Of a stretch of 37,688 nt of DNA, positions 1 through 37,688 are shown piece after piece. Below the pieces are notes generated by a model that saw nothing but the letters and a program-made list of their open reading frames with translations, had not been told where the DNA came from and searched no databases. A program made the translations under genes and the position numbers. Numbering within the stretch: position 1 is the first letter of the stretch; every line of letters begins with the position of its first letter. This DNA comes from Flavobacteriales bacterium (lineage in GTDB: Bacteria > Bacteroidota > Bacteroidia > Flavobacteriales_D > Sanyastnellaceae), in contig JADHLY010000017.1 in NCBI GenBank assembly GCA_016780385.1, positions 1-37,688 on the forward strand. The letters are read 5' to 3'.

Positions 1-396
1 TCGATCGCACCTTCCGACTTGCGCAGCTTTGGTCTCATACCAGACCTCATTGGCCGTTTCCCGGTGCTGACCCACCTCGACCCCTTGGATCCGGATGCGT
101 TGCGCCGGATTCTGACGGAGCCGAAAAATGCGCTCATCAAACAGTACCAGCGCCTTTTTGAAATCGATGGCATCGCGTTGCAATTCGATGCCGATGCCCT
201 CGACTTTATCGTGGAACAGGCGGTGACGTGCAAATTGGGTGCGCGCGGCCTGCGCAGCATCTGTGAAGCCGTGCTCAGCGATGCCATGTTTGAATTGCCC
301 GGCAAAGAGGGTGCAGACAGCCTGCGCGTCACGGCCGATTACGCCAAGCAGCGGTTCGACTCCAGCGATACTGCGCGCCTCAAGGTCGCCAGCTGA
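1..396 (+). CDS. clpX: ATP-dependent Clp protease ATP-binding subunit ClpX, C-terminal part (cut by window edge)
   Basis: Only the last 131 residues are present; the reading frame is open to the first base, so the gene starts before the window. ClpX is the AAA+ unfoldase that feeds substrates to the ClpP peptidase in the cytoplasm. The visible part holds the segment GLIPDLIGRFPV, typical of the end of the ClpX large AAA+ domain, and the sensor-2 motif GARGLRSI in the small domain. The C-terminal tail is short and polar, as usual. The stop lies 6 bases before mutS, so the two are probably co-transcribed. Identification is firm from these motifs; the zinc-binding and Walker regions are outside the window. 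Confidence 0.95.
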   Translation, partial: SIAPSDLRSFGLIPDLIGRFPVLTHLDPLDPDALRRILTEPKNALIKQYQRLFEIDGIALQFDADALDFIVEQAVTCKLGARGLRSICEAVLSDAMFELPGKEGADSLRVTADYAKQRFDSSDTARLKVAS

Positions 397-402
397 TTCC
401 CC

Positions 403-3057
403 ATGGCGCAGGCCAAGGGAAAAACGAAGGCCGCAAAGGGCGCGAAGGAAACGCCCTTGATGGCGCAGTACAACCGCGTCAAATCACAACACCCCGATGC
501 GCTGCTGTTGTTTCGCGTCGGTGACTTTTACGAGACCTTCGGCCAAGATGCGGTGACCGCAGCCAAGGTGCTCAACATCGTGCTTACCGCCCGCAAGAAT
601 GGGGCGGCCTCTGAAGTAGAATTGGCCGGCTTTCCGCACCACGCGCTGGAGAATTACCTCCCCAAGTTGGTGCGCGCTGGCCACCGTGTCGCCGTGTGTG
701 ATCAGCTCGAAGACCCCAAGACGACCAAGACCATTGTCAAGCGGGGTGTCACTGAGATGGTCACCCCGGGCGTGGCCCTCAACGATCAAGTCCTCGAGGC
801 CCGAGAAAACAACTGGCTCGCTGCCGTCCATGTGGTCATGGAAGGCCGGGGACAGGCGAAGCGAGAACGGGCGGGCGTCGCCTTTCTAGACGTGTCCACA
901 GGTGAATTCATCGCAGGTGAAGGCGCTCCAGAAGACATCGCACCCCTGCTGCGCACCTTCCGACCCAAGGAGACCCTGCACCTCAGACATGGTGAGCCTG
1001 AATCCCTCAACTTGAGCGGATACCGGTTTCCAATGGACGATTGGGTCTGGCAACTTGACTTTGCCAAGGAAACCTTGGAGGGCCATTTTGGAACCAAGGG
1101 ACTCAAAGGGTTCGGGCTTGAGGGCCAACCATTGGCCATCATCGCCGCCGGTGCCGCCATGCATTACGTAGGCACCACCAAGCACGACCGGCTGGGCCAC
1201 ATCGCCTCACTGGGACGCGTGGAATGGGGCCGCAATGTGGCCATGGATGGGTTTACCATCCGCAACCTCGAATTGCTCGCCCCTACCCATCCGGAGGGTA
1301 CGGCTCTCGTCGACATTCTCGACCGGTCCGCCACACCGATGGGCGCAAGAATGCTGCGGCGTTGGATCGCCCAACCGCTTTGTGACGCCGATGCCATCAG
1401 CCGCCGCCACGAGGCCGTTTCCGCCTTTTTGGACCAACCTGACATGCGCGCCGACCTCATCGCAGAGCTCGGGCGAATCGGGGACCTCGAGCGGCTCCTG
1501 GCCAAGTCGGCTGCCGTCAAGATTTCACCCGCTGAACTCAACAAACTGCGGCAGGCACTGACCGCTGTCGAGGCCCTGCGCCTCATGGTGGACAGCTCTG
1601 ACGACCCGGTCATCGGCCGCTGGGCGGGACGCTTGGACCCTTCGGACGCCGCGCTGCACCAGTTGCGCACCGAGTTGACCGAAGACCCTCCAGGCGTGCT
1701 CGGCAAGGGCGCCTCCATCGCGGCCGGTGTCGTGGAGGAGCTCGATCAACTCCGCGACCTCCGCGACAACGGCAAGGCCAAGCTCGAAGGCATCAGGATC
1801 CGAGAAGCGGAGGCGACAGGGATCACCTCATTGAAAATCGCCTTCAACAACGTTTTTGGCTATTACCTCGAGGTGCGTCACGCCCACAAGGACAAGGTGC
1901 CCGAGACCTGGATTCGGAAGCAGACCCTCACCCAAGCCGAGCGCTACATCACGCCTGAACTCAAAGAACTCGAGCAGCGCATTCTCAATGCCGAAGAGCG
2001 CCTTGATGTGGTGGAAAGGGAGGCCTACACCCGATTGGTGATGTCACTCCACCCCCACTTGCCCGTCCTCCAAGCCACGGCCCGTGCGGTCGCTGGCCTC
2101 GATTTGCTGCTCGGATTTGCGGAGCTCGCAGAAGACAACGGTTACACGCGCCCCACCTTGGTGGAGGGACCCGAACTGGAAATCGTGGGCGGACGTCACC
2201 CCGTCATCGAACGGTGCCTCCCAGATGGTGAGGCTTACGTGGCCAACGATGTGGCCCTCGATCGCGACCACCGACAAATCCTCATGATCACCGGACCGAA
2301 CATGTCCGGAAAAAGCGCCTTGCTGCGGCAGACCGCCCTCATCGCACTGATGGCCCAAATGGGCTGTTACGTCCCCGCCCGCTCGGTCCGCATGGGCGTG
2401 GTCGACAAGGTCTTCACACGTGTAGGGGCATCCGATAACCTGAGCGCAGGTGAATCCACCTTCATGGTGGAGATGAACGAAACGGCGTCCATCCTGCACA
2501 ACCTCTCGGACCGATCGCTCGTCCTCTTGGATGAGATCGGCCGGGGTACGAGCACCTACGATGGCATCAGCATCGCTTGGGCCATCGCCGAATTCCTGCA
2601 CGAACATCCCAAGTGCCGGGCGAAGACCTTATTTGCGACGCATTACCACGAGCTCAATCGGATGGCCGATCGCTTCCCGCGCATCCACAACGCCAATGTG
2701 AGCGTGCGGCAACAAGACGGCAAGGTCGTCTTCCTCCGCAAGCTGGTGCCCGGAGGCAGCGAGCACAGCTTTGGCATCCACGTGGCCAAGCTTGCCGGCA
2801 TGCCAAGCGCCTTGGTGCGCCGGGCTGAAGAAGTGCTGGTCGGCCTCGAATCACAAGGTGGCGGCCGCAAGGAAGGACAGACTGTCGGCACCACCCCTGT
2901 GGCGGAGGAAGAGGGGCTGCAAATGAGCTTTTTCCAATTGGACGACCCCGTTCTTCAAGACATCAAAGAGGACTTGTTGGGGCTTGATATCGACCGGCTC
3001 ACGCCTGTGGAGGCCCTGCTCAAATTGCACGAAATCCGCAAACGGGTCGGTGGTTGA
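403..3057 (+). CDS. mutS: DNA mismatch repair protein MutS
   Basis: An 884-residue MutS1-type protein that recognises mismatches and small loops after replication. The N-terminal mismatch-reading motif GDFYETFG (Phe-x-Glu) follows a lysine/alanine-rich extension of about 20 residues. The C-terminal ATPase has Walker A GPNMSGKS (Lys637) and Walker B LLDEIGRGTSTYDG (Asp710-Glu711), followed by the ATHYHEL motif. Length is close to the usual 850-880. The ATG at 403 directly follows clpX and fits the family N terminus. It ends 18 bases from the convergent alanine dehydrogenase gene, with no obvious hairpin between them. The family is certain; MutS2 is excluded by the N-terminal mismatch domain and lack of an Smr domain. 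Confidence 0.98.
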   Translation: MAQAKGKTKAAKGAKETPLMAQYNRVKSQHPDALLLFRVGDFYETFGQDAVTAAKVLNIVLTARKNGAASEVELAGFPHHALENYLPKLVRAGHRVAVCDQLEDPKTTKTIVKRGVTEMVTPGVALNDQVLEARENNWLAAVHVVMEGRGQAKRERAGVAFLDVSTGEFIAGEGAPEDIAPLLRTFRPKETLHLRHGEPESLNLSGYRFPMDDWVWQLDFAKETLEGHFGTKGLKGFGLEGQPLAIIAAGAAMHYVGTTKHDRLGHIASLGRVEWGRNVAMDGFTIRNLELLAPTHPEGTALVDILDRSATPMGARMLRRWIAQPLCDADAISRRHEAVSAFLDQPDMRADLIAELGRIGDLERLLAKSAAVKISPAELNKLRQALTAVEALRLMVDSSDDPVIGRWAGRLDPSDAALHQLRTELTEDPPGVLGKGASIAAGVVEELDQLRDLRDNGKAKLEGIRIREAEATGITSLKIAFNNVFGYYLEVRHAHKDKVPETWIRKQTLTQAERYITPELKELEQRILNAEERLDVVEREAYTRLVMSLHPHLPVLQATARAVAGLDLLLGFAELAEDNGYTRPTLVEGPELEIVGGRHPVIERCLPDGEAYVANDVALDRDHRQILMITGPNMSGKSALLRQTALIALMAQMGCYVPARSVRMGVVDKVFTRVGASDNLSAGESTFMVEMNETASILHNLSDRSLVLLDEIGRGTSTYDGISIAWAIAEFLHEHPKCRAKTLFATHYHELNRMADRFPRIHNANVSVRQQDGKVVFLRKLVPGGSEHSFGIHVAKLAGMPSALVRRAEEVLVGLESQGGGRKEGQTVGTTPVAEEEGLQMSFFQLDDPVLQDIKEDLLGLDIDRLTPVEALLKLHEIRKRVGG

Positions 3058-3075
3058 ACCGGCGCATGCCTGGGA

Positions 3076-4296
3076 TCAATCCAGTGCAGCCATGATTAGA
3101 TTGAGGTCTTTGTAAGGCCAACCGAAGGCTTCCGCGAGGTCTTTGTTGACCACATTTCCGCGGTACAAATAGAGCCCGCTGCGGAACAATGGATTGGATT
3201 CGACGCCGCGGTCGACGCCACCGGATTCCCCCACTTCCTTGAGTAGCGGTCCAAGCTGGTTGGACAGGGCCAAGCTAGCCGTACGGGGCACGCGGCTGGG
3301 GATGTTGGTCACACCGTAATGCGTCACGCCATGCTCCACGAAAACCGGATCCTGGTGGTTGGTCAGGCGCGAAGTTTCGAAGCAACCCCCGCTGTCGATG
3401 CTGACATCGACGATGACCGAGCCGTCGCGCATGTCGCGCACCATGTCTTCGGTCACGATCATGGGTGTCCGGCCGTGCTGTGGGCGCACAGCACCGATGA
3501 CCACATTGGCCTCTTTGAGGGACTCGCGCAAGACTTTGGGGTGGTATGTGCTCGTCCACAGCCGTCCGCCAATCTCACCGCGCAAACGCCTGAGGCGATA
3601 CGGGCTCGCATCAAACACGCGCACGGATGCGCCCAAACCTATGGCGGCCCGGGTGGCAAATTCGCCCACCGTACCTGCACCGATGATGACCACTTCTGAA
3701 GGCGCGACGCCCGTCATGCCCCCCATCATGGAACCGTCACCAAAATCAGGGTGAGCCAGGTATTCCGCAGCGATCAAAATGCTCGTAGTACCGGCAATTT
3801 CCCCCATCGCCCGAACCAAGGGGAAGATGCCCGTGCGGTCCTGCATGAAGTCCCAGGCCACCGCCGTAATCTTGCGGTCCATCATCTTCTCGATGGTGGT
3901 CTCGGGGTGGGTGGCCAACTGGAGCCCACTGAAGATCGTCTGCCGGTCCCGCATGTGTTCCAGCTCAGCCTCTTGCGGGGGGGCCACCTTGAGGATGATG
4001 TCGTTGTCGTAGACAGACCGGGCATCTGGTCCGATGCGCGCACCGGCTTCGCTGTAGTCGGCGTCTGTGAACTGGGCGTGCAAACCCGCACCCGTCTCCA
4101 CCACCACATCGTGGCCGTGGGCCACCAGCAGTCCAACGGCATCTGGATCGAGGGCGACACGCCGCTCTTGCAGGGCGATTTCCCTGGGAATTCCGATGCG
4201 CAACGAGTGCTCACCGGTTTGCACCGCAAGCAGTTCTTCTTGGGGAGACAATGCGGCCTGAAAGGCCAATCGGCGTATGCGTTCCTTGGTTTCCAC
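3076..4296 (-). CDS. ald: Alanine dehydrogenase (Bacteroidota-type, AlaDH/PNT family)
   Basis: A 406-residue member of the alanine dehydrogenase / transhydrogenase-alpha family, expected to interconvert L-alanine and pyruvate with NAD. Near the N terminus is IPREIALQERRVAL, the family's substrate-domain signature, and mid-protein a Rossmann dinucleotide loop VVIIGAGTVGEFA. The C-terminal tail (GLYLYRGNVVNKDL and following) is characteristic of the longer, about 400-residue Bacteroidota form. The start appears to be GTG at 4296; no in-frame ATG occurs until well inside the domain. It lies 25 bases downstream of tsaE in the porX-tsaE-ald operon. Substrate choice is inferred from family membership only. 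Confidence 0.85.
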   Translation of the reverse strand: METKERIRRLAFQAALSPQEELLAVQTGEHSLRIGIPREIALQERRVALDPDAVGLLVAHGHDVVVETGAGLHAQFTDADYSEAGARIGPDARSVYDNDIILKVAPPQEAELEHMRDRQTIFSGLQLATHPETTIEKMMDRKITAVAWDFMQDRTGIFPLVRAMGEIAGTTSILIAAEYLAHPDFGDGSMMGGMTGVAPSEVVIIGAGTVGEFATRAAIGLGASVRVFDASPYRLRRLRGEIGGRLWTSTYHPKVLRESLKEANVVIGAVRPQHGRTPMIVTEDMVRDMRDGSVIVDVSIDSGGCFETSRLTNHQDPVFVEHGVTHYGVTNIPSRVPRTASLALSNQLGPLLKEVGESGGVDRGVESNPLFRSGLYLYRGNVVNKDLAEAFGWPYKDLNLIMAALD

Positions 4297-4321
4297 GGCA
4301 GTGTTTGACAGCGAAGGGAAT

Positions 4322-4819
4322 TTACACGGTTTCCCTCAGCCACAAAGCGGCGAGGCGAAGTCCGTCAGGCTGACGCTCTATGCGCAGCAATTTCGTGTGG
4401 TCGGGAAAGTGATCTGCCGCGCGCTCCGGCCATTCTACAAAGGTGATGGCACCCTCGTCGTCCATCAGTTCATCCCACCCCAGTCCCAGCAGCTCAGAGG
4501 TGTGGTTGATGCGGTACAGGTCGAGGTGACGGATGGTCCGATCGGCCCTGAGATTGTCATCCTGCACAGGATATTCCTGGCAGAGGGCAAACGTGGGACT
4601 CGACGCCACGTCAATGGCCCCCATGACGCGCGCCAGGGCCGCCACAAACGTGGTCTTTCCCGTACCCATGGGCGCTTGTAGCGCAATGACATCGCCCCAA
4701 TTGACCAGCGTACGGAAGGCGACAGCGACCTCCTCAATTTGTACCATCCCGAAGGGGGCCGAGCGCCAGATACAGCGCAATTGAGGTGCCGCTCCGGTGG
4801 TGGATGTTGACTCTTCCAT
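4322..4819 (-). CDS. tsaE: tRNA threonylcarbamoyladenosine biosynthesis ATPase TsaE
   Basis: A 165-residue P-loop protein, the ATPase partner of TsaB/TsaD in making the t6A37 modification of ANN-decoding tRNAs. Visible motifs are the P-loop GTGKTTF, the switch-like SSPTF, the family hallmark DLYR and, near the C terminus, FVEWPERA. Length fits the family (150-165). The ATG at 4819 is preferred over an upstream extension because that would run into porX, whose stop is 7 bases away. TsaE is the middle gene of the porX-tsaE-ald operon. Confidence 0.92.
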   Translation of the reverse strand: MEESTSTTGAAPQLRCIWRSAPFGMVQIEEVAVAFRTLVNWGDVIALQAPMGTGKTTFVAALARVMGAIDVASSPTFALCQEYPVQDDNLRADRTIRHLDLYRINHTSELLGLGWDELMDDEGAITFVEWPERAADHFPDHTKLLRIERQPDGLRLAALWLRETV

Positions 4820-4826
4820 GCTCCGT

Positions 4827-6395
4827 TTATCTCGGACGAAGGTGCACCAACGGGACGAGCATTTCCTCCATGGAAATACCACCGTGTTGGAAAGTGCCGG
4901 TCAAATAGCGGACGAAACGGTTGAAATTGTTGGGGTACACCATGAAGTCACGCTCTTGGGCAAAGATGTACCGGCTAGACAGGTGGGACTTGGGCAAACC
5001 GAATGATGCTGGATCCGTCACCGCAAAGACATCATCGTCATGCCGAAGGTTGCGGCCGGTTTTATAGCGCGGGTTGTCTGTGACTTCCTTTTCCCCTTGG
5101 ACCTTGATGGGCGTATCCACCTGTACAGTGCCGTGGTCTGAGGTGAGCACGATGTCCATGCCTTCTTCAGCGGCGCGCTCCATCAGCTCTTTCAAGGGGC
5201 TGTGGTCAAACCAACTCATGGTCAATGACCGGTACGCCCCCTCATCTTCGGCCAACTCCTTGATGATTTCGCTCTCGGTGCGTGCATGGCTGAGCATGTC
5301 CACGAAGTTGAACACCACCGCCGTGAAGTCGCGGTCCCTGATTTGATGGAAATCCTCAAGGAGCTTGCGGCCCGCGGTGACATCGGTGATTTTGTGGTAT
5401 CCCCACTTGCCCTGGAATCCCCATCGGTCCAGCTGCGCGCCCAGCAACTCCGATTCGTGGGCGTTCTTGGAACCCTGGGTATGCTCGTCCTTCCACCATT
5501 GGGGATGCCCCTGGGCGATGCGGTGCGGCGTCATGCCGGCAAAAATGGCGTTCCGTGCATATTGCGTGGCGGTGGGCAAGAAACTCCAGTGCATGCGCTC
5601 TGACTGCACTTGCCAATGGTCAGCCAGCGCTGGACCCAGCGCCCGCCATTGGTCATAGCGGAAATTGTCGATCAGCACCAACAGCGTCTTGCGTCCCTGA
5701 TCGAGCAAGGGCTTGACCGAGCGCGACAGGACATTGGGGGCCAACAACGGGTCCGCCTCATCGTCACAGCGGTCGATGTCCGCTACCCAGTCGCCATAGT
5801 GGGCCTTGACGTATTTGGCGAATTGGCGTCCAGCATCCACGCGTTGCATGTGCAGGACTTCCGCCATGCCCTGGTCGCCCGAAGCAGAAAGCTCCAAATC
5901 CCAATGCACCAATCGCTTGTGGATGTCCTCCCAATCTTCCCGACCGAGCCGGTCCATCAGGCGCATGCCGAGTTCGCGGAACTCCCGCTGGTAGTCGCTC
6001 ATCGCCTTCTCCCCGACCAGCCTTTTTTCGTCCAGGATTTTTTTGAGCGAAAGCAGAATCTGATTGGGGTTGAGCGGCTTGATCAGGTAATCCGCCATCT
6101 TGGAACCGATGGCCTCCTCCATGATGTGCTCTTCCTCGCTCTTGGTGATCATCACGCAGGGCAAATGGGGGCGGCGCTCTTTGATCCGTTGCAGCGTCTC
6201 GAGGCCTGTCAGGCCGGGCATATTTTCGTCGAGAAACACCACATCCACAATGCGCTCGCCCTCCAAAGCCTCGAGGAGCGCAGCTCCGTCCGTGAAGCCG
6301 GTGACTTCATAGCCCTTGGACTGCAAAAACAGAATATGGGGCTTCAAAAGGTCGATCTCATCGTCGGCCCAAAGGATGTGGGGAGTGCGCGTCAT
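4827..6395 (-). CDS. porX: PorX-type response regulator with PglZ/alkaline-phosphatase-like effector domain
   Basis: A 522-residue two-domain protein. Residues 1-120 form a receiver with the acidic pocket Asp11-Asp12, predicted phospho-acceptor Asp56 (FLDENMPG) and the conserved Lys of YLIKPLNP. The rest is a PglZ domain of the alkaline-phosphatase superfamily, with LVLIDNFRYDQWR, a Thr-rich nucleophile region (TATQYARNAIFAG) and the metal-binding TSDHGT. PorX of Porphyromonas gingivalis controls type IX secretion and has a zinc-dependent nucleotide phosphodiesterase activity. The ATG at 6395 gives the usual receiver start; a 9-residue upstream extension is possible. It heads an operon with tsaE and ald and is divergent from an HD phosphohydrolase. 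No kinase gene is adjacent. Confidence 0.93.
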   Translation of the reverse strand: MTRTPHILWADDEIDLLKPHILFLQSKGYEVTGFTDGAALLEALEGERIVDVVFLDENMPGLTGLETLQRIKERRPHLPCVMITKSEEEHIMEEAIGSKMADYLIKPLNPNQILLSLKKILDEKRLVGEKAMSDYQREFRELGMRLMDRLGREDWEDIHKRLVHWDLELSASGDQGMAEVLHMQRVDAGRQFAKYVKAHYGDWVADIDRCDDEADPLLAPNVLSRSVKPLLDQGRKTLLVLIDNFRYDQWRALGPALADHWQVQSERMHWSFLPTATQYARNAIFAGMTPHRIAQGHPQWWKDEHTQGSKNAHESELLGAQLDRWGFQGKWGYHKITDVTAGRKLLEDFHQIRDRDFTAVVFNFVDMLSHARTESEIIKELAEDEGAYRSLTMSWFDHSPLKELMERAAEEGMDIVLTSDHGTVQVDTPIKVQGEKEVTDNPRYKTGRNLRHDDDVFAVTDPASFGLPKSHLSSRYIFAQERDFMVYPNNFNRFVRYLTGTFQHGGISMEEMLVPLVHLRPR

Positions 6396-6472
6396 GAATG
6401 GTTCAATGCCTTTTGCTCGCAATTATTTTGTGAAAGCGGTGGCCATGCAAAGAAAGACCCCAAATTTCGGCC

Positions 6473-7711
6473 ATGGCTGCACGTCCCAAGCTGCTCAACG
6501 ACCCCGTCTACGGGTTTATACAATTGCGTCACGCTGACTTCACCAAAGTCATGGACCATCCTTGGGTCCAGCGGCTGCGCAGGATCAGCCAACTTGGCCT
6601 CAGTCACCTGGTCTACCCCGGGGCCGTCCACAACCGATTCCACCACGCCGTCGGTGCGATGTTCCTGATGCAGGAAGCCCTGGACTCCCTGCGCGAAAAA
6701 GGCGTGGTCATCACCGAAGAAGAATACCGGGGTGCCTGCTTCGCCATCCTGCTGCACGACGTGGGGCATGGGCCGTTCAGCCACGCATTGGAACACACGA
6801 TCGTGCGCGGCGTGCACCACGAGGAGATGAGCACGCTGATCATGAACGAGCTCAATGCCCACTTCAACGGCATGCTGGACGTGGCCATAGAGATCTTCAA
6901 CGACCACCACCCCAAGCGTTTTCTGCACGACCTCGTGTCCAGTCAGCTCGACATGGACCGCATGGACTACCTCCGGCGTGACAGTTTCTTTACGGGGGTC
7001 ACAGAGGGCCACATCAGCTCCGAGCGCATCATCCGCATGCTCAATGTGCACGAAGGCCGGCTGGTCGTCGAGGAAAAGGGCATCTACTCCATTGAGAAAT
7101 TCATCATCAGCAGAAGGTTGATGTACTGGCAGGTCTACCTCCACAAAACTGTGCTCGCCGCAGAGTGGATGATGATGCGCATCCTCGAGCGGGCGGGTGA
7201 ATTGGCCAGGCTCGGCGTCCCAGTATGGTCCACACCGGCGCTGGCGCCCTTCTTGAATGAAGACCTCGACCGCGCCAGGTTCATGGCTGACCCCGAAGTG
7301 CTTGCGGCTTTTTGCGCCATTGACGACAACGACGTGAACTGCTGTATCAAGGCGTGGCAACACCACGATGATGTGGTGCTTTCAAAACTCTGTAGAGGGC
7401 TGCTCAACCGTCGCTTGTTCAAGATTGAACTGCGGGACCAACCCTTCGACCAGAACGACATCGCCGAGCGCTTGGAGGCTGTCAGCCAGGCGTTTGGTCT
7501 TGGAATGGAGGAGGCGTCCTATTTCGTGCTACACGACCGCATTGACAACCGCGCGTATTCGACGGCATCCAATGGCATCAGCATGTTGTACAAGGATGGT
7601 GCTGTGCGCGATGTGGCCGCTGCCTCCGACCACCTCAACCTCAGCGCACTAAGCATGACGGTGGAGCGGCATTTCCTGGCTTATCCCAAGGAAATACCGC
7701 CCCGTCCGTGA
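6473..7711 (+). CDS. HD-domain phosphohydrolase (dGTPase-like superfamily)
   Basis: A 412-residue HD-superfamily metal-dependent phosphohydrolase. The metal ligands are visible in order: His in HNRFHHAVG, the His-Asp pair in LLHDVGHGPFSH, and a downstream Asp in DMDRMDYLRRD. The opening NDPVYGFIQL resembles the large family of dGTPase/SAMHD1-like proteins found across bacteria, whose natural substrate is mostly unknown. The ATG at 6473 matches the family N terminus. It is divergent from porX with a 77-base gap that contains no strong promoter match, and its stop lies 3 bases from the end of the convergent RNase G gene. A nucleotide substrate is likely but not provable from sequence. Confidence 0.85.
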   Translation: MAARPKLLNDPVYGFIQLRHADFTKVMDHPWVQRLRRISQLGLSHLVYPGAVHNRFHHAVGAMFLMQEALDSLREKGVVITEEEYRGACFAILLHDVGHGPFSHALEHTIVRGVHHEEMSTLIMNELNAHFNGMLDVAIEIFNDHHPKRFLHDLVSSQLDMDRMDYLRRDSFFTGVTEGHISSERIIRMLNVHEGRLVVEEKGIYSIEKFIISRRLMYWQVYLHKTVLAAEWMMMRILERAGELARLGVPVWSTPALAPFLNEDLDRARFMADPEVLAAFCAIDDNDVNCCIKAWQHHDDVVLSKLCRGLLNRRLFKIELRDQPFDQNDIAERLEAVSQAFGLGMEEASYFVLHDRIDNRAYSTASNGISMLYKDGAVRDVAAASDHLNLSALSMTVERHFLAYPKEIPPRP

Positions 7712-7714
7712 TGT

Positions 7715-9262
7715 TTAAAGGGTGATCTCCTCGCCGTTGGCGTCGAGGAGTTCGTACTCCAGCAACTCTTTGGAGGAATCCGCTTCCAGGTGGATTTTCA
7801 TCCCGAAAGCCTTCTTCCAGTCCTTGAGTTGGTTCTTCCAAAACCCTTTGGTGATGTAAGCCTCCACCATGGGGTGCAAAATCAAGGTGGACTGCCCGAG
7901 GCCGCGGTCAGCTGCTGCTTGCAAGGCCGCTTCAATGCCGTCGGTCACGAGGATGCTCGCCGTGACCTTGCCCGTTCCGTTGCAGGAAGGACACACCTCA
8001 GCTGTCTTGATGTCCGTGACGGGGCGCACGCGCTGACGCGTGATCTCCACCACGCCAAAACGGCTGGGTGCCAAAACATTGTGCTTCGCCTTGTCCGGCT
8101 TCATGGCCTTCTTCAGCGCGTCGGTTAATTGGCGTCGGTTGGCCGTCTCGCCCATGTCGATGAAGTCGACACAGATGATGCCGCCCATGTCGCGCAAGCG
8201 CAACAAGCGGGCGATTTCGGTGGCACACTCAAGGTTCGTGGCGATCGCGTTTTCCTCTTGCGAGGTGGCGCCTGCCTTACGTCCGCCTGAGTTGACGTCA
8301 ATCACGTGCATGGCTTCAGTATGCTCCACGATCAAGTAGGCTCCACTGCGCAGGTTCACTTGGCGGCCGAAGCTCGCCTTGATCATGCGGTGTACCCCTC
8401 GGTCGTCGAATACGTCCTTGGCCTTGGACTCCTTGACAATGTCCACTTTTTCAGGGGCGATGCCAGCGAGGAACTCCCTCACTTCGTTCGCCACGTCCGG
8501 GTCATTGACGAGGATTTGAGAGAAATCGGGTGTGAGCAGGTCCCTCAGCAGGGAGCTGGTCTTGTTGATTTCCCCCAAAACACGTTGCCTTGGTTTAGCG
8601 TTGCGCAGGTTGGAATGCAATTCCTTCCAGCGCTGGCTCAATTCTTCGAGATCAGCGTGCAAGTCAGCGGCCCCCTTTTCCTGGGCCACAGTGCGTACGA
8701 TGATTCCGCAGTTCTCCGGACGGATGCTCTGCAACAAGACCCTGAGGCGCTTGCGCTCGCTTTCCTTCTGGATGCGTTGACTGATGCTGATCTTGTTCGA
8801 AAACGGGACCAGCACGAGGTATCTGCCAGCAATGGTGACTTCGGCGGTAAGCCGAGGACCCTTTGTAGAGATGGCCTCTTTTGCGACCTGCACAAGCACG
8901 TTTTGACTTGCGGAGACCACATCTTTCATGTTGCCCTTTTTGTCGATGTCGCCCTCCAACTTTAAGTTGGCGAGGTCTCCCGTCTGCTGCGTCCCTTTGA
9001 TGGAACGCTGGGCATACTTTTTGAAACTCTGGTACTGCGGGCCCAAATCGAGGTAATGGAGAAAGGCATCCTTTGGATGACCTATGTCCACAAATCCCGC
9101 GTTGAGACTGGGCAGCACCTTCTTGACCCGGCCGAGGTAAATGTCCCCGACCGCATATTCCTGGTTGCCTTTGTCCTCATGAAGTTCGACCAAATGGCCG
9201 TCCTCCAACATGGCAATACGCAACCCGGACTTGGTCTTGTTGATGACCAGTTCGATGTTCAC
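7715..9262 (-). CDS. rng: Ribonuclease G (RNase E/G family)
   Basis: A 515-residue RNase E/G endoribonuclease, expected in 16S rRNA 5' maturation and mRNA decay. The N-terminal S1 RNA-binding segment contains VGDIYLGRVKKVLPSLNAGFVDIG. The catalytic region has the metal-binding aspartates of DVNSGG and CVDFIDM, and the zinc-link CPSCNGTGK follows. There is no long scaffold tail, so RNase G rather than RNase E. The start is GTG at 9262; a nearby upstream ATG is out of frame and stops at once. It is the last gene of a minus-strand run with HU-like, TPR and 30-aa protein genes, 62 bases after the last of these. Confidence 0.96.
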   Translation of the reverse strand: MNIELVINKTKSGLRIAMLEDGHLVELHEDKGNQEYAVGDIYLGRVKKVLPSLNAGFVDIGHPKDAFLHYLDLGPQYQSFKKYAQRSIKGTQQTGDLANLKLEGDIDKKGNMKDVVSASQNVLVQVAKEAISTKGPRLTAEVTIAGRYLVLVPFSNKISISQRIQKESERKRLRVLLQSIRPENCGIIVRTVAQEKGAADLHADLEELSQRWKELHSNLRNAKPRQRVLGEINKTSSLLRDLLTPDFSQILVNDPDVANEVREFLAGIAPEKVDIVKESKAKDVFDDRGVHRMIKASFGRQVNLRSGAYLIVEHTEAMHVIDVNSGGRKAGATSQEENAIATNLECATEIARLLRLRDMGGIICVDFIDMGETANRRQLTDALKKAMKPDKAKHNVLAPSRFGVVEITRQRVRPVTDIKTAEVCPSCNGTGKVTASILVTDGIEAALQAAADRGLGQSTLILHPMVEAYITKGFWKNQLKDWKKAFGMKIHLEADSSKELLEYELLDANGEEITL

Positions 9263-9324
9263 GCGTCAATACATGACGACAATGGTGAACGCAGCGGAAA
9301 GGCTCCAACCACCACCATCTATTG

Positions 9325-9417
9325 TCACTTCTTCTTCTTGTGACGATTCTTGCGGAGACGCTTCTTCTTCTTGTGCACGGCCATCTTATGGCGCTTGCGC
9401 TTCTTTCCACTAGGCAT
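9325..9417 (-). CDS. 30-residue AURKAIP1/COX24-domain basic protein (probable small ribosomal protein)
   Basis: A very short gene reading MPSGKKRKRHK, then MAVHKKKKRLRKNRHKKKK and a TGA stop: 18 of 30 residues are Lys or Arg and 3 are His. The sequence matches the short AURKAIP1/COX24 proteins seen throughout Bacteroidota; this domain occurs in mitochondrial ribosomal protein mS38. Known relatives bind the small ribosomal subunit, so a ribosomal role is likely but inferred. It sits 12 bases after the TPR gene stop and 62 bases before RNase G, on the same strand. At 93 bases it is easily missed by gene finders. Identification is from the distinctive composition and motif order. Confidence 0.85.
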   Translation of the reverse strand: MPSGKKRKRHKMAVHKKKKRLRKNRHKKKK

Positions 9418-9429
9418 GGGAAGGGGGTT

Positions 9430-10050
9430 TTATGAGTTCGTTGAATTCTGTTCGAGGAAGAGGATGCGTTGTTGTACCGCTTCCTCGATGACTGTATCCG
9501 GGGATAGCGGCAAAAACCGCTTGTAACTGGAGAGCGCCAAGCCCGGATTACCCAGGCGCTCATGGCATTGTGCTTGGAAGAACCAAGCATTGTGTGCAGC
9601 GCTGTCCACCACGAGCGCGCGCTCGAAATGGATCAAGGCCTCGGCGGGAGCATCGCCGTCCAGTTCCAGCATGCCGAGCTGAATCAGGGGTTCGGACCGT
9701 TCGGGAGCAAGCTCGATGGCCTGCACAAAGCGTTCTCTTGCTTTGTCGAACTGTCCGGATTGGATGCTGAACCGTCCCAGTTCAATCACAGCATCCACAT
9801 TGGGTGGTTCCGCCTCTGCCAAAGCCTTCAACGCCAAAATACCGGCCATCGGATTGGGGCCGTTCACTTGGTCAATGGCTTCCTGCACGGGATCGATTTC
9901 AATGCCCTCATCCAAGGATGTGGGAATTGTCTCAGCCGTGTAGGCTTCTGGACTTCGGGGAATCACTTGCCAAACCAGCAATGCCAGCACAACGCAGAGC
10001 CCTCCGATCACGAAGGGCAAAATGCGGCTGTTGGACGTTGCGTTTGACAT
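9430..10050 (-). CDS. Inner-membrane-anchored tetratricopeptide-repeat protein
   Basis: A 206-residue protein with one N-terminal membrane anchor (about residues 10-28, ILPFVIGGLCVVLALLVW) and no cleavage motif, then a linker and roughly three TPR units. The repeat pattern shows in GQFDKARERFVQAIELAPE, APAEALIHFERALVVD and NPGLALSSYKRFLPLSPD. The TPR part should face the periplasm and bind proteins; no catalytic motif is visible. It sits between the HU-like gene (16 bases upstream) and the 30-aa basic protein (12 bases downstream), so it is almost surely co-transcribed with them. A similar TPR gene next to HU is common in Flavobacteriia, but its function is not known to me. Confidence 0.85.
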   Translation of the reverse strand: MSNATSNSRILPFVIGGLCVVLALLVWQVIPRSPEAYTAETIPTSLDEGIEIDPVQEAIDQVNGPNPMAGILALKALAEAEPPNVDAVIELGRFSIQSGQFDKARERFVQAIELAPERSEPLIQLGMLELDGDAPAEALIHFERALVVDSAAHNAWFFQAQCHERLGNPGLALSSYKRFLPLSPDTVIEEAVQQRILFLEQNSTNS

Positions 10051-10066
10051 CAGATGGGTTCGTCAA

Positions 10067-10357
10067 TCAGTTTGCGGAGACCTTCGTCTTCACATTCTCC
10101 ATGAAGCTCTTGGCAGGCTTGAAGGAGGGGATATTGTGTGCGGGAATCTCAATGGTCTTGTTCTTGAGAATGTCCCGGCCCGTCTTCTTGGCGCGGCGCT
10201 TGATGACGAAACTGCCGAAACCGCGGAGGTAGACGTTGTGTCCACTTTCCAAAGAATCCCTCACGGATTCCATAAACGCCTCAACTGTCGCCTGTACGTC
10301 CTGGCGCTCAATACCTGTCTTGTCGGAGATGCGGCTCACGAGGTCCGCCTTTGTCAT
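10067..10357 (-). CDS. HU/IHF-family DNA-binding protein
   Basis: A 96-residue nucleoid protein of the bacterial histone-like family. It opens with MTKADLVSRISDKTG and carries the hallmark GFGSF turn, the basic DNA-embracing arm (KRRAKKTGRD) and the closing IPAHNIPSFKPAK. It should act as a dimer that bends and compacts DNA. The ATG at 10357 is chosen because Bacteroidota HU proteins begin MTKAD; a GTG at 10372 would add five residues. It heads the TPR/30-aa protein/RNase G operon and is divergent from mutY. Whether it behaves as HU or IHF cannot be told from sequence. Confidence 0.95.
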   Translation of the reverse strand: MTKADLVSRISDKTGIERQDVQATVEAFMESVRDSLESGHNVYLRGFGSFVIKRRAKKTGRDILKNKTIEIPAHNIPSFKPAKSFMENVKTKVSAN

Positions 10358-10424
10358 CTTGTTGTCAGTCACCTTGCTGGATGATTTGAGATTCAGTGGT
10401 TTGCATTACCACACTTTGGGCGGG

Positions 10425-10432
10425 CAAAAATA
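10425..10432 (-). promoter_or_regulatory. Candidate Bacteroidota -7 promoter element upstream of the HU-like gene
   Basis: On the minus strand the bases read TATTTTTG, an exact match to the Bacteroidota -7 consensus TAnnTTTG, about 68 bases before the HU start. No good -33 TTG is visible at the usual 17-23 base spacing, so this is a tentative call. Confidence 0.35.
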
Positions 10433-10486
10433 GGACAAGGATGGGAGACCTCCTGACACCATCTTGCCATTGATAAAACTTCCCCT

Positions 10487-11539
10487 TTGAGACGCCTCCA
10501 TCCCCTGACCGCCCTTTTGCTGGATTGGTATGACCTAAACGCCCGTCCACTGCCGTGGCGAGAAGACCCGGAGCCTTACGCCACCTGGCTTTCCGAGGTC
10601 ATTCTCCAGCAGACGCGGGTCGATCAGGGCACGGCATACTGGCACCGATTCATGGCGGCATTTCCAACGGTGCAAGACCTCGCTGCCGCTAAAACCGATG
10701 CCGTCATGGCCCTGTGGAAAGGACTTGGATACTACAGCCGCGCCCGAAATCTGCACAAAACCGCCCAAATCATCGCCGAGGAACGGGCGGGACAACTCCC
10801 CCAAAACGCGGCGGATTGGGCCACCCTTCCCGGGATAGGCCCATATACGGCGGCGGCGATTTCCAGCATTTGCTTCGATGAGGCAGTCCCTGTGGTCGAC
10901 GGCAATGTCCAGCGCGTGGTCTCGCGCCTGTTCGACATCGAGGACGCTGTGGACCGAAAAAAGGGAAAGGCGGCAGTAGAAACAGCCTGTCTCGCCCTTA
11001 TCGACGCCCGCGATCCAGGCAAATCGAACCAAGCGTGGATGGAACTGGGCGCCCTGGTCTGCGCGCCCCGGTCGCCCCGCTGCAGCGAATGCCCGGTGGC
11101 GGAGGGCTGTCTGGCCCGGCAGCGTGGTACGGTGTCCGACCGCCCTGTCAAACAACCCAAAAAAGCGCCGCAAGCGGTGGACGTCGTGTTTGCGGTGCAC
11201 TTGCAAACAGGCGCTGAAGGCGCCCAGCAATGGTGGGTGGAGCGCCGGCCAGAAAGCGGCATTTGGTCTCAATTGGAGGCCTTCCCCTGCACCATGGACA
11301 TGCGGCCGAAGGGCGCCGAAAAGGCGCCGGATACTGCCTCCGAAAGTCCCGAACGGTTCGGCCCTGTGGCCCACATTCTGACCCACCGCAAAATGACCGC
11401 CTGGTTCGAGGTGGTCGCCTCTCCTGCGCCACCGTGCGATGGCGGCCGCTGGGTGGATGTGAAGGAGGGCACAGCAAATTGGCCACGCCTCATAGACAAG
11501 GTGTTGCCGGCGCTGCGTGATTGGATTGGGAAAAAATGA
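10487..11539 (+). CDS. mutY: A/G-specific adenine glycosylase MutY
   Basis: A 350-residue base-excision repair glycosylase that removes A opposite 8-oxoguanine. Visible features are the catalytic Glu in LSEVILQQTRV, the helix-hairpin-helix LPGIGPYTAAAI, catalytic Asp in VVDGNVQRVVSRL, and the iron-sulphur cluster ligands with spacing C-x6-C-x2-C-x5-C (CAPRSPRCSECPVAEGC). The C-terminal Nudix-like domain, which reads 8-oxoG, is present. No ATG occurs near the N terminus; the TTG at 10487 gives a protein that aligns with the family start (LLLDWYDLNARPLPWR), so TTG initiation is proposed. It is divergent from the HU-like gene, and ssb follows after 47 bases. Confidence 0.96.
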   Translation: MRRLHPLTALLLDWYDLNARPLPWREDPEPYATWLSEVILQQTRVDQGTAYWHRFMAAFPTVQDLAAAKTDAVMALWKGLGYYSRARNLHKTAQIIAEERAGQLPQNAADWATLPGIGPYTAAAISSICFDEAVPVVDGNVQRVVSRLFDIEDAVDRKKGKAAVETACLALIDARDPGKSNQAWMELGALVCAPRSPRCSECPVAEGCLARQRGTVSDRPVKQPKKAPQAVDVVFAVHLQTGAEGAQQWWVERRPESGIWSQLEAFPCTMDMRPKGAEKAPDTASESPERFGPVAHILTHRKMTAWFEVVASPAPPCDGGRWVDVKEGTANWPRLIDKVLPALRDWIGKK

Positions 11540-11586
11540 GGATTTAGGAAATCGCCACTCGCAGCCACTTCGGTACTTTGCAGTCG

Positions 11587-12006
11587 ATGCCCGGATTAAA
11601 CAAAGTCATGCTCATTGGCCACCTCGGCAAGGCCCCTGCCTTGCGGTGGCTCGAAAGTGGGCAGGCCATGTGCAAGTTGTCTTTGGCCACCTCTGAGCGT
11701 TACAAAGACAAGGCGGGCCATCCTCACGAGCGCACCGAATGGCACCAAGTGGTGCTTTGGAGGGAGCTGGCGGAATTGGCCGACCAATACCTGACCAAGG
11801 GCCAGAAGGTGTACATCGAAGGCCGCTTGCGCACACGGACCTGGCAGGACGCCCAGGGCACTGAGCACCGGTCGACCGAAATTGTCGCCGATCGCATGGA
11901 AATGCTGTCCCCTCGCGGGTTTTCAGAGGCCGACACCACCCGTGACGCGCCGGCCGAGAAAAGTCCGGGTCCCATCCCCATGGACACATCTTCCCTGCCC
12001 TTCTGA
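11587..12006 (+). CDS. ssb: Single-stranded DNA-binding protein
   Basis: A 139-residue SSB with one OB fold (about residues 1-105): NKVMLIGHLGKAPALRW, the TEWHQVVLW core strand and KGQKVYIEGRLRTRTW. It coats ssDNA in replication and repair. The short C-terminal linker ends in MDTSSLPF; the usual partner-binding tip is several acidic residues followed by a Pro-Phe, so here the Leu-Pro-Phe end is kept but only one Asp precedes it. The ATG at 11587 gives the family start; a TTG nine bases upstream is less likely. The gene stops 2 bases before gldE, in the mutY-ssb-gldE order known from gliding Bacteroidota. Confidence 0.93.
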   Translation: MPGLNKVMLIGHLGKAPALRWLESGQAMCKLSLATSERYKDKAGHPHERTEWHQVVLWRELAELADQYLTKGQKVYIEGRLRTRTWQDAQGTEHRSTEIVADRMEMLSPRGFSEADTTRDAPAEKSPGPIPMDTSSLPF

Positions 12007-12008
12007 CC

Positions 12009-13916
12009 ATGACTGACCTCATGGGCATCCACCTCTGGATTGCGGCGGTGAGTTCTCTGCTCCTACTGCTGGCCAGTGCCTTCATCTCAGGCAGTGAAAT
12101 CGCTTTCTTTTCGCTGGACCCTCAGGACAGGCAGACTTTGGAAGAGGCCGAAGACCAACCTTCCAAGCTGGTGCTTCAGTTGCTCAACTCACCTGACACC
12201 GAGCGGGGTGCCCGGCAGTTGCTGGCGACCATTTTGGTCCTCAACAACACGGTTAACATCCTCATCATTCTGCTTTCGACGGTGCTCATGCAGCACTGGT
12301 TGACGGCCCTGCCCCCACTTGTGGGCACCATCCTGCACGTATTCGGGGTGACCTTTTTGATCGTACTGTTCGGCGAAGTATTGCCCAAAGTCTACGCCAA
12401 CCGCAATCCCCTCACCTTGGCCCGACGGATGGCCCGCACACTCTCGTGGTCCAAGGGCATACTGCGGCCCGTATGGCAACCGCTCAATGCCATGGCCACC
12501 TGGCTCGCCCCCCGCGCGGATGCCGCACCTGAACTTTCGGTAGAGGACCTGGAGCACGCCGTGAATGTGACGGACTCCGAAGAGCGATCGGAGGAGGAGA
12601 ACCGCATCCTCAGCGGCATTGTCAATTTTGGTTCCAAGGATGTCAAACAAATCATGCGGCCGCGCACCGACGTGACCTCCTTTGCGCACGACCTCGCCTG
12701 GCCCGAGCTCAAGAGCGCGATGGCCGAATCCGGTTTCAGCAGGGTTCCGATTTACGAAGACGGCCTGGACAACATCAAAGGCATCCTGTATGCCAAGGAC
12801 CTGTTGGCCCACCGCAATGCCGAAACGTTTGATTGGAACTCCCTGCTTCGCCCCCCCTTCTTCGTTCCGGAAAATCGGATGATCGACGACCTGCTGCGGG
12901 ACTTCCAAGCCATGAAGGTCCACCTCGCTGTGGTCGTCGACGAATACGGCGGCACCAGTGGCATCATCACCCTTGAGGATGTCATTGAGGAAATCGTGGG
13001 CGACATCTCGGATGAATTTGACGATGAGGACGTGCTGTACTCCCGCATCGATGAGCGCACCGTGGTCTTCCAGGGCAAGACCGCCCTTGTGGATGCCTAC
13101 CGGATTCTGGACATCGACGGGTCGGCATTTGAAGCCGCCAAAGGAGAGAGCGACACCCTCGGCGGATTTGTAGTCGAACAATTGGCCCGCCTTCCCAAAC
13201 CTGGCGAGTCTCTGATGTTTGAAGGGATACAATTGGTGGCCGAAGCCGCTGACCGCAGGAGGGTGCTGCAGGTCAAAGTCACCCTTGCCGCGGACAATGA
13301 GGCCACCCCACCACCAGGTCCACCTTCCCAAAAACGCCGACCAGACGGACTCGGCACATGGGCCCTCATCTTGGCCGCTGCGCTCACGCTGGGAACGGGG
13401 TGCCGCGATGCCGAACCGGTGCCGCGGCCACCTGGCTATTTCCGCATTGCCCTGCACGACACCACCTTCCGCCAAGTCGAATTGCCTTGCCCGATGACTG
13501 TGGGGGTTTCGCGCGCTGCAGTGTTGGAACCCATCCGAGACTTTGCACCGGACAGCTGCTGGTTCAACCTTGCCTACCCCCAATACAAAGCGCGGATCCA
13601 TTGCACCTACGCGGGCGGGGTCAACCTCGCTCCCGTCGTGGAAGACGCCTTCAAACTGGCCTACGAGCACGAAATCAAAGCGGACGCCATCGAAGTGCGC
13701 CGCAGGGATTACGAGGCGGGGGGAACCGCCATCACGTGGCGAATTGCGGGCAATGCAGCGAGCCCTTTGCAATTCCTGAGTACCAATGGCTCCGATCAAT
13801 TCTTGCGCGGCGCATTGTACTTCGAAGTCCGTCCCAATGGCGATTCACTGCAGCCCGTAGTCGCCCGCTTGGATGCCGACATCGAATACCTCATGGCAAA
13901 CCTGACGTGGCAGTGA
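12009..13916 (+). CDS. gldE: GldE-GldD fusion: CNNM/CorC membrane protein joined to gliding-motility lipoprotein GldD
   Basis: A single 635-residue frame containing two proteins normally encoded by adjacent genes. Residues 1-200 are a DUF21/CNNM membrane domain, about 210-340 a CBS pair ending in VVDEYGGTSGI and EEIVGDISDE, and 350-425 a CorC_HlyC domain: together GldE. After a proline-rich linker and QKRR comes a hydrophobic stretch (449-464) ending LGTGC (Cys465), then a full GldD domain with FNLAYPQYKARIHCTY, YEHEIKADAI, GNAASPLQF and a terminal TW. GldD and GldE are required for gliding and type IX secretion in Flavobacterium johnsoniae. No in-frame ATG or plausible GTG/TTG sits just before the hydrophobic stretch. 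The stop overlaps the coaX GTG start. A sequencing indel cannot be fully excluded. Confidence 0.9.
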   Translation: MTDLMGIHLWIAAVSSLLLLLASAFISGSEIAFFSLDPQDRQTLEEAEDQPSKLVLQLLNSPDTERGARQLLATILVLNNTVNILIILLSTVLMQHWLTALPPLVGTILHVFGVTFLIVLFGEVLPKVYANRNPLTLARRMARTLSWSKGILRPVWQPLNAMATWLAPRADAAPELSVEDLEHAVNVTDSEERSEEENRILSGIVNFGSKDVKQIMRPRTDVTSFAHDLAWPELKSAMAESGFSRVPIYEDGLDNIKGILYAKDLLAHRNAETFDWNSLLRPPFFVPENRMIDDLLRDFQAMKVHLAVVVDEYGGTSGIITLEDVIEEIVGDISDEFDDEDVLYSRIDERTVVFQGKTALVDAYRILDIDGSAFEAAKGESDTLGGFVVEQLARLPKPGESLMFEGIQLVAEAADRRRVLQVKVTLAADNEATPPPGPPSQKRRPDGLGTWALILAAALTLGTGCRDAEPVPRPPGYFRIALHDTTFRQVELPCPMTVGVSRAAVLEPIRDFAPDSCWFNLAYPQYKARIHCTYAGGVNLAPVVEDAFKLAYEHEIKADAIEVRRRDYEAGGTAITWRIAGNAASPLQFLSTNGSDQFLRGALYFEVRPNGDSLQPVVARLDADIEYLMANLTWQ

Positions 13917-14704
13917 AGCTCGTATTGGACCCAGGGGGAACTCGGCTCAAATTTGGAACGGTCCGCAACGGACGGCTCGAGACGGTGCACAGCGTGGAGT
14001 GGTCGGGATTGCAATCCGGTGCCTTTGAACCCGCAGCGGTGGTCCAAGAAAACGAGAACACAGCCTCCTCAGGTGCCCTTGAGGTCCACGTGCTCAACCG
14101 TCCCGCACCTCCCGCCGCGGGCGAAGAATGGCTCCAAGTTTTTTGTCGGGACTGGGGCGAACCCGAAGCCTTGTGCACCGTGATTGACCCCTTGCGCAAT
14201 CCGGGATTCGACATTGCCTACACCTCGGGGCACCCTGGCAGTGACCGCATAGCCGCCGCAGTGGCTTGCCAGCGCAAAGACCCAGGAGGGAGCTTCATCA
14301 TCGTGGACGCCGGCACCTGCATTACGGTCGACCTCTTGTCGCCAGGGTCATGGCGAGGCGGCGCCATCATGCCCGGACTCCAAATGCAAGCCGCCGCCAT
14401 GAAGCAAGCAGGCCTGCCCGTGCTTCAACCGGACGACCAGCACCATTGGCCCTTCACTGAAGGCCCAGAAGGTGCACTTGGCCGCAACACTTTGGATGCC
14501 ATTGCTGCTGGCATACCATGGGCCACCCGGAAAGGCGTTGAAGCCATTGCCCACGCCTACAAGAACATAGACCCCTGCGCACAGCTGGTATTGACTGGCG
14601 GTGATGCCCATCATTTTGATGGTGTAGGGGGATGGCAGACTTTCGCAATCCCAAACCTGGTTCTCCAGGGATGCGCCATGCTGCTGAACGAGCACACCAC
14701 ATGA
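13913..14704 (+). CDS. coaX: Type III pantothenate kinase
   Basis: A 263-residue ASKHA-fold kinase for the first step of coenzyme A synthesis. Catalytic acidic residues lie in the N-terminal LDPGGTRLKFG (family DxGNT, with Gly replacing the Asn), in GSDRIAAAVA and in DAGTCITVD; the GGAIMPGLQMQ motif is present and VLTGGDA is the C-terminal phosphate motif. The GTG at 13913 is chosen because the first beta strand begins there; it overlaps the stop of gldE-gldD (GTGA), pointing to translational coupling. The frame is open far upstream but that extension overlaps gldD and does not resemble CoaX. The stop overlaps the start of the next gene as ATGA. Confidence 0.93.
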   Translation: MKLVLDPGGTRLKFGTVRNGRLETVHSVEWSGLQSGAFEPAAVVQENENTASSGALEVHVLNRPAPPAAGEEWLQVFCRDWGEPEALCTVIDPLRNPGFDIAYTSGHPGSDRIAAAVACQRKDPGGSFIIVDAGTCITVDLLSPGSWRGGAIMPGLQMQAAAMKQAGLPVLQPDDQHHWPFTEGPEGALGRNTLDAIAAGIPWATRKGVEAIAHAYKNIDPCAQLVLTGGDAHHFDGVGGWQTFAIPNLVLQGCAMLLNEHTT

Positions 14705-16116
14705 CCATACCGTCTTCTATACGTATTCTGTCACTCGGCGCCGTCTTGACCGCATTGTTCGGCCTGTTGGACGCCGTGCAAGGCCAGTCTACCTACTCGC
14801 CTTATTCGCGGTTCGGACTGGGCAAACTTCACTCTGGTGCAGGCGCTGCGCAGATGGGCATGGGCCAAATGGGGGCGGCATGGACGGACCGCAGCCATTT
14901 GAATACCATCAACCCCGCTGCCGCAGCCTTTCTGACCCGCACCACGTTTGCAGGTGGATTCGATGTGAGGACGGAGCGGATCATGGAGGGCGATTCTGCC
15001 ACGCAAGGCGAACTCGGCGGCCTTACACAAATCGCCTTCGCCATGAAGCGTGCAGGCGGAAAATCCGCCATCACCTTCGGCCTTCAGCCCCGCAGCCAAG
15101 CGGGATACGATGTCTCTCAGGTCCTCGTGGACCCGGTTGCTGACAACTATGAAATTCGCTATTCCGGAACCGGCGGATTGTCCCAAGCCTACATCGGATA
15201 CGCACGCCGGTGGGAGGGATACACGTGGCGGAAGTTCACGGATGGTGACGGCACTGTGACCGACAGCTCGAGGATCATCACCAGCGGGACCGCCTTTGGC
15301 GCGCGGTTTGATCAGGTGTTTGGCAGCATGGTGCGGTCCCGGAACATCGATGTCGCCAATCCCATCTATGTGGACACCCGGGTGCAAACCGATGAAACCC
15401 ATCGGAGCGCTGGCGTCACCTTGGGCTTGGTCCGTGAGCAGTTGATCTCGGCCAAATTTGACAAGGACAAGAAGCTCGTTTCCAGCGCGCTCCTGCGCAT
15501 TGGTGGTGTGGCTCAACTCGGGCGTCAACACACAGTGGACCGGATGACGCGTTGGGCCTCTTGGCAAACCCTCTCAACCGGCCCAATTGAAGTGGACTCA
15601 GTCCATGCAACAGAAGAGCTATACTCGCTCGGGTTGCCGCTCTCACTCTCGTTGGGCGCAGAATTGGAGTACAACAGCCGCGCTGGGGCGCGCTGGCGCA
15701 TTGGGACAGAATGGCGCAACACCCGCTGGAGCAACTTGCCGACGGACATGCTCGACCCCGGAGTAAGTTGGGCGGATGATGCCGGCTTCTCGGCCGGCGC
15801 TTCTCTCACCCCTCGGGGGCTGGACAATGCCCGCAATGGTATCGAACGCGCCACATACAGCGTGGGATACAGCACACAGAGCGGTTATGTCCTCATTGAT
15901 GCCGGTCCTGTAGCGTCATCGGTATGGAGCTTGGGTTGGTCCCAGCCCATGTTGGGTTCGCGCTCAGGCTCCAGCATCAACCTCGCCCTGACCTGGCAAA
16001 ACACCTCGACAGGCTCCGATGCGTTGTTGACCGAAAAAGGCTTCGGGGCCATGGTGGGACTCACCCTCCACCCGTTCTTCAAAAACCAGTGGCTCGTACC
16101 ACGTAAATACGATTGA
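14701..16116 (+). CDS. Outer-membrane beta-barrel protein (FadL/PorV-like fold, function unknown)
   Basis: A 471-residue exported protein. A signal peptide occupies roughly residues 1-29 (hydrophobic SLGAVLTALFGLL, probable cleavage after VQGQ), followed by STYSPYSRFGLGKL and INPAAAAF, a pattern typical of conserved Bacteroidota outer-membrane proteins. The remainder shows alternating polar/hydrophobic strands ending in an aromatic strand, consistent with a barrel. The ATG at 14701 overlaps the coaX stop. No substrate can be named. Its place beside coaX and upstream of TPR and LptC-like genes matches the envelope-biogenesis order of Flavobacteriia. Confidence 0.8.
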   Translation: MTIPSSIRILSLGAVLTALFGLLDAVQGQSTYSPYSRFGLGKLHSGAGAAQMGMGQMGAAWTDRSHLNTINPAAAAFLTRTTFAGGFDVRTERIMEGDSATQGELGGLTQIAFAMKRAGGKSAITFGLQPRSQAGYDVSQVLVDPVADNYEIRYSGTGGLSQAYIGYARRWEGYTWRKFTDGDGTVTDSSRIITSGTAFGARFDQVFGSMVRSRNIDVANPIYVDTRVQTDETHRSAGVTLGLVREQLISAKFDKDKKLVSSALLRIGGVAQLGRQHTVDRMTRWASWQTLSTGPIEVDSVHATEELYSLGLPLSLSLGAELEYNSRAGARWRIGTEWRNTRWSNLPTDMLDPGVSWADDAGFSAGASLTPRGLDNARNGIERATYSVGYSTQSGYVLIDAGPVASSVWSLGWSQPMLGSRSGSSINLALTWQNTSTGSDALLTEKGFGAMVGLTLHPFFKNQWLVPRKYD

Positions 16117-16129
16117 GGACGCCGACGGA

Positions 16130-16157
16130 TTTGCATCCTTGAGTTCCGCTATTTTAG
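16130..16157 (+). promoter_or_regulatory. Candidate Bacteroidota promoter upstream of the TPR gene
   Basis: TTTG at 16130-16133 and TATTTTAG at 16150-16157 resemble -33 (TTG) and -7 (TAnnTTTG) elements with 16 bases between them, one short of the usual range and with one mismatch in the -7. They sit about 70 bases before the ATG at 16225, in the only sizeable gap (108 bases) of this gene run, so an internal promoter here would make sense. Confidence 0.35.
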
Positions 16158-16224
16158 CCGGCCCAGAGCGAGCCAAGTGGTTTTGGCCCGGTCCTTGATT
16201 GTACAGACCGAATAAGTTGATCAG

Positions 16225-17613
16225 ATGACCCGATTCTCCCTCCTCACGAGCAGCCTTTGTGCAGCATTCCTGGTGACCGCGACGCTGTCCGTCTCAGCAC
16301 AGGATGAAAGCAAGTTCGGTGACACGCCTGAGCAGCAGGCCGCCTGCAAGGAAAACCTGAGCTTGTACGAGACCTATTACAAGCAGAAGAATTACGACGA
16401 TGCCTACCCCTTCTGGAGAAAGGCATGTTCTGTATGTCCTCCGAAGGTGTCGCAGAACATGTACATCAAGGGCGTCAATTTGCTGAAGCGTCAGATGAAA
16501 GCCGCGATCAAGGCCAAGGACAATGCCCGCGCTGTGGCATTGCGCGACAGCGTATTCATGTACTACGACCTGCGGATCGAGCACTTCCCCAGCACCTCCA
16601 AAAAGCCCGACAACGGCTGTGAGATTCTCGCTCGGAAAGCCTTGGACTGGACCAGCCTCAACAAACGGGAGGCCCTCGAGTCACGCCCCATGTTTGAGGA
16701 AGCCATCACCTGCTTGGAAGACCGCAGTGATGCGGCCGTTTTGAACGGGTACTATGGCATTTTGGTCCAGGCGTTGAATGAGGCCGAGGAGGCTGAAGCC
16801 AAGGAGGTGGCCATTGGCGACTTGCTCAATGAATACCTCCGCCTGAGCGACTTCATCGAAGCAGGACGCCAGCGCGAAGTCGCGGCAGAGGACAGCGCCG
16901 GTGCCGCCAAGTATTTCACCACGCAGAAAAACCTCGACGAGATCTTCGTTCAAGTGGCCAATTGCGACGACATGGTGCCTGTGCTGACCAAGAAAATCGA
17001 GGCGGCTCCAGACGACATTGACATCAAGAAAAAGACGCTGCGCCTGCTCAATGAAAAGGGGTGCACGGACAACGACATCTTCCTTCCTGTGGCTGAGGCG
17101 GTGTACGCGGTGGACAAGAACGCAGATGCGGCCTACTCCATCGGCATTCAGCTGTCCAAGAAAGGCGATTACGGTGCCGCTCTTCCTTATTTCGAGGAGT
17201 CCGTGGACCTCTGCACGGACTGTCCAAAGTTGGCCCGCAACCTGATGAAAGCAGGCCAGGTCGCCAAGAACGCCGGACAGGTGTCCAAGTGTATCCGTTA
17301 TGCCCGGAGGGCAGCCAAGGCCGACCCCGGCAACGGTGAGCCTTACCTGTTGATCGGTGATGCTGTCGCATCCATGTTCAGCGCATGCTCAGACAGCCCG
17401 TTGGGCGGACGCGAGGTGTACTGGTTGGCCACGGACTACTACCAACGCGCCAAGGCAGTCGACAGCAATGTTGCATCCAAGGCCAACACGAAGATTTCAC
17501 AGGTCAAGAAGTCCTACCCCACCATCGACGACCTCTTTACTTACGGCATCAACGAAGGCAAAGAGATTACCGTCAAGTGTGTCGGTGAGACCACCAAGGC
17601 GCGCAAGCCCTGA
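16225..17613 (+). CDS. Exported tetratricopeptide-repeat protein
   Basis: A 462-residue protein with a clear signal peptide (hydrophobic core LLTSSLCAAFLVTATL, cleavage near SVSAQ) and helical TPR-type repeats. Repeats are visible in YKQKNYDDAYPFWRKAC, KKGDYGAALPYFEESVDLC and AGQVSKCIRYARRAAKADP. Cysteines recur in the repeats (CSVCPP, CTDCP), which may form disulphides in the periplasm. No enzyme motif is visible. It is followed by the LptC-like gene with a TGATG stop/start overlap. An adjacent TPR/LptC pair is common in Flavobacteriia; a scaffold role at the envelope is inference. Confidence 0.82.
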   Translation: MTRFSLLTSSLCAAFLVTATLSVSAQDESKFGDTPEQQAACKENLSLYETYYKQKNYDDAYPFWRKACSVCPPKVSQNMYIKGVNLLKRQMKAAIKAKDNARAVALRDSVFMYYDLRIEHFPSTSKKPDNGCEILARKALDWTSLNKREALESRPMFEEAITCLEDRSDAAVLNGYYGILVQALNEAEEAEAKEVAIGDLLNEYLRLSDFIEAGRQREVAAEDSAGAAKYFTTQKNLDEIFVQVANCDDMVPVLTKKIEAAPDDIDIKKKTLRLLNEKGCTDNDIFLPVAEAVYAVDKNADAAYSIGIQLSKKGDYGAALPYFEESVDLCTDCPKLARNLMKAGQVAKNAGQVSKCIRYARRAAKADPGNGEPYLLIGDAVASMFSACSDSPLGGREVYWLATDYYQRAKAVDSNVASKANTKISQVKKSYPTIDDLFTYGINEGKEITVKCVGETTKARKP

Positions 17614-18170
17614 TGGACTGGAACCGATTTTGGGGTGTATTGCTCGGTGCGGTGTTGCTGTGCTCCACCAGCTGCCAGAATGACCTCGAAACGGTGGCTG
17701 ACTTTGAAACGCTGGGCGGGCCATCGCAGGTCCTGCAAGGAGCGGCCCTTGAGTACAGCGATGATGGACAGCTTACGCACCGGCTGAACGCCCAGCACAT
17801 GTCCCGCTCATCGGAAGACCCCCCCATCTGGGAAGTCACCGATGGCTTCACGCTCGAAGTCATCGACGACACCGGTGGTGTGGAAGCCTTGTTGGGTGCC
17901 CAGCGCGGTTCGTTTGCAGAGGAGACCCGGTATTTGGAGGCCAGGGGCGGAGTGGTCCTGCGCGGGGCCAACCAGGACACACTGCTCACTGAATTGCTCT
18001 ATTGGAGTGCCGATAGCGACAGGGTGCACACGACCGCACCCGTCGAGGTGCGCACGCCAGAAGGGACGCTGTACGGACGCGGCCTCGAATCCGACGCGCG
18101 CTTTCAGCGCTATTCCATCCTCGAGCCTACCGGTACTTTTCTGGTCGACACCACAACCTCCACCCCATGA
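17613..18170 (+). CDS. lptC: LptC-like lipopolysaccharide-export periplasmic protein
   Basis: A 185-residue predicted lipoprotein (hydrophobic GVLLGAVLLC, lipobox STSC) with the LptC/OstA beta-jellyroll pattern: a strand series around EYSDDGQLTHRLNAQHM, then ARGGVVLRGANQDTLLTELLYW, and a closing YSILEPTGTFL. LptC bridges the inner-membrane LptBFG transporter to LptA in moving LPS across the periplasm. The Bacteroidota form is usually a lipoprotein, unlike the membrane-anchored E. coli protein. It starts at an ATG overlapping the TPR gene stop and ends in an ATGA overlap with the next small gene, so translation is probably coupled. Confidence 0.82.
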   Translation: MDWNRFWGVLLGAVLLCSTSCQNDLETVADFETLGGPSQVLQGAALEYSDDGQLTHRLNAQHMSRSSEDPPIWEVTDGFTLEVIDDTGGVEALLGAQRGSFAEETRYLEARGGVVLRGANQDTLLTELLYWSADSDRVHTTAPVEVRTPEGTLYGRGLESDARFQRYSILEPTGTFLVDTTTSTP

Positions 18171-18382
18171 ACGAGCGCGTAAACCTCATTGCCGAACGCC
18201 TGTGGGGCGTGATCGCCTTGATGGCCCTCTTGGCTGCGGGTTATCATATCGCGCAGCAAGGATGGGAAGCGGGAAAAACAACCTTGATCTTCCCCGGCAT
18301 TGCCGGCGCTTGGTACATGACGCGCCGCGGGCTGCGCAAGAAATTGTCGGCCAACCAGGAATCCAACGGGCAAGACAATTGA
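18167..18382 (+). CDS. Small conserved-type membrane protein of unknown function
   Basis: A 71-residue protein with two hydrophobic stretches (about residues 13-28, LWGVIALMALLAAGYH, and 39-50, TLIFPGIAGAWY) and a basic, polar C terminus (RRGLRKKL). This suggests two membrane passes with the tail in the cytoplasm. It overlaps the LptC-like gene by ATGA and precedes the CNNM gene by 59 bases. A small membrane ORF in this position is seen in other Flavobacteriia as I recall, but I know of no assigned function. A partner role for LptC-like transport is only a guess from position. Confidence 0.72.
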   Translation: MNERVNLIAERLWGVIALMALLAAGYHIAQQGWEAGKTTLIFPGIAGAWYMTRRGLRKKLSANQESNGQDN

Positions 18383-18441
18383 TGCCCATGGTTTTCCGCC
18401 CTCAGCGCCCGCGCCTTAACTTGTCGAGACCCGTCTGATTT

Positions 18442-19755
18442 ATGGATCCCGACCCTGCGAATTTATTTCTCTTGCTTGCCGCCCTTCTGGCGTCGGCTTT
18501 TTTTTCGGGCATGGAAATCGCGTTTGTTTCGGCAAACCGACTGCAGGCTGAGCTGGACCGCAACCAAGGAGGCTGGGCCGGCCGGTTGGTGGAACACCTG
18601 CTGAGAAAGCCCGAGCGGTTCATCGCCTCCATGTTGGTGGGCAACAACCTCGCCTTGGTCATTTTCGGCCTCGAATCCGGCACGCTCATCGCCCAGCTTC
18701 TGTTCGACGTGGGAGATTGGGAGTCCGCCAACCACCCCTTGGCCGCGCTCGCCGCCCAGACCGGCATTGCCACTGTGGTTGTGCTCGTCACCGCGGAATT
18801 CCTCCCCAAGAGCTTCTTTCATGCTGCCCCCAACCGATGGCTTCGGTTCTTCTCGGTGCCCCTTGTGGTTATCTATTACCTGCTCTGGCCGCTGGCCATG
18901 GTGGTCCTATCCTTGAGCCGGCTATTTCTTCGCAAACAAGGCGAGGAAGGGCAAGAGGACAACCTTAGTGCCGTGGACCTTGACGACTTCGTTCGTAGCT
19001 TGAATGAAAGGATGGTTTCCGAGGAAGATTCATCCTTGGACAACGAACTCCAAATCCTGCAGAACGCATTGGATTTCTCCAACCTCAAGGCCCGCGACTG
19101 TCTGGTGCCCCGCAACGAAATTGTGGCGCTGGATACCAACGCTTCCCTCGAGGAACTGGACCGCTGCTTCACCGACACGGGCCTGAGCAAGGTGGTCATC
19201 TATCGGAATACCATTGACCACGTCATTGGCTATGTGCACTCAAAAGACTTGCTGCGGCGCGCCGAAGAGGACGGCGACTCGGTGGGGGCTGGACTGGCCC
19301 GCTATCTGCACCCCACCATCATCGTGCCTGAGCCGATGGGCGCCCAGGACATTTTGGCAGAGTTCATCCGCAGAAAAAGGCACCTCGCAGTGGTGGTAGA
19401 TGAGTATGGAGGCACCTCGGGCATCCTCACCATGGAAGACATTGTCGAGGAATTGATCGGGGACATCGAGGACGAACACGACACGGAGGCCCTGGTGGAA
19501 ATGGAGCTGGGCGAAGGCCATTACAGGTTTAGCGCCCGTCATGAAGTCGATGATCTCAACGAACGATACAACCTACAACTCCCTGAAAACGAGTCGTATG
19601 AAACCCTAGGAGGCCTGGTGCTCCAGCACATGGAAGCCATTCCAGAGGAAGGCCAGCGATTGGAATTGGATGGACTTTCCATCCTTGTCACCCGCGTCGA
19701 TGGTGCGCGGATTGTCCTGATTGAAGTCTTGAGAAAAGAGCCTGAAGAGGGCTGA
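18442..19755 (+). CDS. CNNM/CorC-family membrane protein with CBS pair (hemolysin-like)
   Basis: A 437-residue protein with a DUF21/CNNM membrane domain at residues 1-190 (opening LLLAALLASAFFSGMEIAF), a CBS pair at about 215-350 ending VVDEYGGTSGI and EELIGDIEDE, and a CorC_HlyC domain at about 355-432. CNNM/CorC proteins are linked to magnesium or other divalent-cation handling in the inner membrane; the substrate here is not shown by the sequence. It is a paralogue of the GldE half at 12009, sharing all domains but lacking the GldD extension. A run of eight T residues lies in its codons 19-22. The ppiD-like gene follows. Confidence 0.93.
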   Translation: MDPDPANLFLLLAALLASAFFSGMEIAFVSANRLQAELDRNQGGWAGRLVEHLLRKPERFIASMLVGNNLALVIFGLESGTLIAQLLFDVGDWESANHPLAALAAQTGIATVVVLVTAEFLPKSFFHAAPNRWLRFFSVPLVVIYYLLWPLAMVVLSLSRLFLRKQGEEGQEDNLSAVDLDDFVRSLNERMVSEEDSSLDNELQILQNALDFSNLKARDCLVPRNEIVALDTNASLEELDRCFTDTGLSKVVIYRNTIDHVIGYVHSKDLLRRAEEDGDSVGAGLARYLHPTIIVPEPMGAQDILAEFIRRKRHLAVVVDEYGGTSGILTMEDIVEELIGDIEDEHDTEALVEMELGEGHYRFSARHEVDDLNERYNLQLPENESYETLGGLVLQHMEAIPEEGQRLELDGLSILVTRVDGARIVLIEVLRKEPEEG

Positions 19756-19810
19756 TGCGGTCCGGAAGACCGTGCGTATCTTCGTGAACCACGAAAAAAA
19801 TCCTGCCACC

Positions 19811-21910
19811 ATGGGCATGATCGAAAGCATCCGCAACCGCCAAACGCTCCTCCTCACCCTCATCGGGTTGGGAATGTTCAGTTTCCTTGTTCCTTATGAT
19901 GCCGTAATCGCATTGTTCGGAAACAACCCCGGCAGCCAAGCCGCCGGCACCATCAATGGGGACGACATTTCATTCCTTGAATACCGCACACGGGTTCAAG
20001 AGAGGAACAACCTGTTCAACTACACAGACGACAAAGCTGCCCAGAATGAAGTCTGGGGCGACATCGTCGTAGAGCGCCTTTACGGTGACAATTTTGACGC
20101 CCTCGGCCTCGAATTGACCAAGGAGGAATTTGATGACATCCGCTACGGAGATTACATCTCGCCTTGGGTCTCTCGCACTTTCTACGGAGGCCAGGTCACC
20201 GAAGAACAGAAGCAGAATTGGAAGCAGACCTTCAGTACGATGTACTCGGACCCCGCTGGCAAGGCCAACTATGCGGGTTACGCCCGCGTCATCCAGCACA
20301 AGCGCATGCGCGAGAAGTTTGATGGGCTTGTTCGCTCAGGACTCGCTGCCAACACCCTCGAAGGCAAGCGCGACTTCCTGCTGAACCAACAAAAAGTTGA
20401 CTTCCGCTATGTGCAGAAGCGTTATAGCGCCATTCCCGATTCCGAGGTGGAGGTCTCCAATGCCGAGGTCAAGGCGTTCTACCGCGCTCACAAAGAGGAT
20501 GCACAGTACGCGCAACGTGCTGGACGCGACATCGAGTACATCCGCATCCCGCTGACTGCGAGTGCCGACGACCGCAATGAGGCTGAAGCCGAACTTGCCA
20601 AGTTGGTGGCTCCTTGGTCTGAAACCACTGATGACGAGTCTTTTCTTGACGATTACAGGCTCGTAGGCGAAACGAGCAGGCTTGAAATCATTGGCCCAGC
20701 ATTGGACAAGGAAAGCCAGGCCATCAAGTTGGAGGCCGCCTCTGTGGGTGATGTGGTGGGGCCTTATTTCGAAGGCACTTCCATCCGCTTGGACAAAGTC
20801 ATCTCCAAGGATGCCGTCGCAGACAGCACTGTGAAGTGCCGCCACATCCTGCTCAAAACAGAGGACATCAATGATCCCGAGCAGGTTGCAGCATTGAAAG
20901 CACGTGCCGATTCACTCAAGCGCCGACTCCGGGCCGGTGATGCCTTTGCCGACCTCGTCGACAAGCACAGTGAAGACCCCGGTTCCAAGGCAACCGGTGG
21001 TGAGTATGAATTCCGCCGGGGCCGCATGGTGAAGCCGTTTGAAGACTTCTGCTTCGACAACCGCGTTGGAACGATTGGAACTGCCCAGACCAACTATGGA
21101 CTCCACCTCATCGAGGTGTTGGACCAGCAGTGGACTTCGGATGCGATTACGATACAGCGCGTCGAGCGCAACGTGGACATTTCCAATGCTACTGCTCAAG
21201 GGGCCGAGGAGACCGCCATGAACTTCGCCATCGAAAACGGCGACACGGAGTCCTTCCGCATTGCGGCCGACACCATGGGTTATGCCATCGTCCAGGCGAG
21301 CGATGTACAATCTGGAACTGCTGCGATCACGGGTCTTGCCAACGGGGCTGAGGTGGTCGGATGGGCCTACGGTGCTGAAGTCGGTGACGTATCTAACCCC
21401 TTCAGCATTGATGGAAACTACATCATTGCTTGCCTCGTGAACATCAAAGAGAAAGGGGTACCCCCCTTCGAAAATGTGGAGGCTGCCATGCGCGCGGGTG
21501 CTTTGAAAGAAAAGAAAGCCGAGATGTACATGGAGCTTATGGCTGGCAGTTCACTCGATGACATTGCAGCCGCTGCCGGTTCAACCGTGAACAGCGCCAA
21601 TGGTGTTGGTTTGAAGACCCCCACCATTACTGGCGCGGGAAGCGCACCAGAGCCCGAAGTAGTGGGTTCTGCCTTTGCACTGGAACTCAATGCAGTGAGT
21701 GCGCCCATTCAAGGCAACAACGGCATTTTTGTGGTCAGCCCAGTCACCCGCAATGAAGTCGAAGCTTCTGGCGAATTCGCCACGGAAGTCCAGAGTCTCA
21801 ATGACCGGACCTACTTCCGCAATCTCCCCATTGGCAGTGGAGCGCCTGTGCGCTTGTCCAACGCCATTACGGAGAAGGCCGACATCGAAGACCTGCGCCA
21901 GGGCAGCTGA
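19811..21910 (+). CDS. SurA/PpiD-like periplasmic peptidyl-prolyl isomerase
   Basis: A 699-residue folding factor with one N-terminal membrane anchor (about residues 11-32, LLLTLIGLGMFSFLVPY) and a large periplasmic part. A SurA_N-type helical region precedes a parvulin (PpiC) domain at about residues 341-438, with CRHILLKTED, ADLVDKHSEDPGS, GGEYEFRRGRMV and YGLHLIEVLD. PpiD-like proteins assist folding of secreted and outer-membrane proteins. The ATG at 19811 is preferred over 19772 because family members start just before the basic residues and the anchor. It closes the plus-strand run; the convergent QueA-like gene follows after 42 bases. Confidence 0.92.
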   Translation: MGMIESIRNRQTLLLTLIGLGMFSFLVPYDAVIALFGNNPGSQAAGTINGDDISFLEYRTRVQERNNLFNYTDDKAAQNEVWGDIVVERLYGDNFDALGLELTKEEFDDIRYGDYISPWVSRTFYGGQVTEEQKQNWKQTFSTMYSDPAGKANYAGYARVIQHKRMREKFDGLVRSGLAANTLEGKRDFLLNQQKVDFRYVQKRYSAIPDSEVEVSNAEVKAFYRAHKEDAQYAQRAGRDIEYIRIPLTASADDRNEAEAELAKLVAPWSETTDDESFLDDYRLVGETSRLEIIGPALDKESQAIKLEAASVGDVVGPYFEGTSIRLDKVISKDAVADSTVKCRHILLKTEDINDPEQVAALKARADSLKRRLRAGDAFADLVDKHSEDPGSKATGGEYEFRRGRMVKPFEDFCFDNRVGTIGTAQTNYGLHLIEVLDQQWTSDAITIQRVERNVDISNATAQGAEETAMNFAIENGDTESFRIAADTMGYAIVQASDVQSGTAAITGLANGAEVVGWAYGAEVGDVSNPFSIDGNYIIACLVNIKEKGVPPFENVEAAMRAGALKEKKAEMYMELMAGSSLDDIAAAAGSTVNSANGVGLKTPTITGAGSAPEPEVVGSAFALELNAVSAPIQGNNGIFVVSPVTRNEVEASGEFATEVQSLNDRTYFRNLPIGSGAPVRLSNAITEKADIEDLRQGS

Positions 21911-21932
21911 TTCGAAACCAAACTCCTTTTTG

Positions 21933-21982
21933 GACGCCTGTCCGTTGCAGTGTCAATCTCGACGCTCCAACAGACAGGCGTC
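21933..21982. repeat. 10-base inverted repeat at the convergent ppiD-like/queA-like ends
   Basis: GACGCCTGTC at 21933-21942 is perfectly complemented by GACAGGCGTC at 21973-21982, with a 30-base loop. One arm lies in the last codons of the QueA-like gene. Neither strand has a clear T tract after the stem, so a terminator role is uncertain, and one such repeat could occur by chance in a window this size. Confidence 0.3.
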
Positions 21983-23107
21983 TCCGTAACTGAGGAAGCG
22001 ATAGTTCTCGGCCACAGCATGGGCGTAGACGTCCCTCCATATGGGGCCCAACATGGCTTCCACAATGCAGAGCAAGGTGCTGTTGGGCATGTGGAAATTC
22101 GTGAGCAGCCGATCCGCTGAACGCACCCGATATCCGGGCACAATCATCAGATGGGTCACAAATTCAATTCCACCGCCCTGCTCGGCCGTGCGCTCCAGCA
22201 GCCACTCAGCGGCATCACCAAACGTATCAAAGGGCTCCTGTATGCCTTTGTATATCCACTGCTCTATCTCATGTTCTGGCCCGACGCCTTGTTCCCGCCA
22301 CCGGCAGGCCAACCAAAACAAGCTTTCCAAGGTCCTCATGGTCGTGGTGCCCACCGCCGTGATCGACTGGCCTTTGGCCAATTCCTTCAGGCCAGCCCGT
22401 GAGACGATACAGCGTTCGCCGTGCATGAGGTGACCCTCGGGATCGCCTGCCAGGGGCTTGAAAGTCCCCACACCCACGTGCAAGGTGACCTTGCCGCACA
22501 AGACGCCCTGACGTGCGAGGGCCCCCAACAGGTTCTCTGTGAGGTGCAATCCAGCCGTCGGCGCCGCCACGCTGCCGGGCAGCCTTGCAAAGACCGTCTG
22601 ATAGCGTTCGGCGTCTTCCGCTGCTGCAGGCCGGCGCATGTAGGGCGGCAAAGGGATACGGCCCAGCCGGTCCAGCACTGTACCGAAGTCTTCTTCTCCT
22701 TGCCAACTGAACTGCAGCGCTTCACCGGCGCGCTCCACTCTGAGGTCCACCCCGCTGTCCGGAACGGAAAGGGCACCGGATTTCCATTTCTTAGCCCCGC
22801 CCACCAAGGCGTTCCAAATCACTGGGGACTTCGCCGTGAGGGCCTGTTCCACAGGGACGTCAGCAGGCTCCAGCAAGAGCAACTCTAAGGCGCCGCCCGT
22901 GGGCTTGAAGGCCATCATGCGCGCGTGCAACACTCGGGTTTCGTTGACCCAAAGCTGGCTGTCCGCGGGAATCAGGTGCGGCAAATCCACAATGCCGCGG
23001 TCGGCCCAGTTTCCGGTGCTGTCCACGTGCAGCAACCGCGCATCTTCCCGGCGCGCAGGCGGATGCTTCGCGATGTGCGACTCGGGAAGCGTGTAGTCGA
23101 ATTCCAT
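21953..23107 (-). CDS. queA: QueA-like S-adenosylmethionine:tRNA ribosyltransferase-isomerase
   Basis: A 384-residue member of the QueA family, which transfers and isomerises the ribosyl of SAM to make epoxyqueuosine in tRNA. Diagnostic segments are FDYTLPESHIAKHP, the core AAPTAGLHLTENL, HVGVGTFKPL, AVGTTTMRTLES and NFHMPNSTLL, with the terminal YRFLSYGDACLL. It is longer than the usual 340-355 residues, with an insertion around LACRWREQGVGPEHE, so it may be the divergent paralogue that some Bacteroidota carry. The ATG at 23107 follows an A-rich stretch and fits the family start; a start at 23131 would add eight residues. It is divergent from the threonine dehydrogenase gene. Confidence 0.88.
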   Translation of the reverse strand: MEFDYTLPESHIAKHPPARREDARLLHVDSTGNWADRGIVDLPHLIPADSQLWVNETRVLHARMMAFKPTGGALELLLLEPADVPVEQALTAKSPVIWNALVGGAKKWKSGALSVPDSGVDLRVERAGEALQFSWQGEEDFGTVLDRLGRIPLPPYMRRPAAAEDAERYQTVFARLPGSVAAPTAGLHLTENLLGALARQGVLCGKVTLHVGVGTFKPLAGDPEGHLMHGERCIVSRAGLKELAKGQSITAVGTTTMRTLESLFWLACRWREQGVGPEHEIEQWIYKGIQEPFDTFGDAAEWLLERTAEQGGGIEFVTHLMIVPGYRVRSADRLLTNFHMPNSTLLCIVEAMLGPIWRDVYAHAVAENYRFLSYGDACLLERRD

Positions 23108-23168
23108 TTTTTCGGCGCCGGTTTCACCCATGATGGACGCAAGCTACATCCTGCGCATATTTGCGGAC

Positions 23169-24131
23169 ATGAACGTGGACGTGCATGGCATCATTGGAGC
23201 CTCTGGTCAACTCGGGACCGAGATTGCCCTGAGGTTGATGGAAGCCGGTGAGCGCGTTGTGCTGTTGGACATCAAGGCGCCCAGCTATGCGCCTCTGCAA
23301 GAACTGCCTTTCGAAAAGGTGGACGTCCGTGATCAAGGCGCCCTCGCCGCCGGCTTGGGGGGGCACAAGGTGACCCATGTCTACCACCTGGCCGCCGCAC
23401 TGAGCGCGCGTGGCGAGCAGGAGCCTCAGTGGGCTTGGGACCTCAACATGAATGGACTGCTTCATGTCTTGGAGCTGGCCGCCAGCATGGACCACATCGC
23501 CAAGGTGTTCTGGCCGAGTTCCATTGCCGTCTTCGGCCCGGGATCTGGCCCCGTGGCGGCACAAACAGGACACCGCCTGCCTACAACGGTCTACGGCGTC
23601 AGCAAAAACGCCGGTGAGCATTGGTGCGCATGGTACCACCAACACCGCGGGGTCGATGTGCGCAGCGTGCGATACCCGGGTTTGATCGGAACACTGGCAC
23701 CTCCTGGAGGGGGCACCACGGATTATGCGGTGGAGGTGTTTGACCACTTGCACGGTGCCGCACCCTACACCTGTTTTTTGGAGGCCCAAGAGAAGTTGCC
23801 CATGATGCACATGGATGACGCCGTGACCGGCGCCCTGCAGCTGTTGGCCGCACCGCGCGCCGCGCTGCAGTGCGCTGAAGCCTACAACATCGGTGCGATG
23901 TCCTTTAGCCCAGAGGAACTGTTCGCGGAAATTCGACGCCACGTGCCCGAGTTCAAAGCGGTGTTCGCTCCGGACTTCCGGCAGGCCATTGCCGCTGGAT
24001 GGCCCGATGCCATGGACGATGCCATGGCCCGCCGCGATTGGGGATGGGCCCCTCAAGTCGGACTGGAAGAACTGGTGCGCTCCATGATGGCGTCGCGCCG
24101 GGATGTGCAGCCATTGCCGCAGGTCAGCTAA
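23169..24131 (+). CDS. L-threonine 3-dehydrogenase, SDR (epimerase-like) type
   Basis: A 320-residue extended short-chain dehydrogenase. The Rossmann loop is GASGQLG, and the catalytic Tyr-x3-Lys is in VYGVSKNAGEHW. The segments VRSVRYPGLIG, PGGGTTDYAVEVF and LPMMHMDDAV match SDR-type threonine dehydrogenases known from Cytophaga and Flavobacterium relatives. The enzyme oxidises L-threonine to 2-amino-3-ketobutyrate with NAD. No adjacent ketobutyrate ligase (kbl) is seen, so its partner would be elsewhere. The start at 23169 gives the family N terminus (VHGIIGASGQLG); an in-frame ATG 39 bases upstream overlaps the QueA-like leader region and is less likely. Confidence 0.88.
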   Translation: MNVDVHGIIGASGQLGTEIALRLMEAGERVVLLDIKAPSYAPLQELPFEKVDVRDQGALAAGLGGHKVTHVYHLAAALSARGEQEPQWAWDLNMNGLLHVLELAASMDHIAKVFWPSSIAVFGPGSGPVAAQTGHRLPTTVYGVSKNAGEHWCAWYHQHRGVDVRSVRYPGLIGTLAPPGGGTTDYAVEVFDHLHGAAPYTCFLEAQEKLPMMHMDDAVTGALQLLAAPRAALQCAEAYNIGAMSFSPEELFAEIRRHVPEFKAVFAPDFRQAIAAGWPDAMDDAMARRDWGWAPQVGLEELVRSMMASRRDVQPLPQVS

Positions 24132-24211
24132 GCCTGTTTCACTCTTTTTTCTCGGAATCGAAACCTTGGCGGAGGCCTGGGCGTAAGAGGAGCATCACAA
24201 CGATACGCCCT

Positions 24212-24787
24212 ATGAAATTCGATGCCCTCTTTCTGGTGCTTGCCCTCATGATCGGTCCGGTCATTGGAAGCTCGGCTTACAGTCCTACTGCTGATGGAGA
24301 CCCGAAGGAAAGCCAACATGTGGTCATCCTAGGAAAGGATGCGGCTGTAGAAGGTTTTCCAGCTGATGCCATTTTCGAGGAGGGTGACCTCGTGAACGGA
24401 CGCCGTGAAGGTGTCTGGAAGCGCTATCACGACAATGGAAACGTGCGCTCGGAGATTCACTTCGTCCACGATGCTCCTTTTGGGCACTACAAAGTCTTCT
24501 CTGACGAAGGCAGGCTCCTCGAGGAAGGCCGTTGGGAACACGGCGTCAATGTGGGACACCTTCGCCGCTACTGGCCCAATGGTACTGTGCGGCAGATGCT
24601 GACATTTGACCAGCAAGGTGTCGGACAAGGCCAACAACGCTACTTCCACGACAACGGACAACTCGAAATGCTGGTCGATCTTTTGGATGGCCAAGAAGAA
24701 GGTGATGTGATCCGCCTCGACCGCGAAGGCCGGGTGACCAGCCGCACGACATACCGCTCAGGCCGCATGATGCAGCGCGACCTCTGA
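24212..24787 (+). CDS. Exported YwqK/MORN-like repeat protein
   Basis: A 191-residue protein with an N-terminal signal peptide (FLVLALMIGPVIGSSAY) and at least four MORN-like repeats of the type GxWKRYHDNGNV, GHYKVFSDEGRL, GHLRRYWPNGTV and GQQRYFHDNGQL. Databases often label such proteins 'YwqK-family antitoxin', but that name rests on a loose match, and here there is no toxin neighbour and the protein is exported. Repeats of this type usually form a beta-sheet scaffold. The ATG at 24212 is chosen for the signal peptide. It stands alone between threonine dehydrogenase and cysS, with hairpins downstream. Confidence 0.8.
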   Translation: MKFDALFLVLALMIGPVIGSSAYSPTADGDPKESQHVVILGKDAAVEGFPADAIFEEGDLVNGRREGVWKRYHDNGNVRSEIHFVHDAPFGHYKVFSDEGRLLEEGRWEHGVNVGHLRRYWPNGTVRQMLTFDQQGVGQGQQRYFHDNGQLEMLVDLLDGQEEGDVIRLDREGRVTSRTTYRSGRMMQRDL

Positions 24788-24815
24788 GCACACGATATAC
24801 TGCTTGATGCCTTAA

Positions 24816-24832
24816 GGCCGGCACGTCCGGCC
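24816..24832 (+). repeat. Short GC-rich hairpin after the YwqK-like gene
   Basis: GGCCGG and CCGGCC flank a 5-base loop (CACGT): a perfect 6-bp stem. No T tract follows. It lies in the 142-base gap before cysS together with a stronger hairpin at 24844-24880. Confidence 0.4.
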
Positions 24833-24843
24833 CGCTTGACCAA

Positions 24844-24880
24844 GAAGACCGGTCCACCGAAAGCGTGTGGGCCGGTCTTC
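24844..24880 (+). terminator. Strong 12-bp hairpin between the YwqK-like gene and cysS (terminator-like or cysS leader)
   Basis: GAAGACCGGTCC at 24844-24855 pairs with GGGCCGGTCTTC at 24869-24880 through 11 Watson-Crick pairs and one G-U pair, with a 13-base loop. The bases after it (GCTTTGCG) are only weakly T-rich, so it may be an inefficient terminator for the upstream gene or a structured element in the cysS leader, whose ATG is 50 bases further on. Confidence 0.45.
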
Positions 24881-24929
24881 GCTTTGCGATATTCGCACCC
24901 GGAACCCCACTCTTGAACCTGGACACCCC

Positions 24930-26453
24930 ATGGATTCCTCCAATACGCCCGCCGAAACGCCGCTGTCCCCGTATGCCGCGGACTTGCACATTGGCAATTC
25001 CCTCTCGCGAGAAAAGGAGCGCTTCACCCCGTACAATCCGCCGTACGTGGGCATGTATGTCTGCGGGCCTACCGTGTACAGCAATGTCCACCTCGGCAAT
25101 GTCCGGACCTTCTTGACGTTCGACATCGTCTACCGCTACTTGTTGCACCTCGGTTTCAAGGTGCGCTACGTGCGGAACATCACCGACGTGGGACACCTCA
25201 CCGGTGACACCGACGACGGCGAAGACAAAATCGGCAAGAAGGCCAGGCTCGAGAACATCGAGCCCATGGAAGTGGTGCAGCGGTACACCAATGACTTTCA
25301 CGATGTCATGCGGGTCTTTCACATCCTGCCTCCGTCCATCGAGCCGACGGCCACCGGACACATTGTGGAGCAAATCAGCATGATCGAGAAAATCATCGAA
25401 AATGGATATGCCTACGCCTCCAACGGTAGCGTCTACTTCGATGTCCGCAAATACGCGGAGCAACACAATTATGGTGCGCTGAGCGGTCGCCGCATCGACG
25501 AGCTACAGAACCAGACGCGGGCCTTGGATGGCCAAGATGAAAAGCGAGACCCCCTCGACTTTGCCCTTTGGAAAAAAGCCGACGCCAGCCACCTGATGCA
25601 CTGGCCGTCCCCATGGAGCGAAGGCTTCCCAGGGTGGCACCTTGAGTGCTCCGTTATGAGCACCAAATACCTCGGCAAGACCTTTGACATTCACGGTGGT
25701 GGCATGGACCTGAAGTTCCCTCACCACGAGTGCGAAATCGCCCAGAACATGGGCGCACATGGCCCCGAGGAACCCGTGCGATACTGGATCCATGGCAACA
25801 TGCTCACGGTGAACGGGCGCAAAATGTCCAAGTCAGAGGGCAACGGGTTCACGCCGGAAGAGCTGATCACCGGCAACCACAAGCTGCTCGAAAAGGGCTA
25901 CTCTCCAATGACGGTGCGCTTCTTCATGCTGCAAGGACACTATGCCGGCACCTTGGACTTTTCGAACCCCGCGCTTCAAGCGGCCGAAAAGGGCCTCGAG
26001 CGCCTCATGGCGGCTTGGGGACTGCTGGGAGACTTGACTCCTGTGGAAGGGGCGGAAGGACACCCCGACGTTGATGCGCTGCGCGACAGGGCTTATGCGG
26101 CCATGAACGACGACTTCAATACGCCCATGCTCATCGCGGTGCTCTACGATGCGGTCAAGGTGATCAATTCTGCAGCCAGCGGTCACATGCCCATCACGGA
26201 AGAAGGCATCACCGCATTGCGCGCCCTCTTTGATCAATTCGCCCACGACATTTTGGGACTCGTGCCCGAAACGCAGGACGGCGCGGGAGGCGAAGACCGT
26301 TCGGACCAACTCATGGAGGTATTGTGCGCCGTGCGTGCCGAGGCCAAAGCCAACAAAGACTGGGCAACCGCAGACCTCATTCGGGACCGATTGGGCGCCC
26401 TCGGTGTACAGATCAAGGACAGCAAAGATGGAACGACCTGGACGTTTGACTGA
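24930..26453 (+). CDS. cysS: Cysteinyl-tRNA synthetase
   Basis: A 507-residue class I synthetase that charges tRNA-Cys. The zinc-site cysteine and HIGH-type signature are in [15 protein letters not shown]; further zinc ligands are in HLECSVMS and FPHHECE; KMSKSEG is the KMSKS loop. The C-terminal anticodon-binding part holds DFNTP and the conserved [17 protein letters not shown]. The ATG at 24930 matches the family start; an in-frame start 63 bases upstream falls in the hairpin region. Its last 26 bases overlap the start of the glutaminyl cyclase gene in another frame. Confidence 0.97.
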
Positions 26454-27459
26454 GCGGATTTCAGCCGCATGCTGGGCTGGGCTCTGCTTCATGATGTGGG
26501 CAGGATGCAGCGGTGGTGACAGTGCCCGGAAGCCCAGCCGCACGGCTCCCTCAGCCCAGAAAGAAGTCGCGTTGGTCAACACGCCGGCCTTCTCTGCCGA
26601 TAGCGCTTTTGATTATGTGGCCCGCCAAGTGGCCTTCGGTCCCCGTGTTCCGAACAGCATAGGTCACCAACAGTGTGGCGATTGGCTGATAGCGCAGCTC
26701 GAAGGGCATGGCGCGGATGTGACCGTGCAGGACGCCCGGGTGACCGCATTTGATGGAACAAAGCTGGACATCCGCAACATTTTTGGGGCGTTCAATCCCA
26801 ACGTGCAGCGCCGGATTCTGCTCTATGCACACTGGGATACGCGGCCTTTTGCGGACAAAGACTCGGTGCGGACACGCGAACCCATCGACGGCGCCAACGA
26901 CGGTGCCTCGGGTGTCGGTGTCTTGCTGGAGCTGGCCCGCATCATGGGTGACTCATTGCCCAACATCGGTGTGGACATCGCCTTTTTCGATGCGGAGGAC
27001 TATGGCGAGCCGGAGTGGCTGCCCAACCGCGACGCAGACTACACAGATTGGTGCCTGGGCTCACAATACTGGGCACGGCGTCCGCACGTTCCGGGATACC
27101 GGGCCAAGTATGGCATTCTGCTGGATATGGTCGGCGCCAAAGGTGCGGTCTTCAACAAGGAGGGCACCTCCATGGCCCTCGCCCCGCGCGTAGTGGACAA
27201 GGTCTGGTCCACAGCCCGCAAACTCGGCCACGGTGACGTGTTCCGAAGCCGCGTGACCCCTCAGACCATCGATGACAATTTGTTTGTGAGTCAATTGGCC
27301 GGCATTCCCTCGGCCAACATTGTCCACTATCACCTCGAGACCCAGATGATGGGTTACTTCCAATACCACCATACCCACGGCGACAACCTCTCTGCCATCG
27401 ATCCGGAAGTACTGGGAAAGGTCGGTGAGGTGCTCACGCAGGTGGTTTACGCCGAATAA
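26428..27459 (+). CDS. Glutaminyl-peptide cyclotransferase, M28-family lipoprotein
   Basis: A 343-residue M28-fold zinc enzyme predicted to turn N-terminal glutamine of exported proteins into pyroglutamate. After a basic start and hydrophobic stretch comes a lipobox-like WAGC (about Cys27), so it should be lipid-anchored. Metal-ligand segments are AHWDTRPF, GANDGASGVG, FFDAEDYGE, ILLDMVG and HHTHGDNLSAID. Bacteroidota use such cyclases widely because many signal peptidase I products begin with Gln. The ATG at 26428 lies inside the cysS end (26-base overlap), the only start that keeps the signal sequence. It overlaps the convergent next gene by 13 bases. Confidence 0.88.
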   Translation: MERPGRLTERISAACWAGLCFMMWAGCSGGDSARKPSRTAPSAQKEVALVNTPAFSADSAFDYVARQVAFGPRVPNSIGHQQCGDWLIAQLEGHGADVTVQDARVTAFDGTKLDIRNIFGAFNPNVQRRILLYAHWDTRPFADKDSVRTREPIDGANDGASGVGVLLELARIMGDSLPNIGVDIAFFDAEDYGEPEWLPNRDADYTDWCLGSQYWARRPHVPGYRAKYGILLDMVGAKGAVFNKEGTSMALAPRVVDKVWSTARKLGHGDVFRSRVTPQTIDDNLFVSQLAGIPSANIVHYHLETQMMGYFQYHHTHGDNLSAIDPEVLGKVGEVLTQVVYAE

Positions 27460-29258
27460 ACCGGAAGGGAGACCTCCAAGCTGCGCGCACCTGTGGCGTC
27501 GCAATCCAGTTCAAGCTGGCCACCCAAACGGTCGCAGCGCAACCGAACCAAGGACCAATGCCGGGCCTCCCGATCACCGGCGAAGAGGCTCATGGCATCG
27601 CGCCACCATCCGCGCTCTGCAAAATCATCAAAAGTGACCGCAAGGCCGTCGGCCCTGCTGTGCATGGCCATGCGGCAACTGCCCATCCCCATTCCCGACA
27701 GCAGCACCGTGAGGAAGTCGCGGAGTTGATCGGCATCGCCCTGAAACGGCACTTCTTCACGGAGCGACCAGTCCAACACGCCGCCCGCCGTGTGGCCTTC
27801 AGCCAAGGTGAGGCACAGCCCTTTCAGGTCCACCGGATCGTGGCGCATCTCTTGGGCACACAGTGCTGCCAGGCGACCAAATTCATCCAAATCTCGCTTG
27901 AGCTCCCCGGGGAGCGCATGGCCCTTGGCGGCCTCTACGAGACGCGCACCGGACAGCGCCAACTCGTGCACCTGGTGTTGTCGTCCTGGAAGCCAATGCT
28001 GTTGCAATTGACGCAGCCTGCCGCGCAACCGACTCAACCGCAGTTGCGCCCGCCATGTCCAAACTCCCATCAGCAACAACAGGAAGACCAATCCACCCGC
28101 AGACCATTGCCACAATACCGTCCGCTCGCTTTCCATCCGCGTGCGCTCGTCGCCAATGGCCGTGAGCCAAGGTTCGCTCTCAAAGACGCCCGTGCGCGCC
28201 CTGTCAGCCCGCCCTTGCGCCATTTGAAGGCTGTCTGCTTCCTGCAAAGCGAAATAAGCGGGACCATGGGCGCCAGTCCCTGCCAAGATGCGGGCGCGGA
28301 GGCGCAATGCCTCGGATAGCATGGTTTCCCGCACTGAGCGTTGGCTGATGGCGCGGGCCGCCAACTCGGCCTGGTGCGATGCCGCCAAGGCTTGGGCCGC
28401 ATGATCGCGCTGGTGTCTCTTGGCCCGCAACAGTGCCCATTTGGCCTCCTGCAGTGGATCCACCGCTCCCGGAGCGCATTCCAGCGCAGCTGCCCAAGGC
28501 CATGTAGCCAGCACATCGAATGGCGCCAAGGCCCCTGCACCCAGCAACAAGCCTGACCAACCAACGGCTTTTGTACTGCGCTCCTGAACCGTCATGGCCT
28601 TCCATTCTGGGTGGTCCACTACCCGCTGCCAACCCTCAATTGCGCCGTTTTTGGCCAGCCCCGAACACACCGCAGACCACCCCCATGCATCGAGTGCCTT
28701 GCTGGGACTGTCGTTATCAAAGTGAGCCAAAGCCAGGCGATTGAAGTCTTCGATTGCCGCTTCGTAGGCCCCTTCTTCCAAGGACATCTGCGCCAAACGC
28801 GCCATGGATTCAATGGCGAGGTGCTTGAAGCGCAGGTCGCCCTCAGCGCGGGATCCCGTTTGCACCAAATTCGCGAGGATCCAGCGCGCCTCATCCCTTG
28901 CACCCAAGTCCAGCTTGGCCTGGGCCAACGAGAACCGCCAGCCCTCCGCATCATCGGCCAATTCAGGGCATGACGCCGCAGCGAGCAGGGCCGCAGCGAG
29001 GGCCTCCGCAGCATGACCGGGGTTGCGCCAATCCAAGTGCACACGCGCACGCCGTTCGGCACAGCGGGCCACCCAACAAGCCTCGCCGGACTTGCGAAAT
29101 TGTTGCTCGGCTGACTGCAGAAAATCAAGGGTTGCAGCGTCCTGTCCTTGTTGGCGGAGCGAATCCGCCTGCTCCAACCACGCCTGACCGCTTTGGTCCA
29201 ACGCCCACATGGAGGGCGTCAAGGCGCATAGGATGGCGAGAAAAAACAGGCGGCACAT
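27447..29258 (-). CDS. TPR protein with degenerate histidine-kinase-like C terminus
   Basis: A 603-residue protein: signal peptide (LFFLAILCALTPSMWA), about 360 residues of helical TPR-like repeats, one membrane segment near 385-402 (GGLVFLLLLMGVW), a coiled-coil-like basic helix, then a module shaped like a histidine kinase. His431 in VHELALSGARLVE sits where the H-box would be, and PFQGDADQLRDFLTVLLSG plus LVRLRCDRLGGQLELD and LEVSLPV match the HATPase fold's ends. The N-box Asn (LLSN becomes LLSG), the DxGxG motif and the glycine-rich lid are absent, so ATP binding and kinase activity are unlikely. TPR-linked kinases are common in Bacteroidota; this looks like a catalytically dead relative. 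Convergent with the cyclase gene. Confidence 0.75.
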   Translation of the reverse strand: MCRLFFLAILCALTPSMWALDQSGQAWLEQADSLRQQGQDAATLDFLQSAEQQFRKSGEACWVARCAERRARVHLDWRNPGHAAEALAAALLAAASCPELADDAEGWRFSLAQAKLDLGARDEARWILANLVQTGSRAEGDLRFKHLAIESMARLAQMSLEEGAYEAAIEDFNRLALAHFDNDSPSKALDAWGWSAVCSGLAKNGAIEGWQRVVDHPEWKAMTVQERSTKAVGWSGLLLGAGALAPFDVLATWPWAAALECAPGAVDPLQEAKWALLRAKRHQRDHAAQALAASHQAELAARAISQRSVRETMLSEALRLRARILAGTGAHGPAYFALQEADSLQMAQGRADRARTGVFESEPWLTAIGDERTRMESERTVLWQWSAGGLVFLLLLMGVWTWRAQLRLSRLRGRLRQLQQHWLPGRQHQVHELALSGARLVEAAKGHALPGELKRDLDEFGRLAALCAQEMRHDPVDLKGLCLTLAEGHTAGGVLDWSLREEVPFQGDADQLRDFLTVLLSGMGMGSCRMAMHSRADGLAVTFDDFAERGWWRDAMSLFAGDREARHWSLVRLRCDRLGGQLELDCDATGARSLEVSLPVYSA

Positions 29259-29361
29259 TGCGCTTCAAGCTACCTGACAAGCGGGCTTCAACACCCCGCC
29301 TTCGCATCCGACAATCAGGTGTGAACCGTTGAAAACCCCCAGCGCGATGTGGTGGGCCAGC

Positions 29362-30396
29362 TCAGGAGGCCGCGGTGAACTGCTCGAGGAACCGAATGTC
29401 GTTTTCGAAGAAGGCCCTGAGATCGCCAATCTGCCATTTCAGCATGGCGATGCGTTCGATGCCCATGCCAAAGGCAAAGCCCGTGAACTCGTTGGGGTCG
29501 ATGCCGGATGCCTCCAATACTGCTGGGTCCACCATGCCACAGCCCATGATTTCGAGCCACCCTGTTCCTTTGGTGATGCGCTTGTCCACCTCGGTCTCAA
29601 GCCCCCAATAGACGTCCATCTCGGCGCTGGGCTCCGTGAAGGGGAAATAACTCGGACGCAGCCTGATTTTGGTGCCACTGCCAAACAATTGCTCGGCAAA
29701 AACCAACAAGGTCTGCTTCAGGTCTGCGAAGCTCACGTCCCGGTCGATGTACAGGCCTTCGATTTGGTGAAAAATACAGTGCGCACGCGCGCTGATGGCC
29801 TCGTTGCGAAAGACCCGCCCGGGCATGACAATGCGCAACGGCGGCTCCCGCTTCTCCATCTCGCGCACCTGAACAGAACTTGTGTGGGTCCGCAGCAGAA
29901 GGTCCGGATCGCGCTGGATGAAAAAAGTGTCCTGCATGTCGCGCGCAGGGTGCTCCTCCGGAAAATTGAGTCCGGAAAAAACATGCCAATCGTCCTCGAT
30001 TTCAGGGCCGTCCGCGACGGTAAAGCCCATGCGATCGAAGATGGAGAGGATCTCCCGGCGTACAATCCTAATGGGGTGATGCGACCCAAGCGGCACTTCC
30101 CCACTGGGACGGGTGTGGTCGGCTCCGCTGCCCTGGGCGTCTTCCTCGGCAGTCAACCCTGCTTTGGCCTCATCGAAGTGGGCTTGCAAGGCTTGTTTGA
30201 AAGCGTTCAATGCTTGACCCATCTCCCGCTTTTCGGGACCGGGGACGGCGCGGAAGCGCTCGTTGAGGTCCTTCAACAATCCTTGCCGACCGAAATGGGC
30301 AATTCTAAAGGCCTCCAAAGCATCCCCATTGGAGACATCCGCTGTCTTGGCTTCGGCCAACAGCCGGTCCAATTCAGCTTGATTGAGTGTCGACAT
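29362..30396 (-). CDS. pheS: Phenylalanyl-tRNA synthetase alpha subunit
   Basis: A 344-residue class II synthetase subunit. An N-terminal coiled-coil (about 1-100) binds tRNA; the catalytic core has the class II motifs GRVFRNEAISARAH and HQIEGLYID (motif 2) and FGMGIERIAMLKW (motif 3). It forms an alpha2-beta2 enzyme with the pheT product. Here pheT is about 3 kb away on the other strand rather than directly downstream, an arrangement found in other Bacteroidota. The start at 30396 lies 6 bases after the stop of the cyclophilin gene, so the two are probably co-transcribed. Confidence 0.97.
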   Translation of the reverse strand: MSTLNQAELDRLLAEAKTADVSNGDALEAFRIAHFGRQGLLKDLNERFRAVPGPEKREMGQALNAFKQALQAHFDEAKAGLTAEEDAQGSGADHTRPSGEVPLGSHHPIRIVRREILSIFDRMGFTVADGPEIEDDWHVFSGLNFPEEHPARDMQDTFFIQRDPDLLLRTHTSSVQVREMEKREPPLRIVMPGRVFRNEAISARAHCIFHQIEGLYIDRDVSFADLKQTLLVFAEQLFGSGTKIRLRPSYFPFTEPSAEMDVYWGLETEVDKRITKGTGWLEIMGCGMVDPAVLEASGIDPNEFTGFAFGMGIERIAMLKWQIGDLRAFFENDIRFLEQFTAAS

Positions 30397-30402
30397 GAGT
30401 GG

Positions 30403-31098
30403 TCAGTTAAGGATTTCCACCTTCATGGTGATGTCTTCCAATGGGCGGTTGGAACTGGCCACCTCAACGTCACAAATCGCATCCAGTACTTCCAACCCTT
30501 CAATCACACGGCCAAACACGGTGTATTGCATGTCGAGGTGCGGGGTTCCTCCGAACTCTTGGTAGGCGGCGATTTGATCGGGTGTGTACGAAAAAGGGGT
30601 TCCGGTGGCCTGAGAGATGTTGCGCACTACGCCTTGCAACATTTGTGGGCTCACGCTACGGCCCTGCACGATGTAGAACTGGCTACCGCTGCTGCGGCGG
30701 GCCGGATTCACCTGGTCACCTTGACGGGCTGCAGCCAAGGCCCCTTTTACGTGAATGAACTGAGGATCAATTTCCGCGGGCACAGTATAGCCTGGTCCTC
30801 CTGACCCCAAGCGAACATTGGCTGCTGCCCCCCTCGATTTGGGATCCCCACCTTGTGCCATGAACCCTTTGATCACGCGGTGCCACAACAGCTCGTCATA
30901 GAACCCCTCCTTGGCAAGCTTCAAGAAGTTGTCGCGGTGCTCAGGGGTCTCATCATACAACTCGACCACCATGGTACCGAGGGAGGTTTCGATGCGCACC
31001 CGCTTTCGGTCCCCTTCACTTTCAGCCGCTAACATGAGCGAGGGCAACATCAAGAATGACACCATCAAGGTGAGTGTGCGCAGAGAAAAGACAACCAT
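30403..31098 (-). CDS. Exported cyclophilin-type peptidyl-prolyl cis-trans isomerase
   Basis: A 231-residue protein with a signal peptide (hydrophobic LMVSFLMLPSLMLAAES) and a cyclophilin domain. Catalytic and core segments are DNFLKLAKEGFYDELLWHRVIKGFMAQGGDP split over the active Arg-x4-Phe-Met-x-Gly-Gly motif, then GSQFYIVQG and the closing FGRVIEGLEVLDAI. An insertion (NISQATGTPFSYTPDQ) is typical of the Bacteroidota secreted form. It should act on proline bonds in periplasmic proteins. It lies just upstream of pheS (6 bases) and is divergent from a lipoprotein gene with a 69-base gap. Confidence 0.93.
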   Translation of the reverse strand: MVVFSLRTLTLMVSFLMLPSLMLAAESEGDRKRVRIETSLGTMVVELYDETPEHRDNFLKLAKEGFYDELLWHRVIKGFMAQGGDPKSRGAAANVRLGSGGPGYTVPAEIDPQFIHVKGALAAARQGDQVNPARRSSGSQFYIVQGRSVSPQMLQGVVRNISQATGTPFSYTPDQIAAYQEFGGTPHLDMQYTVFGRVIEGLEVLDAICDVEVASSNRPLEDITMKVEILN

Positions 31099-31167
31099 CG
31101 ATTGGAATTTGCGTTATTTGTAAGCCGCGGAGGAGAATGATGGCCCCCGAAAAGCGACCTCGAAAAT

Positions 31168-31557
31168 ATGAAATCGAACACCCCTTTCCACGTTGCCGGC
31201 ATGTTGGCCCTGTTGTTCGCCATGACATTTGGTTTCACCGGATGCAATGAGATCGAGGATACCGTGGCTGTTGTCTACGTGCAGAACAGCCTTGGAGCCC
31301 CCGTTCAAGGGGCAGAGGTGCGCCTTTATGCGGTAGGGTCTGTCAACCAGACTTTCATCGGTGAGCTTCGTTTCGACACCACGCAAGTCACCAACGCGGC
31401 AGGCAGTGTGAGCTTCAATTTCTCAGAGTATTACAAGCAAGGACAGGCTGGCTTTGCCGTCCTCGACATTGAAGCGACCAAAGGATCCCTCGAGGGCATC
31501 GGCATCATCAAGATTGAAGAAGAGATGACCAACGAGCAGACGGTCATCATGGAATGA
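31168..31557 (+). CDS. Small lipoprotein with Ig-like/carboxypeptidase-regulatory-like domain
   Basis: A 129-residue predicted lipoprotein: hydrophobic MLALLFAMTFGFTG followed by Cys26 (FTGC). The mature part reads as a beta-sandwich: VVYVQNSLGAPVQGAEVRLYA, a sequence style of carboxypeptidase regulatory-like domains, then TNAAGSVSFNF and a final strand. No catalytic motif is seen. The family is common in Bacteroidota but its role is not known. It is followed by an inverted repeat and tRNA-Pro. Confidence 0.78.
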   Translation: MKSNTPFHVAGMLALLFAMTFGFTGCNEIEDTVAVVYVQNSLGAPVQGAEVRLYAVGSVNQTFIGELRFDTTQVTNAAGSVSFNFSEYYKQGQAGFAVLDIEATKGSLEGIGIIKIEEEMTNEQTVIME

Positions 31558-31559
31558 CT

Positions 31560-31577
31560 TTCTGTCTGTAGACAGAA
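31560..31577. repeat. 8-base inverted repeat between the lipoprotein gene and tRNA-Pro
   Basis: TTCTGTCT and AGACAGAA flank a 2-base centre, giving an 18-base near-palindrome right after the lipoprotein stop and about 40 bases before the tRNA. The 2-base centre is too short for an RNA hairpin unless end pairs open to a 4-base loop (TGTA). It may be an operator or a weak terminator. Confidence 0.4.
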
Positions 31578-31586
31578 GGAATTGCC

Positions 31587-31594
31587 TATTTTCG
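31587..31594 (+). promoter_or_regulatory. Candidate -7 element for tRNA-Pro
   Basis: TATTTTCG differs from TAnnTTTG by one base and lies 21 bases before the tRNA 5' end. There is no TTG at the usual -33 spacing, so the call is tentative. Confidence 0.3.
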
Positions 31595-31615
31595 CGCTCC
31601 GCTTTGGCGGAAAAC

Positions 31616-31691
31616 CGGGATGTAGCTCAGTTGGTAGAGTACGCGTCTGGGGGACGTGTGGTCGCTGGTTCGAGTCCAGTCATCCCGACCA
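31616..31691 (+). tRNA. tRNA-Pro (anticodon GGG)
   Basis: A complete cloverleaf can be drawn by hand. The acceptor CGGGATG pairs with CATCCCG; the D stem is GCTC/GAGT; the anticodon stem is CGCGT/ACGTG with a 7-base loop CTGGGGG giving anticodon GGG (proline CCC, with wobble to CCU); the T arm is GCTGG/CCAGT around TTCGAGT. The discriminator is A and CCA is encoded. A strong terminator follows directly. Confidence 0.95.
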
Positions 31692-31694
31692 TTG

Positions 31695-31726
31695 AAAGGG
31701 GAGCCTTCGGGCTCTCCTTTTTGTTT
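31695..31726 (+). terminator. Intrinsic terminator after tRNA-Pro
   Basis: AAAGGGGAGCC and GGCTCTCCTTT form an 11-bp stem (one G-U pair) closed by a TTCG tetraloop and followed by a T-rich tail (TTGTTT). It begins 4 bases after the tRNA CCA, a textbook position. Confidence 0.9.
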
Positions 31727-31746
31727 GCCTACCATTGTATCTCCTC

Positions 31747-32109
31747 ATGGACGTTGAATTTGAAACCCGTTGGCGCAAACTGTTGCACGTGCTCGAGGCG
31801 CGGTTTGGCGGTGGGATGGACCTGCAAGACATCCTGTTTTTGGTGGGAGTCCAAGAGCTCGGGCAGGGCTTCCGGACGTTCAAGAAGGACGAAAAAATGG
31901 ACCTCATGCACGTCGCCGTGTGCACGGTGCTCGTGCCTGAGGGTTTTTATGCCTTCATCGGGCGCGACGAAGACGGCTGGCCTCATTTCGAGGAAAAAGT
32001 GCCCCTGCCCCAGTTGGAGCCCAAACAACAGGACATCCTAATCCGGCGTGGACTGTTGGATTATTTTGGAGATGACCCCGCAGACCTCATCGCCCCGCAA
32101 AGCGCTTGA
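31747..32109 (+). CDS. Conserved-type small protein of unknown function
   Basis: A 120-residue soluble protein without signal peptide or membrane segment. It reads as mixed alpha/beta with recognisable blocks LQDILFLVGVQELGQGF, FKKDEKMDLMHVAVC and EDGWPHFEEKVPLP; I recall close relatives in many Bacteroidota, annotated only as hypothetical. The ATG at 31747 is chosen; a TTG twelve bases upstream is in frame but unlikely. It follows the tRNA terminator, so it needs its own promoter, and its last 23 bases overlap the convergent receiver-CRP regulator gene. No function can be assigned. Confidence 0.8.
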   Translation: MDVEFETRWRKLLHVLEARFGGGMDLQDILFLVGVQELGQGFRTFKKDEKMDLMHVAVCTVLVPEGFYAFIGRDEDGWPHFEEKVPLPQLEPKQQDILIRRGLLDYFGDDPADLIAPQSA

Positions 32110-33139
32110 GGGCGACTTCGTCTTCGATGAGGACGTTTTTGCCGGAAAGGCTGACCCATCCGTCAGATTTGAAATCACTCAACGCCCGGATGAGGCTCTC
32201 CTTTGCCGTTCCCACCATACCCGCGAGGTCTTCACGGCTGAGCTGGGGTTGAGAGCCTGACTCCTTGAAGCGGCTGTTCAAGTCCAACAGCGCCTGGGCC
32301 GTCCGTTCGCGGACCGAGGCATAGGCCAAGGCCAGCAGGCGCTCTTGATTTTGTGTGACTTCGCCAGCCAACATCCGGATGAAACGCATGGCAACATCAC
32401 GGTTGCGGTGCATTAAGTCCAAAAAGACCTTCCGCGGGACAAGGTGGACTTCCGCATCCTCCAGCACCTCCGCTGCGCTGGTGTATTCCAGTCCTTTGAG
32501 CACGTCCATGTGACCGAAGAAGTCCCCTGGCTTGCAGAGTTCGATGATGAGTTCCTTGCCGTAGTTATCGGTGCGAAAAATCTTGACCACACCAGAAGCG
32601 ACGTAGTAGACATTGTTCGTAGCGTCCCCTTCTGCGAAGAGCACTTGTCCCGACCCGTAGCGTCGGGGCCGGTCTCGAACATCAATGCCCGGAATGCCTC
32701 CTTGCTCATTGGCGTCTGCAATGAACTCGTTCAAGCGCTGCGGTGGGCGCCCGTATTCGCGCTGCAGGATGGCGCTCTTCTTGAGACGCACCTCGATGGT
32801 GGCGAGCAAGTCTGCTTCACTGAACGGCTTCACCAAATAATCATCCGCCCCGCTCGACATGCCCCTCCTCATTTCCTCCGTGCCATCGCGGGAAGTGAGG
32901 AAAATGAAGGGAATCATCGCTGTCGTCGGGTCGTTGGACAGGTAGTGCAACACCCCGTAACCGTCGAGCTCCGGCATTTCAACGTCGCACACGATCATGT
33001 CAGGCCGATCAAGCTGTGCGCGGCTTACCCCTTCCTTACCATGCTCGGCTTGAATGACTTCATACCCGGCCAGCTGCAGAATGTCTGCAGTGGTGGTGCG
33101 AAGAAATTGGTTGTCCTCGATGATGAGAATCTTTTTCAC
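32087..33139 (-). CDS. Response regulator with receiver, cNMP-binding and CRP-type DNA-binding domains
   Basis: A 350-residue regulator that fuses a two-component receiver (residues 1-125; acidic pocket Glu8-Asp9, predicted phospho-acceptor Asp52 in VCDVEMPELDG, Lys in YLVKPF) to a CRP/FNR module. The cNMP-binding-like beta-roll spans about 150-265 (VLFAEGDATNNVYYVASGVVKIF, GDFFGHMDVL) and the helix-turn-helix is LSREDLAGMVGTAKESLIRAL. It can therefore in principle respond to phosphorylation and a ligand. The start is GTG at 33139. No kinase is adjacent. It is divergent from pheT across a 172-base gap and convergent with the small unknown protein. Confidence 0.92.
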   Translation of the reverse strand: MKKILIIEDNQFLRTTTADILQLAGYEVIQAEHGKEGVSRAQLDRPDMIVCDVEMPELDGYGVLHYLSNDPTTAMIPFIFLTSRDGTEEMRRGMSSGADDYLVKPFSEADLLATIEVRLKKSAILQREYGRPPQRLNEFIADANEQGGIPGIDVRDRPRRYGSGQVLFAEGDATNNVYYVASGVVKIFRTDNYGKELIIELCKPGDFFGHMDVLKGLEYTSAAEVLEDAEVHLVPRKVFLDLMHRNRDVAMRFIRMLAGEVTQNQERLLALAYASVRERTAQALLDLNSRFKESGSQPQLSREDLAGMVGTAKESLIRALSDFKSDGWVSLSGKNVLIEDEVALKRFAGR

Positions 33140-33311
33140 GGCAACTGATTCAAGGTGTGATTGTGGGGTCCACTCACGTAAATAGGTCGCTGTAAGTTAT
33201 TAAAGCAATTCGGCGCGCCCATGATTCCTGCCCAAGAGCCTGAAACGCTGGGCCTCGTGGATTAAATTCGCGGGCGTCTGAGCACGAGCTACAGGCACAA
33301 ACCACCGCCCA
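33140..33311. other. Divergent intergenic region between the receiver-CRP gene and pheT
   Basis: A 172-base gap that must carry promoters in both directions. No clean TTG/TAnnTTTG pair is visible. The best partial is TAAATTCG (one mismatch to the -7 consensus) on the plus strand before pheT. No T-box-like or attenuator structure could be made out by eye. Confidence 0.4.
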
Positions 33312-35762
33312 ATGAACGTTTCTCTCGACTGGCTCAGGACCTGGCTTCCCATGGAAGGGCAGCCCCAGGACGCCCACGCCATTTCCGACATCCTCACCGC
33401 TACGGGCCTCGAGGTAGAAGGGGTTGAAGAAATTCCCGCCGTTCCAGGAGGGCTCAAGGGCATGGTGGTCGGCGAGGTCTTGACCTGTGAGCAACACCCC
33501 AATGCCGACCGGTTGAGGGTCACAACCGTCAATGTGGGCGAAGAAAGCCCCCTCAACATCGTCTGTGGCGCCCCCAATGTGGCCCAAGGCCAGAAGGTCA
33601 TCGTGGCCACCATCGGCGCCACGTGTCACCCCACCGAAGGGGACCCTTTCAAAATCAAGAAGGGCAAGATCCGGGGTGAAGTCTCTGAAGGAATGATCTG
33701 TGCCGAGGACGAACTCGGCATCGGCCAAAGCCACGACGGCATCCTCGTCCTTGACGCGGCAGCGCAAGTGGGACAGCCCGCAGCGGCTGCCCTAGGTGTA
33801 GAAAGCGACCACCGTATCGAGATTGGACTAACACCAAACCGCACCGATGCCATGGGCCACATCGGCGTCGCCCGCGACCTGCGGGCCGCCATGCTCTGGA
33901 ACGGCGGCGGAGGCACAGGGACAGGTATTCCGGCGTTGGCGCCGATTCCACAACCGGCCCTTTCCGAGGGTAATGGTCCAATTCGCCTGGAAGTGGATGC
34001 CCCCGAAGATGCCCCCTGCTATCTGGGGGTCACCCTGCGCAACGTCCAAGTGGCGCCTTCACCAGATTGGATGCAACAGCGCCTGCGCGCCATTGGATTG
34101 GAACCCAAAAACAACGTGGTCGACGTGACCAATTACATCTTGCATGACCTCGGCCAGCCCCTCCATGCTTTTGATGCTGACCAGATTGCGGGCCAATGCG
34201 TTCGGGTCAGAAAGGCCCAGGAAGGCGAGCGGTTCACGGCACTCGACGACAAAGAACTCACCTTGACCGCAGCCGACCTCGTCATCGCGGATGCCGAAAA
34301 GCCGATGTGTCTCGCAGGGGTTTTTGGCGGCGCAGAAAGCGGAGTCCACAGCGGCACGACTTCCGTCTTTCTCGAAAGCGCCTGGTTCGAGCCGGTCACC
34401 ATCCGAAAGAGCGCCAAGCGCCATACCCTCTCCACCGATGCCTCGTTCCGGTTTGAACGCGGTGTCGACCCCAATATGGCGGCTCCCGCTTTGGAAAAAG
34501 CCGTCACCCTGCTGATGGAGTATGCCGGTGCGACTGTGGATGGCGGCGTGCAGGCCTTTCGCGGCACACTGCCGGGCCCCCAAGTGGTCAACCTGTCTTG
34601 GGACAGGCTCGACACCATGATCGGCATCGCCTTGGATCGGGACCGCGTGCGCGGCATACTCGGTGCCCTCGACATCGGTATACAGTCCGAAAAAGACGGC
34701 ATGCTCGCGCTGGAAGTCCCCGCATATCGCCGGGATGTGACCCGGCCGGCAGATGTCGTAGAGGAGGTCTTGCGCATCCACGGTTACGACCACATTCCGC
34801 TGCCCGGTCGGATGACCGTTTCCCTGTCTGCCAAACCCAATCCTGACCCGGAACAGCTGCGCAATGACCTCGCTTCCACATTAGTTGGTCGTGGGTTTCA
34901 CGAGGTAATGCACAACTCATTGGTACCCTCAGCCCACCTCAAGTTGGTAGAGGACCCAAGCCTGCAACCTGAGCGTGCCGTGTTGCTGCTCAACCCCTTG
35001 AGCTCGGAGCTCGATGCCATGCGGCAGACGTTGCTGCTCCAGGGATTGGAAACGGTCGCGCGCAACCGCAACCACCAGCGTCCAGACCTGTCACTCTTCG
35101 AATTTGGCAAGGTGTATGCCCAAAGTGAAACGGGTGGACACAAGGAAACGGAGCGTTTGGCGCTCACCGTATCTGGCCGCACTTCGCCTGAAAATTGGCG
35201 CAAACAGGAACAGGATGGCATGTCCTTCCTCAAAGGCGCTGTCGAGGCCTTGCTCACGCAATCCGGCGTTGCAGGAATACACTGTGCTGCCCTTCCCAGC
35301 GGGGGCTTCTTCAAAGAAGGTCTCGAATGGAAAGGGGCGAAGGGCTTCAGTGTTCGCGCTGGCCTCGTACACCCCGCTCTGTGCCGTCAGTTCGGCATTG
35401 AAGCTGATGTGTTCCATGCTGATTTGCCCTTTGACGCCCTGGTGACCTGGTCCGGCAAACGCAAGGTGAAAGCCCAGGACTTGCCCCGTTTCCCTGGTGT
35501 GCGCAGAGACTTAAGCCTCAAGGTTTCTGCAGGAACCTCCTATGCGGAAATTGAGTCTGTGGCGCGACAAACAGGCGGCAAACTTCTGCGTCACGTCAAC
35601 CTCTTTGATGTCTACCATGATGAAAAGACGGGACTGGACTCTTATGCCATCTCGCTGCACCTTCAGGATGAGGACAAAACCCTCAGCGATAAGGCCATTG
35701 ACAAGACCGTTCACCGCGTGCGCGAACAGCTCGAGCAGCGGCTGGGTGTCACGCTGCGATAA
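33312..35762 (+). CDS. pheT: Phenylalanyl-tRNA synthetase beta subunit
   Basis: An 816-residue subunit of the alpha2-beta2 synthetase. Domains in order: N-terminal tRNA-binding/EMAP-like OB fold (LKGMVVGEVLTCEQHPNADRL), the B3/B4 editing region that clears misacylated Tyr-tRNA (NNVVDVTNYILHDLGQPLHAFD), B5 (AYRRDVTRPADVVEEVLRIHGY), a catalytic-like core (FEFGKVYAQ) and the C-terminal ferredoxin-like anticodon domain (RFPGVRRDLSLKV, LHLQDEDKTLSD). Length is normal. The ATG at 33312 fits MNVSLDWLRTWL, the family start. It is unlinked from pheS. Confidence 0.98.
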   Translation: MNVSLDWLRTWLPMEGQPQDAHAISDILTATGLEVEGVEEIPAVPGGLKGMVVGEVLTCEQHPNADRLRVTTVNVGEESPLNIVCGAPNVAQGQKVIVATIGATCHPTEGDPFKIKKGKIRGEVSEGMICAEDELGIGQSHDGILVLDAAAQVGQPAAAALGVESDHRIEIGLTPNRTDAMGHIGVARDLRAAMLWNGGGGTGTGIPALAPIPQPALSEGNGPIRLEVDAPEDAPCYLGVTLRNVQVAPSPDWMQQRLRAIGLEPKNNVVDVTNYILHDLGQPLHAFDADQIAGQCVRVRKAQEGERFTALDDKELTLTAADLVIADAEKPMCLAGVFGGAESGVHSGTTSVFLESAWFEPVTIRKSAKRHTLSTDASFRFERGVDPNMAAPALEKAVTLLMEYAGATVDGGVQAFRGTLPGPQVVNLSWDRLDTMIGIALDRDRVRGILGALDIGIQSEKDGMLALEVPAYRRDVTRPADVVEEVLRIHGYDHIPLPGRMTVSLSAKPNPDPEQLRNDLASTLVGRGFHEVMHNSLVPSAHLKLVEDPSLQPERAVLLLNPLSSELDAMRQTLLLQGLETVARNRNHQRPDLSLFEFGKVYAQSETGGHKETERLALTVSGRTSPENWRKQEQDGMSFLKGAVEALLTQSGVAGIHCAALPSGGFFKEGLEWKGAKGFSVRAGLVHPALCRQFGIEADVFHADLPFDALVTWSGKRKVKAQDLPRFPGVRRDLSLKVSAGTSYAEIESVARQTGGKLLRHVNLFDVYHDEKTGLDSYAISLHLQDEDKTLSDKAIDKTVHRVREQLEQRLGVTLR

Positions 35763-35860
35763 ATGATGCCGCGCTCTGCTGGGAATTTCATGGGAGGATT
35801 GGCTGCCGAGTGTGCATTTGCAAAAAGCATTCACAACCCGCCCACACATTTCTTAAAACC

Positions 35861-35868
35861 GGGGGGGG
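35861..35868 (+). repeat. Run of eight G residues upstream of the response regulator gene
   Basis: An uninterrupted G8 tract lies 31 bases before the regulator's ATG, just ahead of a TAATTTTC sequence (35874-35881) that resembles a -7 element. Such tracts can change length by slippage. Apart from this the 136-base gap 35763-35898 shows nothing clear. Confidence 0.6.
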
Positions 35869-35898
35869 AGAAGTAATTTTCACTCAAATATTCCTACC

Positions 35899-36579
35899 AT
35901 GAGCAGCCATACCATCCTCGTTGTGGATGATGAGCCCGACATCCTCGAATTGGTTCAATACAATTTGGAAAAGGAAGGTTTCGCAGTGTACACGGCTGGA
36001 AATGGCCGTGAAGCCATTGAAATCGCTGAAAGGGCCAGACCTGATTTGATCCTTTTGGACGTGATGATGCCCGAAATGGACGGTATGGAAACCTGCATAG
36101 AGATGCGGGGGAATCCCAAACTGCAAAATGCGGTCGTCGCCTTCTTGACGGCCCGGGGTGAAGACTACAGCCAGATTGCCGGGTTTGATGCAGGTGCAGA
36201 TGACTACATCACCAAGCCGATCAAACCAAGGGTGCTCCTAAGCCGCATCAAAGCACTGCTCCGCCGCAGCACCAAGACAGAAACGCCAAACAAAGTGTTT
36301 CAAGGGAAGAACATCCAAATCGACCGCGAGCGCTACATCGTGGTGCACAAGGGCGAGGAAATGACCATCCCGAAAAAAGAATTCGAGTTGCTTTGCTTGC
36401 TCGTGTCCCAACCTGGAAAGGTGTTCACCAGAAGTACCATTCTGTCCGAGGTGTGGGGTTCCGATGTGGTGGTCGGTGACCGCACCATCGACGTGCACAT
36501 TCGGAAACTCCGAGAAAAATTGGGCGATCACTATTTCCGAACCATCAAAGGAGTAGGATATAAGTTCGAAGAATCATGA
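35899..36579 (+). CDS. OmpR/PhoB-type DNA-binding response regulator
   Basis: A 226-residue regulator: receiver (1-120; Asp10-Asp11, phospho-acceptor Asp54 in LLDVMMPEMDG, Lys in YITKPIKP) and a C-terminal winged helix (about 130-226) with FELLCLLVSQPGKVFTR, VVGDRTIDVHIRKLREKL and the final KGVGYKFE wing. It should bind DNA as a dimer after phosphorylation by the kinase encoded directly downstream, whose ATG overlaps this gene's stop as ATGA. Similar pairs in Flavobacteriia are often labelled PhoP/PhoR or RprY/RprX; the signal is not known from sequence. A G8 tract and a weak -7-like element precede it. Confidence 0.95.
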   Translation: MSSHTILVVDDEPDILELVQYNLEKEGFAVYTAGNGREAIEIAERARPDLILLDVMMPEMDGMETCIEMRGNPKLQNAVVAFLTARGEDYSQIAGFDAGADDYITKPIKPRVLLSRIKALLRRSTKTETPNKVFQGKNIQIDRERYIVVHKGEEMTIPKKEFELLCLLVSQPGKVFTRSTILSEVWGSDVVVGDRTIDVHIRKLREKLGDHYFRTIKGVGYKFEES

Positions 36580-37619
36580 ACATTCGCACACCCCGAGGTG
36601 TGGCCATGGTCTGTTCCTTGCTTGTCACCCTCCTCGGGATGGCATGTTCGGTCTTTGTCTTTTGGATCTATGACATAGAAGCCCCAATCCAAGCGCTGGC
36701 GCTCGGGGCGGTGGGGCTGTTTGCATTGTCCATGGCGGTCATCTACAGCACCATCGAAAAGTTCATCTACCAGAAGGTCAGGATCATCTACAAAAACATC
36801 CACCGCTTCAAGAGCACCAAGGAACGCGCCCGCGACGTCCACATGGGAGAGGATGTCATGGAAAAAGTGCGCCTCGATGTGATGGATTGGGCCACCGAAA
36901 AGGTCAATGAAATTTCGCTGCTCAAGGAACAGGACTCCTTCCGAAAGGAGTTCATCGGCAACCTTGCCCACGAGTTAAAAACGCCAGTGTTCAACATCCA
37001 AGGCTACATCCTCACTTTGTTGGAAGGGGCACTGGAGGACCCTGAGCACAATCGGAAATTCCTGATGAAGGCCGCAAAAAATGTGGACCGTATGGCCGGA
37101 CTGATTGACGACCTCGATGTGATCACCAAAATCGAAGGCGGCTCTTTGGAGCTCAACGTCTCCACCTTCGACCTCGGGAACCTCGTCACCGAGGTCATGG
37201 ACCAACTCGAACAGCGCGCCAAACGGTCGGGCATCTCCATCGTTTTTGTAGATGACGGACCGCGCAAGATTAATGTCAAGGCGGATTTGGCCAAAATTGA
37301 GCAGGTGCTGACCAACCTCGTCTCCAACAGCTTGCGCTATGGCAAGGAAAATGGCACCACCCAAGTGCGCTGCTATGACATGGAAGAACAGGTCCTGGTC
37401 GAAGTGGCCGATGATGGCATCGGCATGTCAGAAGAACATTTGCCTCGGATCTTTGAGCGCTTTTACCGCGTCGACAAAAGCCGCTCCCGCAATGCTGGAG
37501 GAAGTGGCCTTGGACTGGCCATCGTCAAACACATCGTCGAAGCCCACGAACAGAGCATTTCTGTGCGCTCCACTCAAGGCAAGGGCTCCACATTTTCTTT
37601 TACGCTGCTCAAGGCCTAG
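36576..37619 (+). CDS. Two-transmembrane sensor histidine kinase
   Basis: A 347-residue kinase: two close membrane segments (about 9-32 and 39-58) with almost no periplasmic loop, a cytoplasmic HAMP-like linker, an H-box AHELKTPVFNIQGY with phosphorylated His132, and an HATPase domain with N-box TNLVSNSLRYG (Asn251), DDGIGM, the RIFERFYRVDKSRSR F-box and GGSGLGLAIVKHIVEAH. The very short loop suggests it senses the membrane or another protein rather than a soluble ligand. It overlaps the response regulator gene by ATGA and is its obvious partner. No terminator is seen in the 69 bases left before the window ends. Confidence 0.95.
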   Translation: MNIRTPRGVAMVCSLLVTLLGMACSVFVFWIYDIEAPIQALALGAVGLFALSMAVIYSTIEKFIYQKVRIIYKNIHRFKSTKERARDVHMGEDVMEKVRLDVMDWATEKVNEISLLKEQDSFRKEFIGNLAHELKTPVFNIQGYILTLLEGALEDPEHNRKFLMKAAKNVDRMAGLIDDLDVITKIEGGSLELNVSTFDLGNLVTEVMDQLEQRAKRSGISIVFVDDGPRKINVKADLAKIEQVLTNLVSNSLRYGKENGTTQVRCYDMEEQVLVEVADDGIGMSEEHLPRIFERFYRVDKSRSRNAGGSGLGLAIVKHIVEAHEQSISVRSTQGKGSTFSFTLLKA

Positions 37620-37688
37620 CGTTGGGGCGACCCCGGGGTCATCCCTGTCGCTGAAGCATGCCCGTACCGGCACCGTTGACAAACGGAT

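Follow-up and report, generated by a model that had tools for sequence, protein, structure and literature searches.

Gliding requires GldD, to which GldE is tied, and a locus at which the two share one reading frame raises the question of what the cell makes from that frame, one protein or two. The window analysed here, a stretch of 37,688 nucleotides of contig JADHLY010000017.1 from a Flavobacteriales bacterium (GCA_016780385.1), contains such a frame, which is laid out with its immediate neighbours as follows.

11578..12006, + strand: ssb, upstream, part of a conserved mutY-ssb-gldE-gldD order
12009..13916, + strand: fused gldE-gldD open reading frame, ATG start, 635 amino acids plus stop, no internal stop
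12057..13286, + strand: GldE part, residues 17–426 (TIGR03520; Pfam CNNM, CBS and CorC_HlyC)
13287..13352, + strand: variable linker, residues 427–448, containing QKRR (from the column list of the genus alignment; low confidence in the structural model)
13353..13400, + strand: hydrophobic segment of an internal lipoprotein-type signal peptide, residues 449–464
13389..13403, + strand: lipobox LGTGC, residues 461–465 (Cys465 codon at 13401–13403)
13404..13913, + strand: mature GldD part, residues 466–635 (PF25593 at 469–634; predicted PsbP-like fold)
13913..14704, + strand: coaX (type III pantothenate kinase), downstream, its likely GTG start overlapping the TGA of the fusion as GTGA

The original prediction of a single frame holding a full GldE and a full GldD is borne out by the family models. 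The NCBIfam model of GldE, TIGR03520, matches residues 17–426 at 501.9 bits (curated cut-off 376.05; model positions 2–407 of 408) and is thus above cut-off across the whole model, and that of GldD, TIGR03512, matches residues 459–635 at 140.7 bits (curated cut-off 120; positions 4–182 of 182), with no stop in the frame; the Pfam domains (CNNM, CBS, CorC_HlyC and GldD_lipo) agree. By score, and by the lipobox cysteine that follows a hydrophobic segment, the product belongs to the GldD family as well, except that it lacks an N-terminal signal peptide with a start of its own, the signal peptide being internal. From residue 425 up to 12 residues ahead of Cys465 the sequence contains no in-frame ATG, GTG or TTG. 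The junction had been described as having no ATG and a single GTG, at 13263, within the last CorC strand; both statements hold, the GTG being in frame, but a TTG at 13371 had gone unmentioned, and as it stands only 10 residues ahead of Cys465 it is too close to start a signal peptide. Since the signal peptide is internal and has none of these codons at least 12 residues before the cysteine, we speak of a GldD domain in a fusion and not of a free-standing gldD gene.

Two bases separate the end of ssb from the ATG of the fusion, and this spacing, together with the probable GTGA overlap with coaX, gives the locus the look of a tightly packed operon. mutY, ssb, gldE and gldD are grouped in most of the 69 loci compared. 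The genes that follow (14704–18170 of the window) are envelope genes, encoding a BamG-like protein (172.6 bits, under the cut-off of 250), a TPR protein and LptC; a BamG-like gene lies near the fusion in ten of the 69 loci, all of them among the 11 closest. About 4.5 kb downstream of the fusion, at 18442–19755, is a second CNNM/CorC protein, GldE-like at 213.6 bits against the GldE cut-off of 376, and many genus and family genomes have second CNNM/CorC copies at a comparable distance.

The fusion is conserved within the genus. A stop-free fusion of 634–743 codons, in which the open frame bearing GldD also holds GldE, is present in 14 of 17 genus genomes, the 13 fused proteins other than that of the window having 57–80% protein identity. 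A search of related genomes for the same architecture had been set as a check on the prediction, and this count both answers it in favour of the fusion and rules out the contrary case, in which the close relatives would all have two separate genes. The GldD family was matched in 16 of the 17 genomes. In two of these, G003 and G008, gldE and gldD are separate genes that lie in different frames; the family search of the genus genomes gave no GldD match in G010, whose one CNNM match, at 33% identity, resembles the second CNNM genes found in its relatives. In the genus tree the split G003 is sister to the fused G005, and the split G008 lies inside a 14-genome clade that is otherwise fused (support 100/99), grouped with six fused genomes at 91/95. 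In G008 (L015, 2740–2940) the gldE TGA falls just past a possible gldD ATG, and from its nesting among fused relatives the pair may have been re-split. In the named collection, ten of the 11 loci nearest the window (L038–L048) are fused, the exception being the split L047 from Crocinitomicaceae bacterium TMED114; among the 58 loci L049–L106 the script detected both parts in 56 and a fusion in none.

Fusions also recur outside the genus. When 399 genomes of the order were searched with a fused-protein profile, the only further stop-free full-length match among the matches listed was in G055, from another family; 13 more listed matches were full length with a stop between the parts, and among the listed matches of the GldD search G055 alone, outside the genus, had an open frame above 500. 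Other fusions within the order may exist beyond these matches. In a class sample of 247 genomes, for which completeness of at least 85% was asked, at least 17 genomes besides that of the window, from five families outside the order (f16, f22, f38, f39 and f70) gave stop-free full-length matches, and at least five further genomes matched full length with stops. In six fused proteins, taken one per family from six families besides that of the window, the TIGR03512 match begins at model position 2 or 3, so that they retain the signal region. A 70-row protein tree requires at least nine changes between the fused and split states, the tree being a quick one in which 19 of 66 inner branches have less than 80% support; these changes argue that the fusion arose repeatedly, and judged from the genomes sampled it is recurrent across the class. 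In f16, for instance, G540 and G401, both fused and with identical tree rows, stand among the close unfused relatives G445, G512 and G481, and in G445 and G512 gldE and gldD overlap as ATGA; separate gldE and gldD are adjacent, close or overlapping in most relatives examined. G516 was considered as a GldD without a signal peptide and rejected, as its frame shows an ordinary separate gldD past a stop. Viral contigs scanned with one class-level fused protein yielded no relative, the junction had no phage match, and at E up to 0.001 a search of the viral library matched nothing but a phage lipoprotein.

The junction was compared in 32 fused proteins (14 from the genus, G055 and 17 from the class) and against 108 distinct N-termini parsed from unfused GldD, 83 of which have a cysteine no more than nine residues from a conserved P-(R/K)-P-like motif and 25 of which do not. 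The lipobox cysteine is kept in all 32 fused proteins, and in the alignment of the 14 fused genus proteins Cys465 is the sole invariant column between V422 and P472. A lipobox core motif like that of PROSITE PS51257 is matched by 28 of the 32, including the LGTGC of the window, and fails in three of the 14 fused genus proteins (G004, G006 and G007) and in G618. The predicted resemblance of the junction to a lipoprotein signal peptide is thereby upheld. The Gly at position −3, for which the lipobox had been called weak, is unusual: none of the 83 parsed unfused lipoboxes has Gly there. In the sub-clade of the window (the window and L003–L007, six genomes) this residue is Gly in five genomes and Cys in one; Cys occupies it in three of the 83. 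Linker and signal peptide together measure 26–40 residues in 31 of the 32 fused proteins and 15 in G005, where the last CorC strand is joined almost directly to the signal peptide. Over six pairs, pN/pS was 0.38–1.77 in the linker and 0.28–0.81 in the signal part, both counted on 15–22 codons per pair, and 0.05–0.21 in the GldE and GldD domains. Taken together, the sequences indicate that the lipobox is under constraint in the fused gene.

The 25 unfused GldD without a near cysteine (L142, L156–L176, L178, L186 and L187) all come from genera g3, g4, g8, g9, g17 and g20 of the window's own family, which were heavily sampled, partly because family matches began late, so that 25 in 108 is no frequency. 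These proteins have the GldD domain of the window and presumably the same N-in/C-out anchor but, unlike the window protein, have no near lipobox cysteine and are not joined to GldE; they carry a long hydrophobic segment, in many ending in W, Y or F, and in L165 and L166 a possible LAAC lipobox lies farther upstream. GldD thus appears to have swapped a lipid anchor for a transmembrane anchor within the family. A transmembrane anchor keeps a protein in the inner membrane, and the site at which GldD works is therefore very likely the periplasmic face, beside GldE; the lipid itself may be dispensable for GldD.

Our current reading, which we hold to be probable, is that the window frame encodes a GldE-GldD precursor that is cut at its internal lipobox by signal peptidase II, giving GldE and a lipidated GldD. 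Adjacent gldE and gldD would have been joined in frame to yield one precursor, whose GldE part would insert in the inner membrane and keep its CBS/CorC region on the cytoplasmic side. The signal peptide that would once have stood at the N-terminus of GldD is internal in the fusion and preceded here by positive charge; it would span from cytoplasm to periplasm and carry GldD across. Lgt would attach diacylglycerol to Cys465 and signal peptidase II (LspA) would cut before that residue, leaving a lipidated GldD at the periplasmic face of the inner membrane and a GldE that ends in a short membrane stub. The two proteins would be made in equal numbers and adjacent to each other, and we infer equal steady-state amounts along with the topology, lipidation and cleavage. 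LspA was found in the genome of the window and in 16 of the 17 genus genomes. Lgt was found in 14 of the 17, and had no match in the genome of the window, which is 84% complete. SprA and GldL are present there above their cut-offs, so that a gliding and type IX secretion (T9SS) context exists in the genome, as well as a GldJ-like protein of 588 codons below the cut-off of its model; that model was matched in 16 of the 17 genus genomes, above cut-off in six, and also, below cut-off, in two of 14 control genomes.

The main rival reading leaves GldD uncut: the hydrophobic segment would be a permanent extra transmembrane helix tethering GldD to GldE, whether or not Cys465 was lipidated. The sister genera just described lend this some weight, because their GldD apparently works on a transmembrane anchor, as does the non-canonical lipobox of the window sub-clade; the uncharged run before the cysteine is also longer in fused proteins (13–26 residues in 15 of them) than in unfused lipoproteins (median 13, range 10–19). 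Yet if a tether sufficed, loss of the cysteine would be expected in some fused lineages, as it occurred in unfused ones, and it is kept in all 32. The hydrophobic part of the window protein is moreover weak for a permanent helix: its maximal 19-residue Kyte–Doolittle value is 1.51, within the 1.24–1.88 of 15 fused proteins and the 0.76–2.51 of 74 unfused lipoproteins (median 1.67), whereas the 25 unfused proteins without a near cysteine have 1.53–2.93, mostly above the fused ones with overlapping ranges; and only residues 451–459 of this part are modelled as helix, with low confidence. We therefore regard the uncut fusion as rather unlikely. The original prediction had allowed for both cleavage by signal peptidase II and a lasting tether, and the retained cysteine favours the former without settling the choice. 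Its persistence in every fused protein examined suggests that cutting is wanted; a weaker reading is that, as 83 of the 108 unfused GldD keep it too, the fused lipobox could be simply inherited. Also counting against the precursor are its Gly at −3 and the failing core motifs of some relatives, the more tether-like uncharged run, the missing Lgt match, and the fact that separate genes suffice in G008 and G003 of the same genus.

Alternatively, GldD might be translated separately from a start inside the gldE frame, the fused frame being only nominal. In relatives the two genes are commonly separate and close together or overlapping, and eight of the 32 junctions have an in-frame ATG 12 or more residues ahead of the cysteine (17 in G002 and G011, for example) and 24 lack one; with GTG and TTG included, 23 junctions have a candidate start. 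The remaining nine, the window among them, have none, the frame is open through the linker in all 14 fused genus genomes, and the pN/pS of the signal part is that of a translated segment, although it would be equally so were the segment translated with GldD only. On balance we find an internal start improbable here. As for an assembly or base-calling artefact of one draft genome, the source assembly is indeed 84% complete and in 71 contigs, but the fusion is found in 13 further genomes of the genus and, across six other families, in 18 more; these 31 other fused proteins rule the artefact out, and its likelihood is negligible. Returning to the cleaved precursor, we lean, if only slightly, towards a broader proposal: that Bacteroidia have repeatedly turned gldE-gldD into a polyprotein of a membrane protein and a lipoprotein, cleaved by signal peptidase II at an internal lipobox. 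If so, release would be as much a reason as the lipid for retaining the cysteine, because relatives suggest that GldD can dispense with the latter.

Structure prediction bears on whether the two parts form a complex. An AlphaFold model of the fused chain (mean pLDDT 88.7, pTM 0.44) has both parts confident and residues 430–476 mostly at low confidence, with block pLDDT 37–53 in the linker; given this pTM and linker we claim no interface between GldE and GldD. Of the predicted 1:1 partnership, the ratio of synthesis is fixed by the fusion itself, but the physical complex finds no confident interface in the model. Modelled by itself (window 13401–13913; pLDDT 86.8, pTM 0.80), the GldD domain is predicted to have a PsbP-like fold: its best Foldseek match is PsbP of photosystem II (8z9d_P, E 4.3e-4; 7pi0_P, E 9.3e-4; probability 1.00), with TM-scores by query length of 0.46 (8z9d_P) and 0.49 (7pi0_P), 7.8–10.5 rmsd and 8–10% identity. 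The GldD sequence had no match among solved structures at E up to 1, the GldE sequence matches solved CorC/CNNM structures, and a literature search found no paper naming both GldD and PsbP.

In published work, GldD is listed among gliding-associated lipoproteins (PMC8754138), a gldD mutant of F. psychrophilum has lower secretion of some, not all, T9SS cargo (PMC5682007), and the gldD/gldE paper is cited (PMC10202324). In our searches of the open-licence literature, neither a fusion of GldE with GldD nor cleavage by signal peptidase II at an internal lipobox came up in any report. The repeated fusion is evidence that GldE and GldD are a functional pair, and the exchange of a lipid for a transmembrane anchor in the sister genera suggests the inner membrane as the site of GldD. 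Whether signal peptidase II processes a lipobox inside a multi-pass membrane protein could be tested simply with the fused proteins.

The closest known counterpart is the gliding/T9SS pair of Flavobacterium, GldE (TIGR03520, of the CNNM/CorC family) and GldD (TIGR03512/PF25593), with which the window shares both domains above their cut-offs and the conserved mutY-ssb-gldE-gldD neighbourhood; there gldD and gldE are separate genes, reportedly so in the work of Hunnicutt and McBride from 2001, whereas the window has them in one frame. In general design the fusion resembles FbcH of Bradyrhizobium, the precursor of cytochromes b and c1, which is cut at an internal signal peptide by signal peptidase I. 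In both, an internal signal peptide, cut in FbcH and probably cut here, links a membrane protein to an exported partner, but FbcH yields haem proteins by way of signal peptidase I, whereas the window encodes gliding proteins with a lipobox for signal peptidase II. An atypical lipobox also has a parallel in Ycf48 (PMC8038367), which likewise has a non-canonical residue at −3, there a Cys in an N-terminal lipobox and in the window a Gly in an internal one.
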